NCBI RefSeq assembly: GCF_015644725.1
Contig: NZ_CP064795.1
Coordinates: 2,478,501-2,542,500 of the forward strand
DNA length: 64,000 nt
DNA from: Salinimonas marina
GTDB lineage: Bacteria; Pseudomonadota; Gammaproteobacteria; Enterobacterales; Alteromonadaceae
Reading direction: 5' to 3'
The notes under the pieces are model-generated. The model was given only the letters and a program-made list of their open reading frames with translations, made no database searches and was not told where the DNA came from. Shown here one piece after another: positions 1-64,000 of this stretch. Made by a program: the position numbers and the translations under genes. The stretch's first letter is position 1, and each line of letters opens with the position of its first letter.

Positions 1-279
1 ATCCATCGCCAGAATATAGTCGTATTTTTCAAAATCTTCCGGGGCGACTTTTCGACAGGCCAGGCCGGCAAAGTCATAACCTTTTGCCACCCCGGCCTGT
101 TGTGAGCGTTTGTCCGGGGGATTACCGATGTGATAACCATGAGTACCGGCCGAATCAATGGTGACGTTGAGGCCGGCCGCCCGGGCCTTGTGCCGAAACA
201 CCGCCTCCGCGGTGGGCGAACGACAAATATTACCCAGACAGACAAAAAGAACCGCGGGCGCTGTGTTTGCTTGCGACAT
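1..279 (-). CDS. Low-molecular-weight protein-tyrosine phosphatase (C-terminus cut by window edge)
   Basis: The first 93 codons of a leftward gene; the rest lies outside the window. Read on the minus strand, the protein starts MSQANTAPAVLFVCLGNICR and continues SPTAEAVF. This contains the CX5R phosphatase loop (CLGNICRS) close to the N-terminus, as in low-molecular-weight protein-tyrosine phosphatases, where the Cys is the nucleophile. A conserved DSAGTHGYHIGNPPD segment follows. These are cytoplasmic enzymes of about 150-160 residues that dephosphorylate tyrosine or related phosphoesters. The catalytic Asp near the C-terminus is not visible. It stands alone, transcribed away from the window, so its physiological role cannot be told from context. 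Confidence 0.9.
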   Translation of the reverse strand, partial: MSQANTAPAVLFVCLGNICRSPTAEAVFRHKARAAGLNVTIDSAGTHGYHIGNPPDKRSQQAGVAKGYDFAGLACRKVAPEDFEKYDYILAMD

Positions 280-412
280 CCAATAAACCTTTAATATAAG
301 TGTGCCTTGCTCAACAATGGCAAGACATTGCCGGGAACCGGCAGTAATGCAGGGGATTTTATCTTGCGTGGCGGTGAGTTGCCATAGTCAGATGGGGCAG
401 AAGCCCAAATAG

Positions 413-436
413 AGAGCCTGCCGGCTGGCAGGCTCT
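413..436 (-). terminator. Perfect hairpin downstream of azurin
   Basis: A perfect inverted repeat (AGAGCCTGCC / GGCAGGCTCT with a 4-nt loop) lies 12 nt past the azurin stop codon. The run of T after it is short on either strand, so it is a likely but not ideal intrinsic terminator for the azurin transcript. Confidence 0.55.
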
Positions 437-448
437 TTAAAAATACGG

Positions 449-895
449 TTATTTAACCATCAATGTGCCTTGCATCATGCTCAGATGACCAGGAAATGAG
501 CAGAAAAAGGTGTATTTGTCTGCGCCTGAAAGCTCATCTACTGAGAAAGTGACTGAGGTTTCTTCACCGCCACCAATAATTTTGGTGGCCGCTATTACAC
601 GTTCATCATCAGGCTTCAGATAGTTGTTTTCCATGCCCGCTGTCATACCATCTGTAGCAATAGCCTGCGCATCACCTTCCTTCGCCAGCACCCAGTTGTG
701 GCCCATGACATTTTTATCCATAGTGCCGCTATGAGTTAATGTCACGGTAAATTCATCACAACTTTTTGGCACGGTCATTTCTTTTTTGCCGTACTGCATA
801 GAATCAGTACTGTCGATAGTAGCTTCGCATTGCTCTGCCTGAACCGCGCCGGCTGTTAACAGCAGTGAAGCTGCCAGTAAGCTTTTAAATTTCAT
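449..895 (-). CDS. azu: Azurin, periplasmic type-1 blue copper protein
   Basis: 148 residues with a typical signal peptide (Lys-containing start, LLAASLLLTAGA core, predicted cut after AVQA), giving a mature protein of about 128 residues, the usual azurin size. The type-1 copper ligands are recognisable: the His in the GHNW segment and the Cys, His and Met in the C-terminal FFCSFPGHLSMMQG segment. Two Cys (in EQCEA and KSCDE) match the conserved structural disulfide. Azurins shuttle single electrons in the periplasm between c-type cytochromes and acceptors such as cytochrome peroxidase or nitrite reductase. No partner is adjacent, so the redox chain served here is unknown. It is monocistronic, ending at a hairpin. 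Confidence 0.95.
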   Translation of the reverse strand: MKFKSLLAASLLLTAGAVQAEQCEATIDSTDSMQYGKKEMTVPKSCDEFTVTLTHSGTMDKNVMGHNWVLAKEGDAQAIATDGMTAGMENNYLKPDDERVIAATKIIGGGEETSVTFSVDELSGADKYTFFCSFPGHLSMMQGTLMVK

Positions 896-1112
896 AGTTG
901 CTCCTTAAGTTTTCCGGGATAGGTTTGTACCTACCGGGCAGTGAAGGCGGGTGAGCCCTGCCCTGTTTTACGTTGATTGTTACGACCTGCCTCAGGTTAA
1001 AGATTACCCGGCTAACGTTAAAGCTTTGTATAAAAGGCGCTGGGCGGGTTCTGGCGCTATATAATCTGAAGTAAATAGGGTAGGCTTATTATTTTGTTCA
1101 GGGAAGCGGCAT

Positions 1113-1826
1113 ATGAAACCCCAAGTATTAATGCTTAGCAGCTCACGTCAGGGCAGCGAAGAGTATCTGGAACATGCTAAATCATTTATTTTTGCCCATC
1201 TGGGCGACGCCCGCAAGCTGTTATTTGTGCCGTTTGCGGGCGTCTCAATGAGCTGGGATGCCTACTGTGACAAAGTAGCTGCGGCGCTGCCAGAGTTCAC
1301 CGTGACCGGCCTGCATCGCGAACCCGATCCGGCCAAAGCGCTGGCCTGCGCTTATGACAACGGCCAGGCAATTGTTGTCGGTGGCGGCAATACGTTTAAC
1401 CTTTTGCACACCCTGTACGAGCAACAGTTACTGGAACCAATGCAGCAGGCGATTGCCCGGGGCACGCCGTACATTGGCTGGAGCGCAGGCTCAAATATCT
1501 GCGGTCAGAGTATCAAAACCACCAATGACATGCCCATCGTCGAGCCCGCCTCGTTTGATGCGCTGGGGGTCATTAACTGTCAGCTGAATCCGCACTACAG
1601 TAATTATGCGCCGCCTGGCCATAACGGCGAAACCCGGGACGAGCGCCTGGCAGAGTTTACCATCTTAAACCCGCAGACGCCGGTCATCGCGATTGCCGAA
1701 GGCACCGCCCTGCGTCTTACTGAAGGGCGGTTGACCCTGGTCGGCGATGAAGAAGGCTTTGTGTTTTGCGGCGCGGAGAAAACGGCGGTGCAACCTACCG
1801 CAGACTTATCTCAGTATATCGCGTAA
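1113..1826 (+). CDS. pepE: Peptidase E, alpha-aspartyl dipeptidase (family S51)
   Basis: 237 residues, close to the E. coli PepE length (229). The nucleophile Ser sits in the characteristic GWSAGSN elbow (about residue 125), preceded by the VVGGGNTFNLL strand-loop, and NPHYSNYAPPGHNGETRDERL carries the catalytic His. The enzyme is cytoplasmic and cleaves dipeptides with N-terminal Asp, the only substrates that most general dipeptidases handle poorly. It starts at an ATG after GGGAAGCGGCAT. Its 3' end overlaps the 3' end of the convergent bioD by 21 bp, so the two genes share no terminator space. Confidence 0.95.
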   Translation: MKPQVLMLSSSRQGSEEYLEHAKSFIFAHLGDARKLLFVPFAGVSMSWDAYCDKVAAALPEFTVTGLHREPDPAKALACAYDNGQAIVVGGGNTFNLLHTLYEQQLLEPMQQAIARGTPYIGWSAGSNICGQSIKTTNDMPIVEPASFDALGVINCQLNPHYSNYAPPGHNGETRDERLAEFTILNPQTPVIAIAEGTALRLTEGRLTLVGDEEGFVFCGAEKTAVQPTADLSQYIA

Positions 1827-2477
1827 GGTCGCCAGCGGCCTGGTAACATCCGCCTCAAAAGGCAGCTCGGCCAATAACGGGGCGGGCATAGCCTCTCGTA
1901 AGGTGGCCAGATTCTCAGCATAATAGAGCATTGGCTGGGGCGTTAACTGATTGGCCACCCAGCCGTGTATTGACAAGCCTGCCTGGGTAATTGCCCGGGC
2001 GGTGAGTAATGCATGATTAAGACACCCCAGGCGCATTCCCACCACAATAATCACAGGTAACTTCAAGTGCTTTACCACATCGGGCATCCATAAGTTATTT
2101 CCCAGTGGCAGTTGCCAGCCCCCCGCGCCTTCCATCAATAATACATCTGGCTGATAGGCTGCCAGTTGCCGATACCCCGCCACCAGTTGCGACAATTTCA
2201 GGGTCACACCGGCTTCTGTGGCCGCAATGTGCGGCGCAATGGGCGGCATCAGCGCTATCGGATTTACCTGTTGCAGAGTAGCCGGGACCGTACAGGCGTT
2301 ATAGATAGCCTGAGCATCTTCGTTAACCGGTTCATTGTTTATCAACTCACATCCTGCAGCCACCGGCTTGTAACCGGCCACCTGGTGTCCTTCGCTGGCC
2401 AGGGTATGCATTAAACGGGCGGTAAAATAGGTCTTGCCCACTTCGGTGTCGGTGCCGGTGATAAAAAAAGACTGCAT
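1806..2477 (-). CDS. bioD: Dethiobiotin synthetase
   Basis: 223 residues. The N-terminal FITGTDTEVGKTYFT is the family P-loop (GTDTEVGKT), and LLMEGAGGWQLPL is the conserved Mg/substrate segment. The enzyme carboxylates 7,8-diaminopelargonate with CO2 and ATP to close the ureido ring, the penultimate step of biotin synthesis. It is the last gene of the leftward bioB-F-C-D operon, starting 2 nt after the bioC stop, so probably translationally coupled. Confidence 0.96.
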   Translation of the reverse strand: MQSFFITGTDTEVGKTYFTARLMHTLASEGHQVAGYKPVAAGCELINNEPVNEDAQAIYNACTVPATLQQVNPIALMPPIAPHIAATEAGVTLKLSQLVAGYRQLAAYQPDVLLMEGAGGWQLPLGNNLWMPDVVKHLKLPVIIVVGMRLGCLNHALLTARAITQAGLSIHGWVANQLTPQPMLYYAENLATLREAMPAPLLAELPFEADVTRPLATLRDILR

Positions 2478-2479
2478 AG

Positions 2480-3238
2480 TTACTTTTCCAGTAAGAAGTG
2501 AGAAACCTGATAGGTCAGGGGTAACAGATTGCTGGTATCGCGCGCATACGCCTTGCTTAACGCGGTAAGCGAGGACCGCGATAAATGCTTGTCTTTGCCC
2601 GGCCCAAGACGCGTGCCCGCTCCTACCGCCTTTATTGAACGCAGCAATGACAGAATATCGCTGAAGGTATCCGTGTAGCGGGTCGTCCGGGCCGTATGCG
2701 TGAGCAACCCGGCTGCGTCAATGGCGGTTTGCCAGTGACTGTGACTGGCCAGTGGATTCGTGGCCGGAGCCAGGCCTACGGCTTGCCGGGCCGCGTCAAG
2801 CCCAGTGAATGAGTTATTTACCATAATGGTAATACTCGCCTGACCACCAGGTTGCAGTACCCGGGCAAGCTCGCTCATGGCGGTAAGCGGACGCTCGCAC
2901 CACTGCAGCGCCATAGAGGAAAACGCATACAAAAAATGGTTACTGGCAAAAGGCAAAGCCTGGGCATCGCCTTCACAAAATACAATATGCGGATACTCAC
3001 GGGCGGCGTAACTTACCATGCCCGGTGCCAGATCCAGGCCGGTGGTAGTATAGCCTTTTGCAGCCAGCGCGGCGGTATTGGCCCCGGTACCACAACCAAT
3101 GTCCAGTAACGTACCGGGACAGAGCGGCAGCAGCGCCATCCCCTGCCCTGCGATGCGCTGCTGAATGGCGGCATGAGCGTCATAACCGCTGGCCGCCCGA
3201 CTAAACTGCCGGGCCACCGTGGCGGTGGCGCTAGTCAT
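2480..3238 (-). CDS. bioC: Malonyl-ACP O-methyltransferase
   Basis: 252 residues from the chosen ATG (MTSATATVARQFSRAASGYD). Longer versions of the reading frame run back into bioF and are rejected, because this start matches the family N-terminus, whose conserved FSRAAxxYD motif follows at once. SAM-binding motif I is LLDIGCGTGANT (about residue 50). BioC methylates the free carboxyl of malonyl-ACP so that the fatty acid machinery can build pimeloyl-ACP methyl ester. The start codon lies inside the end of bioF (8-nt overlap). The esterase partner BioH is not in this window. Confidence 0.94.
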   Translation of the reverse strand: MTSATATVARQFSRAASGYDAHAAIQQRIAGQGMALLPLCPGTLLDIGCGTGANTAALAAKGYTTTGLDLAPGMVSYAAREYPHIVFCEGDAQALPFASNHFLYAFSSMALQWCERPLTAMSELARVLQPGGQASITIMVNNSFTGLDAARQAVGLAPATNPLASHSHWQTAIDAAGLLTHTARTTRYTDTFSDILSLLRSIKAVGAGTRLGPGKDKHLSRSSLTALSKAYARDTSNLLPLTYQVSHFLLEK

Positions 3239-4487
3239 CACCTCGGGCCTCATCCCGGGCCAGCGCCAGCGCATCACACAAAGCGCTGATATCCTGCGGT
3301 GTATGCTGCGCACTCAGGGTAATACGTAAGCGATCCGTGCCTTTGGGTACCGTAGGATAACGGATTGCCGGGACCCAGATCCCCCGGGCCTTTAGTCCTT
3401 CACTCATTTGTAACGCCGCTTTCGGACTGCCGGCCACTATGGGTTGAATCGCACTTTCAGAAGCCCCTAATGCCAGCCCCTGACCGGCCGCCTGCTGCCT
3501 GAAAACCGCGATATTATGGTGCAGTGTCTGGCGTTGCCCGCTGGTGGCGATATGCTGTAATGAATATAAAGAGGCCAAGGCCTGAGCCGGGGGCATGGCG
3601 GTGGAATAGATGTATTCACGAGCACTGTTTAACAGATAGTCGATAAGATCCTGCGAGCCGGCGACAAACGCGCCGCCGGTGCCGATGGCTTTACCAAAGG
3701 TGCCCATCAGTACCGGGACCTCGGCCTGCGACAGCTGATACTGTTCGGCGCTGCCTAAGCCTGTTTCGCCCAAAACGCCAAACCCATGAGCATCATCTAC
3801 CATTAACCAGCTTTGATGCTGTTTACACAATGCCACCAGTTCGGGCAAAGGTGCACAGTCGCCATCCATACTAAAAATACTTTCGGTGGCCACCAGGGTA
3901 TCGGGCGTATTATCGGCTTCAGCCCGCTCTGTGAAAAATCGGGTAAGATGCGCTACATCATTGTGCCGGAAGCGTTTAAGCTGAGCGCCACACCCCAGCG
4001 CACCATCAATAAACGAGGCATGCATGTATTTGTCGGCGAGCAACAGCCCTGAGCGGGAAGACAGCCCTGAGCCGGAGGACAGCCCTGAGCCGGAGGACAG
4101 CCCTGAGCGGGAAAACAGCCCTACGTCTGCAAACAAGGCCTGGCAGATCGCCTGATTGGCGGCAAAACCAGAGTTAAACAACAATACCGCTTCCCGGTTG
4201 AGCTGTTCGGCCAGATAGGTTTCAAGGGCCTGATGGGCTTGTGAGTAACCAGTCACCAGCGGCGAAGCACCACTGCCGCCGCCAAATTGTGCCAGTCCCT
4301 CGACCCAGCACTGCAACAGGCCTTCATGCTGACGCATACCCAGATAATCATTGCTGGCAAAATTCAGATAATGCTGACCTGCGACACAAATAATGCCATC
4401 TTTTTCATACTCAATGGGTGTTCGGTGGCGTAGGTAGCCCTCGTTCTGCTTTTGCTGCAAAAGCTCGGCAATCCAGTCAAACGCCAT
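3231..4487 (-). CDS. bioF: 8-amino-7-oxononanoate synthase with a repeat insertion
   Basis: 418 residues, longer than the usual 380-390. It condenses pimeloyl-ACP with L-alanine using PLP. Conserved features include FASNDYLG, GSGASPLVTG, LFNSGFAANQA, MVDDAHGFGVLG and the PLP lysine in GTFGKAIGTGGAF. Between LFADVGLF and LLADKYMHAS the protein carries about 24 extra residues, made of repeated Ser-Gly-Leu-Ser-Ser-Gly/Arg hexapeptides encoded by an 18-bp tandem repeat. In other BioF proteins this is a short loop joining a helix to the strand before the cofactor-binding region. The start ATG overlaps the bioB stop by 1 nt. Confidence 0.95.
   Translation of the reverse strand: MAFDWIAELLQQKQNEGYLRHRTPIEYEKDGIICVAGQHYLNFASNDYLGMRQHEGLLQCWVEGLAQFGGGSGASPLVTGYSQAHQALETYLAEQLNREAVLLFNSGFAANQAICQALFADVGLFSRSGLSSGSGLSSGSGLSSRSGLLLADKYMHASFIDGALGCGAQLKRFRHNDVAHLTRFFTERAEADNTPDTLVATESIFSMDGDCAPLPELVALCKQHQSWLMVDDAHGFGVLGETGLGSAEQYQLSQAEVPVLMGTFGKAIGTGGAFVAGSQDLIDYLLNSAREYIYSTAMPPAQALASLYSLQHIATSGQRQTLHHNIAVFRQQAAGQGLALGASESAIQPIVAGSPKAALQMSEGLKARGIWVPAIRYPTVPKGTDRLRITLSAQHTPQDISALCDALALARDEARGDD
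4043..4122 (-). repeat. 18-bp tandem repeat (4.4 copies) inside bioF
   Basis: Units start at 4043, 4061, 4079 and 4097, with a partial unit at 4115. The plus-strand unit is ACAGCCCTGAGCSGGARR. Units 2 and 3 are identical, and units 1 and 4 differ from them by one to three bases. The period is a multiple of three, so it adds in-frame hexapeptides to BioF. Confidence 0.95.
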
Positions 4488-5574
4488 CAGACCTCCACAG
4501 CAGTTTTTTTAGTGGCATCGTAAAACAACGTGCTGGTTTGACTGTCGGCTATCTCTTCTTGCAGGGTTTGTTCATGGGCTTCATCAGAATACGCGCGGCC
4601 ACGTTCAGTATTAATGCCCAGCTTACGGAATAACCGCACATCTTCATTGGTATCCGGGTTAGAGGTGGTCAGTAATTTACAGCCATAAAAGATAGAGTTC
4701 GCGCCGGCAAAAAAGCACAGCGACTGCATCTGTTCGTTCATATCTTCGCGTCCGGCCGACAGCCGCACATGAGATTTTGGCATCATAATACGCGCCACCG
4801 CGATAGTACGGATAAACTCAAAGGGTTCCAGATCATCCACGCTGTCCATCGGGGTGCCCTTTACCTTAACCAGCATATTAATGGGGACACTTTCAGGCTG
4901 CTGCGGCAGATTGGCCAATGCCATTAACAGACCCGCCCGATCCTTGCCGGTTTCGCCCATGCCTACAATCCCCCCGAGCAAACATTCATGCCCGCGCCGC
5001 GCACATTTTCAAGGGTGTCCAGACGATCCTGATAGGTGCGGGTGGTGATAACATCACCATAATATTCCGGCGAGGTATCCAGGTTATGATTGTAGTAATC
5101 AAGTCCAGCCTGTTTAAGGGCCAGCGCCTGCTCCCGATTTAACATACCCAGGGTCATACAGGTTTCCAGCCCCAGTTTTTTTACCTCAGACACCAGCTGA
5201 GTGACGTACGGCATGTCACGTGCTTTGGGATTGCGCCAGGCTGCCCCCATACAAAACCGGGTAGAACCGGCGGCTTTGGCTTCCCGGGCTCGTTCGATAA
5301 CTTTTTCAATTTCAAGCAGACGTTCTTTGTCCAGGCCGGTATCATAGCGTGCGCTTTGTGGACAATACTTACAATCTTCCGGACAGGCTCCGGTTTTAAT
5401 TGATAACAAAGTGGAAACCTGCACTTCGTTGGGATCAAAATGCTGCCGGTGAATACTGTGTGCTTTGAACAATAAATCGTTAAAAGGCATATCGAATAGC
5501 GCCTGAACTTCTTGATGGGTCCAGTTATTACGCACTGCTTCTGAAGCAGCAGAAATTTGAGGTGCGGCAGTCAT
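4487..5574 (-). pseudogene. bioB: Biotin synthase, split by a one-base deletion (likely sequence error)
   Basis: Radical SAM enzyme that inserts sulfur into dethiobiotin. The first part, ending at 4963, carries the radical SAM cluster motif CPEDCKYC and reads to NVCSGGL followed by a stop. The second part continues in the next frame as [17 protein letters not shown], exactly the expected BioB continuation. The switch falls in the C run at 4970-4975 (G run in the gene): seven bases restore one frame of 362 codons, and six are present. The rest is intact, including the HVRLSAGRE segment and [16 protein letters not shown] near the C-terminus. It is the first gene of the bioBFCD operon, so a real lesion would make the strain biotin-dependent. 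Confidence 0.9.
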
Positions 5575-5672
5575 AGCCTGTCCTTTACTAAAATCAAATG
5601 CTGGCTTAGTCTATGCGCACGACACAAGTTGTCAACTCTGACCATTTACAAACCTTTACCAGTGGCCACATT
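5575..5672. promoter_or_regulatory. Divergent bioB/bioA control region
   Basis: Short region between the divergent bioB and bioA coding starts, where BirA normally represses both directions in gammaproteobacteria. An imperfect palindrome at 5629-5651 has outer halves TTGTCAACT and CATTTACAA, which match the BirA half-site (TTGTAAACC and its complement) at the outer bases. They are only 5 nt apart, whereas about 15-16 is usual. A BirA site is therefore plausible but unproven. No clean sigma-70 boxes were assigned. Confidence 0.35.
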
Positions 5673-6944
5673 TTGAACAATACTGAATTTGATAAACGCC
5701 ATATCTGGCATCCTTACACCTCTGCAACCAACCCCCTGCCCTGTTATGAAGTCAGTGGCGCTGATGGTGTGTATATTCATCTGGCCAGTGGCAAAGCTCT
5801 GGTAGATGGGATGTCCAGCTGGTGGGCGGCCATTCATGGGTATAACCACCCGCGTTTAAACCAGGCCGCACATGCGCAGATTGATAAGTTTTCCCATGTG
5901 ATGTTTGGTGGATTGACCCACGATCCGGCAGTGCAGGTTTGTAAGCCGTTGCTTGAGATGGCGCCGGCGGGTATGGAACGGGTGTTTCTGGCCGACTCGG
6001 GGTCGGTAGCTGTGGAGGTCGCCCTGAAAATGGCATTGCAATACTGGGCGTGCCAGGGACGCCCGGACAAACATAAAATTGTGACGCCGCGTAATGGTTA
6101 CCATGGTGATACCTTTGCGGCCATGTCGGTGTGCGACCCGGTCAATGGCATGCACAGCCTGTTTTCTGAGGTGCTGACCAAACAGCTTTTTGCCCCCGCG
6201 CCGCAAACCCGCTTTGACCAAACCTTTAGCGAAGACGATATACTGCCATTAGAACAATTGTTTGCTGAACATCATCACGAGATGGCGGCCCTGATTATTG
6301 AACCGGTGGTTCAGGGCGCCGGGGGGATGCGGATTTATCATCCCGAGTATCTAAAGCGTTGCCGGCAGTTATGCGACAACTACGATGTGCTGTTGATTTG
6401 TGATGAAATTGCCACCGGCTTTGGACGCACCGGCAAATTGTTTGGCTGTGATCATGCCCACATCAGCCCTGATATCATGTGTGTCGGCAAAGCTCTGACC
6501 GGCGGCTATATGACCCTGGCTGCCACGCTATGCACTGAAGATGTGGCATTGGGGGTATGTCAGGGTGAGCCGGGTGTATTCATGCATGGACCCACTTATA
6601 TGGGCAACCCGCTGGCGTGCGCCGTGGCCAGCGAAAGCCTGGCGCTCATCCGGGAAAATCACTGGCAGCAACAGGTATCTACTATTGAGCAGCAACTCCA
6701 TCAGGAACTGGCTCAGTGTCGGTCACTGGCGTGCGTTAAGGATGTACGGGTTTTGGGGGCCATCGGGGTGGTAGAAACCCATCAACCGGTGGATGTGGCC
6801 CGGCTACAAAAACACTTTGTGGAGGCCGGTGTCTGGATTCGCCCCTTTAATAAACTGGTGTATATTATGCCTCCGTATATCATTAAACCCGACCAGCTAT
6901 CGCAGCTGACGCAGGCTATTTACCACGCCCTGGGTCACCTTTGA
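5613..6944 (+). CDS. bioA: Adenosylmethionine--8-amino-7-oxononanoate aminotransferase
   Basis: 443 residues from the ATG at 5613. The PLP enzyme transfers an amino group from SAM to 8-amino-7-oxononanoate. Family segments are clear: FDKRHIWHPYTS, VDGMSSWWAAIHGYNHP, LADSGSVAVEVALKMALQYW, RNGYHGDTFAAMSVCDP, CDEIATGFGRTGKLF and the PLP lysine in CVGKALTGGYMTLAATL. The E. coli protein starts only about eight residues before the FDxRHIWHPY motif. A TTG at 5673 would reproduce that length and leave the whole operator region untranslated, so the true start may be 5673. It is divergent from bioB. Confidence 0.95.
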   Translation: MRTTQVVNSDHLQTFTSGHILNNTEFDKRHIWHPYTSATNPLPCYEVSGADGVYIHLASGKALVDGMSSWWAAIHGYNHPRLNQAAHAQIDKFSHVMFGGLTHDPAVQVCKPLLEMAPAGMERVFLADSGSVAVEVALKMALQYWACQGRPDKHKIVTPRNGYHGDTFAAMSVCDPVNGMHSLFSEVLTKQLFAPAPQTRFDQTFSEDDILPLEQLFAEHHHEMAALIIEPVVQGAGGMRIYHPEYLKRCRQLCDNYDVLLICDEIATGFGRTGKLFGCDHAHISPDIMCVGKALTGGYMTLAATLCTEDVALGVCQGEPGVFMHGPTYMGNPLACAVASESLALIRENHWQQQVSTIEQQLHQELAQCRSLACVKDVRVLGAIGVVETHQPVDVARLQKHFVEAGVWIRPFNKLVYIMPPYIIKPDQLSQLTQAIYHALGHL

Positions 6945-6970
6945 AAACGACCTGTTAATCTGGAGTTTGT

Positions 6971-7519
6971 ATGCATTGGCTTATCAATCTACTGGACAAA
7001 TTTTTGTTCGCAATAGTGTTAATTGCCGCGCTGCAAATTCCGATTCTGGCAGACCATTACCGGCAGTATCTGAGCGGTTATGTGGAGGCGACGCAGACCA
7101 CGGTAAATGAATACCAGGCGCTGGCAGACCAGTTTGGCTACGCCTCGGTTGAGCAAATGATTGAGCAGTTACAGCAAAATTCCGCCCCCCTGGTGCGCCA
7201 GGATGCGCAGAACAAAGCGGCTACCGTACATCGCCTGAACGAGCTTCAGGCGGGTTTGGCGGTGCTCAATACCGGTCATTTTTTTGAACAAACCTGGTAC
7301 ATGCTGGCCCCGCAACGCTTTGACACCTTAAAAAAGGTAGGCAGTAACTTTTCGCCATCAATTCCGCTTCAACCTGTGGCGGTGCTCTATAGCGTGGTAC
7401 TGGCGCTGCTGATTAATGCCTTGTTTTATACCCCTGCCTGGTGCGTCAGAGGCGCCCGACGTTTGCGCCGTCGCCGGCCCGCCGTCGATAATAACCACTC
7501 ACCTGGTGAAGCGGGTTAG
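6971..7519 (+). CDS. DUF2937-type membrane protein
   Basis: 182 residues, resembling the DUF2937 family of unknown function. There is a hydrophobic segment at residues 9-28 (FLFAIVLIAALQIPILA), a soluble middle part of about 100 residues rich in Gln and predicted helix, and a second membrane segment near residues 137-155 (VAVLYSVVLALLINALF). A basic tail (RGARRLRRRRP) follows, consistent with a cytoplasmic C-terminus. The middle region would then be periplasmic. It starts 26 nt after bioA and may be co-transcribed with it, though a link to biotin is not implied. Confidence 0.7.
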   Translation: MHWLINLLDKFLFAIVLIAALQIPILADHYRQYLSGYVEATQTTVNEYQALADQFGYASVEQMIEQLQQNSAPLVRQDAQNKAATVHRLNELQAGLAVLNTGHFFEQTWYMLAPQRFDTLKKVGSNFSPSIPLQPVAVLYSVVLALLINALFYTPAWCVRGARRLRRRRPAVDNNHSPGEAG

Positions 7520-7524
7520 TTTTA

Positions 7525-7654
7525 CAAAATAAGTATGACCTTTTTGCAATCCTGGCGTTAAATTACTGCTAACGCATGAGCGCCAAACCACGGGCTAACC
7601 AAGGCTTATCGGGGCTTTTGGCGGTGGCTACTGACCAACACGGTACTTATTTTG
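7525..7654. repeat. Inverted 11-bp ends around a 130-bp intergenic segment
   Basis: CAAAATAAGTA at 7525-7535 is exactly inverted as TACTTATTTTG at 7644-7654. The segment also contains an internal hairpin-like stretch (GCGTTA...TAACGC). It could be a remnant of a small non-coding mobile element or a chance repeat. No other copy was noticed in the window. Confidence 0.35.
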
Positions 7655-7760
7655 CAGTATCTTGTCTGAGCCTAAACCTTTAACTGGCCTGTGAGCCATT
7701 CAGACTCATTGACCTGACGCGAAAGGTTTACGAATTTACCGTAAGAAAGCAGGTTGTATT

Positions 7761-8042
7761 ATGAAAGACGAGAATACATTATTGATTGGTCAGGCGTTGC
7801 AAATCAGAGACAAACTTATCGCCAAACGCCACGCTATTCCTTCTTCGATGATGAATGAGTGGAGTGATTTGCAGGCGCAAACCGAAGTGTTTGATGCCAA
7901 TAAACCCTTCGACAGAGCGGTAAAAGGCCGGGTATTCACCAAGCCTTCGGTGTATTCAGGCAGTGCTCGCGATCTCAATCGGCTGGTCAGTTCTTTAAAA
8001 GAATTTGATAAGCGCATTGCCGGCAGTCAGCGTCATCACTGA
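7761..8042 (+). CDS. Small hypothetical protein
   Basis: 93 residues, not recognised. It is a soluble, highly charged protein with no signal peptide or membrane segment. It has a helical N-terminus (LLIGQALQIRDKLIAKRHAIP), a middle PFDRAVKGRVFTKPSVYSG segment and a helical C-terminus ending in His-His. A start at 7761 is supported by AGCAGG about 10 nt upstream. A 240-bp upstream gap suggests its own promoter. The reading frame has clear third-position bias and no competing frame, so it is probably real. Function unknown. Confidence 0.55.
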   Translation: MKDENTLLIGQALQIRDKLIAKRHAIPSSMMNEWSDLQAQTEVFDANKPFDRAVKGRVFTKPSVYSGSARDLNRLVSSLKEFDKRIAGSQRHH

Positions 8043-8076
8043 TAACCGCCACGCCCGCGCGCTGGTGCGCGGGCGC

Positions 8077-9201
8077 TTACGACCTACCCACAATAATTGC
8101 TGCCCGCAGTTTTTTGCGGCCATAACAGGCCAGTCTTAAAAAGTCGTCCCGTGCAATCGGCACATGCTGAAAATCAAGCAAATGTTCGTCATCGCCCGGA
8201 TCGGGATCATGGATATAGACGCAGTTCGCATCGATGCCGGTCACTACCACCCAATGTGGTGCCTTACGTTGGTCCAACTGCCAGGTACTGATAAGACAAA
8301 CTACCGCACTGCCGGCTGCCAGCGCCTCGGTCAAATCCTCAATGCTCCAGTTTACCGGTTCTAAGGATATGCCAGACTGTTGAGCATGATAGCCAAAATC
8401 GGCTTCCACCTGACGAATAATCGCTTTTTTGCTGCTGCTTCGTACCGACTCTATGAACAATGGTAATTGTGCGTTGAGCCAGACCTTTGCGTCAAAACCA
8501 TAATCCACGGCGGCCAGCGCCAATCCCACCGGATGACAACCGCCATGGCCGGAGGTCATGAAAATAGTGGTAGCCTGTCGCCAAATGGCCAGCTCCTGGC
8601 GCTGGTCCATGGCAAAGTCCGATCGCAGATAGCACAATGCCATCATCAGCGCCGCCGGCCCGCAGGTAAACTCGGTGGTCTGACGATACCAGGGATACGC
8701 TTCGAGCACCGCGTTCTGAGTTTTACGATGTAGCCTTTTCTGCATACGCAACGCATCGATGTGGTCGGCATAATAATTCGGATACAGCCCGAAAGGCTGA
8801 AAACCTAAACGTTGATACAGGGCAATGGCCTGGGCATTGTTCTGGGCTACCTCCAGTCGCATAAAGGGTTTTCCCCGTGCTAACGCCCGCTTTTCAAGTT
8901 CTCCGATCAATACGCTGGCCGTACCGGTGCCCCTGGCCTCGGGTGCCACGGCGATAGAATACAAACGTGTCAGTAAGGTGGCACGACGTACCAGCAGCAA
9001 TGCATAACCTATCGGTCTATCTTGTGCACAGGCCACCACCAATTCAGCCTGTGGCGCACAAATATAGTGCCGAAAACGGCGCGCACTAAGACGGTCACTG
9101 GAAAAGCAAAGCTTCTCCAGGGCCGTCAGCGCCCCCACATCTTCCGCCCGGGCGCTTCGGGTGGTGATGGGGGCGAGCGGAGCTGAAGCCTGTTGATTCA
9201 T
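8077..9201 (-). CDS. GNAT acetyltransferase fused to a C39-like cysteine peptidase domain
   Basis: 374 residues, two domains. Residues about 15-150 are a GNAT acetyltransferase (IAVAPEARGTGTASVLIGELE is the acetyl-CoA loop, and NNAQAIALYQRLGFQPFG the C-terminal motif). Residues about 170-374 are a papain-like C39-family domain, with Cys in QTTEFTCGPAALMMAL, His in PHWVVVTGIDAN and Asp in YIHDPDPGDDEH. Both catalytic sites look intact. Its ATG overlaps the stop of the upstream ATP-grasp gene by 1 nt (TGATG), so the two are translationally coupled. RLAN/ATP-grasp ligases next to GNAT and C39 peptidase domains are a recurrent predicted module for making or processing a peptide or peptide tag. 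The actual substrate is unknown. Confidence 0.85.
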   Translation of the reverse strand: MNQQASAPLAPITTRSARAEDVGALTALEKLCFSSDRLSARRFRHYICAPQAELVVACAQDRPIGYALLLVRRATLLTRLYSIAVAPEARGTGTASVLIGELEKRALARGKPFMRLEVAQNNAQAIALYQRLGFQPFGLYPNYYADHIDALRMQKRLHRKTQNAVLEAYPWYRQTTEFTCGPAALMMALCYLRSDFAMDQRQELAIWRQATTIFMTSGHGGCHPVGLALAAVDYGFDAKVWLNAQLPLFIESVRSSSKKAIIRQVEADFGYHAQQSGISLEPVNWSIEDLTEALAAGSAVVCLISTWQLDQRKAPHWVVVTGIDANCVYIHDPDPGDDEHLLDFQHVPIARDDFLRLACYGRKKLRAAIIVGRS

Positions 9202-10682
9202 CAGCGTCCCCGACGCTCCAGACGCTCAGCAAATTCCTGCATGATAAGCTCATACAGGGCACTGCCCAGATAAGCATCCTCAATGCCCGAATCAATACTG
9301 GGGTTATCGTTCACCTCAATCACAAACACCGCCTCGCCTCTTTGCTTAATATCCACGCCGTACAGGCCGGTCCCCACCACTTTGGCAGCCTTTGTGGCGG
9401 CCTGTAAAACGGCTTTTGGCACCTCAAAGGTGGCCATGGTGACAAAGTCGCCGGAATCGGCTTCGCCATCTTTGTGGTGGTAGATCTGCCAGTGATCCCG
9501 GGCCATAAAATATTTGCAGGCATATATCGGTTTACCGCCGAGCATACCGATACGCCAGTCAAAATCGGTATAAATGTATTCCTGCACCAACACCAGCGCC
9601 GAGGCTTCCAGCATCACGGTCAGCTTTTGCTGCAACGTAGCGGCATCTTCAACCTTGTACACACCCAGACTAAAAGCACTTTCGGGCAGCTTTAACACCA
9701 GCGGCAGGCCCAGCTCCTGAATCAGGCTGTTACATTGTGCCGGGCTGGCGCTGGCCACCAGCCGGCTTTTCGGGGCCGGAACATGCTGATAGTTGAACGC
9801 ATCATGTAAAAACACCTTGTTACAACACCGGATAATAGACTGGGTATCATCAATAACCACCAACCCTTCCCGTTCGGCCGAACGTGCCAGCCGATACGTA
9901 GGATGATCAATGGCAGTGGTCTGCCGGATAAACAGGGCATCATAGTGAGCCACTTCATCTGGCCCTAACGAGGTCACTATTTGCGCGTTAATTCCCACCT
10001 TCGCAGCGGCTTTTACAAAATGCTTCAGCGCTTTAGGATCGCTGGGGGCATTGGGCTCGGTAGGGTCGGTTAATATCGCCATGTCCCAGCGCGCTTTTTT
10101 CAATTGCGTCTGTTCACGCCACTGAGTCTCGGTAAAATCCTGCAACCGCCCCACCGCCCACTCATGTAGCGACTCGGGAAGTGCTTCAAAGCCACAACTT
10201 ACACACTCCATAACGCCTACCGTTACCTGTGTCGTGTCAGGCACGTCAGCTGCTGCCAACACGATTCTGATTTTCAGTACCGGGGTTGGGAAATGGCGGT
10301 AGGCATAATCGGCCAGCCTGGAAAATTGCTGATCCTTCGCTTGCCCGAACAGTACATAAATCTCAGCAGGTACGGCTTTTGCAGCCGGCCATACAAACCA
10401 GGAAGGTAACGATAACCGGGCGGCAGAGACGGTTGCGTCCGACAAGGACAAATCGTTGATGGTTTTTAGCGAGGGCAACACCTGGTGTTTGCGCGCCTGG
10501 GCCAATAATGAACAATAATATCCCTTCGACAGATATTTTTGGGTGTCGCATAAATTGATAACCCGGGTCTTAGGTTCATTCTTTTTAGGAAAGTTAGCCA
10601 GGTAATCATCAAAGCTGATCACGTCTAATGACGTATCAGCAAATAAACCGAAGGTGTCGGCTACAATGAGCGTTTTGTGCAT
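9201..10682 (-). CDS. RimK-like ATP-grasp ligase with N-terminal RLAN domain
   Basis: 493 residues from the chosen ATG (MHKTLIVADTFGLF); the longer frame adds 12 unconserved residues. Residues about 1-190 match the RLAN domain found before RimK-like enzymes (INLCDTQKYLSKGYYCSLLAQARKHQVLPS). The rest is an ATP-grasp amidoligase: LVLKLPESAFSLGVYKVED (nucleotide lysine and glycine-rich loop), VLVQEYIYTDFDWRIGMLGG, and metal-binding VIEVNDNPSIDSGIEDAYLG. Such enzymes form amide bonds between a carboxylate and an amine, often adding Glu to proteins or making peptides. It is the first gene of a two-gene unit with the GNAT-C39 protein, and its own promoter must lie in 10683-10892. Confidence 0.87.
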   Translation of the reverse strand: MHKTLIVADTFGLFADTSLDVISFDDYLANFPKKNEPKTRVINLCDTQKYLSKGYYCSLLAQARKHQVLPSLKTINDLSLSDATVSAARLSLPSWFVWPAAKAVPAEIYVLFGQAKDQQFSRLADYAYRHFPTPVLKIRIVLAAADVPDTTQVTVGVMECVSCGFEALPESLHEWAVGRLQDFTETQWREQTQLKKARWDMAILTDPTEPNAPSDPKALKHFVKAAAKVGINAQIVTSLGPDEVAHYDALFIRQTTAIDHPTYRLARSAEREGLVVIDDTQSIIRCCNKVFLHDAFNYQHVPAPKSRLVASASPAQCNSLIQELGLPLVLKLPESAFSLGVYKVEDAATLQQKLTVMLEASALVLVQEYIYTDFDWRIGMLGGKPIYACKYFMARDHWQIYHHKDGEADSGDFVTMATFEVPKAVLQAATKAAKVVGTGLYGVDIKQRGEAVFVIEVNDNPSIDSGIEDAYLGSALYELIMQEFAERLERRGR

Positions 10683-10892
10683 AAATAAAATTCTGCCAAG
10701 ACAGACTGCGCCTTTCACACACCATGTGTGAGTCGCTGGTACTAAAGCATCACAGTGTAGAGCACGTTCGCCATTTGCATAGTAAAATCAGTACAGTATA
10801 TTTTCATCGTCACGATACCTTTTATTGATGAAAAACGTACCTGATTACAGAATTAACGTATTATAGCCGAATTGATTTTTTCAGGAGTTTTT

Positions 10893-11861
10893 ATGGTTTT
10901 ACCCACAATTGCAATTCTCGTCGGTCTGCCGGTAATGTTGTGGAGTGCTGGGAAGTTTGTTGATGGCTCAGCAGGCGTGGCAAAACATTTCGGCGTTTCT
11001 CCGCTGCTTATCGGAATGCTGATTATCGGCTTTGGCACCTCTGCCCCGGAAATTATTGTGTCTATTTTTGCGGCCCTGGAGGGTAACTCGGGGATTGCAT
11101 TGGGTAATGCATTTGGTTCCAACATTGCCAATATTGCGTTGGTGCTGGGCTTAACCGCGGTAGTAAGCCCTATCGCGGTGCGCAGTGAAATTATCAAACG
11201 TGAACTGCCAGTGATGCTGGCAATCGTCTTTATTGCTGCCTGGCAGCTGATGGATCTGGTGTTGTCTAAAGACGATGCCTTTACCTTGCTTGGGCTGTTT
11301 GTATTGCTGGTGGGCTGGAGCATTTGGCAGGGCATGAAAGGCAGCGGCGACAGTCTGGCCAGCGAGTATTCCGAACAAATTGAATCCTCATCCTCGCCGG
11401 TGAAAATGAACATTGTGTGGCTGCTGGCTGGCCTGGTGCTGCTTATCGCCAGTTCCCGCATTCTGGTGTGGGGCGCGGTAGAAGTGGCTGCTCACTTTGG
11501 CGTCAGCGATACCATTATCGGCCTGACCATTATTGCCATTGGTACATCCCTGCCGGAGCTGGCCTCGGCGTTGATTGCTGTGCGCAAAAATGAGCATGAC
11601 CTGGCGCTGGGCAATGTTATCGGCTCTAACATGTTTAATACGCTGGCCGTGGTAGGCCTGGCGGGCACCATCCACCCTACTGCCATCGACAGCAGCTTTT
11701 TCTATCGTGATATCCTGATCATGGTAGGGGTATCGGTAGCATTATTCTTGTTTTGTATCGGGATCAAGAAGCAGGGCCGACTCAACCGGCTTGAAGGGGG
11801 CGTTTTTGTACTGGGTTATATTGGTTATACCTGGTATCTGATTAACTCTGCCTTTATCTAA
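10893..11861 (+). CDS. Calcium/sodium antiporter of the YrbG type
   Basis: 322 residues. The ATG at 10893 is preferred because AGGAG lies 7 nt before it. This is a CaCA-family exchanger with two inverted halves, each bearing the alpha-repeat signature: GFGTSAPEIIVSIFAALEG followed by LGNAFGSNIAN in the first half, and AIGTSLPELASALIAVRKN followed by LGNVIGSNMFN in the second. About 10 membrane segments. It probably exchanges Ca2+ for Na+ or H+ across the inner membrane. Its end overlaps the end of a convergent small membrane protein by 4 bp. It is not part of the Lpt/Kds cluster that holds yrbG in E. coli. Confidence 0.92.
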   Translation: MVLPTIAILVGLPVMLWSAGKFVDGSAGVAKHFGVSPLLIGMLIIGFGTSAPEIIVSIFAALEGNSGIALGNAFGSNIANIALVLGLTAVVSPIAVRSEIIKRELPVMLAIVFIAAWQLMDLVLSKDDAFTLLGLFVLLVGWSIWQGMKGSGDSLASEYSEQIESSSSPVKMNIVWLLAGLVLLIASSRILVWGAVEVAAHFGVSDTIIGLTIIAIGTSLPELASALIAVRKNEHDLALGNVIGSNMFNTLAVVGLAGTIHPTAIDSSFFYRDILIMVGVSVALFLFCIGIKKQGRLNRLEGGVFVLGYIGYTWYLINSAFI

Positions 11862-12247
11862 GCAAAGTGTACCACCAGGGCCAGCAGGCTTATCAGCCCA
11901 AGGCCCATCAATACAAACAGGTTGATTCCAAATTCGTCCTGGCGGCGCCGGCTTCGGCGCCAGCGCATGCCGATAGCCAGTAACGTCAGACTTATCCCCA
12001 CCTGCACAAAAATAAACAACCAGGTGACCAGCTCGGCTGACCACCCACCATCGCCGGGAACCTGCCAGTACCGCTGTACACCGGCAATAAAATCTGGCCG
12101 GGCATAATGAAAAATCAACAACGCCCCGAATAATACCAGCCACGCGGTCAGATTGACCATAATGGCAACTTTGTACCAGGTATCCGCCTGACGGGGCTGG
12201 TCGCGTCGGTTCGGACCCATATGTTTTGGTGACGGTGAGGTTTGCAT
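11858..12247 (-). CDS. Hypothetical small membrane protein
   Basis: 129 residues, not recognised. After a polar, basic N-terminus (SPKHMGPNRRDQPRQAD) come three predicted membrane segments: around KVAIMVNLTAWLVLFGALLI, LVTWLFIFVQVGISLTLLAI and INLFVLMGLGLISLLALVVH. A basic loop (MRWRRSRRRQDEFG) separates the second from the third and should be cytoplasmic. It starts at the ATG at 12247, directly after an in-frame TTG, and is convergent with the antiporter. Probably a real gene in this lineage; no function can be assigned. Confidence 0.65.
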   Translation of the reverse strand: MQTSPSPKHMGPNRRDQPRQADTWYKVAIMVNLTAWLVLFGALLIFHYARPDFIAGVQRYWQVPGDGGWSAELVTWLFIFVQVGISLTLLAIGMRWRRSRRRQDEFGINLFVLMGLGLISLLALVVHFA

Positions 12248-12519
12248 CAATGAACTCTGGCATCCCGGTATGGTTTAAGTATACTACCGGGTCTTAATAC
12301 GTGAGTATCCACAATTCGTCTAAAAAACGGACCGTCTGGCAGCTTTTCACGAGCCCCTCCCCGGCTTAGGTGTGCAACTTCATCCGGCAAATTCGCCATG
12401 AGGTGTCAGCTTACTGCTGATCGCGCCCGCCCTGTTTTACGATAAGATGCATGCTTTTAGAGAGTGTGCGAAGATACTTCACTCAAACGACTACAATAAA
12501 CTGTGACGGAGAATATACA

Positions 12520-13916
12520 ATGACGCATGCGCCCGTTGTCGACGTGCTTGGTGGCAAGTACGCGGTTGGCGAAACGGTAACCGTAAAAGGTTGGGTAAGA
12601 ACACGCCGCGATTCAAAAGCAGGCTTGTCTTTTATTGCTTTGCACGATGGCAGCTGTTTTGATGCTGTGCAGGTGATCGCGTTAAATTCTCTGCCTAATT
12701 ATACCGATGTCCAGCGCCTGACTACCGGTTGTTCACTGGCGGTTACCGCGACGGTGAAAGAGTCTCAGGGCCAGGGCCAGGCATTGGAGCTGGAAGCTGA
12801 ACAGATTGAAGTGGTTGGCTGGGTCGAGAACCCTGACACCTACCCGATGGCGGCAAAGCGTCACTCCATCGAATATCTGCGCGAATACGCCCACCTGCGC
12901 CCACGCACCAATGTTATCGGTGCCGTGACCCGGGTTCGTAACTGTCTGTCGCAGGCGGTACATCGCTTTTTCCACGAAAAAGGCTATTTTTGGATAAGCA
13001 CGCCTGTGATCACGGCCAGTGATACTGAAGGGGCCGGAGAAATGTTTCGGGTATCGACCCTGGATATGATGAACCTGCCTAAAACCGAACAGGGCGATAT
13101 TGATTACAGCGAAGATTTTTTCGGTAAAGAAACCTATCTGACGGTATCGGGTCAGCTGAATGTTGAAACCTATTGTACCGCGATGTCAAAGGTGTACACC
13201 TTTGGCCCTACCTTTCGTGCCGAGAACAGCAACACCTCGCGCCATCTGGCAGAGTTCTGGATGATTGAACCGGAACTGGCCTTTGCTGAACTGGCCGATG
13301 TGGCGCAGTTGGCTGAAGACATGCTTAAATACGTGTGCAAAGCCGTGCTAGAAGAACGTGCCGATGACATGGCCTTTTTTGCCCAGCGTATTAACAAAGA
13401 TGCGGTTGATCGTCTGCAAAAGCTGGTGGACTCTGACTTTGTGCGGATGGACTACACCGATGCCATCGACATTTTGCAAAACAGTGGCAAAACGTTTGAG
13501 TTCCCGGTGGAATGGGGCGTGGATTTATCGTCTGAGCACGAACGTTATCTGGCTGAAGAGCATGTGGGCGCGCCGATCATCATGCAAAATTACCCTAAAG
13601 ACATCAAAGCCTTCTACATGCGCTTAAACGAAGATGGCAAGACCGTTGCCGCGATGGACGTACTGGCCCGGGTATTGGTGAGATCATCGGTGGTTCACAG
13701 CGTGAAGAACGTCTGGATGTATTTGATGAGCGTCTTGAGCAGATGAATCTGGATAAAGAGGATTACGCCTGGTATCGCGATTTACGTCGCTATGGCACCG
13801 TACCTCATGCTGGTTTTGGACTGGGCTTTGAGCGTCTGGTGGCCTATGTTACCGGCATGCAAAATGTTCGTGATGTTATCCCATTCCCAAGAACCCCGGG
13901 CAGCGCCTCGTTCTGA
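12520..13916 (+). pseudogene. asnS: Asparaginyl-tRNA synthetase, split by a one-base deletion (likely sequence error)
   Basis: Class II aminoacyl-tRNA synthetase charging tRNA-Asn. The ATG at 12520 ([14 protein letters not shown]) has GACGGAG upstream and fits the family start. Visible parts are the OB-fold anticodon domain ([14 protein letters not shown]), motif 2 ([25 protein letters not shown]) and, beyond the break, the motif 3 region ([24 protein letters not shown]). The frame breaks at 13667-13669, where GGCCCGGG should be GGCCCCGGG. With one more C the gene reads through to the TGA at 13914 as 465 residues, the normal length. As the enzyme is essential in nearly all gammaproteobacteria, a real inactivation is unlikely. 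Confidence 0.92.
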
Positions 13917-13933
13917 TCTCCCCTTAATCTTAC

Positions 13934-13960
13934 AAGCCGGTTTCTCAACCGGCTTTTTTT
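13934..13960 (+). terminator. Intrinsic terminator of asnS
   Basis: Perfect stem AAGCCGGTT / AACCGGCTT with a 4-nt loop, followed by a run of T, 18 nt after the asnS stop. Confidence 0.9.
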
Positions 13961-14118
13961 ATGTCAATTTGAGGTGGTCTAAGCTATTCTTTTTATAATC
14001 TTTTTAAAAAGCAAAGAATGATCTTAGCTGGCATCTTTGCGTTTTAACCATGGTTCTGACGAATATTGCGCAATCTCTTGTGCAGGCCGTACTTATGTTT
14101 GACACACAGCGATAATCT

Positions 14119-15267
14119 ATGAGCGCAACCGCACCACAAATCAATATTACCTGCGATCAATGCTACACCTCGGTCGACATTCCAGCACTGGAGCATTGCC
14201 AGGAAGCCTTTTGCCCCAACTGTGAACATGAGTTGTTAACCTTTCGCAAAAACGGCCATGAACACTGCCTGGCGTTTGCCGCCTCCGGGTTATTTTTTTT
14301 ATTACTCAGCCTGCCGTTCAATTTTCTGATTTTTAAAAGCAATGGCCAGCAACACAGTATCAATATTACCGATACCCTGAATGTATTGATTGCCAAAGAT
14401 TATCTTTCGCTGGCGATAATTACCGCCCTGGCGATTCTGGTGATTCCGGCCATTGTCATGTTCGGGATCGGCAGCCTCTCCTTATTCTGCATTCGCAACC
14501 GCCGCTGGCGGGGCGCCAGGGCGATGTATACCACCGTCAACCAACTGGCTCGCTGGAGCATGGCTGAAGTATTTATGGTGGGCACCCTGGTCAGTCTGAT
14601 CAAGATTACCTCTCTGGCGGAGGTCAGCTATGGCATGTCGTTTTATGCGTTTATCGGCTTTGCCGTCTGCCTAACCCTGGCGCTGGTAAACTATGATAAA
14701 AACCGCCTGGGTTTATGGTTGTACCGCGGCCACTTACCAAAACCAAAAACGCTGAGCCGGGCGCGGGCCTCGGTCAGTCTGCAACGCACCTGGGCATTGT
14801 TGTTGGTGGCCGCGTTGCTGTACATTCCGGCCAACACCTTACCCATTATGCACACCGAATTATTTGGTCGCAGCGAGCCGAATACGATTATTGGCGGCGT
14901 AATTTCGTTGTGGCAATCAGGATCCTATCCGGTCGCCATCGTCATTTTGGTGGCCAGCGTGGTGGTGCCGGTAGCCAAAATCGCCATCCTGGCCTGGCTT
15001 AACTTTACGGTACAGCACCGGTTTACGGGGCGTCGGCGTACCCGGGTAAAATTTTATCGGTTTACAGAAGCCATCGGCCGCTGGTCGATGATAGATGTTT
15101 TCGTGGTGGCGATTCTGGTAGGTTTAATTCAGTTGGGCAGTACCATATCGGTGTACCCGGGCCCCGCGGCACTGGCCTTTTGTGCGGTGGTGTTTGTCAC
15201 GATGGTGGCAGCTATCACCTTTGACTCAAGGCTAATATGGATAGACAGGAAAAATATTGATGAGTGA
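14119..15267 (+). CDS. pqiA: Paraquat-inducible protein A family membrane protein
   Basis: 382 residues. The N-terminal zinc ribbon is seen as CDQC...CPNC (residues about 12-38). Two PqiA domains follow, each of four membrane segments, with the repeated NTLPI and RWSMxxVF(M/V)V motifs. The second ribbon usual in E. coli PqiA lacks its cysteines here (KPKTLSRARAS). PqiA sits in the inner membrane as part of the PqiABC system, in which PqiB forms a tunnel across the periplasm for lipid transport that supports envelope integrity. It overlaps pqiB by 8 nt, so the operon is pqiABC. Confidence 0.9.
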   Translation: MSATAPQINITCDQCYTSVDIPALEHCQEAFCPNCEHELLTFRKNGHEHCLAFAASGLFFLLLSLPFNFLIFKSNGQQHSINITDTLNVLIAKDYLSLAIITALAILVIPAIVMFGIGSLSLFCIRNRRWRGARAMYTTVNQLARWSMAEVFMVGTLVSLIKITSLAEVSYGMSFYAFIGFAVCLTLALVNYDKNRLGLWLYRGHLPKPKTLSRARASVSLQRTWALLLVAALLYIPANTLPIMHTELFGRSEPNTIIGGVISLWQSGSYPVAIVILVASVVVPVAKIAILAWLNFTVQHRFTGRRRTRVKFYRFTEAIGRWSMIDVFVVAILVGLIQLGSTISVYPGPAALAFCAVVFVTMVAAITFDSRLIWIDRKNIDE

Positions 15268-16906
15268 AAGTGCAAAGATAAAGTCAACCCGACGTATTTC
15301 CAGAATCTGGATCATCCCGATTCTGGTGGTGATTGTGGGTGGCTGGATGGTCTATACCCAATGGCAAAATCAGGGGCCGCTCATCACCATAGAACTGAAA
15401 ACCGCCAGTGGTATTGAAGCCAATAAAACCACCATCAAAGTGCGTGATTTTGATGTGGGTCAGGTGAAAAAAATCGAACTGAAACCAGACCTGGACGGGG
15501 TGCTGGTGACCGCCAGAATGGAGGCCAGCGCCGAGCGGCTGTTAACTGAAAACACTCAGTTCTGGGTAGTTGCCCCGCGCATCAGCTTTTCAGAAGTCAG
15601 CGGCCTGAATACGTTGTTGTCAGGCAGTTATATTGCGATGTCGGGCAATGAAGAAGGCGCAGAAAAACGCAATTTTGTGGCGCTGGAACGTCCCCCCGCC
15701 ACGCCGCCTGGAACGCCGGGCCTGCATTTGACCTTGAAAAGCGATGACCGGTTTGCGTTTAAATCAGGGGATCCGATTATTTACAAAGGCTTCAAAGTAG
15801 GCGAATTTGAAGAGGCTGAATTCAACATCGCTGAACGGGTGGTGTATTACAGCGCCTTTATTGAAAGCCCCTACCATAAGCTTATCACCCACAACACCCG
15901 CTTCTGGAATATTAGCGGGGTCAAATTACAGCTTCGTTCCAGTGGGGTAAAAGTGGAAACCGGCAGTCTGGAAACGTTACTGGCCAACGGCGTTACTTTC
16001 GGCATTCCCAAAGGCATTCTACCGGGAGAGCTGGTTAAAGAGGATGCCACATTTATGGTGTATTCAGATGAAACTGCCGCATCTAATGCCCGCTATAAAT
16101 TATCCGCCGAATATTTGTTGTTAATTGATGAAACCGTACGTGGATTAACTGTCGGCGCCCCCGTGGAATATCGTGGTATCGAGATTGGTGAGGTAATCAA
16201 AATTAACGCAGTGAATCAGATGGAAGGCAATATTCTGGATGAAGATCACCCCATCCCGGTATTAATCAATATTTATCCGGGCAAGGTTCGCCAGCAGGAT
16301 AATCTGGTGGGCTTGCAAAAAGTAAAGCAAACCGTCAGCTCTTGGATTGAGCGTGATTTGCGTGCCACGTTGCGGATGGGCAATGTGTTAACCGGCGGCC
16401 TGTATGTTGATTTACACCATGCCCAAAATAGCTCACCAATACCGGTAGAAACGGTAAATGGGCTGGAGGTGATCCCCACCGCGTCTAATGAATTCACCCA
16501 AATAACCCAGAAAGCCGATGCCATTCTGGATAAAATCAACCGCTTGCCATTAAACGACATGGTCGCAGATGTTCGCGGAGCGGTAACCGATATGCAGTCT
16601 GCTGCGGTGTCTCTTGAGCAAACCAGCACCGAATTTGATAAAACCCTGCAGGATGTGGATGTCCGGGCGCTCAATAAAAATCTGAATCAGGTACTCACTG
16701 ATATGTCAGCGCTGCTTAAAAATTATTCTGAGGGCGGACTGAGTCCGGCCGAAATAAAAGATACGGTGGATGCGATGCAGGACACCCTGCGTAATCTGCA
16801 ACCGCTGTTGCTACAGCTAAACCAGACCCCCAATAGCTTTATTTTTTCAGGCGATCGCAAACAGGATTTGCAGCCCCAAGCACAATCTAAAGGAGATCCC
16901 CAATGA
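15260..16906 (+). CDS. pqiB: Intermembrane transport protein PqiB (MCE domains)
   Basis: 548 residues with one N-terminal membrane anchor (WIIPILVVIVGGWMVY) and three MCE domains in series, recognisable by repeated GIxxNKTTIKVRDFDVGQV, SGDPIIYKGFKVGEFEEAEF and VGAPVEYRGIEIGEVIKI segments. The C-terminal part is a long helical region (about residues 400-530) typical of the needle that crosses the periplasm. It starts at the second codon of a TTG-ATG pair; AGGA about 10 nt upstream favours the ATG at 15260. It works with PqiA and the outer-membrane lipoprotein PqiC in lipid transport between membranes. Confidence 0.92.
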   Translation: MSESAKIKSTRRISRIWIIPILVVIVGGWMVYTQWQNQGPLITIELKTASGIEANKTTIKVRDFDVGQVKKIELKPDLDGVLVTARMEASAERLLTENTQFWVVAPRISFSEVSGLNTLLSGSYIAMSGNEEGAEKRNFVALERPPATPPGTPGLHLTLKSDDRFAFKSGDPIIYKGFKVGEFEEAEFNIAERVVYYSAFIESPYHKLITHNTRFWNISGVKLQLRSSGVKVETGSLETLLANGVTFGIPKGILPGELVKEDATFMVYSDETAASNARYKLSAEYLLLIDETVRGLTVGAPVEYRGIEIGEVIKINAVNQMEGNILDEDHPIPVLINIYPGKVRQQDNLVGLQKVKQTVSSWIERDLRATLRMGNVLTGGLYVDLHHAQNSSPIPVETVNGLEVIPTASNEFTQITQKADAILDKINRLPLNDMVADVRGAVTDMQSAAVSLEQTSTEFDKTLQDVDVRALNKNLNQVLTDMSALLKNYSEGGLSPAEIKDTVDAMQDTLRNLQPLLLQLNQTPNSFIFSGDRKQDLQPQAQSKGDPQ

Positions 16907-17508
16907 GGCTTCGTTTGTTCGTTACCGGCCTGAGTCTATTGCTGTTAGCCGGCTGTGCCAGCAATGCCGCTGATTTACATTATTATCTGCTGCATTCGCC
17001 TACCCAGGCAGCGGCTAAACCCCAGTCGGCCAGCAGCTATATTCGTTTTAACCGCATTACCATGCCGAATTATCTGAAGCAGCGGGGGCTGGCCATGCAA
17101 ACCGGTCCGGCTACCGTGTATTTTTCTGCCACCCATGTATGGGCCGAACCGCTGGCAAGCGGCTTGTCACAGTCATTGAACGCCTCATTGTGGCAGGAAC
17201 AACAAATTGACGTGGTGCCTGAAGGTGTCTATCAGAACCGGGACTTAAGTTCGGTAACCCTGCATGTAGACGACTTTATCGCCACCGCCGATAACGAAGT
17301 GGTTCTTAAGGGCCATTATTGGTTGTATCCGGGTAAGGCCGAGCCGCGGATGAAGCGCTTTGATTTTCGGCGGCCGCTGAACCAGGATGGCTTTGCTCAC
17401 GCAGTGGTACAAATGCGCAAACTGGTGGCCGGGCTGGCCGCAGATATTGCCACAAATGTTTCGCAATATGATGCTTCATCAGAAAGTAAAACCATGCCTA
17501 ATCAATAA
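16903..17508 (+). CDS. pqiC: PqiC-type outer membrane lipoprotein
   Basis: 201 residues with a lipoprotein signal (LLLLAGC, modified Cys at residue 18). The mature part fits the PqiC/YmbA family: YYLLHSPT near the start, VWAEPLASGLSQSLNASLW in the middle, and a final RKLVAGLAADI helix. PqiC caps the PqiB tunnel at the outer membrane. It overlaps the pqiB stop by 4 nt (ATGA) and ends the operon. Confidence 0.88.
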   Translation: MRLRLFVTGLSLLLLAGCASNAADLHYYLLHSPTQAAAKPQSASSYIRFNRITMPNYLKQRGLAMQTGPATVYFSATHVWAEPLASGLSQSLNASLWQEQQIDVVPEGVYQNRDLSSVTLHVDDFIATADNEVVLKGHYWLYPGKAEPRMKRFDFRRPLNQDGFAHAVVQMRKLVAGLAADIATNVSQYDASSESKTMPNQ

Positions 17509-17637
17509 CTTGAAACAAGCCAGCCGTCGCTATGCGGAGATTTTTACATTAGAAAAACATTACGTTACATTTAATCAAAGTTTGTCTTATCATTGAGGTA
17601 TAAAATAGAAAAAAATTGGCTAAAGAAGCAACCTCTT

Positions 17638-18795
17638 ATGAAATGGATAAAACTAGTAGCACCGCTGGCGGTTATCGCTCTGGGCGGTTTGGGTGCCTGG
17701 GCCGTCATCGCCACAGCTTCAGATGAAACCATCACTGAAAAGCTGGATACCCGGCCGGTGGTTACGGTTGATACCATGTCATCGCAAAACTACACGGTAC
17801 AAATCACCTCTTACGGTGAAGTGACGCCGCTGGAGTCCACCCGCCTGGCCGCACAGGTCACCGGTGAAGTGATCAGCTGGAACCCAGCCTTTGTGGCCGG
17901 CGGGTTGGTCAAACGCGGTGATACCCTGTTCTCGATAGAAAAAGACACCTATGAAGCCGCGTTGTTGCAGGCTGAAGCCGCCCTCGCCTCTGCCAAGGCC
18001 CAGTTAATTCAGGAACAGGCTCAAAGCAGAGTTGCTGAGCAGCAAGCCAAAAATTTACCCTCGAGCCGCGTTTCCGACCTGTACTTACGAAAACCTCAGT
18101 TGCTCAGCGCCCAGGCGGCGTTGAAGTCGGCCCAGGCGCAATTAAAGATTGCTCAGCGTGATTTAGAAAACTGTGTTATTAACGCCCCTTATGATGCATT
18201 AGTCGTATCACGGATAATTGGTGTGGGTGACTATGTCACCGCTGGCACACTGACGGCCACCCTCAATAATGTCGAAACCGCTGAAGTGACCTTTCCGATA
18301 GCTGGGTTTGACCGGGCGTTTTTACCGGCGCAGCTCTCTGACCATCCGGCGGTGGTATCCATTGATGACGGCCAGCAGCAGGAATTTACTGCCACCATTA
18401 ATCGCGACGCCGGAATTATTGATACTGCTACCCGCATGACCCATTTGATTCTGCGAATTGACGATCCCTACGGGCTGCGTACCAACTCGCCTAAAGTAAA
18501 ATTTGGTACCTATGTGAATGTCGCGTTCAGTGGTAAAACGCTGGATGATGTATACCGGGTACCGCAGGAACTGATCACCAATAATCAGATGTGGCTGCTG
18601 GATAGCGACGGCAAACTCTATTCTGAGCAAGTCAATGTATTACGCCAGGAAGGCGGTGACTTTTTGATTTCAGGCAGCTACAACGGGGCGGAAATTGTTA
18701 TGACCCCGCCTGAATACCCGCAAAATGGTATGGCTGTGAAAGTGCTGAAAAAAACCAATCACGATGATTTAGTCGCCCAGCGCCCCGCCCGGTAA
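17638..18795 (+). CDS. RND efflux periplasmic adaptor (membrane fusion protein)
   Basis: 385 residues from the ATG at 17638; the longer frame from a TTG adds 15 unlikely residues. The N-terminal hydrophobic segment WIKLVAPLAVIALGGLGAWAV acts as anchor or signal. It then shows a lipoyl/barrel-sandwich half (TRLAAQVTGEVISWNPAFVAGGLVKRGDTLF), an alpha-hairpin (YEAALLQAEAALASAKAQL onward) and a second lipoyl half (NAPYDALVVSRIIGVGDYV). A beta-barrel and membrane-proximal domain follow. It lies 12 nt before the RND permease gene and connects that pump to an outer-membrane channel. No TolC-like gene is adjacent. Confidence 0.92.
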   Translation: MKWIKLVAPLAVIALGGLGAWAVIATASDETITEKLDTRPVVTVDTMSSQNYTVQITSYGEVTPLESTRLAAQVTGEVISWNPAFVAGGLVKRGDTLFSIEKDTYEAALLQAEAALASAKAQLIQEQAQSRVAEQQAKNLPSSRVSDLYLRKPQLLSAQAALKSAQAQLKIAQRDLENCVINAPYDALVVSRIIGVGDYVTAGTLTATLNNVETAEVTFPIAGFDRAFLPAQLSDHPAVVSIDDGQQQEFTATINRDAGIIDTATRMTHLILRIDDPYGLRTNSPKVKFGTYVNVAFSGKTLDDVYRVPQELITNNQMWLLDSDGKLYSEQVNVLRQEGGDFLISGSYNGAEIVMTPPEYPQNGMAVKVLKKTNHDDLVAQRPAR

Positions 18796-18807
18796 CAGGA
18801 CACCATT

Positions 18808-21800
18808 ATGAAAACTGATTACGAGACCCATCGTGGGTTAATTGCGTGGTTTGCCCGCAACTCTGTGGCGGCCAACCTGTTGATGGGCTTTATTCTGGTG
18901 GTAGGTTTAGCCAGTTTCAGCACTATTCAGCGTCAGATGTTTCCCAATATCGAATTTAACTACATCAGTATTGCTGCTCAATATCCCGGCGCTTCGCCGC
19001 AGGAAATTGAAGAAAGCATCATGATCAAGATTGAAGAAGCCATCAAGGATGTTACCGAGATTGAACAAGTGGTATCGCGGGCATTTCGAAATAATGGCCG
19101 GGTGACCCTGGAGATAGATAAAAAGGCCGAACTGGCCGAGGTGCTCGATAAGGTCAAGCTCAGGGTGGACTCTATTGCAACCTTCCCCGCTGGTATGGAG
19201 CCGGTGACGATTTATCAGGAAGAGTTCCAGCAACAGGTCATTGAGTTGCCGCTGGTAGGTGATGTGCCTTTAGAGCAATTGAAGCCGCTGGCCCGGGAAA
19301 TTGAAGATGAACTGCTGCAGCTTGAGAATGTTTCCCTGGTAGAGGTGTCCTACCCCAATGATGAAATTGCAGTTGAAATCAAACCCGATATGCTGCGCAA
19401 GTACAACCTGACCATCAACGAGGTTACCAGTGCGATCCGCGCGTACTCAGCCAATATTTCTGCCGGCCAGCTGCGAACCAATGCCGGCCTGGTGTCGGTA
19501 CGGGTTGAAAACCAGTATTACAGTGGTGCTGACTTTGGGCAGATCCCGGTAAAAATGGGCGATTCGGGCGCCCGGGTATTGTTATCCGATGTGGCCACCA
19601 TCCGGGATGGGTTTACCGAAGGTGAGTGGTATTTTAATTACTCAGGCAAAAACTCTATTTATATTGCGGTGAAAGCCACCCGTACTCAGGACACTGTCCC
19701 GGTCGCAGAAACGGTTAAAAATTATATCGAAGCGCGCAATAAAACCCTGCCGGCGGGAATTTCTCTGGAAATTCTGGTCGATATGACCTACTACCTGAAT
19801 GCCCGGCTGAATATGATGCTGTCGAATCTGGCCCAGGGGGCGTTACTGGTGGCGCTGTTACTGACATTATTTTTGCGCTTCAGGCTGGCTTTCTGGGTAA
19901 TGCTGGGTCTGCCCATCTGCTTTTTAGGCGCGATTATGATGATGCCCTTATTTGGCGTTACCATTAATATCCTCTCGCTATTCGCCTTTATTATGGTGCT
20001 GGGGATTGTGGTGGACGATGCCATTGTCATCGGCGAAAGCGCCTACACCGAAGTTGAACAAAAAGGTGGCGGTATCGACAATGTGGTGCGCGGTGCCAAA
20101 CGTGTTGCTACGCCTGCTACCTTTGGGGTATTAACCACCATCGCAGTATTTGCGCCTTCCACGCTCAGTAGCGGACCAGAAGGCGCATTTTTCTACAACA
20201 TTTCCGTGGTGGTGATTCTGTGTCTGGTGTTCAGCCTGATTGAGTCAAAGCTGATCCTGCCTGCCCATATTGCCCATACCAAATTCCCACCGGTTAAAGA
20301 GAACACCTGGCGAGCCCGCTTTAATAAAAATTTCAACGGCTTTATCAGGGGGCCGTATCGGCGCACTGTCGAACGTGCGGTTAACTGGCGCTATACCGTG
20401 TTTGCCCTGTTTTTTGCGGTGCTTTGCATCAGTGTAGGGCTGATTGTAGCCAATTATGTACGCACGGTGCCCAATCCAAAAGTACCCCACGACTTTCCTG
20501 GCATTCAAATAGAAATGAACGAAAACGTGGCAGATACCGCGGTTATCGACGCCTTAAAAGAGATTGAAGCGGTTATCTGGCAGGTAGATAAAAGCATTGC
20601 CGAAGAAACAGGCCAGGGAATTGTACGTGACGTGCTGGCGTTTAATCGTAATCGCACCGAAGGCCGGGTAGTGGTGCCATTGGTGGACGAAAAGTTACGT
20701 CCCTTCAATACCTTTGAACTGGCCCGCCGCTGGCGTGAAAAGCTGCCCGAAATTGCCGGTATGAAGTCGTTGCAGATTTATGATGATGTGAACGGCGGCG
20801 GCGGTGATGGGGAGTTTGGCTTCTTATTGTTCGGCGCGGATATTGATAAGCTTAATGCGGCAGGCCGCAAGTTTATTGAGATGTTACAGCAGGAGCCCGG
20901 GTTATTTGATGTCAGCTCTACCATTGATCCGGCCAGTAAAGAAGTGCAGCTGACCTTACGCCCGGTAGCCTATGACCTGGGGCTGAGTCTGGCGGATATC
21001 GCCAGTCAGGTAGGTGCAGGATTTTATGGTGGCGAAGCCCAGCGGGTTATCCGTAACGGTGAAGAAGTTAAGGTAATGGTGCGTTACCCCAAACTGACGC
21101 GCGAAAGTTTTGCGGATCTCAAATACTCGGTCATTACTACCGCCAGCGGGCAGGAAGTGATGCTGGGCGATGTTGCCCTGCTAAGTGAAAAGCCCGGCAT
21201 CAGCTATATTCGCCGCGAAGGGGGTTATCGCAGTGTCTATGTGTGGGGCTCTATTGATGAGGAAACGGTGGAGCCAAATGAAGTCATTGAGAATGTGAAC
21301 GAGAATCTCATTCCTGAGCTTCAAAAAGCCTACCCATCGGTGCTTAGTGAACTGGGTGGTGCTATTGAAGAACAGCAGGCGCAGCAAAGCGAGCAACAGC
21401 TGTTCTTTATCGCCGCGATGATCATGGTGTATGTGTTGCTGGCAGTGCCACTCAAAAGCTACGGTCAGCCACTGATCATTATGTCCGTCATTCCGTTTAG
21501 TATGACCGGGGCTATTTGGGGCCATTTTCTACTGGGGCTGGATTTATCCATGATGTCATTTTTCGGCATCATTGCCGCCTCGGGCGTGGTAATAAACGAC
21601 TCACTGGTGATGACCGATTATGTTAATCAGCGACGGGCACAAGGCTACAGCATTAAAGAAGCGGTAGTGGAAGCCGGCATGGCGCGTTTCAGAGCCATTA
21701 CCCTGACCTCAATCACTACCTTTGCCGGGGTCTTGCCGATTTTGTTTGAAACCAGCTTACAGGCGGCCTTTGTGGTACCGATGGCGGCTGCGCTTGGCTT

Positions 21801-21966
21801 TGCAGTCTTGTATGCCACCCTGGTGACCCTGATTCTGGTGCCCTGTCTGTATATGGTATTGCAGGATATCAGTCATGGTTTTGGCCTTCTGAGTCGACGC
21901 ATCAAACGCTTGTTTCGTCGATCATCCGGGCATTCCGACCCTGAGCCGGTTCAATCTGAAACCTAA
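18808..21966 (+). CDS. RND family efflux permease
   Basis: 1052 residues, full length for an AcrB/HAE1-like proton-driven pump. It has the expected 12-segment plan: TM1 (SVAANLLMGFILVVGLASF), a first periplasmic domain, TM2-6 with the VDDAIVIGES proton-relay Asp pair in TM4, TM7, a second periplasmic domain and TM8-12 (ASGVVINDSLVMTDY). The PQEIEESI porter motif is near residue 70. It belongs to the divergent group paired with short adaptors, often found in Alteromonas and Vibrio and of unknown substrate. Co-transcribed with the adaptor. Charged tail after TM12 (LSRRIKRLFRRSS). Confidence 0.93.
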   Translation: MKTDYETHRGLIAWFARNSVAANLLMGFILVVGLASFSTIQRQMFPNIEFNYISIAAQYPGASPQEIEESIMIKIEEAIKDVTEIEQVVSRAFRNNGRVTLEIDKKAELAEVLDKVKLRVDSIATFPAGMEPVTIYQEEFQQQVIELPLVGDVPLEQLKPLAREIEDELLQLENVSLVEVSYPNDEIAVEIKPDMLRKYNLTINEVTSAIRAYSANISAGQLRTNAGLVSVRVENQYYSGADFGQIPVKMGDSGARVLLSDVATIRDGFTEGEWYFNYSGKNSIYIAVKATRTQDTVPVAETVKNYIEARNKTLPAGISLEILVDMTYYLNARLNMMLSNLAQGALLVALLLTLFLRFRLAFWVMLGLPICFLGAIMMMPLFGVTINILSLFAFIMVLGIVVDDAIVIGESAYTEVEQKGGGIDNVVRGAKRVATPATFGVLTTIAVFAPSTLSSGPEGAFFYNISVVVILCLVFSLIESKLILPAHIAHTKFPPVKENTWRARFNKNFNGFIRGPYRRTVERAVNWRYTVFALFFAVLCISVGLIVANYVRTVPNPKVPHDFPGIQIEMNENVADTAVIDALKEIEAVIWQVDKSIAEETGQGIVRDVLAFNRNRTEGRVVVPLVDEKLRPFNTFELARRWREKLPEIAGMKSLQIYDDVNGGGGDGEFGFLLFGADIDKLNAAGRKFIEMLQQEPGLFDVSSTIDPASKEVQLTLRPVAYDLGLSLADIASQVGAGFYGGEAQRVIRNGEEVKVMVRYPKLTRESFADLKYSVITTASGQEVMLGDVALLSEKPGISYIRREGGYRSVYVWGSIDEETVEPNEVIENVNENLIPELQKAYPSVLSELGGAIEEQQAQQSEQQLFFIAAMIMVYVLLAVPLKSYGQPLIIMSVIPFSMTGAIWGHFLLGLDLSMMSFFGIIAASGVVINDSLVMTDYVNQRRAQGYSIKEAVVEAGMARFRAITLTSITTFAGVLPILFETSLQAAFVVPMAAALGFAVLYATLVTLILVPCLYMVLQDISHGFGLLSRRIKRLFRRSSGHSDPEPVQSET

Positions 21967-22103
21967 CACCAGTGCCAACGTATCAGCGGATAGCGTATAC
22001 CAATAACCAAACAGCCGGCCTGGGTGCCGGCTTTGCGGTTACACGCCAGGCTTACCTGCGCCGGTCGGCGCAATTGTCACCTCCCCCACCACAGGCCAGT
22101 TAG

Positions 22104-22528
22104 CTAATGACTGCGTTTAATCAGATAGTAACAGGTACCTAATGCCACTATGATGCCGCCCAGCCCCACAATGGCCAGCGGATCGTATTTCTCCAGATCT
22201 AACAATATCACCTTGCGAGCAACGGCAATAACCGCCACCAACAACACTATTTCTGCATGAATTACATTCTTTTTGAAATACATCTCGACCGTTTCCATAA
22301 GTTCGAAACCAATCAAAATTAAAAAGATGAAGCCAAAGATATTAAGCAGTTCGCTGATATCCAGAAAGAGCACATCGTCGGGGGGTCAAAAATATCCATA
22401 AACAGAATGATGCCCAGCTCGACAATAGAGGCGGCCACGATGATCATCATAAATGCCAGCACACACAGTGACATCCATCGTTTAGCCGCATGGATAAAGG
22501 TTATTGCTCGCCGAATACTTATTTTCAT
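22104..22528 (-). pseudogene. psiE: PsiE-family membrane protein, split by a one-base deletion (likely sequence error)
   Basis: 141 codons once the frame is repaired, matching the length of E. coli PsiE (136). The start ATG at 22528 (MKISIRRAITF) follows GGAG. The first part reads through membrane segment LCVLAFMMIIVAASIVELGIILFMDIF and DPP, then shifts. The second part resumes with VLFLDISELLNIFGFIFLILIGFELMETV and two further membrane segments. The break is at the G run 22380-22385 (C run in the gene), where seven bases instead of six would restore DPPDDVLF. PsiE is a four-helix membrane protein first described as phosphate-starvation inducible; its function is unknown. Confidence 0.85.
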
Positions 22529-22679
22529 AGGAAGGGCTCCGGGTGGCACACCCTGACAAGCAACAGGCCGCCCTACTCCATACTCAGAACAGGTACCTTG
22601 CCACCATGCTGATAACCGCACTTACTTTATACTAGTGACCAAAAAAGCTACCAGCCAGTTTTTTGTGGGAGGGGAAGCT

Positions 22680-24581
22680 TCAGCCATTCTGGCATTTAGC
22701 CCGACACACCAGCGAGGCGCTGCGGGTTTGATTGCGACCGCGGGACTTCGCCTTTTTGAGCTGTTGTTCACATAGCTCCATGATGTCATCCATACTGGTT
22801 TTGCAGTCTGCCTCGACCACCGCGGCGCAAAAGCGTATGGGCCCGACATTAGCAAGACTAAGTGGCCCGGCGGCTTTGGACTGATGCTGAGCTAGCGCCT
22901 GCTTCAGTTTATCGACAAATCCGATGGCATCGTCTAACAGGCTGTTCGATAAATTAAATACAAACTGTTCGCCGGCATAGCGGCCAATAATATTGTTAGT
23001 ACCCACTTCATATTTGAAAAAGCGCGCCAGCTCAATCAATACTTTATCTGCTTTACACGGCCCCAGTTGCCGGTTTATATCCTTAAAGTGGTCGATATCC
23101 AGTAATACCACACAGCCAGGTTCGGCTCTTCGGGTCAGTTTTCGCTGAATTTTGCTCAGGGCAAACCAGCGTGCATCCAGCCCCGTCAGGCCATCGTAAA
23201 CCACATTTTGCTCAATCCTGCGTTTCAGATACACCACTCTGAGCAACATCAGCAATAAAATTACGGCAGTCAGCACCGCCGCCATTGCCAGATACTTCAT
23301 ATTACGCGACTGAGATTTATTCAGCTGCGCCTGTAGTTGTAAAAAGGATAATTGCTGACGGCTGATCTCATTGGTAAAAGCCGATAATTGTTCCAGCAAA
23401 CGAAACTGTTTTTTTTGTTCGTGCTCTAAGCTATGAATTTGCCGGTAGAGCGCATTGGCCTGTTGATAGTTCTGCTCAAGGCCCAGTAAGGTTGCTTCCA
23501 GCTCAAGCTGACGCACATGTTCATAGGCCGGTGAGGTAACGGTTGTGGTTTCGCCGTACGCATTGAGCATCTGTTGCCAGAATTCCCGGGCCAGGCTTAC
23601 CTGCTTACGCCCCAGGGCTGCCTCCAGACGAAGCTGGGCGTAGCGGTAACGCCATGGTCCAAACTCAAGTTGATTGTGGCGGGCCAAAAACTTCGCTTCT
23701 TTGGCAAACTCTTCGGCTAACCGATAATCACCTTTGTGCAAATAGACCCGACTGGCTGCCAACGCCGCTTCGACTCTCTCCTTACTTAATCCAAAACCAG
23801 CAATATGCTGATTAAACTCACTAAGCAGCGGCCATACCGTGCGATAAGCGCCATTATGGGTATAGGCCCGGATTTCACATTTCATGCCCTGCGCCATCTG
23901 GTGCGCATCGTGGGTTAAGAACTGCTTATAAAACTGACAAAACTCCAGCGACATGCCGGCGTCGCCCAGATAGAAAAATGCGTCTGCCATATCCAGGTAG
24001 GCACGCGATAAGGGGTAATCGAACACCCCGGCTGAGGGCTGGATGGCACTGGCTGAACCCACAATGCGCTGAATATTCATGATGGCGGTCATATAGTCAC
24101 CATGGACCATCGCCCGTTCAACCAGCAACCGAATCCCCCAGCGTTCCAGGCGGGGCCAGTTGTTCTGTTTCGCCACCTCCAGTAACTGTTGCAGCTGCAA
24201 GTTGCGCTTGGGATAGGTGGTGGGCGTGTGCTGAGCCCATTGCAGTAACCGCGCTTCTAACTGTACCCGGGGATAAGGAGTAAGAGCCTCAAGCAGCTCA
24301 TCGGTTACAGGTTCTGCCTCAGCAATTTTTGATGCAAATTGTAGAGAAAGCCGGTAATAGTCCGCCACAGGGGTTTGGCTGGTCAGTATTTCAGGCAATT
24401 CTTGCAACCCACCGGAAGCGGCGTGCTGCGTCGACATAGCCACTTGTCTGGCTTTATCGTACTGCGATATGGTTGTAGCCTGCCCGGCTATGCATACCAA
24501 TAGCAGTAGGAAGCATAGTATAATTTTCAAGGATACACCCAACGGCAGGAGTAATACGCTGAAGTTTCTCTGCCCTTGCAA
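22680..24581 (-). CDS. Membrane GGDEF-domain protein with periplasmic TPR-like region
   Basis: 633 residues. The N-terminal signal/anchor is IILCFLLLLVCIAGQA. A long periplasmic region follows, rich in helical repeats like tetratricopeptides (residues about 40-410), with a coiled coil before membrane segment YLAMAAVLTAVILLLMLLRVVYL. The cytoplasmic part is a GGDEF domain (about residues 460-615) with YDGLTGLDARWF and VVLLDIDHFKDINRQLG. The signature itself reads A-G-E-Q-F (about residue 535) in place of G-G-D/E-E-F, so diguanylate cyclase activity is uncertain. No I-site RxxD was found just upstream. Likely a sensor that either makes c-di-GMP weakly or binds GTP or c-di-GMP. Confidence 0.85.
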   Translation of the reverse strand: MQGQRNFSVLLLPLGVSLKIILCFLLLLVCIAGQATTISQYDKARQVAMSTQHAASGGLQELPEILTSQTPVADYYRLSLQFASKIAEAEPVTDELLEALTPYPRVQLEARLLQWAQHTPTTYPKRNLQLQQLLEVAKQNNWPRLERWGIRLLVERAMVHGDYMTAIMNIQRIVGSASAIQPSAGVFDYPLSRAYLDMADAFFYLGDAGMSLEFCQFYKQFLTHDAHQMAQGMKCEIRAYTHNGAYRTVWPLLSEFNQHIAGFGLSKERVEAALAASRVYLHKGDYRLAEEFAKEAKFLARHNQLEFGPWRYRYAQLRLEAALGRKQVSLAREFWQQMLNAYGETTTVTSPAYEHVRQLELEATLLGLEQNYQQANALYRQIHSLEHEQKKQFRLLEQLSAFTNEISRQQLSFLQLQAQLNKSQSRNMKYLAMAAVLTAVILLLMLLRVVYLKRRIEQNVVYDGLTGLDARWFALSKIQRKLTRRAEPGCVVLLDIDHFKDINRQLGPCKADKVLIELARFFKYEVGTNNIIGRYAGEQFVFNLSNSLLDDAIGFVDKLKQALAQHQSKAAGPLSLANVGPIRFCAAVVEADCKTSMDDIMELCEQQLKKAKSRGRNQTRSASLVCRAKCQNG

Positions 24582-24789
24582 CTTCAGTACGGCGAAGACC
24601 TACTATACCGTTGTGGTCGGCGCCTTAAAAGTACAGATTTGTTAAATCTAAACTATTAATTTAACGTAACCTATTCATTATCAAAAAGCATTTACAAAGG
24701 TAAAACAGCATCAGCTAAGGGCCTTCAGGGTCCGTTGGCCGGTTTTTAGCCTGTGTTAAAGTCAATTATTTAGCAATAAGGAATTTTTT

Positions 24790-25272
24790 GTGTCTGCATT
24801 TTCTATACGCGCCGCCCGGCTCACTGACAGTGAGCAAATTCTTAAGTTTATTACCGAACTGGCTACCTTCGAAAAGGCCGCTGATGAAGTAGAAGCTTCG
24901 GTGACAGATATCGAGCGCACCCTGTTCGGAGATACCGCCACTTCCCATTGTATTTTGTGTGAGAAAGACGATAAGCCCGTGGGGTTTGCTGTGTACTTTT
25001 ACAATTACTCGACCTGGCAAGGCAGAAATGGCTTGTACCTGGAAGATTTGTATATTACCCCCGATTTTCGCGGTCAGGGCGCCGGCACTGAAGTTCTGAA
25101 ATATCTGGCCCGGCATGCCATCGACAACAATTGTGGCCGTTTTGAGTGGAGTGTGCTGGACTGGAATCAGCCTGCCATTGATTTTTACGAGTCGTTGGGC
25201 GCCGTAGCAAAATCAGAATGGCTGGGATACCGCCTCTCAGGCGATGCCCTCACCCACTTCGCGAACCGCTAA
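24790..25272 (+). CDS. GNAT family N-acetyltransferase
   Basis: 160 residues starting at a GTG with AAGGA 7 nt upstream. It is a single GNAT domain: acetyl-CoA loop ITPDFRGQGAGTEVLKYL and C-terminal WSVLDWNQPAIDFYESLGAV. The LYLEDLYITPDFRGQG segment and overall length resemble the diamine/thialysine acetyltransferase group, so a small polyamine or amino acid side chain is a reasonable substrate guess, not shown by the sequence. Monocistronic. Confidence 0.85.
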   Translation: MSAFSIRAARLTDSEQILKFITELATFEKAADEVEASVTDIERTLFGDTATSHCILCEKDDKPVGFAVYFYNYSTWQGRNGLYLEDLYITPDFRGQGAGTEVLKYLARHAIDNNCGRFEWSVLDWNQPAIDFYESLGAVAKSEWLGYRLSGDALTHFANR

Positions 25273-25468
25273 AAACAAACACTCAACCTGCTCATCGCGC
25301 ATAGACAATGCGCGTATGATACCTGGCACTGGTAGTATTTGAGCCTTATTTCAGTATCTTAGCGCGTTAATCAATTGAGCCGCCGGGGTGACACTGCTAC
25401 ATTGTGGTTACATTGTGACCCAGTGCTCGCAAAAATGTCTGCTGGCCTTTACTACCTCGGAGATACCT

Positions 25469-27628
25469 ATGCAAAAAACATTAATTGCCACCGCGATAAC
25501 CACCGCGCTGGTCCTGGCCGGCTGTTCCGGCAATCAGGCAACATCTGAATCTTTATCTAAGGCTGCACCTGAGCCTTCCACCGATACCGTTAAAGCCATG
25601 CCGGATAAATCTTCGAACCCGTTACTAACCGCAAGCCCGCTGCCTTATCAGACCCCGCAGTTTGATAAAATCAAAATAAGCGACTATGAACCAGCGTTTG
25701 CCCTGGGCATGGACGAGCACGCCAAAGAAATTCAAGAAATTGCCGACCAGTCAGCACCGGCTTCATTTGAGAATACTATTTTGGCGTTTGAAAAAAGCGG
25801 AAGTCGGCTAACTCGGGTCCAATCGGTATTTTTCAATCTTTCCAGCATCAAATCTAATGATGAGGTTCAGCGTATTGAAGCAGCGATGGCACCCAGGCTG
25901 GCCGGCCACTTTGACAACATATTGCTGGATGAACAATTATTTGAGCGAGTGAAAAAGGTTTATGACAACCGTGAGTCACTCAGTACCATTGACCAGCGAC
26001 TGACCGAATTTTATTTCAAAAAATTTGTTCGTGCCGGTGCCAATTTGTCAGACGCTGACAAAGCCACAATGCGAGAACTGAATAAAGAAATCACTAATCT
26101 GCAAACAAAGTTTTCCCAAAATATTTTGGCTTCGTTTAAAAACGATACCATTGTTGTAACTGACGAAGCTCGTCTTGCAGGCTTGTCCGACAGCGAAAAA
26201 GCTAACCTTAAGTCCGCGGCAGAAAAAGCCGGGGAAGATGGTTATCTGATTAGTCTGGTGAATACCACCCGTCAGCCAATCTTGTCCAGCCTGGAAAACC
26301 GGGGACTGCGCGAGCAAATCTGGCGCCAGTCGGCAACCCGGGCAATGGATGTGAATGCGCCCATTATCTTGAAACTCACTAACCTACGGGCTCGCAAAGC
26401 AAAGCTATTAGGATTTGAAAACTGGGCGTCGTATCAAATTGATGATCAAATGGCCCAGACCCCGGCCAATGTTTTTGAAATCCTGGATGATTTAGCGCCT
26501 AAGGCCGTCGCGAAGGCTAAGCGTGAAGCCGCCGATATCGAACAGGTTATGCATGACGATGGCGTCAGTGGTGCGGTTAAGCCCTGGGACTGGGCGTATT
26601 ATGCCGAAAAAGTCCGTAAGCAAAAATACGACCTGAATGATGCGCAGGTAAAGCCATACTTTGAACTCAATAATGTGCTGGAAAAAGGCTTATTTTTTGC
26701 CATGAAAAAACTCTATGGCATTACGTTCAAAGAGCGTACCGACCTGCCGTTATACGTGGAGGATGCCCGGGCATTTGAGGTATTTAATCAGGATGGCTCT
26801 GCCATTGGGCTGTTCTTCTTCGACCCCTATGCTCGTGAAGGCAAAGCGGGCGGCGCGTGGATGAGCGAGTTTGTCACCCAAAGCCATATGAATAACACCA
26901 AACCCGTGGTGTTTAACGAGCAAAATATAGTGAAACCCGCCGACGGTGAACCTACTTTGTTGTCCTTTGATGAAGTGACCACCTTATTCCATGAGTTTGG
27001 TCACGCCGCCCATGGCTTGTTTTCAGATGTAAAATACCCGAGCCTGGCAGGCACCGCCACGGCCCGGGATTTTGTAGAGTTTCCCTCACAGTTTCATGAA
27101 GACTGGGCGATTGAGCCTGAAGTACTGGCCAATTACGCCAAACATTATAAAACTGGAGAGCCTATCCCCGAGGCCTTGCTTAACAAGCTGCTTAAAGCGG
27201 TTAAATTTAATCAGGGTTACGACACCACTGAATATTTGGCTGCGGCTCTGATTGATATGGAATGGCACATGTTAAAGGCCGACCAGCAGGTCTCAGATGT
27301 CGGCCGTTTTGAGCAGCAGGCGTTGGCAAAGCATGGTATTGACTACGATCCAGTTGCACCACGCTACAAGTCGAACTATTTCAGCCACACCTTTGCCGGT
27401 GGTTATTCTGCCGGGTATTACGCCTACCTTTGGACCGAAGTACTGGCAGCCGATGCTTTTGCCCATATGCAAAGTGAAGGCGGCTTGTCGCGGGACAATG
27501 GTGATGAGTTCAGAAAAGAGATTTTGTCTAAAGGCAACAGCGAAGATTTAATGCAAAATTATATCGACTTTCGCGGTCAGAAACCGCAGGTCGATGCGCT
27601 GATGAAGCGCCGTGGCTTAGATAACTGA
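25469..27628 (+). CDS. M3 family oligopeptidase, lipoprotein (Dcp-like)
   Basis: 719 residues from the ATG at 25469 (GGAGA upstream). A lipoprotein signal (TTALVLAGC) places it on the outer face of the inner membrane or in the outer membrane. The M3 thimet-type zinc motif is LFHEFGHAAHGLF, with the third ligand Glu in the downstream DFVEFPSQFHEDW segment, and the substrate-side HTFAGGYSAGYYAYLW motif is complete. It resembles peptidyl-dipeptidase Dcp, which removes C-terminal dipeptides, but the lipid anchor is common in Alteromonas and Xanthomonas homologues. It probably degrades peptides in the periplasm. Confidence 0.92.
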   Translation: MQKTLIATAITTALVLAGCSGNQATSESLSKAAPEPSTDTVKAMPDKSSNPLLTASPLPYQTPQFDKIKISDYEPAFALGMDEHAKEIQEIADQSAPASFENTILAFEKSGSRLTRVQSVFFNLSSIKSNDEVQRIEAAMAPRLAGHFDNILLDEQLFERVKKVYDNRESLSTIDQRLTEFYFKKFVRAGANLSDADKATMRELNKEITNLQTKFSQNILASFKNDTIVVTDEARLAGLSDSEKANLKSAAEKAGEDGYLISLVNTTRQPILSSLENRGLREQIWRQSATRAMDVNAPIILKLTNLRARKAKLLGFENWASYQIDDQMAQTPANVFEILDDLAPKAVAKAKREAADIEQVMHDDGVSGAVKPWDWAYYAEKVRKQKYDLNDAQVKPYFELNNVLEKGLFFAMKKLYGITFKERTDLPLYVEDARAFEVFNQDGSAIGLFFFDPYAREGKAGGAWMSEFVTQSHMNNTKPVVFNEQNIVKPADGEPTLLSFDEVTTLFHEFGHAAHGLFSDVKYPSLAGTATARDFVEFPSQFHEDWAIEPEVLANYAKHYKTGEPIPEALLNKLLKAVKFNQGYDTTEYLAAALIDMEWHMLKADQQVSDVGRFEQQALAKHGIDYDPVAPRYKSNYFSHTFAGGYSAGYYAYLWTEVLAADAFAHMQSEGGLSRDNGDEFRKEILSKGNSEDLMQNYIDFRGQKPQVDALMKRRGLDN

Positions 27629-27704
27629 GCCAGTGGCGCCCACACTCAGGCTAGAATAACGCCTGGGTGTGTGGCCCTATCTTCCTGCCTCATAGACTTA
27701 CAAT

Positions 27705-28121
27705 TTACCCCGCCAGGCGCGCTAGTTGTTCAATATAATCTTTCAGCCGGGTCAGTATCAGTCGGTGAATATTTTTGCTAAACACACTGTCATCCATCGC
27801 ACCTGTTACACAGCACTCACAACTTACCTGCTCGCCCTGCGGCATTAATGTTACGGTTATTCGTTCGCCGCCGTTTATGGCAATAGAAACTTTACGGTAG
27901 GGTATTATCTGGTCGACGTGACCTTGTATACTGGCATGCCAGTTCCCAGCCTCGCCCTTTAATAACAGTTTGAAGTTGCCGCCTTCCATAAAGTGCCCGG
28001 TGTAGGATAGGCACCGCCAGCCGCCAGGATTGGTAGCCCAGCGCTGAATAGCGGCTGGCTGTGTTAAAACCAGCCAGGTGGTTTCCAGCGAGGCATTTAT
28101 CCTGATATTGAGGACGATCAT
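27705..28121 (-). CDS. SRPBCC (START-like) domain protein
   Basis: 138 residues covering one SRPBCC fold: IRINASLETTWLVLTQPAAIQRW at the N-terminus and a closing helix SKNIHRLILTRLKDYIEQLARLA. This fold has a deep hydrophobic pocket that binds lipids, polyketides or co-factors, and AHSA1-like members are common. No catalytic residues can be assigned. Monocistronic and convergent with the M3 peptidase. Confidence 0.7.
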   Translation of the reverse strand: MIVLNIRINASLETTWLVLTQPAAIQRWATNPGGWRCLSYTGHFMEGGNFKLLLKGEAGNWHASIQGHVDQIIPYRKVSIAINGGERITVTLMPQGEQVSCECCVTGAMDDSVFSKNIHRLILTRLKDYIEQLARLAG

Positions 28122-28477
28122 GTACAGTTACTCCTGCCTTACTCAGGTAAACCAAACGTTCAACCCGGGCTTGATTAAGTAATAGCAGTGTCTCCGCTAT
28201 TTAGATATCTGGCAGTGTCAAAACTCGAAGAATCTATACCAATGGATAATCTTATTCGCATTTTTCAAAGGATGCTTTACACTGCTGTTGCAGCATTGAC
28301 CGTTATAAAAATATCGTTCCAGATACGCTGCCCGGCGCTCAGCTATAGACGTCCTTTTTCTCATAACGCGTTGTCATTACAAAAAATTGATAACAGTGCG
28401 CGTCTTAAAAAAGTCGGGCAACGTCGTTTAAATTGCTAAATTCATATTCTGACCCTTTTGAAAATAAGAAGAACATC
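28122..28477. other. Intergenic region between SRPBCC gene and hydrolase
   Basis: About 355 bp. An 83-codon rightward frame (28188-28439) exists but lacks a ribosome site and any recognisable composition, so it is not called. The region must hold the divergent promoters for the SRPBCC gene and the hydrolase-kinase pair; no clean box was assigned. Confidence 0.5.
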
Positions 28478-29308
28478 ATGAATTTATTTTTGCGTAACAA
28501 TATCAAAATTATCGGTGATGTCGGACCAACGGTGATCCTGAGTCATGGCTTTGGTTGTGACCAGACAATGTGGCGGTATCTGACCCCGAAGCTGGCGAAA
28601 GACTACACCCTGGTACTGTATGATTTGGTGGGCAGCGGCCAGTCTGATTTAACTATGTACAGCTATGAAAAATACAATGAGCTGGATGGTTATGCCGAAG
28701 ATCTTCTTGAAATTATCGGTGAGGTCAGCCCCGACGCCCCGGTTATTTTTATTGGCCATTCTGTCAGCGCCAGTATTGGCTTACTGGCCAGTGTTGCGCA
28801 CCCCGACAAATTTTTATGTCAGATTATGGTAAGTCCCTCGCCCTGCTTCACCAATGACGCCGACTATACCGGTGGCTTTTCAAAAGCCGACATTAATGAG
28901 CTTTGTGAGACCATCGACAGTAATTATCTGGGCTGGTCCAGCAATATGGCCCCGGCGATTATGGGCGCCCCAACTCAGCCCGAGCTGGGTGAGGAGTTAT
29001 CTAATAGCTTTTGCCGTACCGACCCGGATATCGCCCAGCATTTTGCCCGGGTCACCTTTTTAGCTGATCACCGCGCCTTGCTGCCTCAATGTCATACACC
29101 GACATTGATTTTGCAGTGCACTGACGATTTTATTGCCCCGTGCTCAGTGGGCGAATTTATGCAGGCTACCTTACCGCAATCCACCTTGACATTAATCGAT
29201 AATGTTGGGCACTGCCCGCATATGAGCGCCCCGCAGGCATGTTATGAAGCTATCGATAGCTATTTAAATAATACTATTGTCAGCGCCCGGTCAGCCCATG
29301 ACACCTGA
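28478..29308 (+). CDS. RsbQ-like alpha/beta hydrolase
   Basis: 276 residues, close to Bacillus RsbQ (269). Catalytic triad: Ser95 in FIGHSVSAS, Asp216/217 in QCTDDFIAP, His245 in VGHCPHMS. The SHGFGCDQTMWRYLTP and DLVGSGQSD segments are typical of the RsbQ/KAI2/D14 subgroup. In B. subtilis, RsbQ is required for activation of the PAS-domain phosphatase RsbP, probably by supplying a small hydrophobic ligand to the PAS domain. Here the gene overlaps by 11 nt a PAS-containing histidine kinase, matching the known RsbQ-PAS bipartite sensing module with a kinase as output. Start ATG at 28478 follows AAGAAGAA. Confidence 0.9.
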   Translation: MNLFLRNNIKIIGDVGPTVILSHGFGCDQTMWRYLTPKLAKDYTLVLYDLVGSGQSDLTMYSYEKYNELDGYAEDLLEIIGEVSPDAPVIFIGHSVSASIGLLASVAHPDKFLCQIMVSPSPCFTNDADYTGGFSKADINELCETIDSNYLGWSSNMAPAIMGAPTQPELGEELSNSFCRTDPDIAQHFARVTFLADHRALLPQCHTPTLILQCTDDFIAPCSVGEFMQATLPQSTLTLIDNVGHCPHMSAPQACYEAIDSYLNNTIVSARSAHDT

Positions 29309-31253
29309 AACCTCAAGTTTATTTGAGAACGCCGCCTGTGGTTTGCTGGTGTGCGAAACTGACGGCTCGATTGTGCAGGTGAACCAAACATTTTGCGACT
29401 GGCTGGGTTATCGCTGTGAACAGCTGGTCGCCCAACAGCGTATCCAGGCGCTATTCACGGTGGGCAGCCGGTTTTATCACCATACCCACTGGGCCCCACT
29501 GTTACAGTTACAAGGCGCGGTCTCCGAAGTACTCATCGAGCTCAAAACCCATGCCGGTGACACGGTGCCGATGCTGGTTAACGCGGTACGCCGAACCAGC
29601 GATGGCCACAGCTACGATCATCTTGCATTTTTTGCAGCTACCGAGCGCAAAAGTTACGAACAGGAATTGGTGAAAGCCCGCAAATCGGTAGAACAATCAC
29701 TTACCCACTTACGTAAAGTCCAGAATGATCTTAAGGAAAACCAGAATTTTCTGAGTCTAGCTATCCGTAGCGCCCACATGGGCGTCTGGACTCACGACAT
29801 GGTACTAAACCGAATCAAGTTCAGTCAGGAGTTACAGGAACTCACTGGCTTATACCACAGCAACTTGTGGCAACAACCATCTCACTTTTATAAGTCCATT
29901 CATCCTGAAGATGTGACCGTTTTCCGTGAAGGGGTACAAGAGGCGATCAATCAACACTGCGAGTACGAGGTCGAGTTCAGGCTGCAACATGCATCAGGAG
30001 AGTGGCTCTCGATAGTAGGCCGTGGGCATGCTACCTATAGTGAAGCGGGCCAGTGCATCACCATATTCGGAATCTTTATTGATATTAGCGAACGCAAAAA
30101 GTCCCAGCTGGCGCTGGCAAATGCTCATCGCCAACTCGCATTAGCAGATCGTAAAAAAGATGAATTTCTGGCCACTCTTGGGCACGAGTTGCGCAATCCC
30201 CTTGCACCAATTCGAAATGTGCTGGAGCTCATGAAACGCAATACCGAGCAGCACCCTGAATTGAGCTGGTACCACGATATTTTTCACCGGCATGTCTCCC
30301 AGGTTACCCATATTGTTGACGATTTATTAGAGGTTACGCGGATTTCTCAGGGCCGGCTGGAACTTAAAAAGCAGGTAGTAGATATAAACGAAGCGGCTCA
30401 GATTGCGATTGAGTCCACTAAATTCTTTATTGAAGAAAGTCAGCATTCCTTCGAGATAACGCTTCCGGACAAGCCCCTGATGCTGGAGGCTGACTCAACC
30501 CGGCTCACCCAGATCATCGTGAATTTGCTGACCAATGCCGCCAAATATACGCCGCCTGGCGGTCATATCACCCTGCATGTGTATGCTACCACAGAGCAAG
30601 CCGTTATTCGCGTGAAAGACACCGGCATCGGCATCCCTTCAGAAAAGCTGTCCACGATTTTTAATATGTTTTCACAGCTTACGCCGGCCCTCGAGCGTGC
30701 CCAGGGCGGCCTCGGAATTGGGCTGGCATTGGTACATGGTCTGGTGGAAATGCATGAAGGGGTGATAGAAGTCAGAAGTCCCGGCATCGATCTGGGCAGC
30801 GAATTTGAAGTGCGTTTGCCGCTGGCAACCAGTCAGGTAGTCGACAAGCCCAAGTCACAGCCTACACACACTGACAAAGCGGCGCCCAAACGCATCTTAA
30901 TTGTGGATGATAATGTGGATGCTGCTGAAAGCCTGGGTTTTTTGTTGGAGTTTGAGGGTCACTCCATTGAGTGCGCCAATTGCGGCGAGGATGCGATAAC
31001 AATGGCTGAAGCCTTTCGTCCTGAGATTATACTGTCAGATATCGGCCTGCCCGATATTAATGGGTACGAAGTCGCCAAACAGCTACGAAACAAAGACTGG
31101 GCCGCCGATGTATTTATGGTGGCTATCACCGGCTGGGGCCAGAAAAAAGATAAGCTACTGGCTCAGGAAGCAGGCTTTAATCAGCACTTTACCAAGCCGG
31201 TGGACTTTTCAGAATTAAAAGCAGTACTAAGAAACTTTTCCCAGGTCGGCTAG
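29298..31253 (+). CDS. PAS-PAS hybrid histidine kinase with receiver domain
   Basis: 651 residues, soluble. Order: PAS 1 (residues about 5-115; LFENAACGLLVCETDGSIV onward), a coiled segment, PAS 2 (about 145-265; ends FIDISERKKSQ), HisKA with the phosphorylated His near residue 296 in ATLGHELRNPLAPI, HATPase (NLLTNAAKYTPPGG, VKDTGIGIP, GGLGIGLALV), and a C-terminal receiver with Asp near 579 (SDIGLPDINGYE). No DNA-binding output, so signalling must pass to a phosphotransfer protein elsewhere. The ATG at 29298 sits inside the hydrolase gene, implying coupled synthesis. PAS 1 resembles the RsbP-type PAS expected to receive the hydrolase product. Confidence 0.9.
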   Translation: MTPETSSLFENAACGLLVCETDGSIVQVNQTFCDWLGYRCEQLVAQQRIQALFTVGSRFYHHTHWAPLLQLQGAVSEVLIELKTHAGDTVPMLVNAVRRTSDGHSYDHLAFFAATERKSYEQELVKARKSVEQSLTHLRKVQNDLKENQNFLSLAIRSAHMGVWTHDMVLNRIKFSQELQELTGLYHSNLWQQPSHFYKSIHPEDVTVFREGVQEAINQHCEYEVEFRLQHASGEWLSIVGRGHATYSEAGQCITIFGIFIDISERKKSQLALANAHRQLALADRKKDEFLATLGHELRNPLAPIRNVLELMKRNTEQHPELSWYHDIFHRHVSQVTHIVDDLLEVTRISQGRLELKKQVVDINEAAQIAIESTKFFIEESQHSFEITLPDKPLMLEADSTRLTQIIVNLLTNAAKYTPPGGHITLHVYATTEQAVIRVKDTGIGIPSEKLSTIFNMFSQLTPALERAQGGLGIGLALVHGLVEMHEGVIEVRSPGIDLGSEFEVRLPLATSQVVDKPKSQPTHTDKAAPKRILIVDDNVDAAESLGFLLEFEGHSIECANCGEDAITMAEAFRPEIILSDIGLPDINGYEVAKQLRNKDWAADVFMVAITGWGQKKDKLLAQEAGFNQHFTKPVDFSELKAVLRNFSQVG

Positions 31254-31370
31254 TCACCAAGCTTACAAAAAAGCCGGCAGGTGTTAGAGCAAGTTTAATG
31301 ATGTCGCTATAAAATTGTTCAAAGCCTTCACCAACACCAAAGTCCCCATCCGCAGGGCCTGTAAGGTATT

Positions 31371-31622
31371 TGGCGGAGAGAGATTCACTCGCGCTTTACA
31401 TGGCGCTCGCCCTACGGGCAGCTGGCGCTGTGCAAAACGCCTTCCCTACCGTTTTGGCGAACCCGAGGGTTCTCATCACATTCTAAACCACCATAAACAC
31501 ATAGAGAGGGATTCCCTCGCGCTTTACATGCCGCTCGCCCTACGGGCAGCTGGCGCTGTGCAAAACGCCTTGCCTGCCGTTTTGTCGAACCCGTGGGTTC
31601 TCATCACATTCTAAACCACCAT
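31371..31622 (-). repeat. Two decayed repeat units downstream of tRNA-Ser
   Basis: Two units of about 128 bp, starting near 31371 and 31499, share a nearly identical core (from CTCGCGCTTTACATG at 31388 and 31516 to TTCTCATCACATTCTAAACC). Each begins, in plus orientation, with a fragment of the tRNA-Ser 3' end: TGGCGGAGAGAGATTC in the first, AGAGAGGGATTC in the second. The core holds hairpins (GCCCTACGGGC, GAACCCGWGGGTTC). Relative to tRNA-Ser transcription these are downstream, in the 3' trailer. A more degraded third copy may lie at 31330-31360. Confidence 0.85.
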
Positions 31623-31661
31623 AAACACCAAAGCCCCGCACAAGGCGAGGCTTTGGTGTTT
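31623..31661 (-). terminator. Hairpin downstream of tRNA-Ser
   Basis: Inverted repeat AAACACCAAAGCC / GGCTTTGGTGTTT around a GC-rich loop, starting 6 nt past the tRNA 3' end. It is symmetrical, with AT-rich flanks on both sides, and is the likely end of the tRNA-Ser transcript. Confidence 0.7.
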
Positions 31662-31666
31662 AAATT

Positions 31667-31757
31667 TGGCGGAGAGAGAGGGATTCGAACCCTCGATACG
31701 CTATTAACGTATACACACTTTCCAGGCGTGCGCCTTCAGCCACTCAGCCATCTCTCC
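31667..31757 (-). tRNA. tRNA-Ser (anticodon GGA)
   Basis: 91 nt including an encoded CCA. The acceptor stem starts GGAGAGA and closes with TCTCTCC before GCCA; the D arm is TGGCTGAGTGGCTGAAGGC; the anticodon loop CTGGAAA gives GGA. A long variable arm follows (typical of serine tRNAs), and the T arm is GAGGGTTCGAATCCCTC. It reads UCC and UCU codons. Confidence 0.97.
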
Positions 31758-31790
31758 AAATTTTGCGCTGCTCTGCAAGCAGCAGCGCGT

Positions 31791-31819
31791 ATAGTAGGTT
31801 AACCTTCCCGGCGGATCAA
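31791..31819 (-). promoter_or_regulatory. Promoter of tRNA-Ser
   Basis: On the minus strand, TTGATC and TACTAT are separated by 17 nt, followed by a GC-rich ACGCGC discriminator of the kind found at stable RNA promoters under stringent control. The -10 box lies 33 nt upstream of the tRNA 5' end. Confidence 0.7.
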
Positions 31820-31855
31820 GCTTCGGCGTGCAAAAGCCGCTTAAGCGCTGCTTAT

Positions 31856-32908
31856 TTAAGCAGTTTCTGCTTTTAGTTGTGCAGAAAAGTCCAGCATCCG
31901 GTTTAACGGTACCAATGCTTTTTCACGCAAAACATCATCGACAAAAATCTCGTGACCTTCATTACCACCGCTAAGCGCATCGTAAATTGACTGTATACCG
32001 TTCATTGCCATCCATGGGCAGTGAGCACAGCTTTTGCACGTGGCGCCGTTGCCACCAGTGGGAGCTTCGATAAAGTTCTTAGTCGGGGCCAATTGCTGCA
32101 TTTTATAAAAAATGCCTTTGTCCGTAGCCACAATAAATGTGCTGTTCTCCATTTCCTGAGCTGCTTTGATAAGCTGGCTGGTGGAGCCTACCGCATCAGC
32201 CATGGCCACGACGCTGGCCGGCGATTCAGGGTGAACCAGGATGGCGGCGTCCGGATAGATCGCTTTCATGTCTTCCAGCTTTTGTGCTGAAAATTCGTCA
32301 TGCACGATACATTCACCCTGCCACATAAGCATATCTGCGCCGGTTTGTTTAGCGATATAAGCACCCAGGTGACGGTCCGGGCCCCAGATAATGGGTTTAC
32401 CCTGCTCATCCAGGTGTTCAACTATTTCCAAAGCAATGCTGGAGGTAACCACCCAGTCGGCCCGGGCTTTTACCGCGGCTGAGGTATTGGCATACACCAC
32501 CACTGTGTGATCAGGGTGGGCATCACAAAATTCTGTAAATTCTTTCTCAGGACAGCCAATATCCAGTGAACAGGTAGCTTCCAGAGTTGGCATCAACACG
32601 GTTTTTTCCGGGCTTAGAATTTTGGCGGTTTCACCCATAAAGCGAACCCCTGCGACAATAACGGTATCGGCCTGAATGTCGCGGCCAAAACGCGCCATCT
32701 CTAGAGAGTCAGCCACACAGCCACCGGTTGCTTCGGCCAATGCCTGAATTTCAGGATCGGTGTAGTAATGCGCCACCAGTACCGCATTCTTATCAATAAG
32801 CAATTGCTTTATCTGGGAACGCAGCTCGTCTTTTCGCTCAGACGTTAGCGGTTCTGGCATTGCAGGGAAAGGATAATCAACTTGTTCTACGCGAAATGCG
32901 ACTGTCAT
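31856..32908 (-). CDS. nadA: Quinolinate synthase A
   Basis: 350 residues from the ATG at 32908 ([10 protein letters not shown]); a longer frame adds 19 unconserved residues. It makes quinolinate from iminoaspartate and dihydroxyacetone phosphate in NAD synthesis. Three Cys that hold the [4Fe-4S] cluster are recognisable in [22 protein letters not shown] and [13 protein letters not shown]. Substrate motifs [23 protein letters not shown] and HPESPASVV are present. Partner nadB is not in the window. Monocistronic. Confidence 0.96.
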
Positions 32909-33301
32909 AACATACTGACCCGATTGACGACAGCTAAAAGGGCGGCAATTATACCCGACTGTCATAAAAATTTCATATCGTAAACGTATGAATTATTCCA
33001 TCACATTCAAGGTACCCCCAGCCGGTTTTTCACTTCTTTGAATTAACGATCTGTAATGCCTGGGTTAATTGGCACTTCACACGATATACAGCAAGCTGAG
33101 ACCGGGTGTAACAGACTTTCGCTCATGGCTTGCACCCCAAACCATGAGTGCTGTTAAAAGCCGTCCCCGTTGTGTGTAGCCCTGTTGTCTGGGGCAGTGC
33201 TATTGAGAAACCTTTATGAGGGGGGGTGTTTGGGCCCGCCTATAAACGGCTGCATGCGTATCGCTCTAATACAGGCTTATTGGCTACCTCACCTGTAAAG
33301 T
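32909..33301. other. Intergenic region upstream of nadA
   Basis: About 390 bp between nadA and the tRNA-Lys repeat array. It should contain the nadA promoter. No gene, tRNA or riboswitch was recognised; short frames here have no ribosome site and run into the repeats. Confidence 0.5.
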
Positions 33302-33991
33302 GCCAGGTCGTGCTGGATTACTTGACTGCTAGCGCAGTCTGCGCCCTTTCGGGCCGTGCTAAAGCACGTTCACCTGCGCTACGCTTGGTGTCGAACCGCT
33401 TCGCTGGTTCAAATCCGGCGCGAGCACGATATGTTCTTTTTGAAAAGTGTGTAACTGGACTATTTCGATAAGATGGTGGGTCGTGCTGGATTACTTGACT
33501 GCTAGCGCAGTCTGCGCCCTTCCGGGCCGTGCTGAAGCACGTTCACCTGCGCTACGCTTGGTGTCGAACCGCTTCGCTGGTTCAAATCCGGCGCGAGCAC
33601 GATATGTTCTTTTTGAAAAGTGTGTAACTGGAACGTACGAATAAGATGGTGGGTCGTGCTGGATTACTTGACTGCTAGCGCAGTCTGCGCCCTTTCGGGC
33701 CGTGCTAAAGCACGTTCACCTGCGCTACGCTTGGTGTCGAACCGCTTCGCTGGTTCAAATCCGGCGCGAGCACGATATGTTCTTTTTGAAAAGTGTGTAA
33801 CTGGACTATTTCGATAAGATGGTGGGTCGTGCTGGATTACTTGACTGCTAGCGCAGTCTGCGCCCTTTCGGGCCGTGCTAAAGCACGTTCACCTGCGCTG
33901 CGCTTGGTGTCGAACCGCTTCGCTGGTTCAAATCCGGCGCGAGCATAATGTGCTCTTTTTGAGAAGTGTTAACTGGAACGTACTAATAAGA
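33302..33991 (-). repeat. Four tandem 173-bp units carrying the tRNA-Lys 3' end
   Basis: Units are marked by GTCGTGCTGGATT starting at 33307, 33480, 33653 and 33826, each exactly 173 bp apart. The same sequence in the first real tRNA-Lys begins at 33998 (172 bp on). Units 2-4 begin with the last 19 nt of tRNA-Lys (in plus orientation TGGTGGGTCGTGCTGGATT), and the outermost keeps only 14. After that the units diverge from the tRNA. They contain strong hairpins (CGTGCTAAAGCACG, GCCCTTTCGGGC, AACC...GGTT) and a second imperfect copy of the T arm in opposite orientation. They lie downstream of the tRNA genes, so would be in the primary transcript. Units are almost identical, with a few substitutions. 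Confidence 0.97.
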
Positions 33992-34067
33992 TGGTGGGTC
34001 GTGCTGGATTCGAACCAGCGACCAATTGATTAAAAGTCAACTGCTCTACCAACTGAGCTAACGACCC
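33992..34067 (-). tRNA. tRNA-Lys (anticodon UUU), copy nearest the repeats
   Basis: 76 nt with encoded CCA. Acceptor stem GGGTCGT / ACGACCC, D arm AGCTCAGTTGGTAGAGCA, anticodon loop CTTTTAA (UUU), T arm GCTGGTTCGAATCCAGC. Third gene of a three-copy tRNA-Lys transcript. Confidence 0.98.
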
Positions 34068-34137
34068 ATCTTATGGTGTTCAGTAACCTGACGTTACTGG
34101 ATGATAAGCTTTGGCGGCCTATCGGATTGTGATGCAA

Positions 34138-34213
34138 TGGTGGGTCGTGCTGGATTCGAACCAGCGACCAATTGATTAAAAGTCAACTGCTCTACCAACT
34201 GAGCTAACGACCC
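34138..34213 (-). tRNA. tRNA-Lys (anticodon UUU), middle copy
   Basis: Identical 76-nt sequence to its neighbours with encoded CCA, 70 nt upstream of the next copy in the direction of transcription. The spacer contains a hairpin (CAGTAACCTGACGTTACTG) that may serve in processing. Confidence 0.98.
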
Positions 34214-34246
34214 TTTGCATTGTCGAAAAGAAAACATTTGGATAAA

Positions 34247-34322
34247 TGGTGGGTCGTGCTGGATTCGAACCAGCGACCAATTGATTAAAAGTCAACTGCT
34301 CTACCAACTGAGCTAACGACCC
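34247..34322 (-). tRNA. tRNA-Lys (anticodon UUU), promoter-proximal copy
   Basis: Identical 76-nt sequence with encoded CCA, first in the transcript, 33 nt before the next copy. Confidence 0.98.
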
Positions 34323-34363
34323 ATTTCTTTCCTGTTGTTGCCTGTCGGTGGCAACGGCGGCAT

Positions 34364-34391
34364 ATATTACCCATTTCCTGTGGGCGTGCAA
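34364..34391 (-). promoter_or_regulatory. Promoter of the tRNA-Lys operon
   Basis: On the minus strand, TTGCAC and TAATAT are 16 nt apart, followed by ATGCCGCC, a GC-rich discriminator typical of stable RNA promoters. Transcription would start about 35 nt before the first tRNA-Lys. The rest of 34323-34604 holds no recognised gene. Confidence 0.7.
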
Positions 34392-34604
34392 CCCTAAATC
34401 GCTTTTTATTTTCTTTTTTTAAGAAAACCTGCATCAAGTGGTCAAAATCACCACAAAACGAACAAACTTTCTGCACTTCAATGCGTTGTAAAAAAGCAAA
34501 CGCCGCATCAAGTACTGAGTCAGCGGTAAATCAGGCCCCACCAGTTTCATGGTTTTGCCCGGCGTTACCACCTTTTCAATTACGGTGAATTTGTAATTTT
34601 AGTG

Positions 34605-34640
34605 CAAAAAAACAAAAAACCTCTGCAAACAGAGGTTTTT
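34605..34640 (-). terminator. Terminator of the tol-pal operon
   Basis: Perfect stem AAACCTCTG / CAGAGGTTT with a 4-nt loop, directly after the cpoB stop; on the minus strand it is followed by a long T-rich run. Confidence 0.93.
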
Positions 34641-34641
34641 C

Positions 34642-35436
34642 TTATAAAGAATTCAATCTCGATTCGGCCAGCTTTCTGGCTGAGGAGTTTGGATATTCTG
34701 AAATTACCGCATTAAGATATGCTTTGGCCTGACCGGTATTGCCTAAACGCTGCTCAATCACGCCTAACTTCAGCAAGGATTCTGCACGTTTACTCGAATT
34801 TTTAAAGCGGTCGGCGACTTCACTGAACTGAGCTTTGGCTTCTTGCCAGTTTTGTTTATTAAACAATAACTGTCCTAACCAATAGTGCGCATTGGCCGCA
34901 TACTGGCTATTAGGAAAATCGCTTATAAAATCACGAAATGCAGGAATCGCTTTATCATATTCGCGAGACTTTAAAATAAGGTTTACGGCATTATCGTAGG
35001 CTTCATCTTCACTTAATGAAGGCTTATCCGACGATGACGGTTGAGTCTTTTGCGCAGGTTCAGGAGACGCTGGCGACGAAGACGAAGATGCTTCACCTAC
35101 CGATTGTTTTAACGACGTAACCCGTTTATCAATCTCGAGGTACAACTCGCGCTGACGTTCCAGTACTTTTTCCAACTGATTGGTATGGACCTCCACAGCA
35201 CCACGCAAATCATCTATTTCGCCCTGCATCGAGTCCAGTTGTTGCTGTAGACGATGCTGCATCTGTGTGCGACTGTCTACCATGCGCTCAAGCACCGTGA
35301 TCCGCTTTTCCAGATCACCGCCCTGCGGATTGTTGACATCATAAACCGGGGCCTGAGCCCCTGCCGCACCCGATACTGCACAGGCAACGCTCAGGGCGAT
35401 ACCGGTGCAGGTACGTTTAAGTACAGAGCAAGCCAT
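34642..35436 (-). CDS. cpoB: Cell division coordinator CpoB (YbgF)
   Basis: 264 residues with a signal peptide (ending VSGAAGAQA). An N-terminal trimerising coiled coil (residues about 40-115; RITVLERMVDSRTQMQHRLQQQ region) and an acidic/Ser-Pro linker precede tetratricopeptide repeats (residues 140-264; YDKAIPAFRDFISDFPNSQYAANAHYWLGQL). CpoB binds TolA in the periplasm and couples peptidoglycan synthesis by PBP1b with outer-membrane constriction. It is the last gene of the tol-pal cluster, with a 1-nt overlap with pal. Confidence 0.94.
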   Translation of the reverse strand: MACSVLKRTCTGIALSVACAVSGAAGAQAPVYDVNNPQGGDLEKRITVLERMVDSRTQMQHRLQQQLDSMQGEIDDLRGAVEVHTNQLEKVLERQRELYLEIDKRVTSLKQSVGEASSSSSPASPEPAQKTQPSSSDKPSLSEDEAYDNAVNLILKSREYDKAIPAFRDFISDFPNSQYAANAHYWLGQLLFNKQNWQEAKAQFSEVADRFKNSSKRAESLLKLGVIEQRLGNTGQAKAYLNAVISEYPNSSARKLAESRLNSL

Positions 35437-36002
35437 TACTGATATACAACCACACCGCGACGATTTTGCGCCTGGGCATACTCAGTTGAACCCATGACCG
35501 CCGGTTTTTCTTCACCATAGGAAACGGTAGAAAGCTGATCGCTGCTGACACCAGCATTCATCAGGTACGTTTCCACTGCCTGGGCACGACGCTCACCCAA
35601 TGCAATGTTGTATTCTGGTGTACCACGGCTGTCGGTGTGACCTTCTACCGCCACTTTTTGATCAGGATTTTGTACCAGGAATTCAGCGTGCTTGTTCAGA
35701 ATTTCGCGAAACTCTGGTTTGATAACAGCACGGTCAAATTCAAAGTAAACCGTTTGCTCATTTTTCAGTGACTCAAGTTGTTCCTGAACCATCTCTTGCT
35801 GACGCTCCATGCGTTGCGCCGCTTCGGCTTCAACACGGGATTCTTCGGCCTGGCGAGCCTGACGCTCAGCTTCGGCTTGTTCCTGAGCTACACGGTTACG
35901 TTCAGCCGCCAGTTCTTCTTCACTTGGACCTGATGAACACGCCATCATCGTCACCACGGGCAAGGCGATAACGAAGCTTTTCATTACTTTATTAAGTTGC
36001 AT
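35436..36002 (-). CDS. pal: Peptidoglycan-associated lipoprotein Pal
   Basis: 188 residues from the ATG at 36002 (MQLNKVMKSF); longer frames are rejected. Lipoprotein signal with TMMAC, then a Glu/Gln/Arg-rich helical linker (residues about 30-75) that is longer than in E. coli. The C-terminal OmpA-like domain binds peptidoglycan (VYFEFDRAVIKPEF and VEGHTDSRGTPEYNIALGERRA, with the meso-DAP binding Asp and Arg). It anchors the outer membrane to the wall and is released by TolB during division. Confidence 0.96.
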   Translation of the reverse strand: MQLNKVMKSFVIALPVVTMMACSSGPSEEELAAERNRVAQEQAEAERQARQAEESRVEAEAAQRMERQQEMVQEQLESLKNEQTVYFEFDRAVIKPEFREILNKHAEFLVQNPDQKVAVEGHTDSRGTPEYNIALGERRAQAVETYLMNAGVSSDQLSTVSYGEEKPAVMGSTEYAQAQNRRGVVVYQ

Positions 36003-36041
36003 CCTCTTAATCCTTATAGTTTTCATTAACAAATATTTTGT

Positions 36042-37403
36042 TTAAAACAAGAATGGTGACCAACTCGGTGACTTAACTTGTCCGTCTGTGGCTGGTAACC
36101 TTGCTTTGAAGCGCCCATCCAAAGACACTAAGGATAATACCTGAGTACCATTGTGCAAGGTGCTGTAAATTATCATACTTCCGTTGGGCGCAATACTAGG
36201 CGACTCGTCCAGATAAGTTCTGGTCAATACCTGAATGGCACCGTCTTTTAAGCCCTGGCGGGCAATTCGATAATCACCATTGGTCTGATTCACCAGCACC
36301 ATTTCTTCGCCATCAGGAGCAATGGTCGCGCCCAGGTTTTGCTCACCCTCAAAGGTTTGTCGTCTTACTTTACCTGATGCTAAATTTACGCGATAAATCT
36401 GGGGTTTACCACCCCGTTCTGAGCTAAATATCAGACTCTCACTATCTGGCGCCCACGACGGCTCGGTATCAATCGCACGATTACGGGTCACCCTACGCAG
36501 TTTCTTGGACGCAAGTTCCATGACATAAATTTCCGGGTTGCCATCTTTTGACAAAACCATCGCTAATTGTTTGCCATCCGGTGAAAACACGGGGCTACCA
36601 TTAATGCCAGGGAAATCCGTGATGGCCTCACGCTTGCGGGTATAAATATCCTGAATAAAAATTTGTGGACGTTTGTTTTCAAAACTCACATACGCCAGCT
36701 TTTCACCATCAGGTGACCAGCTTGGCGACATCAGCGGCTCAGGGGATGACAACAGGCGCGTTTCGTTTTTGCCATCATAGTCAGCAATGGCCAACTCATA
36801 CGGGCGGGCATGGGCATCACGGTCACGTACTTTGACATACGCAATGCGGGTTAGGAAGGCACCCCGGGTACCGGTCAGCTTTTCGTACACCACATCAGAG
36901 ATGCGATGGGCATACTGCCTAAAGTCCTCGGGTTTGATAACCGCCTGGCGTTTATCAATAAGGTGATCATTGGCCGCCACCAGTTTACCCTGGCTCATGG
37001 CTTTGGATTTGCCGCCGGTGGCTTGCCCCCGCAGCACATCCACTAATTCGAAGCTGACTTTGTATTTGCTGCCGGCTTGTTGCTCAACCGTGCCAACCAG
37101 TACCGTATCTACCCCGGCTGACGCCCAGGCTGAATAATTGATGCTGGCATCGGTGTCAGGATATTGCGGCATATCATCCGGCGCAGTAGGGTTAAACTTA
37201 CCGCTACGCAGTAAATCAGCGCGCACCACGGCAGCAATGTCTTCGGGCATCTCGCCCGTGCCTTTGAAAGTAAACGGGACTACCCCGATAGGCCGCGCAC
37301 CGTCTACGCCCTCGGTAATGACAATTTCCAGAGAAGCCTGCGCCAACGTGCTAAACATTAGCAATGTAGCACTAAACCAGATTCCGATTTTTTTCTTGAT
37401 CAC
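36042..37403 (-). CDS. tolB: Tol-Pal system protein TolB
   Basis: 453 residues with a cleaved signal ([10 protein letters not shown]). The mature N-terminus SLEIVITEG is the TolA-contacting strand. An N-terminal alpha/beta domain is followed by a six-bladed beta-propeller with repeated [51 protein letters not shown] motifs. A periplasmic protein, it cycles between Pal and TolA. It lies 39 nt before pal and overlaps the tolA stop by 1 nt. Confidence 0.96.
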
Positions 37404-38236
37404 TACAATTCCACCGTTAGATTAATGTCTTTAAGTTGTTGATACACTTGAGGGTCTTCTGACATTGGCAGTTTATCAGGACGTCTTACCGCTGCCTCTG
37501 AAGCCCGGCACAATGCTGCATCGCCACTGAGCGTTCTGACCTGGACCACAAAGCCTGTGGTCGCCAGTCGAACATTCAGCCGACACTTCTTACCTTTATA
37601 CGCAGAGTCTTTGTATAACCCCTGCATAATCTTTTGTTTAATAAGTGCCCGATAGCGGTCAGTTTCGGAAAGCACCTGCCGCTGCCGCCGTTGTTGCTGA
37701 GCCGCTCGCTCTGCGTCAGCCTGCTCCTGACGCATCTTTTCCATCGCCGCATCTTCTTCGGCCTGTTTGCGTCTGGCTTCGGCTGCGGCTTTCTCCCGGG
37801 CCTCGCGTTCTTTACGCTCTTTGGCTTTTTGGGCGGCCACCCGTTTCAGTTCTTTTTGACGTTTAGCCTCAGCAGCTTGCTTTTGACGTTCTTGCTCGGC
37901 CCGCTTCTCCTGCGCCCGCTGTTTTGCTTTTTGAGCATTGATTTTACGCTGACGCTCAGCCTCTGCTTTTTTGGCAGCGGCTGCGGCGGCCCGCTGTTGC
38001 TCTTCACGTGCCGCGGCTTGTGCCTGCGCTTTTTGTTTATCCGCAATGGCCTGAGCATCGATAAACGTCGCTTTTATCACCGGCTGTGAGGCCGGCGGCG
38101 TGGGCAAGGGATCCGGTGAAAAACTGACACTAATCAGCAACACCAGCGCAATGCCCAGGTGCACGCCCACAGACTTTGCCACCGCCACTTTTTCATCTGT
38201 GTCGAAGAGTCTGGCCAATATTTTGGGTTTGCGCAT
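37403..38236 (-). CDS. tolA: Cell envelope protein TolA
   Basis: 277 residues, shorter than E. coli TolA (421) because the helical middle domain is reduced. Inner-membrane anchor [16 protein letters not shown] (residues about 26-41), then an Ala/Lys/Glu/Gln-rich long helix (residues about 60-190), then the C-terminal domain ([28 protein letters not shown]) that binds TolB. Two cysteines (KKCRLN, ALCRAS) form the conserved disulfide. It uses the proton motive force via TolQR to reach the outer membrane. The repetitive helix gives long spurious reading frames on the other strand. Confidence 0.95.
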
Positions 38237-38243
38237 AGGCCGA

Positions 38244-38663
38244 TTACTCTTTGGGATCCGTCATCAGGCCCACCGAAGGCACACCTGCACTTTGCAGCAA
38301 AACCATCAACTGAATGACTTTATCGTAGGCCACCTGCCCGTCGCCTTTAACTACCACCGGGGTGTCAGGCTGCTTTTGCAATTGTGCCTGAACCAGCGCG
38401 CCCAAATCTTCTGGGGCGACAGGACGTTCTTCGTCATCACCCAGATTCAGATAATATTTGCCTTCCACATCCACCGAAGCAATCAGTGGCGGGTTGTCTT
38501 TCTGCTCAATAGGCTCGGCACTGGCTTTTGGTAAATCCACTTTTACGCCCTGCGAAACCAGCGGCGAGGTCACCATAAAGATAATCAGCAATACCAACAT
38601 CACATCAATGTAGGGCACCACATTAATCTCAGATACCGGGCGACGGCGTTTACGGGTATACAT
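38244..38663 (-). CDS. tolR: Biopolymer transport protein TolR
   Basis: 139 residues from the ATG at 38663 (MYTRKRRRP). One membrane helix (VPYIDVMLVLLIIFMVT) contains the essential proton-carrying Asp in YIDVML. The ExbD/TolR periplasmic domain follows. It starts 30 nt after tolQ and forms the TolQ5R2 motor. Confidence 0.96.
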   Translation of the reverse strand: MYTRKRRRPVSEINVVPYIDVMLVLLIIFMVTSPLVSQGVKVDLPKASAEPIEQKDNPPLIASVDVEGKYYLNLGDDEERPVAPEDLGALVQAQLQKQPDTPVVVKGDGQVAYDKVIQLMVLLQSAGVPSVGLMTDPKE

Positions 38664-38693
38664 AACAGACTCCTGTACTAACAAACGCCTGCA

Positions 38694-39383
38694 TTAAGGC
38701 GTTTGGTGCTGCTGCGCCGCGATGGCCTGACGATGCAATATGGCCGAAAATTCTTCCATAAAGTTGGCGTAATTGTTTTCCAGTTTTTCTACCTTATGAC
38801 TAAAGCGGTTATACGCAATAACGGCCGGAATAGCTGCAAACAAACCGATAGCCGTGGCAATAAGCGCCTCAGCAATGCCCGGCGCTACCATTGCCAGTGT
38901 GGCCTGTTGCACTTCACCCAGCGCAATAAAGGCATTCATGATTCCCCATACGGTACCAAACAAACCGATGTAGGGGCTGATAGAGCCTGCCGTGGCCAAA
39001 AATGGTAACCGGCTTTCCAGCTCTTCTACTTCCCGGGACATGGTCACCCGCATAGCACGGTAGGTGCCATCCACAATACCGTTGACGGCGGTATTACCTT
39101 TACGCAGACGTACAAATTCTTTAAAGCCTGAACAGAAAATGCCAGATATTCCGCCAATATTGGTGCGCGCCGACAATTCCTGATACAGGCGGTTTAGATC
39201 TGCGCCCGACCAGAATTTGTCTTCAAAGTTGCGCATCTCGGTCTCGGCCGATTTTAGCGCCTTGGTACGCTGAAAAATAAATGTCCACGATGCCACCGAG
39301 ACGCCCAGCAATAACAGCATTACCAACTGCACGACAAAACTGGCCTGAAGGAACAGTCCGATAAAAGTTAAATCAGATTCCAC
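38694..39383 (-). CDS. tolQ: Tol-Pal motor protein TolQ
   Basis: 229 residues with three membrane helices: residues about 11-33 ([19 protein letters not shown]), about 135-157 ([20 protein letters not shown]) and about 168-190 ([21 protein letters not shown]). Conserved GLFGTVWGI and [10 protein letters not shown] motifs line the proton path with TolR. It overlaps ybgC by 11 nt. Confidence 0.96.
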
Positions 39384-39771
39384 GCGATAAATCCCCTAAT
39401 AAAGTGCGTGGGATTTTTCTTGCTTTCATTTTAAGCTGATCCACGCACACAACCTGAATATCAGCAGCAACCAGTAGTTCGCCACTTTCATTATAAATTC
39501 TTTGCTGAAACACCATGCTGGCACCTTTCAATTCTACAATCTGTGAATCAATACTCAACAGCTGATTGAATCGCGCAGGCGCATAGTTATGCATCTCGAC
39601 CCGTTTGACGACAAAACCAATAGATTGTTCCAGCAAAACATCCTGATCATAACCTATTTCACGTAACCATTCGGTGCGGGCCCGCTCCATAAACTTCAGA
39701 TAATTCGCATAATAAACAATGCCACCGGCATCGGTATCTTCATAATAAATGCGCACCTGCCATTTATGCAT
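39373..39771 (-). CDS. ybgC: Acyl-CoA thioesterase YbgC
   Basis: 132 residues from the ATG at 39771 ([17 protein letters not shown]). A hot-dog-fold thioesterase of the 4HBT family, with the catalytic Asp in the signature [30 protein letters not shown]. It hydrolyses short acyl-CoA or acyl-ACP thioesters. It is the first gene of the ybgC-tolQRAB-pal-cpoB operon, the common order in gammaproteobacteria. Confidence 0.95.
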
Positions 39772-39958
39772 ACTTATGCTTCCTACCACAATAAAATTAA
39801 TCGCTTTGCCCCCAATCCTTGGTAGTGACGGGGACTATTCAAGAGGCAAAATACCGTTATAAACTATTTAAAACAATAGATTTAACGCAACTATCGCCAC
39901 ATTATAACAACCCGTTAACGAATTAGTTTTTCTAATCTCAAATTATAATTTTACTCAA

Positions 39959-39986
39959 TTGATAGAAACCAGTTCTACTCTATAAT
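39959..39986 (+). promoter_or_regulatory. Strong sigma-70 promoter before a short transcript
   Basis: TTGATA and TATAAT, 16 nt apart, followed by GCGCACC, which resembles the discriminator of rRNA/tRNA promoters. The upstream 60 nt are very AT-rich, like an UP element. No protein-coding frame follows. Confidence 0.75.
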
Positions 39987-39992
39987 GCGCAC

Positions 39993-40121
39993 CATCTGTC
40001 ACACAGACATCACGAATTTTTCGGGATGTATGAGAATTTCTCCTGTTAGACATGAGTTCCCTGGATTTATTTCCTTCAACACTTGTTGTTTTAGCCCGTT
40101 CATTTGAGCGGGCTTTTTTTT
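39993..40121 (+). ncRNA. Candidate small RNA of about 130 nt
   Basis: A rightward transcript is bounded by a near-consensus stable-RNA-type promoter and a strong intrinsic terminator (AGCCCG / CGGGCT stem at 40093-40114, then eight T). It contains hairpins TCTGTcacACAGA and CATCACGAAttttTCGGGATG near its 5' end and no open frame with a ribosome site. It lies between the divergent ends of the tol and ruv clusters. It does not match a small RNA family I recognise. The downstream 40122-40393 stretch holds nothing recognised. Confidence 0.6.
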
Positions 40122-40393
40122 GCCCGGTACTTAGCCAACCTCATTTTCCCTGCAATGCTCAGAATTCTTGCCTCAGACTTAAGATCTGATTTCTTCAACC
40201 GCAGGCCGCTTTAGCTTATCGAGCCATTTTGTCGGGCAATCGGCTCGAGCTTTCGCCCGAGACTACCTTAACCAGCTTTGCCCAAAGCTAAGCGGAAAGT
40301 GTGCCACTTTGTACAATTGCAAAATGAAAACAGCAAAATGGAAAATCGTTAAGACTTACCGCAGCCCCGATACAGACCAGGAGCCGCGGTTTG

Positions 40394-41398
40394 TTATTCG
40401 GTAGGATTAAACCCAAAGTGCAGAAAGGCGCGCTGCTGCACAATACGGCCACGGGGAGTGCGTTGTAAAAAGCCTTGCTGAATAAGAAACGGTTCGATGA
40501 CATCTTCGATGGTTTCTTTTTCTTCGCCGATGGCTGCCGCCAGGTTATCCAGCCCTACCGGGCCGCCATCGAATTTTTCGATAATGGCCAGCAGTAGCTT
40601 ACGATCCATATAGTCAAAGCCTTGCTTGTCCACATCCAGCATGTCCAACGCACTGGCTGCCACTTGAGCACTGACCACACCATTGGCTTTGATCTCGGCA
40701 TAATCGCGCACCCGGCGTAACAGCCGGTTAGCTATGCGCGGAGTCCCGCGCGAACGCCTGGCCACTTCCAGCGCGCCCTCTTCATCCATATTAAGATTTA
40801 AAAATTCCGCGCTGCGGGCCACTATCGTGGTTAAATCTTTCACTGAATAGAATTCCAGACGCTGCACAATCCCAAAACGGTCTCGAAGGGGCGAGGTCAA
40901 CGAGCCGGCCCTGGTGGTGGCCCCCACCAGGGTGAAGGGCGGCAAATCAAGCTTTATAGAGCGCGCCGCAGGACCTTCGCCAATCATGATGTCTAATTGG
41001 TAATCTTCCATCGCCGGGTACAGAATCTCTTCGACTACCGGGCTTAGACGATGAATTTCATCGATAAACAAAACATCGTTGCGTTCAAGATTGGTCAGCA
41101 ATGCCGCCAGGTCACCGGCTTTTTCAAGCACCGGTCCGGAGGTGGTTTTAATGCTGACATCCATTTCGTTGGCCACGATATTGGCCAGCGTAGTTTTGCC
41201 CAGCCCCGGAGGCCCGAAGATAAGCAGATGATCCAGCGCATCTTCGCGGTTACGGGCAGCCTGAATAAAAATTTCCATCTGCTCGCAAACATGGGGCTGG
41301 CCGGTGTAGTCGCTCAGCATCTTCGGGCGAATTGCCCGGTCGATCACTTCATCTTCGTTAGTGGCGTCGGCGCCAATTAAACGATCGGCTTCAATCAT
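40394..41398 (-). CDS. ruvB: Holliday junction branch migration helicase RuvB
   Basis: 334 residues. AAA+ ATPase with Walker [12 protein letters not shown], Walker [11 protein letters not shown], sensor [17 protein letters not shown] and a C-terminal winged helix ([11 protein letters not shown]). Hexamers pump DNA through the RuvA-bound junction. It starts 12 nt after ruvA and is last in the nudB-ruvC-ruvA-ruvB order. aspS, nudB, ruvC, ruvA and ruvB all run leftward with gaps of less than 20 nt and are probably co-transcribed. Confidence 0.97.
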
Positions 41399-41410
41399 TG
41401 CAATAGACTC

Positions 41411-42031
41411 TTATAGTGCTGCACGCAGCGCTTCGCGGATAAGGGCTTCGCTGTCCATGTCGGAGGTATACACACCGCTTACCATTTTACTGGCCTGCGT
41501 GGGTTTGTAGCCTAATGCCACCAGGGCACTGGCCGCATCTTCACGAACATCGTTGATGGGTACTACGCTAGCGCCGTTGGTGCTTTCCATTGGTAAATCC
41601 GGCAAATTTACATCCTGAATTTTGCCAAATTTTGCCAGCCGGTCACGTAGCTCAACCACCAGCCTTTCCGCGGTTTTTTTACCTATTCCGGGCATGGCCA
41701 CCAGTGAAGATACATCTTCGTTTTGCACGCAAACCATAAACTGACTGGCTGACATGCCCGACAGTATCGTTAACGCCAGTTTCGGACCCACGCCATTGGC
41801 TTTGATTAACTCGCGAAACAAACTGCGTTCCATTTTATCGGCAAAGCCAAATAGCAACTGGGCATCTTCGCGCACGACAAAGTGAGTGTACACCACTACT
41901 TCTTCGTTAAGGGCCGGCAACTGATAAAAGCTGGTCATGGGCATCTGAATCTCATACCCCACCCCGGCAACGTCTATTAATACTTCTGGTGGCTGCTTTT
42001 CCACCAGGGTTCCTCTGATTCGACCTATCAT
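41411..42031 (-). CDS. ruvA: Holliday junction protein RuvA
   Basis: 206 residues: OB-fold ([31 protein letters not shown]), two helix-hairpin-helix motifs ([17 protein letters not shown] and [19 protein letters not shown]), a flexible acidic linker and a C-terminal RuvB-binding domain ([20 protein letters not shown]). A tetramer holds the four-way junction and recruits RuvB. Confidence 0.97.
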
Positions 42032-42049
42032 GTCATTAACTGCTCTGTA

Positions 42050-42567
42050 TTATCGCAACCGGCCCCGAACAGTCTTACTTGCCTGTCCGGCCAGTTTAAT
42101 CAAACTTTGTTCGGTATGAGCATGGCACAGGGCCACCGCTAACGCATCGGCAGCATCTGCCTGGGGAGTGCCTGGTAAACCCAGCAGATGTTTTACCATA
42201 TGCTGAACCTGCGCTTTATCCGCGCCTCCCTTGCCCACTACCGCCTGTTTTATCTGTCGGGCAGAATATTCTGCCACCGGCAAGTGACTCTGGGTAGCTG
42301 CCACAATCGCGGCCCCCGCGCCTGCCCAAGCTTTAACGCTGAATCCGGATTCTTCGCCATAAACACTTGCTCAATGGCAAACTGCTGGGGGCCATATTGT
42401 TTGATGACCTCACCGACACTGCTGAAGATTTGTGACAAGCGTTCGGGTAACGCATCAGTTTTTAACCTGATACAGCCACTGGCCACATACACTAACTTGC
42501 CTTGACGGCGGGCAATTAAACCATAGCCGGTGATGCGAGAACCTGGATCTATACCCAGTATAATCAT
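42050..42567 (-). pseudogene. ruvC: Holliday junction endonuclease RuvC, split by a one-base deletion (likely sequence error)
   Basis: Resolvase that cuts Holliday junctions. The first part ([16 protein letters not shown] with the catalytic Asp, and [22 protein letters not shown]) shifts frame after GQARG. The second part picks up as [20 protein letters not shown] and ends with the catalytic [15 protein letters not shown] segment. The break is at the C run 42313-42317 (G run in the gene): six bases rather than five give one frame of 172 residues, the standard length. Its start overlaps the nudB stop by 1 nt. The intact neighbours ruvA and ruvB argue against real loss. Confidence 0.9.
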
Positions 42568-43007
42568 TATTTGGCTCCGGGAACAAATGTATCGACCGCC
42601 TCGCGGTTACTGGGCGACCAAATTCGCTGTAAAGCCGCAGGTTTGTCGAGCCACTCGTAGGAAAGATGTTCGGTTAGCACAATTACCGTATCAGCGGGAA
42701 TTTGCGCGGTAAAAACATGTTCAGTGTTATAGAGGGTACCTGGCGGATAACGATGTAACCAGCAGGAACGGATTTTAAAGCGGTTGGTCTGGTGACAGTT
42801 CACCACCTGATGCAGATGCGGTTGCAGCTGTAAGCCTATTTCTTCGTGAACCTCGCGATAAGCGGTTTGTTCAGGAGACTCACCGGTTTCTATGGTGCCG
42901 GTCACCGATTGCCAGAAACTGGCATCATCATCTCGTTGTAACAATAAAATGCGGTGGTGCTCATCATAAAGCACCACCAACACTGATTCAGGTCTTTTAT
43001 AACCCAT
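42567..43007 (-). CDS. nudB: Dihydroneopterin triphosphate diphosphatase (Nudix)
   Basis: 146 residues from the ATG at 43007 ([12 protein letters not shown]), the usual NudB start. The Nudix box is [22 protein letters not shown], complete with REVHEE metal ligands. NudB removes pyrophosphate from dihydroneopterin triphosphate, the second step of folate synthesis. Its position next to aspS and ruvC matches the E. coli arrangement. It starts 4 nt after aspS. Confidence 0.93.
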
Positions 43008-43011
43008 AGAA

Positions 43012-44772
43012 TCAGGTGTTTTTCTTGACCACGCCAATCGCCAGGTCAGCAAGCTGCTGTTCGTTTGCCGGGCTAGGCGCTGATGTCAGCGGGCACGCAG
43101 CCGTGGTGGTTTTTGGAAAGGCCATCACATCACGAATGGAGGTGGCACCGGTCATCAGCATCACCAAACGATCCAAACCAAAGGCCAGGCCAGCATGGGG
43201 CGGCGCGCCAAATTGCAACGCATCCAGTAAGAAGCCAAATTTACTTTGTGCTTCCTGCTCGCCAATACCCAGAATACTGAATACCGCCGACTGCATTTGT
43301 TCATCATGAATACGTACCGAACCGCCGCCTAATTCAACCCCATTTAATACCATGTCATAGGCATCAGACAAGGCGTCGGCAGGATTGGCTTTAAGTTGTT
43401 CGGCGTCCACATCCCGGGGCGCGGTGAACGGATGGTGCAGAGCGTGATACTGGCCATCGACTTCTTCGAACATGGGGAAATCCACGACCCACAGTGGGCG
43501 CCATTCGCCTTCCAGCAAATCAAGATCTTCACCCAGTTTCAGACGCAGAGCGCCCAGTGCTTCGGTGACCACATTGGCCGTATCGGCGCCAAACAACAGA
43601 ATATCGCCACTTTGCGCGCCGGTGCGCTGTAACACGGCGTCAGTAATATCTTCGCTCAGGAACTTAAGTACCGGTGATTGCAGTCCTTCCTGACCGCCTT
43701 CAAGGCTGTTTACTTTCAGCCATGCCAGCCCTTTAGCACCGTAAATACCCACAAACTTGGTGTACTCGTCCAGTTGCTTACGAGACAAGCTGGCACCGCC
43801 GGGTACCCGAATGACCGACACCCGACCTTTAGGATCATTGGCTGGACCGCTGAATACTTTAAATTCTACCGTGCTAAGCAAGTCGGCCACATCCACCAGC
43901 TCCAGCGGATTACGCAGATCAGGTTTATCTGAGCCGTAGCGCTGCATTGCCTCGGCATAGGTCATGCGCGGGAAGTCACCCAGTTCAACATTTAGCATCT
44001 TGTTAAACAGATCCCGAATCAGACCTTCGGTAATCGCCATCACACCATCGGCATCCAAAAAGGTGGTTTCCAAATCGATTTGGGTAAACTCTGGCTGGCG
44101 ATCGGCACGTAAATCTTCATCACGGAAGCATTTCACGATTTGATAATAACGGTCCATGCCTGACATCATCAGCAACTGTTTAAACAGCTGCGGCGATTGT
44201 GGCAATGCGAAAAATTCACCTTTGTGCGTGCGGCTTGGCACCAGATAATCGCGGGCCCCTTCAGGCGTGGCTTTGGTCAGGATGGGGGTTTCAATATCCA
44301 GAAAACCATCACCTTCTAAGTAACGGCGTACTGCGGCGGTTACCTGCGAACGAAACTTCAGACGCTGACTCATCAATGGCCGGCGCAGGTCCAGATAACG
44401 ATAACGCAGACGCTGCTCTTCGGAATTTTCCTGGTTCCAGTCAAGGGGTAACGCATTCGCTTTGCTGTAAATATGTAAGCCGGTTCCCAGAATTTCAATC
44501 TCACCGGTACGCATGGTGTCGTTAACCTGGCCGGCAGGCCGGGCTCGTACTTTACCGGTCAGTTTTACACAAAATTCGCTACGCAACTTATTGGCTTCTT
44601 CAAGCACGTCCGGCAAATCCGGATCAAACACAACCTGAACCAGCCCTTCGCGATCGCGCAGGTCGATAAAAATCACTCCGCCTAAATCGCGGCGCTTGTT
44701 TACCCAACCGCACAGGGTAACTTCCTGTCCGACATAAGATGAATCAATATTCCCACAGTAATCTGTGCGCAT
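43012..44772 (-). CDS. aspS: Aspartyl-tRNA synthetase
   Basis: 586 residues from the ATG at 44772 ([15 protein letters not shown]); a longer frame adds 49 unconserved residues. N-terminal OB-fold for the anticodon ([26 protein letters not shown]), class II motif 2 ([26 protein letters not shown]), the bacterial insertion (GAD) domain, and motif 3 ([15 protein letters not shown]). It charges tRNA-Asp. First gene of the leftward aspS-nudB-ruvCAB run. Confidence 0.97.
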
Positions 44773-44947
44773 GGTCGATGACCCCTGATAGTTCTGGTTG
44801 TTACCGGTGCTGCTGTTCACACAAACCCGACCCTGACTGTGCAAAAACACAGCATGCGGGAGTGGCAGGATAAAAAAGTGCGCGGCAACCGATGGCTTTA
44901 TGACAAAATAAGGCCGCATAGTATAAACAAATGCGTAATAAACCCCA

Positions 44948-45844
44948 ATGCCAAAAACAACATTCGCCGCAACAGATTTACCCGTAACCGCGCCGCTGCA
45001 CCTTGGCTTACCCGTGTGGCAGGATAGCAGCTGGGCCAGCCGCTGGTTTGGTGACCCGGCGGCGCGTCAGCACACACTGCAGTATTATGCGCGTTTCTTC
45101 AATTCAGTAGAAGGCAACACCACCTTTTATGCGCTGCCCTCCCAGGCCACCCTCGCTAAATGGCAGGCGGCGGTGCCGGCTGACTTCCGTTTTACGTTTA
45201 AGTTGCATCAGGACATTACCCATAACGGGCCTGTTGGCGCGAACCAGGCGCGGCTGGAGGAGCAGCTTAGTCTGATGCGGCAACTGAAAGACCAGCTGGG
45301 CATGTTGCTGATTCAGCTGCCTGCGCACTTTGCCCCATCGGCACTGCGTCAGCTTAAAAAATTATTGGCGTATCTGGCCGATGAATTTGTGCTGGGTGTG
45401 GAAGTGCGTCATCCCGAGTTTTTTACCAAAGGTGAGGCCGAAGTCGCCCTGAATCGTCTGTTGATGCGCTATGGCGCTAATCGAATCATTATGGATACCC
45501 GTGCGTTGTTTGCAGGTCCGGCGCAAAATGCCATGGTGGCCGAGGCCCGAATCAAAAAGCCGCGAGTGCCGGTAAATATCATTGCGACGGCTCAATCGCC
45601 GGTGGTCCGTTTTGTGGGCGGAGATGATGACCACATCAATCAGCAAATGTTGACCCCATGGGTGCACAAATGCCAGCAATGGCGTCAGGAAGGAAAGAGT
45701 CCGTTTTTATTTTTACACAGACCCGATAACAAAGATGCGCCATGGCTGGCGCAACAGTTTGTGGAGCTTCACAACCGGTGTTACCCGAAAACCCCTCTGA
45801 CCGGCCCGATGTCAGCGACCGGTCAGCAGGAAGACTTATTCTGA
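44948..45844 (+). CDS. DUF72 family protein (YecE-like)
   Basis: 298 residues. TIM-barrel-like DUF72 family: [27 protein letters not shown] and [13 protein letters not shown] are the family hallmarks, with a [10 protein letters not shown] strand and [17 protein letters not shown] near the end. YecE/DUF72 proteins resemble a metal-dependent TIM-barrel fold, but no activity is established. It diverges from aspS and its 3' end overlaps the end of the convergent glrR by 9 bp. Confidence 0.9.
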
Positions 45845-47188
45845 GGTGTTACGAAAGTCCGCGGCGTCAAGCTCGTGCTTTTTCATAAGCTTATGCATGT
45901 CGGTACGGTTGCGACCGGCCAGCTCTGCCGCCCGGGTCACATTACCGTCGGTCATTTTCAACAGCTTGTACAGATACTGCTGTTCAAAGGCATCCCGCGC
46001 TTCGGTCAGCGTGGGCCAGCTTTGTTTGGTGGCTGACAACGCCTGTTCGACCAAATGCAGGGGAATAACCGGCGTCTGGGTCAGCGCTACACATTGTTCT
46101 ACCACGTTCACCAGTTGCCGAACATTACCCTGCCAGTCTGACTTAACCATCAGCTGCATGGCATCATCAGAAAACTGCGTGACATTGACATTGTGACGCT
46201 GGCCGCTTTGTTGCAGCAATGTGCGCGCTAACAAGGGAATATCTTCACTGCGTTCTTTTAGCGAAGGAAGTTTGAGATTTACCACATTTAGCCGGTAATA
46301 CAAATCTTCGCGGAAGGTGCCCTCTTCCATCTCTTTGTGTAAATCTTTGTGCGTGGCCGAGATAACCCGGACATCGATATCCACCTGCTTGCTACTGCCC
46401 ACCGGTCGAATCTGACGTTCCTGCAAAGCCCGTAATAGTTTGACCTGCAGCGTCATCGGCATGTCCCCGATTTCGTCTAAAAACAGGGTGCCGCCGTCGG
46501 CTTCACGAAACAAACCCGGGGCGGCCTGAACCGCGCCGGTGAAGGCGCCTTTGGCGTGCCCGAACAGCTCAGATTCAAGCAGGTTTTCAGGCAACGCGCC
46601 ACAGTTGATGGCCACAAACGGCATATCTTTACGGGTGCTGGCCTGATGGATAGCATTAGCCAGTAATTCTTTACCGGTACCGCTGGCCCCGGTAATCAGC
46701 ACACTGACTTCGCGCTGGGCAATACGATACGCCTGGTCCAGCACATTGGTCATTTCAGGTGAGCGGGTAATAATGGCTGAGCACCATTCGCCAGGCTGGG
46801 ACGCCTGAGACTGACTCAGGGCCTTTTTAAGCAGGGTGCGTAGCTCTTCATGATCCACGGGTTTTGGCAAAAAGCCAAACACTCCGCGCTGGGTGGCGGC
46901 CACCGCATCAGAGATGGTGCCGTGGGCGGTCATCAGAATCACCGGGATATCTTGTCGAATGCCCATGATTTCTTCAAACAGGCTCAAGCCGTCCAGGCCT
47001 GGCATACGCAGGTCACTGAGCACCACATCAAATTCTTCGCTGCGAACTTTTTTAAGCGCGGCATTGCCATCTTCGACGGCGGTAACCTGATAACCTTCAC
47101 CTTCTAAACGAATAGTCAGAAGCCGTAACAAACTTTTGTCGTCGTCTACCAGCAATAACTGCGGATTACTTTTACCTGACTCACTCAC
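45836..47188 (-). CDS. glrR: Sigma-54-dependent response regulator GlrR (QseF/YfhA)
   Basis: 450 residues. Receiver with phospho-Asp in [13 protein letters not shown] (about residue 58), AAA+ domain with Walker [18 protein letters not shown], the sigma-54 contact loop GAFTGA, Walker [14 protein letters not shown], and a C-terminal Fis-type helix-turn-helix ([24 protein letters not shown]). In E. coli GlrR activates the small RNA glmY, controlling amino sugar synthesis, and rpoE. It overlaps qseG by 4 nt. Confidence 0.93.
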
Positions 47189-47775
47189 TGCTGGCTACTC
47201 CTGTTCTTATCCATCAATGTCGCTTCAATTTCTAATAGTTCTTCCAGCTTTTTTTGCTGGGCTTCAAGTTCTTGTTGCAATGCTTCACTGGACTGCGCTT
47301 GCTCTGCATTGACTTTGTTTAAAATGACCAGCGCTGATTCCAGCTCCAGCATTTCATTATTGGGGGCATCCACCATCGTTTTGACCAGCGGCTGTAACGC
47401 CGGCGACAGTTTGTCGATGATGCTGGTGATCCAGTGCTGTGACCGTAAACGCGCCTGATAAGGTGTGTCTACCGGCAGCGACAAAATCACCCGTTCAATG
47501 GTGTCGGGTAACGAGTCGCTCAATTCATCGATACGCGCTCTGCGTTGGGGCCAGGGCGTGGCATCAGCCTTAATCCACATATTGGCCCAGTAGATAAGAT
47601 CGCATTGATGCTCAAACTCAATCGTGTCTTCGGTGACCAGACACATATCATCACTGTCATGAATTACCGTGACCGGTTGCGCTACTGTATCAGCCGGCTC
47701 GGTTACAGGTTGTGGTATCATCCCCGCGCAGCCTGTCAAAACCGCTACCAGTGACAGAACTAGCATTTTTTTCAT
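47185..47775 (-). CDS. qseG: QseG-like outer membrane lipoprotein
   Basis: 196 residues with a lipoprotein signal (MKKMLVLSLVAVLTGCAG). The mature part has a conserved-looking Cys pair (DMCLVTED, HQCDLIYWAN) and ends in a Gln/Glu-rich coiled coil. In E. coli QseG (YfhG) sits between glrK and glrR and contacts GlrK to stimulate it. Called on gene position and architecture, since the sequence family is weakly conserved. It overlaps glrK by 1 nt. Confidence 0.75.
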   Translation of the reverse strand: MKKMLVLSLVAVLTGCAGMIPQPVTEPADTVAQPVTVIHDSDDMCLVTEDTIEFEHQCDLIYWANMWIKADATPWPQRRARIDELSDSLPDTIERVILSLPVDTPYQARLRSQHWITSIIDKLSPALQPLVKTMVDAPNNEMLELESALVILNKVNAEQAQSSEALQQELEAQQKKLEELLEIEATLMDKNRSSQQ

Positions 47776-49172
47776 TATTGTTCTTCCTCTTGCGGGATAG
47801 TCACCCTAAAACATACATCGGCATAATCCACCTCTGCCACTTCCACATCCCCATGCATCAGTTTGGCACAATCTGAGACAATAGACAGTCCCAGGCCGGT
47901 CCCGATGACATTATCGTTGCGTGGATCATCGCCCCGGGTGAAGGGTTCGAATAAACGGGTCACTGTTTCCGGGGAAATCCGTTTTCCACGATTGGCAACA
48001 TCCAGGGTTATGTGTTTATCTTTTTCATAAATAGCCAGGTTGATTGGCCTGCCCACGGCGCCATGAGCCACCGCATTAGAAATCAGATTATCCAGAATCC
48101 GACGGTAAAGTTCTTCGTCTACCCAGATTTTACTGACCCGGATATCTACCGTGACTTCGCGTTCCTGCAAGGCCAGCGCATAATCTTCCAGACAATCCTT
48201 CACCATCTGGCTCGGGTTCACCTCGGTAAACGTAGGCTGCGCCTGTTGTAACAACAGGTTGTAGTCTAACAGCTTTTCAATCAGCGTATTGAGCCGTTGT
48301 GTACTGGAGGTCAATAATGCCAGCACTTCGGTCTGCTGAGTATTCAAATGCCCCACTACATTTTCCGACAGCAGGCTGCAACCTTCCTTGATGCTGGCCA
48401 GCGGGGTTTTTAATTCGTGGGCAGCATGACGTAACAATGCGGTACGGATATGTTCCAGTTGTTGCAGTCGATCGGCCAGCCAGTGTAAGTCTTTTTCGAC
48501 GCCGATAAGCTCAGTGGGGGCCTGCGTCGATAAGGGCGGTAACGTGCCCTGCTCCTGGGCCAGGATCCGGATAATCTGTTTAAGCTTTTTAACCGGATTT
48601 ACAATTAACTGACTGCCCAGCAAAATCAGCAGCAGAGAAACGCTTACCAGCATCGCCGTAGACCAGGCCTGTTTAGCCTGCATCGCGTTCAGATCGTTTT
48701 TCTGAACTTCCAAACGCTGCTGTATGGCGGTATCCACATCTTTTCGCATCAGCGACACATGCTTGTTCATCGCGTTCAAATACGCGTTAAGCACTCTGGT
48801 ATCGTCAATGTTTCGAAAGGTTTTTAACTGGGTAATGTCTTTTTTAATGGTGTCGCAGGTATTGCTGGCCGGTAAGCTAGTGCACAGCTCTTTAAGTGCT
48901 TCGACAAACTGTATGATGGCATTATCGGTAAGCTCAGCCACCGTTTCATTGCGAATAATAGCATATTGACGCAGGGCACGTTCCAGGTCGATAGCGGCGC
49001 CATCGAGTTGTTGCATCAGCCCCACAACATCCACCACGTAGCGGGTTTCTACGTGGGTCATTTTGCCTACCTTTGCTAAATCGTTCTGGCTTTGCCATAA
49101 CAATGCAATAAGTGGCACCAGGGCCAATACAAAACTGGCAAGGGTTAATTGTCGTAAGGAACCGAGTCGCAC
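47775..49172 (-). CDS. glrK: Sensor histidine kinase GlrK (QseE)
   Basis: 465 residues. Two membrane helices (TLASFVLALVPLIALLW near the start and MLVSVSLLLILLGSQLIV near residue 180) enclose a helical periplasmic domain of about 150 residues. A HAMP-like linker, HisKA with the phospho-His in HAAHELKTPLASI and a HATPase (NLISNAVAHGA, GTGLGLSIV) follow. It phosphorylates GlrR. The glrK-qseG-glrR order is the same as in enterobacteria. Confidence 0.92.
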   Translation of the reverse strand: MRLGSLRQLTLASFVLALVPLIALLWQSQNDLAKVGKMTHVETRYVVDVVGLMQQLDGAAIDLERALRQYAIIRNETVAELTDNAIIQFVEALKELCTSLPASNTCDTIKKDITQLKTFRNIDDTRVLNAYLNAMNKHVSLMRKDVDTAIQQRLEVQKNDLNAMQAKQAWSTAMLVSVSLLLILLGSQLIVNPVKKLKQIIRILAQEQGTLPPLSTQAPTELIGVEKDLHWLADRLQQLEHIRTALLRHAAHELKTPLASIKEGCSLLSENVVGHLNTQQTEVLALLTSSTQRLNTLIEKLLDYNLLLQQAQPTFTEVNPSQMVKDCLEDYALALQEREVTVDIRVSKIWVDEELYRRILDNLISNAVAHGAVGRPINLAIYEKDKHITLDVANRGKRISPETVTRLFEPFTRGDDPRNDNVIGTGLGLSIVSDCAKLMHGDVEVAEVDYADVCFRVTIPQEEEQ

Positions 49173-49275
49173 TACCTGCTCACTGAAAGAAAAACGGCCA
49201 ATCAGAATGGCATACCCCTAAATTGCTAGCAAGTCAGAGACACGACGCTCCTTATTGCTTGTTATACCTTTTGTC

Positions 49276-49539
49276 TTAAGGTTTAGCAGTTGCCTGTGCA
49301 ACAAACTCGTCACCGGAAAGCTCCTGTTTACTGAGTTTGCCATCTTTATTATTGTCCAGACGAGCAAACTTACGCAAGAGCTGGGTGTCAGACACCGCTT
49401 CTTTAAGAGACACCTGACCATCAAGGTCTGCATCTAGACGGGCAATGGTTGACTCTGTCGCGTTAGCATTGGCTACTGCCACAGACTGCACTGCAATAAT
49501 GGTGAGTAAAATTAAAAAAACTTTTTCAATGCGTTTCAT
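49276..49539 (-). CDS. Small periplasmic EF-hand protein
   Basis: 87 residues from the ATG at 49539 (MKRIEKVFLILLTIIAVQSV). A signal peptide with a cut near ANA. The mature part of about 60 residues holds two EF-hand calcium loops: DADLDGQVSLKE and DNNKDGKLSKQE, both with complete ligands. Small secreted EF-hand proteins of this form are common in marine gammaproteobacteria; their role is unknown, perhaps Ca2+ buffering or sensing. GGAGCAGC upstream supports the start. Confidence 0.8.
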   Translation of the reverse strand: MKRIEKVFLILLTIIAVQSVAVANANATESTIARLDADLDGQVSLKEAVSDTQLLRKFARLDNNKDGKLSKQELSGDEFVAQATAKP

Positions 49540-49726
49540 AAGCTGCTCCTGACTTTGGCAAATTTGGCGTCTTGTGCGGTAGTTGCCAAAAAGTAATAAC
49601 AAAAATTACAAAGCCAGAACCATGCCAAAGTGCTTTAGCGTTTACATATTAACAACTTAAAGTAAAATTCGGGGACATTATTCCTATTCAGCTAATAATG
49701 TGTTGCTGTTCACCAACAGCTTCTAA

Positions 49727-51946
49727 TCAGCTTTTACCGCCGTCTTCAGACCGCTGTCGCGGGGAGGAGCCAAAGTCAAAATAGTCAGGTAACAGGGCAA
49801 TTTTTTCCAGGGGTAACGGCTTACTGAACAGATAGCCCTGAACATGATCGCAACCATGATTTAACAAATATTCCCACTGGCTAAGCTCTTCTACCCCTTC
49901 GGCACATATTGTCAGTGACAGCCGTTTAGCCAAATCGATAATGGCGCCGGTGACCAGTCGGCTGCGATGACACGTACTGATTTCCCGCACAAACTGCCGG
50001 TCAATCTTGAGGGTATCGATGGAGATTTGGGTCAGGTAGCTCAGTGAGGAGTAGCCCGTACCGAAATCATCCAGAGCCACCGCACACCCCATATTACTGA
50101 GGCGTTTGAAAAGTTTATTCGCAGATTCGAAATTTTCGAGATACGCCGACTCGGTTACTTCAAACTCAATGTATTCGGGATTGACCTGCTGCTCGGTGAA
50201 TATTTGGTAAATAACATCGAACAATTCGCTATGTCGCAGGTCATGACCCGATAGATTAATGGCCACCCGAAATTTATGCTGCATAACTGACTGTAGCAAA
50301 GATAGATCGGCACAGGACTGCTCGATAGCCCAACGGGTCAGCAGGGAAATTTTACCGCTTTGTTCGGCCACAGGAATAAACTCACCAGGCAACACCAGCC
50401 CAAAGTCAGGATGTTCCCAGCGCATCAGGGCTTCAAAACCTATCACCTGGCCATTACGGTCAATTTTGGGCTGGTAAAACAATACAAACTCGTTGTTGAC
50501 GATGCCCTGATCGATGCTGTTGGCGATAGACAATTTGCGTTTGTGGGTTTCTACCATCTCATTGGTAAAGATGGTGGCCATACCCCGTCCGCGAGCCTTA
50601 GACCGATACATGGCCAGATCAGCATTACTCATTAACTGGCTAAGCTCAAAATCAGCCTCGATGGCCCGGGCAATACCAATACTGACACCCACCGTCAGTG
50701 CCAGTCCGCGAAAATGAAAGGGCTTTTCGAATGCGGCAATCACTCGCTGCGCCAGATTGTCGAGACTGACATCGGTGACATCACGATCAGGGACAATAAT
50801 AAATTCGTCGCCGCCCAGCCGGGCCACCAAATCGCTTTCTCGTAGCATTCCGGAAACCCGGTCAGCAACTTCAATTAAAATCAAATCACCCGTTTCATGC
50901 CCCAGCGAATCATTGATGCCCTTAAACCCGTCTAAATCAAAAAACATCAGCGCCAAATCAGTGCTCTGGCGTTTCGCCCGGGCCAGCTCCAGACGTAAGT
51001 TATCCATCACAAACTGGCGATTGGGTAAACCGGTGAGACTGTCGAAGTTTGCCAGTCTGGACATGGTCTGCTGTTGCTCTATGAGGGTCTGATTCTGCTC
51101 ATCATTAATGGTCAGTTCGGCTTCTATGGTATCCAGCAGCATATTAACATTCTGACCCAGGCGGGCGACCTCACCGTTTGACCGGGTTTTAAAACGACGG
51201 GTGTAATCTGTTGACTGACTAAGCTGATGGGTGAAATGGGACAAACTGCTAAGGGGGGTTAGAAGCCGGTTCAGCCAGTACAGCCCAATGGCAATGGTAA
51301 TCAGCAGGCTTAATGCCACCAACGGGCCCACATGCCAAAGCAGGGTCCGCCAGCTGTTGGTCACCGGGGAATTAATGTCGTTCATGATCATCAAATAACC
51401 ATAGGTCACCCCATCTTGGATGATGCGGCGACTGGCGATCAATTGCTCATCAATGTGATAAGTCCCTGAGGGCGAGTTGAGAAGTAATACATAAGGGTCA
51501 TTTTTTGGCAGGCCGTACTTGTGTCCGGCAACCCCGGTTTGGCTATGCAGCAAGACTTTGTGCCCATCATACACTCGGGCCTGTACAATGTGCTGATAGG
51601 CCGCCGCTCGTTTCATGATGGCCTGGATAGGATCCGCTGAAAAGAAAGCGCTGGAGCCCATGTCCGGGCTTGTGGTCCTGTTTGTGCTTTTAGTGCCCCC
51701 CATCGACGCTGTAGCGGTCACCGGGCCTGAGGAAGCGGCCATTAGCACCGGCAACAGTTCATCCGCCATATTCCTGGTCAGGGCGGTTAGGTTGCTTTTC
51801 ACTGACTCGGTATAGAGCTGTTCATGCTTTTGTGCGGCAAACCAGGTAACTAGCGCCGAGATAACTAACACTGCCCCTACCAGCATAATTGCAATCGGGG
51901 TTTTGATAGATTTGAACACTTTACTGCTACCCTGTGCCGTGCTCAC
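49727..51946 (-). CDS. Membrane GGDEF/EAL cyclic-di-GMP enzyme
   Basis: 739 residues. TM1 (IAIMLVGAVLVISALVTWFA), a periplasmic sensor region of about 150 residues with a Gly/Ser/Thr-rich insert (about 65-95), TM2 (LVALSLLITIAIGLYWL), HAMP, GGDEF (LVARLGGDEFIIVP, intact near residue 378) and EAL (GFEALMRWEHP near residue 505, with DDFGTGYSSLSYL and the EFEVTES metal site). Both catalytic motifs are complete, so it could make or degrade c-di-GMP; in such hybrids the EAL activity often dominates. Monocistronic. Confidence 0.92.
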   Translation of the reverse strand: MSTAQGSSKVFKSIKTPIAIMLVGAVLVISALVTWFAAQKHEQLYTESVKSNLTALTRNMADELLPVLMAASSGPVTATASMGGTKSTNRTTSPDMGSSAFFSADPIQAIMKRAAAYQHIVQARVYDGHKVLLHSQTGVAGHKYGLPKNDPYVLLLNSPSGTYHIDEQLIASRRIIQDGVTYGYLMIMNDINSPVTNSWRTLLWHVGPLVALSLLITIAIGLYWLNRLLTPLSSLSHFTHQLSQSTDYTRRFKTRSNGEVARLGQNVNMLLDTIEAELTINDEQNQTLIEQQQTMSRLANFDSLTGLPNRQFVMDNLRLELARAKRQSTDLALMFFDLDGFKGINDSLGHETGDLILIEVADRVSGMLRESDLVARLGGDEFIIVPDRDVTDVSLDNLAQRVIAAFEKPFHFRGLALTVGVSIGIARAIEADFELSQLMSNADLAMYRSKARGRGMATIFTNEMVETHKRKLSIANSIDQGIVNNEFVLFYQPKIDRNGQVIGFEALMRWEHPDFGLVLPGEFIPVAEQSGKISLLTRWAIEQSCADLSLLQSVMQHKFRVAINLSGHDLRHSELFDVIYQIFTEQQVNPEYIEFEVTESAYLENFESANKLFKRLSNMGCAVALDDFGTGYSSLSYLTQISIDTLKIDRQFVREISTCHRSRLVTGAIIDLAKRLSLTICAEGVEELSQWEYLLNHGCDHVQGYLFSKPLPLEKIALLPDYFDFGSSPRQRSEDGGKS

Positions 51947-51977
51947 TGGTACTCATCGGATATTGCAGTTGACTGCG

Positions 51978-52418
51978 TTACTCGTCGGACACTGAAAGCT
52001 TGGTTTTAATAAACTGGCTATGAGGAATATACAAAAGATCGGCAATGCGCCGGATAGTATGCTCTTCCATAGGTGCAAGATTATCATCAGCATAGGCAAG
52101 TTCCCAGAGGCTGGTTAAGATATTCTTCTTTTGTTCATTATCGCACTTTTTGTTGATAACTTTAGTGAAATGCACCAAACCTACGGCATCATCGGCGGTC
52201 TCATGGCCATCTTCAACCAGGGTATCCAGCGCCTCCTGGTCAAGTGAGAACTGGCGTTCAAGAATTTCCCGGTAGGCAATTTTTTCGCGCTCATCAACCT
52301 CGTGATCGGCCCGGATAACTTCACTTAATAAAGCCGCAGTGGCCAGTTCTACGGAATATTGTGAGGCTTTGGTTTCCTCGTCGGGACGATCAAATAAATC
52401 CAGCACTTTTTTTAACAT
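51978..52418 (-). CDS. TerB-like cytoplasmic protein
   Basis: 146 residues from the ATG at 52418 (MLKKVLDLFDRPDEET). All-helical, resembling the TerB fold of tellurite-resistance-associated proteins: LATAALLSEVIRADHEVDEREK and LWELAYADDNLAPMEEHTIRRIADLL each contain the acidic helix-loop motif of that fold. The standalone form is widespread and its role is not known; it does not imply tellurite resistance because no other ter gene is present. Confidence 0.8.
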   Translation of the reverse strand: MLKKVLDLFDRPDEETKASQYSVELATAALLSEVIRADHEVDEREKIAYREILERQFSLDQEALDTLVEDGHETADDAVGLVHFTKVINKKCDNEQKKNILTSLWELAYADDNLAPMEEHTIRRIADLLYIPHSQFIKTKLSVSDE

Positions 52419-52910
52419 ACACTTCAACCTGGTTGGTAGTTATTGCATTTTCTACGACCATAAATGTTAAAAGTTTGCTCATTCTGTCAGGTTGGCTGGC
52501 TGAAAATCCGCGATAACCACCATAATTCTGGCGGCACATGGCCTTCGCCTGGGGCCAGGAGCAATAAGAAAATGCCGATAGCGCCTGAAGAAAGAGCGGC
52601 AACAGAAAGAGTTAAGAAAGAAATTCACACGAATGCTAAGGCCCGCCCTGTAGTAAGCTGTCTGTAACTAGCACGCCGCCGGTACCGGGTGTCAGGCTGC
52701 TTAACCGAGCCGTTGCAGAGACCAACGGTCATACAAATAAGTCAACTAATACGACGGTGCCGCTATAGCTTCGTCAGCAATGCCACTATGCGGTTAGCGG
52801 CCAGGTATGGCCGTGGCAGGTCACTGTGCTATAAATTTAGCGTAATATTTTCTACCATAGCAGCTATCAGTGGCGTAACCCGCTGTGAAAATTAGGCTAA
52901 AGGGCAATTT
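52419..52910. other. Intergenic region between terB-like gene and SUI1 gene
   Basis: About 490 bp. A possible 31-codon frame at 52572-52667 (MPIAPEERAATERVKKEIHT...), with AGGAG 10 nt upstream, is too short to judge. The remainder shows nothing recognisable and should contain divergent promoters. Confidence 0.4.
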
Positions 52911-53234
52911 ATGCAAGACTCTAAACTGGTATACAGTACCGACACCGGCAGAATCAAAGACACACAGCAGTCCAGTGAGCGCTCGGTCTCCAAAGACGGG
53001 GTGGTAAGAATTAAACGAGAAACCAAAGGCCGTAAGGGTAAAGGGGTTTCTATTATCACCGGGCTGGACATGGATGCAAAAGCACTGAAAGCGATGTGTA
53101 CCGAATTGAAAAAGAAATGTGGGTGTGGCGGCGCGGTCAAAGAAGGCACCATTGAAGTACAAACAGATGATCGCGACAAACTAAAGAGCCTGTTAGAGGC
53201 AAAAGGTCATAATGTAAAGCTGGCCGGCGGCTGA
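52911..53234 (+). CDS. yciH: SUI1/eIF1-family translation factor (YciH)
   Basis: 107 residues. The C-terminal SUI1 domain (residues about 30-107) shows GKGVSIITGLDMDAKALKAMCTELKKKCGCGGAVKEGTIEVQ, the signature of bacterial YciH and archaeal/eukaryotic initiation factor 1. It can increase stringency of start-site selection in vitro; its cellular role is minor and not fully known. An AAGGGC site precedes the ATG. Confidence 0.93.
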   Translation: MQDSKLVYSTDTGRIKDTQQSSERSVSKDGVVRIKRETKGRKGKGVSIITGLDMDAKALKAMCTELKKKCGCGGAVKEGTIEVQTDDRDKLKSLLEAKGHNVKLAGG

Positions 53235-53302
53235 CTGGGTTTACCCCTAAGGTTGGCTGCACGCACCAATTAGAATAACAGAGATAAAAGTGAGAATTGT
53301 TG

Positions 53303-54103
53303 ATGGAAAAACTGTCTATTTGTGACCTGAATATTGTATTGGTCGAGCCATCCGATACCCAGCGTAAAATTATCACCACCTTACTGCTTAAGGAAAAGGT
53401 CAAAGAAATTGACTCTGTGGCCAGCCTTGCTGAAGCCCGGGCCGCGATCCGTTCCCATGGTGCGGATTTGGTGGTAAGCGCCATGTATTTTGAAGATGGC
53501 ACCGCCTCAGAACTTTTGCGTTTTATTAAAGAGGATCCTGACTTCGAAAATATTCCTTTTATGCTGGTTTCATCTGAAAACCGCTTGAGCAAGCTTGAGG
53601 AATTGAAGCAGGCAGGCGTGGCAGCCATTTTGCCTAAACCGTTCGAGCCTTTGCACTTGTCCCGGGCATTAAACGCCAGTCTGGATTTGATTAACCACGA
53701 TGAGCTTGAGCTGGACTTGTTTGATGTTCGCGATGTGCGGGTATTGCTGGTGGATGACAGTCGTCTGGCACGTAATCATATTCGGCGGGTGTTAGAAGGC
53801 ATGGGTCTGGAAAAAATTAAAGAAGCGGAAAATGGGGCCACAGCCCTGACCCTGGTTAAAGAAGAAGCCTTTGACCTGGTAGTGACTGATTACAATATGC
53901 CGGAAATGGATGGGCGGGAATTATCTGAGTTTATCCGCTTTAATCCGGAAACCTCGCATATTCCGATTATCATGGTCACTTCTGAAGCCGCGGACAGCAT
54001 GCATATGCTCAATATCCAGCAAACCGGGGTCAATGCACTATGTGACAAACCCTTTGAACCCACCGAAGTACGGGCGATGCTGGCCGCCTTGCTAGGTGAG
54101 TAA
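53303..54103 (+). CDS. Response regulator with two receiver domains, the first lacking the phospho-Asp
   Basis: 266 residues from the ATG at 53303. Receiver 1 (residues about 8-125) has the fold but not the site: LVVSAMYFEDG carries Ser where the phospho-Asp belongs. The acidic pair is also altered (VEPSD), while the KPFEP lysine is kept. Receiver 2 (about 140-266) is a complete CheY-like domain with VDDSR, VVTDYNMPEMDG and CDKPFEP. No output domain. Such pairs may act as single-site signalling switches in which receiver 1 mediates binding. No kinase is adjacent; it lies 68 nt after yciH. Confidence 0.88.
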   Translation: MEKLSICDLNIVLVEPSDTQRKIITTLLLKEKVKEIDSVASLAEARAAIRSHGADLVVSAMYFEDGTASELLRFIKEDPDFENIPFMLVSSENRLSKLEELKQAGVAAILPKPFEPLHLSRALNASLDLINHDELELDLFDVRDVRVLLVDDSRLARNHIRRVLEGMGLEKIKEAENGATALTLVKEEAFDLVVTDYNMPEMDGRELSEFIRFNPETSHIPIIMVTSEAADSMHMLNIQQTGVNALCDKPFEPTEVRAMLAALLGE

Positions 54104-54180
54104 CTCACCGTCCTAGCATAGGGTGCAAAGACAAAACAACAATTGCCGGTAATTGCGCACCATCGCATTGTAAAAAGGAA

Positions 54181-54207
54181 TTGACACACACCCCTTTGCT
54201 TTATAAA
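54181..54207 (+). promoter_or_regulatory. Promoter of pheL-pheA
   Basis: TTGACA and TATAAA, 15 nt apart (a short spacer), directly upstream of the leader peptide gene. The ATG of pheL lies 9 nt after the -10 box, so transcription starts at or very near the start codon; another upstream start is possible. Confidence 0.5.
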
Positions 54208-54215
54208 GTCAGGAC

Positions 54216-54275
54216 ATGAAACACATTCTTGGTCGCACTTTCATCTTCTTTAACGGCTTTATTCTCTTTGCCTGA
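54216..54275 (+). CDS. pheL: pheA operon leader peptide
   Basis: A 19-residue peptide starting MKHILGRTFIFFNGFILFA. Five of its residues are Phe. This is the classic phenylalanine attenuator peptide: ribosomes stall at Phe codons when charged tRNA-Phe is scarce, which favours the antiterminator. Preceded by AGGA. It is below the usual gene-finder size limit. Confidence 0.9.
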   Translation: MKHILGRTFIFFNGFILFA

Positions 54276-54296
54276 GGGAGCGTGCACTGTATTCAG

Positions 54297-54322
54297 AAAC
54301 CTCCCCCGGGAGGTTTTTTTTT
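54297..54322 (+). terminator. Attenuator terminator upstream of pheA
   Basis: Stem AAACCTCCC / GGGAGGTTT followed by a run of T, 22 nt after pheL. GGGAG at 54276-54280, just after the pheL stop, can pair with CTCCC at 54301-54305 as the competing antiterminator, matching attenuation. Confidence 0.9.
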
Positions 54323-54342
54323 GGCTTTAAACGGAACCTACG

Positions 54343-55530
54343 ATGACACAATCAGCGCTGGATACCATTCGACACCGCATTACTGAGCTGGACAGCCACT
54401 TGTTACAGCTTTTGGCCGAACGCCGCCAGCTTACCCAGGAAGTTGCCGAGACCAAAATTGCGCATCATATCCCGGTACGCGATGTAAAACGCGAAGAACA
54501 GTTGCTGGTCCGGCTTATCAAGGAAGGTCAGCAGATAGGTCTGGATCCCCACTATGTCACGCAGTTATTTCATGTGGTGATTGAAGACTCGGTACTCAAT
54601 CAGCAAGCCTTGCTGGCCGCGCGAGCTAATCCCGGAGCCGCGCTGCCGCTCAATCGGGTAGCATTTTTGGGGGACAAAGGCTCGTATTCGTACCTGGCCA
54701 CGCAGAAGTATTTTTCGCGACGCCCGGGTGAGCTGCTGGAAATCGGATGTCAAAGCTTTGCTGAGATTGTACAAAAGGTCGAGCATGCCGAAGCCGATTA
54801 CGCGGTGTTGCCTATTGAGAACAGTACGTCGGGCAGTATCAACGAGGTTTATGACCAGCTACAGCATACCGAGCTCAGTATTATCGGCGAACTGATCCAC
54901 CCTATCCGGCATTCCCTGTTGGTGGCCACCCAAACCAGCCTGGATAAGATCAAAACCTTGTATGCCCACCCGCAGGTCTTTACCCAGTGCAGCCACTTTC
55001 TGGCAGAATTGGGCAATGTGGAGGTAAAAACCATTGATAGCACGTCTTCTGCCATGCTCATGGTCAGTGAGATGCAACGGGACGATGTTGCCGCTATCGG
55101 CAGCGAAGCCGGCGGGGGCTTATACGGGTTATCGGCGATTAAATCCAATCTGGCTAACCAGAAAGAAAATCATAGTCGGTTTATTGTTGTAGCACGGGCT
55201 CCGGTGGTGGTGCCTTTGCAGGTTCCGGCTAAAACCACCCTGGTTATCTCTACGGTACAGCAGCCCGGGGCATTGGTTGATGCGTTACTGGTATTGCGTG
55301 AAAATAAAATTAATATGACGAAGCTGGAGTCACGGCCGATTCATGGTAATCCCTGGGAAGAAATGTTTTATATTGATGTGCAGGGCAATGTACAGGACGG
55401 CCCGGTACAAAAGGCACTGGAATCACTGCGCGGCATTACCCGGTATATAAAGGTTCTGGGGTGTTATCCCAGCGAAGAGATCAGTCCCACTAAGGTAGCC
55501 GCAGCCAATGCGCTGACATCCTCGTCATAG
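54343..55530 (+). CDS. pheA: Bifunctional chorismate mutase/prephenate dehydratase
   Basis: 395 residues. N-terminal AroQ-type chorismate mutase (residues 1-90; LLAERRQLTQEVAETKIAHHIPVRDVKREEQLL). Prephenate dehydratase follows (about 105-285; FLGDKGSYSYLATQKYF, VLPIENSTSGSINEVYDQL and the NHSRFIVVAR motif). The C-terminal ACT domain (about 300-385; KTTLVISTVQQPGALVDALLVL and ESRPIHGNPWEEMFYIDV) binds Phe for feedback inhibition. It makes phenylpyruvate for Phe synthesis. Controlled by the pheL attenuator. Convergent with tyrA. Confidence 0.97.
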   Translation: MTQSALDTIRHRITELDSHLLQLLAERRQLTQEVAETKIAHHIPVRDVKREEQLLVRLIKEGQQIGLDPHYVTQLFHVVIEDSVLNQQALLAARANPGAALPLNRVAFLGDKGSYSYLATQKYFSRRPGELLEIGCQSFAEIVQKVEHAEADYAVLPIENSTSGSINEVYDQLQHTELSIIGELIHPIRHSLLVATQTSLDKIKTLYAHPQVFTQCSHFLAELGNVEVKTIDSTSSAMLMVSEMQRDDVAAIGSEAGGGLYGLSAIKSNLANQKENHSRFIVVARAPVVVPLQVPAKTTLVISTVQQPGALVDALLVLRENKINMTKLESRPIHGNPWEEMFYIDVQGNVQDGPVQKALESLRGITRYIKVLGCYPSEEISPTKVAAANALTSSS

Positions 55531-55547
55531 CGGTAACGCCTCTGCAA

Positions 55548-55584
55548 TAAAAAAGGCTGAATATAGAATATTCAGCCTTTTTTT
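55548..55584. terminator. Bidirectional terminator between pheA and tyrA
   Basis: Stem AAGGCTGAATAT / ATATTCAGCCTT flanked by A and T runs, suited to both converging transcripts. Confidence 0.92.
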
Positions 55585-55616
55585 ATGCTTTGTGACCGTC
55601 CTGAGTACGCTGCGGG

Positions 55617-56758
55617 CTACTTGCGCAACAAATGACTGTCATCGGCTTTTAATAACAACTGCTTGCTGTCGGTCAGGCAACGCCTGGCGTAATCGCCAAA
55701 CCAATTTCCGACTTCGGCAAATTGTTGTATAAAGGCAGGTTTGTTGCCGGCTTCAAGTAACGCCAAGGCCGCGCCAAAACGTTCATGAAACCTTCGTAGT
55801 AAAGCAAAGTTATCCGGGTTATTAAAGATAATATCCGCGTACAGATCCGGCGCCTGCGCAAACAAACGTCCGACCATCGCCAGCTCCAGCCGGTAAATTG
55901 GTGATGAAAACTGCGTGAGCTTTTCCAGATCAGGTTTTTCACCGCGCAGGTGCTCACCATACACAAAGGTATTGAAATGGCGCATAACCTGAATATAAGC
56001 CATGGCCTCATCATGCTCTTTGGCATCACTGTGATGCACGGTAGCGCCCCAGGTATTCATCTGCTCTACCAGCCACTGGTAGGCCTCGGGCTGACGCCCT
56101 TCGCACACGACCACCACCTGCTTGATCATCCCCGGCGCATCCGGACCAAACATGGGATGCAGACCTACTACCGGCCCCTGGTGGACATTCAGCATGGCTT
56201 GCAAAGGGCGGGCTTTGATACTGGTGATGTCAGCCAGAATACAGTCATCAGGTAGCATCGTGAGCCGCGCGATTACCTGCTCGGTGATATTAATCGGCAC
56301 CGCGACCACCACCAGCGTGGCAGTACTAAGTATCTTATGAGCCCGGCCATTGTCCCAGTCTGCAGGTTCAATGCTGCTGACCCGGTAACCGCTTTTTTCA
56401 AACAGCCCGACAAACACCCGGCCCAGAGCCCCTTCCCCCCAATAATCACGACCTCACCGGCCGCTGGGTTCATGCAAAGGTAACGGTTATTTTGCGTGTG
56501 ATAAGACTCACGCATAATTCGGCGCAACAGGTCTTCGACCAATTCCGGCGAAACGCCTGCTGCCTGCGCCTGTTCCCGCCGTGAAGCGATGAGATCTTTT
56601 TCTCGCTCCGGCACATACACCGGCATTCCGGTTTCGGCTTTTATTTGCCCAACTTCGGTGGTGACTTTTGCGCGTTTCGCCAGCAAGTCGACCAACTGGG
56701 AATCCAGCTGGTCGATGTCATTGCGCAGCTCACCTAAGCGTCTCGACAAATCAGACAT
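55617..56758 (-). pseudogene. tyrA: Bifunctional chorismate mutase/prephenate dehydrogenase, split by a one-base deletion (likely sequence error)
   Basis: 380 residues once repaired. The N-terminal chorismate mutase (LGELRNDIDQLDSQLVDLLAKRAKVTTEVGQIK) reads on to the NAD-binding start VVIIGGKG, then shifts. The dehydrogenase resumes as [22 protein letters not shown] and contains [27 protein letters not shown] and [11 protein letters not shown]. The break is near 56429-56432: the gene reads AAGGGGCTCTG, where a fifth G restores GGKGALGRVF. It makes 4-hydroxyphenylpyruvate for Tyr synthesis and is co-directed with aroF, as in E. coli. Intact surroundings argue against real decay. Confidence 0.9.
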
Positions 56759-56782
56759 AAGTGTTAATTACTCTTTTACTAT

Positions 56783-57871
56783 TTAGGCGACCTGAATACG
56801 TTTATCACGACGCATTGGTAATACGGTAATCAGGCGATCGCGCATCTGGGCAATAAGTTCTTCGGTGGTTTGCCAATCAATACAGCCATCAGTAATAGAA
56901 ACGCCGTACTCCAGTTCGTCCTGGTTTTTATCGTCGGCTTTCTGATTGCCAGCGTTGATGTGGCTTTCGAGCATAACTCCGATAATAGACTGATTACCTT
57001 CTAAAATCTGATTCACCACATTTTTGGCCACCGCCGGCTGACGACGATAATCTTTGCTGGAATTGGCATGACTGCAATCCACCATCAGACCTGCGGTTAA
57101 GTTGGCCTCTGCAAGCTCAACTTCGGCATCGGCCACACATACAGAGTCATAGTTTGGCTGCTTACCGCCGCGCAAAATAATGTGGCCATCCGGGTTGCCT
57201 TTAGTACCAATGATACTGACCTGCCCCTGTTGATTAATACCCATGAACCGGTGGCCAGACGCCGCCGACTTTAACGCATTAATCGCAATACCCAGGCTAC
57301 CATCGGTGCCGTTTTTAAAACCTACCGGCATAGACAGGCCGCTGGCCATTTCACGGTGCGTCTGGGACTCAGAAGTACGCGCCCCGATGGCGCTCCAGCT
57401 GAATAGCTCCGCCAGATACTGCGGACTGATGGGGTCCAGGGCTTCGGTGGCAACGGGCAATTCCAGTTCCGCCAGCCAAATCAATAGTTCGCGGGCTTTG
57501 CGTAAACCGGTTTCAATATCAAAGGTACCATCGATATGCGGATCGTTAATCAATCCTTTCCAGCCGGTGGTAGTGCGTGGTTTCTCAAAGTAGACCCGCA
57601 TCACCACAAACAGGCTGTCTTTACAGGACTCATGCAGCTCTTTTAACCGTAGGGCATAATCTTTTGCCGCGTCAATATCATGAATAGAACATGGGCCGCA
57701 AATCACTAACAACCGGTGGTCCTGGCCGTGAATGATGTCGGAGATGGTTTTGCGGGCAGAAGAGATGCCATTAAGCGCTTTGTCTGACACCGGCAGTTCC
57801 TGGCTAAGCGCATCGGGGGTGATCAGCACATCCTGAGTGCTGATATGGATATTGTTCACTGTATCTTGCAT
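56783..57871 (-). CDS. aroF: DAHP synthase, first enzyme of the shikimate pathway
   Basis: 362 residues, class I (AroF/G/H) type. Key segments are LVICGPCSIHDIDAAKDYALRL, RVYFEKPRTTTGWKGLINDP, ARTSESQTHREMASGLSMPVGFKNGTDG, DCSHANSSKDYRRQ and a C-terminal GVSITDGCIDW. It condenses phosphoenolpyruvate and erythrose 4-phosphate. It lies 24 nt upstream of tyrA in the same direction, so AroF (Tyr-regulated) is the likely isozyme, though the sequence alone does not settle which amino acid inhibits it. Confidence 0.94.
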   Translation of the reverse strand: MQDTVNNIHISTQDVLITPDALSQELPVSDKALNGISSARKTISDIIHGQDHRLLVICGPCSIHDIDAAKDYALRLKELHESCKDSLFVVMRVYFEKPRTTTGWKGLINDPHIDGTFDIETGLRKARELLIWLAELELPVATEALDPISPQYLAELFSWSAIGARTSESQTHREMASGLSMPVGFKNGTDGSLGIAINALKSAASGHRFMGINQQGQVSIIGTKGNPDGHIILRGGKQPNYDSVCVADAEVELAEANLTAGLMVDCSHANSSKDYRRQPAVAKNVVNQILEGNQSIIGVMLESHINAGNQKADDKNQDELEYGVSITDGCIDWQTTEELIAQMRDRLITVLPMRRDKRIQVA

Positions 57872-57945
57872 CTTACCACTCTACTATTTAGAAACTGACT
57901 TCATAGTGTAGGCTGAGTTTTGTTGCCTAACCACTTACCTTTAAG

Positions 57946-57963
57946 TGCAAACTAATAATTACA
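57946..57963 (-). promoter_or_regulatory. Possible TyrR box upstream of aroF
   Basis: TGCAAA-N6-ATTACA matches the TyrR box TGTAAA-N6-TTTACA at 10 of 12 bases, and is extended by an outer AAGTG/CACTT palindrome. It lies 75 nt upstream of the aroF start, where TyrR controls aroF-tyrA in E. coli. The remaining upstream gap holds no gene. Confidence 0.5.
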
Positions 57964-58067
57964 CTTTCATTTTTGCATTTATTCAAGCTGATTGACTTTT
58001 TATCAATATATAGCTAAAGCCGCAACCAACATTTGTTTAAAACCGCACTTTGGTCGTTTAACCGCAA

Positions 58068-58586
58068 TTAAATCGGCTGAGATGCAGTTACCACCTGTCC
58101 GGCGGCAATGACTGTGTCGCTCTCAATACATGCGCCAGGCAGTATAGTGGCGCCCGGTCCGATAACCACGTTATCACCAATAAACACCGGTTGACTGTGC
58201 TGCCAGCCGGCACGCCGGCGGAGGCTATCGGTAGCATGATACACACTGGCTAACACCACCCCATCGGCTATGGTTACCTTCGCGCCAAAAGTGATAGGGG
58301 CGGCATCCAGCATGACCACATGGTGGCCAATATGCAATTGCGGGGCCGCAACGATATTGACGCCATAATCGCAATAAAATCCGCTTCCCAGGGTGACCTC
58401 GGTAACATGGGGCAATAGTTGCTGTATAAGTAACTGGCGCTCTGCCTTGTTCGCCTCCTGGTTTAGTTTGTGGCAACGGTGTTTGGCTAGCTTACGTGCG
58501 CGCTTCAACGGTTTAGCCTGGGTCTGATAGGGCCGGCCTGACACCATTTGCTGCCAAATCTGGCTGCTATACAACGCCTGACTCAT
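58068..58586 (-). CDS. Maltose/galactoside O-acetyltransferase-like protein
   Basis: 172 residues, left-handed beta-helix acyltransferase with hexapeptide repeats (LGSGFYCDYGVNIVAAPQLHIGHHVVMLDAAPITFGAKVTIADGV). Like Maa/LacA it starts with a helical domain and ends GPGATILPGACIESDTVIAAGQVV. Histidine 116 (in VYHATD) may be the catalytic His. It is slightly shorter than typical members (about 183). The acceptor sugar is unknown. It lies downstream of rplS but is separated from it by a terminator. Confidence 0.85.
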   Translation of the reverse strand: MSQALYSSQIWQQMVSGRPYQTQAKPLKRARKLAKHRCHKLNQEANKAERQLLIQQLLPHVTEVTLGSGFYCDYGVNIVAAPQLHIGHHVVMLDAAPITFGAKVTIADGVVLASVYHATDSLRRRAGWQHSQPVFIGDNVVIGPGATILPGACIESDTVIAAGQVVTASQPI

Positions 58587-58602
58587 GCTTTTCTCCAGCC
58601 AT

Positions 58603-58630
58603 AAAAAAAGCCCGCAATCTGCGGGCTTTT
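58603..58630 (-). terminator. Terminator of the rpsP-rimM-trmD-rplS operon
   Basis: Stem AAAAGCCCGC / GCGGGCTTTT with a 5-nt loop, 35 nt past the rplS stop; on the minus strand it runs into a T run. Confidence 0.95.
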
Positions 58631-58664
58631 CGAAAAGTTAACAATAACGCAAGGATTAGTAATC

Positions 58665-59024
58665 TTAGTTAAGCTTTTCTTTGATACGTGCAGATTTGCC
58701 TGAACGCTCACGAAGATAATAAAGCTTAGCACGACGAACCGCACCACGACGTTTCACTTCAATAGAAGAGATTGCCGGGCTGTGTGTTTGGAAAACACGC
58801 TCTACGCCTTCGCCACTTGAAATTTTACGTACGGTAAAAGACGAGTGAAGACCACGGTTACGCTTACCGATAACAACGCCTTCATAAGCCTGTAGACGTT
58901 CTTTGTCACCTTCAGTAACTCGCACTTTAACTATAACTGTGTCACCTGGGCCGAACGCAGGAACATCAGATTTGAGCTGTGCTTGCTCAATTTTCTTGAT
59001 GATATCTTGACTGACTTTGCTCAT
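58665..59024 (-). CDS. rplS: Ribosomal protein bL19
   Basis: 119 residues from the second of two adjacent ATG codons, because GAGAGG is then 5 nt upstream. Conserved [26 protein letters not shown] and the [39 protein letters not shown] tail. A 50S protein at the 30S interface. Last gene of the operon. Confidence 0.97.
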
Positions 59025-59042
59025 CATATCCTCTCGTCCTAG

Positions 59043-59804
59043 TTAACTGTCATCTCGCTGCAACTGCGACTTGAATTCTTCAAGTAGACGCTGCTGCTCC
59101 TCAGTCAGAGCTAGGTGATTTAACAATTCAGGGCGACGCTGCCAGGTTCTTCCCAGCGCTTGCTTTTGTCGCCACTGCCGTATTTTTTCATGGTCACCAC
59201 TTAACAACACAGAAGGAACTGACCGCCCGTCGAGTACTTCAGGCCGCGTATAATGCGGACAATCCAGTAACCCATCGGTAAAAGAATCTTCAACCGCTGA
59301 AGCTTTATGCCCCAGCACGCCAGGAACTAACCGTGCCACTGAGTCCATCAGGACCATCGCCGGTAATTCCCCACCGCTTAACACGTAATCACCAATAGAG
59401 ACTTCTTCGTCAACATGGCTTTCGATTACCCGCTCGTCGATTCCTTCATAACGACCGCAGATTAATATCATGCGATCATTATCTGCCAGCCGGGCAACCC
59501 CGGCCTGGTCAAGTTTCTTACCCTGTGGAGATAAGTAGATAACCTTGCTGTTTTCTCCAGCAGCCTGCCGGGCTGCCGTAATTGCGTCTGTGAGCGGTTT
59601 GACCATCATCAGCATTCCGGGGCCACCACCATAAGGGCGGTCGTCCACGGTACGATGGCGATCATGGGTGTAGTCTCTGGGGTTGAATGTTTCGACCGCC
59701 AGCGTTCCCGACTTTACTGCCCGACCAATAACACCCTGTTGAGTGAATGGCGCAAACATTTCCGGAAAAAGGCTGACAATGCCAAACCATTTATCCGCGG
59801 TCAC
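59043..59804 (-). CDS. trmD: tRNA (guanine-N1)-methyltransferase
   Basis: 253 residues. SPOUT-class trefoil-knot enzyme: [46 protein letters not shown] and the catalytic Asp in [20 protein letters not shown]. It methylates G37 of tRNAs reading CNN/CGG and prevents +1 frameshifting. It starts directly after rimM. Confidence 0.97.
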
Positions 59805-60326
59805 TTAAAACCCCGGATCCCAGTCTACGGTAATGATCCTACCGACTTTATCCACCGTCTGTACGACTTCGTCGAGATCAAACGGCAGTAATCTTTCTTT
59901 TTGACCAAATGCATCTTTCGCGTTTGCTTTGACTTGAATAACGTCATTCGCACCGGTATTAAATACATCTTTCACCACACCCAGATCGTAACCTTGCGTT
60001 GTTACCACCTGCATGCCGGTAAGCTCACGCCAGTAAAATTCACCTTCTTCAAGTTCAGGTAACTGGTCAGCAGTAATGCGAATATCAAGATTCTTAATGC
60101 GCTCGGCATCGTCACGAGTCTCAATATTCACAAGTTTTGCTACCAGAACTTTACCGTGCGGTCGCCACTGGTCAACGCGGTATTCTTTTTCGTCGCCCAA
60201 TATCCAGGGCGAATACTCAAAAATACCCTCTGGTACGTTGGTATAAGTGTTGATTTTAACCCAACCTTTAACGCCGTGTGGCGCGCCGATTTTGCCAATA
60301 ACCAAATTGTCAGACGCTTGACTCAT
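59805..60326 (-). CDS. rimM: Ribosome maturation factor RimM
   Basis: 173 residues: N-terminal RimM domain (VIGKIGAPHGVKGWVKI) and C-terminal PRC-barrel (YWRELTGMQVVTTQGYDLGVVKDVFNTGANDVIQV). It binds uS19 and assists maturation of the 30S head. It starts 22 nt after rpsP. Confidence 0.97.
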   Translation of the reverse strand: MSQASDNLVIGKIGAPHGVKGWVKINTYTNVPEGIFEYSPWILGDEKEYRVDQWRPHGKVLVAKLVNIETRDDAERIKNLDIRITADQLPELEEGEFYWRELTGMQVVTTQGYDLGVVKDVFNTGANDVIQVKANAKDAFGQKERLLPFDLDEVVQTVDKVGRIITVDWDPGF

Positions 60327-60348
60327 TTATACCTACCAGTGTTGCAGC

Positions 60349-60600
60349 TTACGCTGCTGATTTTTTAGCTTCTTTTACCAAGCTGTTAACGCGCTCAGAT
60401 AAGCTCGCGCCAACACCAACCCAGTATTCAACACGGTCAAGATCTAAGCGAAGACGCTCTGCCTGACCTTGTGCAGTTGGGTTGAAGAAACCGACGTTTT
60501 CGATGAAACGACCGTCTCGTGCACGGCTGCTCTCAGCCACGACAACTTGATAAAATGGACGCTTTTTCGCGCCGCCACGCTGTAAACGAATAGTAACCAT
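60349..60600 (-). CDS. rpsP: Ribosomal protein bS16
   Basis: 83 residues, first gene of the rpsP-rimM-trmD-rplS operon. Recognised by [43 protein letters not shown] 30S protein. Its promoter lies in the 250-bp gap before the divergent exporter gene. Confidence 0.98.
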
Positions 60601-60851
60601 GGGTGCCTCAAACTCGTTGTAGCGTTACCGTTAACTTTCCTTCCTGTGCCGTTCGCTTGTTTTAAGCTAGGCTGGAAGGCCGCAGAATTATACGGGTATG
60701 CGAATTAAATGCAAGCAAAACCCCGGCTTAAAAACAATTAAATCAGGATAAACTAAAGCAGTAGTATATGATGTTTGGCGGCGGCCCGGCTTCATTGCTC
60801 CCGGGCTGATGTTATTAATTCAGGCCGGTATGCAGGCTACAGGAGGATGAT

Positions 60852-62609
60852 CTGTCTTCAACAACAGTATTAACCCAGGTAAACACCCGAGAAGTACTTC
60901 GCTGGCTGGGCGGCCATCTGGCGCCTTATCGCTGGCAGGTAGCCGGTGCTATTGTGGCGCTATTTTTGGCCTCAGGGGCCTGGCTGGCGCTGGGCCAGGG
61001 GGTTAAATATGCTATCGATAATGGCTTTATCGGGGATCATCCACAGGTGTTGAATCAGGCGGCTTTGGCGGTACTGATTATTTGCATAATTGCCAGCCTG
61101 GCCACCTATTGCCGGTTTTATCTGATGACCTGGCTAGGGGAGCGAATCAGCGCTGATATCCGCATGCAGCTATACCAGCATCTTTTGCATTTATCCCCCT
61201 CGTTTTTTTCAAAAATACGCACCGGCGAAGTGATTTCACGTTTCACCAGTGATACCGCTATCTTGCAAACGGTGGTGGGCATGAGTTTGTCGATGGCCTT
61301 GCGCTCGTTGGTCACCTTTATTGGTGCCCTGATTCTGATGGGGGCCACCAGTCCGTTATTAACACTATGCGTGCTGTTAGCCGTGCCGGTGGTGCTCATT
61401 CCCATTCGGGTACTGGCGCCAAAGGTCCGCCGTTACGCGCGTTTAAGTCAGGATAAGATTGCTGATTTAGGCGCACATATTGACCAGAGCTTGCATGAAA
61501 TCGCCACCGTGCAGGCCTTTAATGCCCAAACCAGCGAAGCACGACAATTTGATAATCGGGTAGATGAAGCATTTGGCGTGGCCCGCTGGCGAATTCATTA
61601 CCGCTCATTGCTTATCGGTTTAATTATGGTGCTTAGTTTAAGTGCCATTTTATTGATCGCCTGGGTCGGCGCCCGACAGGTATTTGCAGGTGATATCTCC
61701 GCCGGGGAGTTATCCGCCTTCTTGTTTTACGCCATTTTGGCCGGGGGCAGTGTTGCCACCATTAGCGAGGTTATCGGTGAGGTGCAGCGCGGCGTGGGCG
61801 CCTCTGAGCGCTTGCTGGAATTACTGGCCTCGCCAGTGGACATTGTCGACGGGACCACCACCCTGCCCCATCTGCCCAGTGCACCCGCTATCCATATTAA
61901 ACAACTGCAGTTTGCTTACCCCGACTCGCCGGCCCTGTTCAATAATTTTTCATTGACCATCGACGCGGGTGAAAAGGTCGCGTTAGTGGGCGCCAGTGGC
62001 GCCGGCAAAACCACATTGTTTCAGTTGCTGTTGCGTTTTTATGATGTGAATGAAGGTGACATTACACTGGGGGGATACTCGATAAAGCAACTGAAGCTGC
62101 ACGATTTACGTAACCAGATTGCGATGGTCAGTCAGGAGTCGGTGGTGTTCGCTACCACGGTGATGGAAAACATCCGCTATGGCCGTGAAGATGCCAGCGA
62201 TGAAGATGTGGTGGCCGCTGCTAAAAACGCCTTTGCTGATGAGTTTATCGAAGCGCTTGAGGATGGCTACCATACACAGCTGGGAGAACGGGGCGTGCGC
62301 TTATCCGGCGGACAGCGCCAGCGTATTGCCATTGCCCGGGCCATCCTGGCAGACCGGCCGGTGTTGCTGCTAGACGAAGCCACCAGCGCCTTGGACGCCC
62401 GTTCTGAAAAGATGGTTCAGCAAGCCCTGTCATCGCTTATGCGCGGACGTACTACCATCGTGATTGCCCACCGGCTGGCGACTGTACAGCATGCCGACCG
62501 TATCATTGTGCTGGACCAGGGTAAGATTACCGCCCAGGGCAAGCATGTGCAGTTGATGAAAAGCGACACACTGTATCGGGAATACGCCGAACTGCAATTG
62601 CTTAGCTAG
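60852..62609 (+). CDS. MsbA-type ABC exporter (fused permease and ATPase), probable CTG start
   Basis: 585 residues from a CTG at 60852, which has a perfect AGGAGG 5 nt upstream; the nearest later start (GTG at 60954) would delete 34 residues leading into the first membrane helix. Six membrane helices (residues about 20-310), then an ABC domain: Walker A LVGASGAGKTTL, Q-loop IAMVSQES, signature LSGGQRQRIAIARA, Walker B PVLLLDEATSALD and switch His in IVIAHRLATV. Half-transporter that works as a homodimer; related to lipid A and drug exporters of the MsbA/BmrA group. Substrate unknown. Divergent from rpsP. Confidence 0.88.
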   Translation: MSSTTVLTQVNTREVLRWLGGHLAPYRWQVAGAIVALFLASGAWLALGQGVKYAIDNGFIGDHPQVLNQAALAVLIICIIASLATYCRFYLMTWLGERISADIRMQLYQHLLHLSPSFFSKIRTGEVISRFTSDTAILQTVVGMSLSMALRSLVTFIGALILMGATSPLLTLCVLLAVPVVLIPIRVLAPKVRRYARLSQDKIADLGAHIDQSLHEIATVQAFNAQTSEARQFDNRVDEAFGVARWRIHYRSLLIGLIMVLSLSAILLIAWVGARQVFAGDISAGELSAFLFYAILAGGSVATISEVIGEVQRGVGASERLLELLASPVDIVDGTTTLPHLPSAPAIHIKQLQFAYPDSPALFNNFSLTIDAGEKVALVGASGAGKTTLFQLLLRFYDVNEGDITLGGYSIKQLKLHDLRNQIAMVSQESVVFATTVMENIRYGREDASDEDVVAAAKNAFADEFIEALEDGYHTQLGERGVRLSGGQRQRIAIARAILADRPVLLLDEATSALDARSEKMVQQALSSLMRGRTTIVIAHRLATVQHADRIIVLDQGKITAQGKHVQLMKSDTLYREYAELQLLS

Positions 62610-62632
62610 AGCCCTTGTGGTGCTATAAAAGG

Positions 62633-62661
62633 CGTTGCAATAACATTAATGATAAGCAACG
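62633..62661. repeat. Short inverted repeat upstream of RND adaptor
   Basis: CGTTGC at 62633 and GCAACG at 62656, 17 nt apart, 90 nt before the adaptor gene. It may be a regulator site or chance. Confidence 0.25.
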
Positions 62662-62747
62662 TTCGAACCATCCTGCGGCTATTCGCGTTTTAATACCACA
62701 CGAACTGCCAGCATGGTTTCGTCCTTTTTTAAGATAATGGAATTATA

Positions 62748-63800
62748 ATGTTCACAAAACTCATAAAGCCAGTCCCGGCACTGGTTCTGGGGGTTGTATT
62801 GACCCTGCTTGCCCCGTTGGCAACTGCGCAATACTTCGGTGATAGTCAGGCCAAGCTGGTGGTATTAGAAAAAGTCACCTTTGAATACGCCAACCGCGAT
62901 ATTGAAGCCGTCGGCACCGCCGAAGCGGTGCGCTCGGTTACCCTGTACCCCGCCGTGGCCGATGAAGTGGTAGAAATAAACTTCGTACCGGGACAGTATG
63001 TTGAAAAAGATAAAGTCCTGATGCGGCTTGATGATAGACGTCAGCAAGTGGCCGTGCGTCGTGCACAGCTACAACTGCAGGATGCCCAGCGTTCACTCGA
63101 AAGACTGCAAAATACGCTGAATAAAGGCGCCGTTTCTCAAAGCGAGCTGGATGTGGCACAGACCGAACGCGACCTGGCCCAGGTCAACCTGGATGAAGCG
63201 CAGGCCGATTTAGATGACCGTACGGTAGAAGCGCCGTTTGATGGTGTGGTGGGTCTGACCGACATTGAAGAAGGCGATCGCATTACCACGCAAACTGCGA
63301 TCACCACGTTGGATAACAGAACTAAACTGTATGTTAATTTTCGGGCACCGGAAGCCGCCCTTCCCATTTTGATGAATGAACCCTCGGTGTCGTTGCAGCC
63401 CTGGACCGACCGGGAACAAAAAATTCCAGCCCAGATAGCTGAAATTGACTCACGTATCAATGAAGTCGACCGGACGATGCGGGCCCGGGCGATTTTGGAT
63501 AACAGTAAGGATAAATATCGCCCCGGCATGAGTTTTCGGGTCAGATTATCCATCAACGGTAATCGCTATGCCGCCATTCCTGAAGCTGCCCTGTTGTGGG
63601 GCGCAAATGGAGCTTATGTCTGGATTTCAGAGGAAGGTAAGGCCAAACGGGTCGATGTTAAAGTTCATCAGCGGCTGCGTGGCACCATCCTGGTTTCCGG
63701 CGATTTAGAGGAAGGTGACCTGCTTATCTCCGAAGGTGTTCAGCGGCTGCGTAATGGTCAGGAAGTCACTACCGAGCTGGCCCGGAGAAGCCCGCAATGA
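62748..63800 (+). CDS. RND efflux periplasmic adaptor (second system)
   Basis: 350 residues with a cleaved signal (LTLLAPLATA). First lipoyl half VTLYPAVADEVVEINFVPGQYVEKDKVLM, alpha-hairpin (RRAQLQLQDAQRSLERLQN, with SQSELDVAQTERDLAQVNLDEAQ), second lipoyl half VEAPFDGVVGLTDIEEGDRIT, then a beta-barrel. A MexH-like adaptor, not closely similar to the one at 17.6 kb. It overlaps the following permease by 4 nt (ATGA). Confidence 0.92.
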   Translation: MFTKLIKPVPALVLGVVLTLLAPLATAQYFGDSQAKLVVLEKVTFEYANRDIEAVGTAEAVRSVTLYPAVADEVVEINFVPGQYVEKDKVLMRLDDRRQQVAVRRAQLQLQDAQRSLERLQNTLNKGAVSQSELDVAQTERDLAQVNLDEAQADLDDRTVEAPFDGVVGLTDIEEGDRITTQTAITTLDNRTKLYVNFRAPEAALPILMNEPSVSLQPWTDREQKIPAQIAEIDSRINEVDRTMRARAILDNSKDKYRPGMSFRVRLSINGNRYAAIPEAALLWGANGAYVWISEEGKAKRVDVKVHQRLRGTILVSGDLEEGDLLISEGVQRLRNGQEVTTELARRSPQ

Positions 63801-64000
63801 GCAAGCTGACCTCCCAGGCGAATGATTTGCCGTCTACGGCTATTCGCCGCCCGGTGTTGATTGTCGTGCTTAATCTGCTGATTATCATTGCCGGCTTTGC
63901 TGCCCTGAACGGACTGGAAGTTCGTGAACTTCCCGATGTCGACACACCGACCATTACTGTTACCGCCCAACTACCGGGCGCCTCGCCTGAGACAGTGGAT
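63797..64000 (+). CDS. RND efflux permease (N-terminus only, cut by window edge)
   Basis: First 68 codons: MSKLTSQANDLPSTAIRRPV, then TM1 (LIVVLNLLIIIAGFAAL), GLEVRELPDVDTPTITVTAQLPGASPETVD. The RELPDVDTPxIxVxxxxPGAxPxxVE pattern is the start of the first porter domain in RND pumps. Translationally coupled to the adaptor. Confidence 0.9.
   Translation, partial: MSKLTSQANDLPSTAIRRPVLIVVLNLLIIIAGFAALNGLEVRELPDVDTPTITVTAQLPGASPETVD

Follow-up and report, generated by a model that had tools for sequence, protein, structure and literature searches.

Architecture of the Array behind tRNA-Lys(UUU)

In the window, that is, the whole 64,000-nt stretch of Salinimonas marina DNA analysed here, a run of three tRNA-Lys(UUU) genes occupies the minus strand from 34322 to 33992. 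The two upstream genes (34247..34322 and 34138..34213) and the last one (33992..34067) were recognised by ARAGORN; the last, which also matched the Rfam family RF00005 with 78.2 bits, is the source of the 3' end that is copied in a tandem array lying directly downstream, and nadA and cpoB/ybgF (NCBIfam) flank this array. On the minus strand, unit 1 (33820..33991, 172 nt) is followed by unit 2 (33647..33819, 173 nt), unit 3 (33474..33646, 173 nt) and the outermost unit 4 (33306..33473, about 168 bp), each consisting of a trailer, an RtT-like hairpin core and a copy of the tRNA-Lys tail. Units 1–3 terminate in AATCCAGCACGACCCACCA, the final 19 nt of tRNA-Lys including the CCA (33838..33820, 33665..33647 and 33492..33474, respectively, on the minus strand), and the copy in unit 4 is truncated to 14 nt (33319..33306, same strand).

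An earlier note on this DNA had described four units with a 173-bp period in the trailer of tRNA-Lys(UUU), one base missing beside the gene and 19-nt tails reduced to 14 in the outermost unit. TRF (33306-34010, period 173, 4.1 copies, 94% matches) and a repeat finder, which gave start-to-start spacings of 173 and 173, confirmed both coordinates and counts; measured from CCA to CCA, the units are 172, 173 and 173 nt long, so that the missing base is that of unit 1, and all 19 bases of the tail were found in units 1–3 and 14 in unit 4. It is unlikely that the array is an assembly artefact, since the genome is a single contig and the arrays of related species have other lengths. Searched against plasmid and phage collections, the array had no match in either. 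The window units are 96–98% alike over 300 nt in register, against about 77–88% identity for the longer array matches in species of the same genus, as in homogenised arrays, and one stretch of 195 nt folds with a z-score of −4.2 when compared to shuffled sequences.

The possibility, also raised earlier, that the units encode small basic peptides found no support. On the tRNA strand the ORF of each Lys unit spans no more than 22 or 32 aa and starts with MLAPDLNQR (33359-33427, 33502-33600, 33705-33773 and 33878-33946), and inspection by eye revealed that this frame is interrupted by a TAG in the Lys units of two other species (L006 and L007). ORFs of up to 81 aa overlap the units on the other strand. 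With 32 aa as the longest ORF on the tRNA strand, the units encode no integrase, and integrases were encountered at certain other loci only.

Homology of the Units to RtT

All four units matched the RtT model (RF00391) when searched against the whole of Rfam with permissive settings, with E values from 2.5e-5 to 7.8e-4: unit 1 at 33820-33954 (37.7 bits), unit 2 at 33647-33781 (38.9 bits), unit 3 at 33474-33608 (39.1 bits) and unit 4 at 33301-33435 (33.1 bits). Since these scores lie below the Rfam gathering cut-off of 45 bits for RtT, we refer to the window units as RtT-like homologues and not as members of the Rfam family. The cut-off was passed by the Lys-locus units of three species of the same genus among the 15 loci scanned (L013, 55.3 bits; L010, 47.9 bits; L007, 45.9 bits).

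As the Rfam model itself ends in a tRNA tail, a second model, R1, was built from 11 Lys-locus cores of the genus after trimming of the tail. In 62 chosen loci of other families, R1 matched 105 times at E values up to 0.1; the weakest of these include a few on the other strand, which are probably due to chance. The best matches were tRNA-Tyr arrays of another family (59.5 bits, E 1.1e-14), and units at tRNA-Tyr, Pro, Lys and Gln were recovered outside the family to which the genus belongs; within the genus, the units at Arg(CCG), Arg(ACG) and Glu were found well and those at Ser weakly. Because a model deprived of the tail finds the units of other tRNAs, the core is homologous across tRNA species and families.

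The window array shares with the RtT repeats of E. coli tyrT the position downstream of a tRNA and on its strand, the tandem arrangement, a unit size of 130–180 bp, the CCA-bearing tRNA-tail end, truncated here only in the outermost unit, and the homologous hairpin core; it differs in its sub-cut-off score and in its host, a tRNA-Lys of the Alteromonas/Salinimonas group. When a window unit is aligned to RtT, the GGAU/AUCC pairing of the helix P1 is present, while two outer positions are without standard pairs. On this sequence evidence the homology of the array to E. coli rtT is near certain, and the parallel drawn in the earlier note was therefore right, and stronger than claimed. That the host tRNA and the lineage both differ from those of E. 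coli rtT, as the note also remarked, is not new in itself: RtTs adjoining Asn and Lys tRNAs have been published for Actinobacillus (PMC4986893). Sister genomes, in which related elements near tRNA genes were to be looked for, do contain them.

tRNA Tails across the Genome

The window holds a second tRNA with downstream copies of its tail, which is absent from the earlier note. Downstream of tRNA-Ser(GGA) (31667..31757, minus strand), and 2.3 kb from the Lys array, two 128-bp RtT-like units (31371..31628, minus strand) were identified by TRF and by R1 (locus L026), which scored them at 18.5 bits (E 0.002) and 14.6 bits (E 0.03); RF00391 did not detect them in a whole-genome search at E up to 5. 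The plan is that of the Lys array. The Ser units sit beyond a hairpin that, by eye, resembles a terminator, and the distal one closes with an imperfect copy of the tail of tRNA-Ser.

To see how common such copies are in this genome, the last 14 nt of 66 distinct tRNA genes (67 Rfam matches) were searched within 700 nt, allowing one mismatch at most and with the tRNAs masked. Downstream and in sense, 23 gene-copy pairs were found, corresponding to 15 distinct copies; upstream or antisense copies of the 66 genes numbered 0 in about 41 kb on either side, a difference that excludes chance. The first 14 nt of a tRNA were copied in two cases only, both at Gly. Nine tRNA loci carry tail copies. At Lys, Ser(GGA), Ser(TGA) and Arg(CCG) the cores are RtT-like, whereas the cores at Leu(CAG), Leu(CAA), Phe, Gly(GCC) and Val(TAC) are unlike RtT and gave no R1 match below E 0.3. 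At Leu(CAG) (L388, G000:C1:468400-470200) the array unlike RtT has five complete units of 159 bp, plus a partial one, with the tails of their own tRNA; of 60 relatives, 11 gave matches to it, and these 11 belong without exception to the same genus. One plan is common to the nine loci, while the cores differ.

In the eight genes with RtT-like units the T arm is always TTCGAATCC, as compared to 20 of the 66 tRNA genes overall (Fisher p 2e-5, a value inflated by counting the neighbours of one array separately); in other genomes, some RtT hosts differ from it by one base. The tail copies behind Phe, Leu(CAA), Gly(GCC) and Val(TAC) lie at loci L371, L387, L356, L357 and L353. By eye, the Phe and Gly copies comprise a longer 3' part of the tRNA, with an insert of about 20 nt in place of the T loop.

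The Local-Tail Pattern and Its Distribution

The relation between a unit and its host tRNA was analysed on 181 RtT matches among those listed, 171 of which could be placed, by comparing the end of each unit with the last 19 nt of the tRNA (up to 5 mismatches). A tRNA on the same strand lies upstream of 157 of these 171 matches, and in 140 of the 157 the unit ends in the tail of that very tRNA, again among the matches listed. The 140, which are units and not loci, represent 12 tRNA species for seven amino acids in 51 genomes and 86 genome-contig-tRNA groups. As for the 17 matches without a local tail end, many start with a tail and then break off, like the truncated distal units, and in some the end is off by one or two bases. 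Ending in CCA itself, the Rfam model may favour CCA ends; tail identity still follows the host. In the data examined the local-tail pattern is solid, and it is equally so, within the genome of the window, for its extension to cores unlike RtT.

The strand preceding the hairpins, which would form P1 with the tail, is more complementary to its own tail (7.4) than to those of other tRNAs (5.3) over 112 distinct units, and the own tRNA beats every other in 44 of them; for the nine Arg units and the single Ser(CGA) unit the match was no better to the own tRNA. Most tails, moreover, remain near-perfect while the cores diverge.

The remaining 14 of the 171 placed matches had no tRNA in the stretch examined (for instance G267:C5:485463, G305, G159 and G307). 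Among these orphan units, some lie at the end of a contig and others follow about 4 kb of sequence devoid of tRNAs.

RF00391 matches occur in 20 of 60 relatives and, within the order, in at least 62 of 295 genomes and at least 27 of 99 genera, the filters used for these counts being stricter, so that weak matches were missed. In one genome of another family, at a locus with a cpoB-like start (L149, by eye), a short RtT unit follows each of five tRNA-Lys genes. A survey of the nadA locus, for which 80 named loci were kept from 594, not all of them with a tRNA in the stretch, gave R1 matches at E up to 0.01 in 11 of the 80, one of which (L462) is far from its tRNAs. The positive loci include those of Alteromonas sediminis, Salinimonas chungwhensis, Serratia, Pantoea and Kosakonia, the last three with RtT-like units beside tRNA-Lys. 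The distribution is patchy and reaches distant families.

These data bear on one explanation of the arrays, namely a neutral by-product, in which tandem duplication or slippage makes and removes units endowed with neither function nor mobility. The homogenised appearance of the window array and the truncated units in which arrays end would be expected from such a process. Nevertheless, we hold it to be improbable: a single core stands behind 12 tRNA species in the genera counted above, which slippage cannot produce site by site, and tails are preserved where cores are not. The same applies to repeated slippage at the tRNA end, alternatively suggested as an origin in the earlier note, which can explain the copy number but not the spread of one core to a dozen tRNA species.

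RNA or DNA: Stems, Folding and Terminators

RtT is known as an RNA. It has its own Rfam family and is annotated as a small RNA in E. coli genomes, where a PGAP note describes it as 'processed from tyrT transcript'; Northern and RNA-seq signals for two RtTs of A. pleuropneumoniae, and an effect of the E. coli RtT on the stringent response, are reported in PMC4986893. The units could, thus, give rise to a trailer-derived non-coding RNA, cotranscribed with the tRNA, cut out during its maturation and acting in trans or in cis; as an example, P1 might compete with the acceptor and T arms and so tune the folding of the pre-tRNA under amino-acid stress.

Stems that serve in an RNA should contain more G-U pairs than A-C mispairs. 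Tolerant searching for hairpins, with 58 to 64 units for each stem, yielded GT:AC ratios of 11:12, 15:9, 6:3 and 3:4 for the individual stems, 35:28 in total, and 23:44 for P1, where the C-rich tail itself favours A-C. As controls, the acceptor and T stems of tRNAs (CCA-ended among 102 tRNAs) gave 52:7, from which the units differ with p 1e-4, these being fixed stems, unlike the hairpin search used for the units; 85 terminator-like hairpins, identified by a similar hairpin search, gave 14:3 (p 0.05, a weak comparison). The composition of the sense strand (G 0.33, T 0.16, A 0.25, C 0.27) is such that chance alone slightly favours A-C.

Folding was compared between the two strands of 64 units. 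The shuffle-corrected values were similar (z −3.25 for sense and −3.12 for antisense, p 0.50), whereas the raw energy was lower for the sense strand (−45.1 versus −43.9 kcal/mol; lower in 43 of 64, p 0.02), an advantage that comes mainly from outside the genus (39 of 50 units), the 14 units of the genus favouring the antisense strand. Taken together, stems and folding suggest no RNA-type asymmetry, though not strongly. Among the hairpins, CCC-GNA-GGG is the most constant, its columns being invariant or nearly so, and GNA triloop hairpins of this kind are highly stable as DNA. On the alignment of the 64 units RNAalifold gave no consensus pairs, we think because MAFFT could not register stems of unequal length; on 11 Lys cores it proposed 18 pairs, 6 of them with changes on both sides.

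The position of terminators speaks both ways. No sense-strand terminator was found between the tRNA-Lys of the window and its units, as would suit a cotranscribed RNA, and the stable fold of the 195-nt stretch and the lower raw energy of the sense strand agree with this. On the other hand, the core lies beyond a terminator-like hairpin at Ser, Arg and Pro tRNAs (by eye), the stems are without a G-U preference, the antisense strand folds equally well after shuffle correction, and an E. coli strain, SCU-301, lives without any tyrT unit. Moreover, in a table of an E. coli sRNA study (PMC4606813) the RttR row reads 97 ± 9% followed by four dashes, apparently no effect. A mutant of E. coli tyrT has also been described in which RtT and one tRNA-Tyr are lost (PMC12584984). 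On balance, a trailer-derived RNA is the main rival of the reading that we favour, and a less likely one.

Presence, Absence and Genomic Islands

In 25 rows sampled across 5,391 E. coli records, the number of annotated RtT units at the best match ranged from 0 to 4. Four of the 25 were without RtT and two of these were read: one (H25) is a different tRNA-Tyr locus, and the other (H22, strain SCU-301) is tyrT with truly no unit. In SCU-301 the sequence that follows tRNA 2 is the one that follows the last unit in strains with 1, 2 and 4 units, with 11, 11 and 6 mismatches of 180, respectively. Two of the four E. coli strains read have, in addition, an RtT between tRNA 1 and tRNA 2, and the SCU-301 spacer after tRNA 1 corresponds to the spacer beyond that RtT (1 mismatch in 34). 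According to these alignments, the tyrT unit is a precise indel between the CCA and the flank, and to judge from the sequence both a gain by insertion and a deletion between the 19-bp repeats fit it. Indeed, every presence/absence pair could also be explained as a deletion between two tails.

Two further genomes (G230 and G158; L148 and L146) contain a piece of tRNA-Lys, from the anticodon arm to GGTTCGA, which passes straight into the RtT core and then into the CCA tail. We read these as probable deletions between repeated GGTTCGA motifs; a T-loop insertion would look identical.

The islands that tyrosine recombinases insert at tRNA 3' ends keep the tRNA whole, with a second copy of its tail at the far end, and resemble the units in both respects; they differ in their att repeats, in the islands found here 29–47 nt against a 19-nt tail, while the units are shorter than 200 bp and tandem, with a common hairpin core and short ORFs. 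In the genus, the junctions at Arg(CCG) and Ser(GGA) are of two types, the island following either the tRNA itself or the tRNA, a unit and its tail. This made attractive the idea of decoy attachment sites, by which the units would draw island or phage integrases away from the real gene, or would be the remnants of islands. By eye and among the matches listed, island-like ends follow the unit tail directly at Arg(CCG) in G000 and G332, a similar integrase-like start with a broken frame follows the Ser(GGA) unit of G006, and similar ends follow the tRNA itself in several relatives without units; furthermore, the Ser(GGA) element of G009 and G018 encodes integrase-type domains. However, the att blocks measure 29–30 nt at Ser(GGA) (G009, G001 and G018, whose loci together with that of G006 are L242, L252, L260 and L245) and 45–47 nt at Arg (3 genomes), and so exceed the 19-nt tail, the island of G030 used the tRNA and not the unit, and the core is conserved across families. 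A decoy function is, thus, very improbable.

In G030 the island separates tRNA-Arg from the RtT remainder, so that the unit is seemingly older than the island; we read this order of events in favour of an old unit at the tRNA-Arg locus and against mobility.

In G000, the island-like end beyond the Arg(CCG) unit (L075, 2450-3640) carries a reverse transcriptase gene (Pfam RVT_1), and in relatives other sequence is seen, by eye, beyond similar Arg(CCG) ends.

A Possible DNA-Level Element

The explanation that we favour, and to which we assign about an even chance, is that the RtT units are a DNA-level mini-element residing in the T loop and leaving the tRNA intact. We prefer it on account of the homology of the core, the local tails, the fit of P1 in most host classes, the precise presence/absence pair and the lack of a G-U bias. 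A unit of about 130–180 bp would comprise a tail, from the T loop through the CCA, a trailer or terminator and a hairpin core. An occupied gene would then read 5' part, tail, trailer, core and tail, in which the incoming tail restores the tRNA and the displaced original tail closes the unit. In most host classes the first strand of the core could pair with the local tail to form P1, closing a structure that contains short hairpins, CCC-GNA-GGG among them. Tandem gain or unequal crossing over may supply extra copies, while deletion between the 19-bp tails may remove units. The insertion in the T loop, the action on (single-stranded) DNA and a recombinase supplied in trans are what we infer for such an element.

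Each cassette of an integron array ends in a structured recombination site, attC, and the units recall this arrangement; the cassettes here, by contrast, would be tRNA tails with their trailers. A similar resemblance may be seen to the REP/BIME palindromes, which are short hairpins with a patchy and tandem occurrence, from which RtT units differ in being tied to tRNA tails; rttR is itself listed among REP-bearing sequences in PMC12306157.

A bolder proposal, which we regard as rather unlikely, is that RtT and the units with unrelated cores are one kind of minimal mobile element, cassettes attached to the T loop. If true, a recombinase recognising folded DNA hairpins would move them in trans, the RtT, Leu, Phe, Gly and Val cores would be families of such 'tail cassettes', with the RtT RNA as a by-product, and the cassettes would be among the smallest integrative elements. 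In the accessible parts of the literature searched we met neither the local-tail rule nor a proposal that RtT acts at the level of DNA; Bosl and Kersten 1991 may contain part of this.

The pattern seen here, with a dozen tRNA species, local tails in nearly all cases, a precise presence/absence, stems free of a G-U bias and several unrelated cores on one plan, makes it testable whether the units are DNA elements exploiting the only portion of a tRNA gene whose duplication does no harm, and it could also account for scattered tRNA tails, usually read as island scars.

Elsewhere in the window, TRF also reported an 18-bp tandem repeat with 4.4 copies at 4043-4122.
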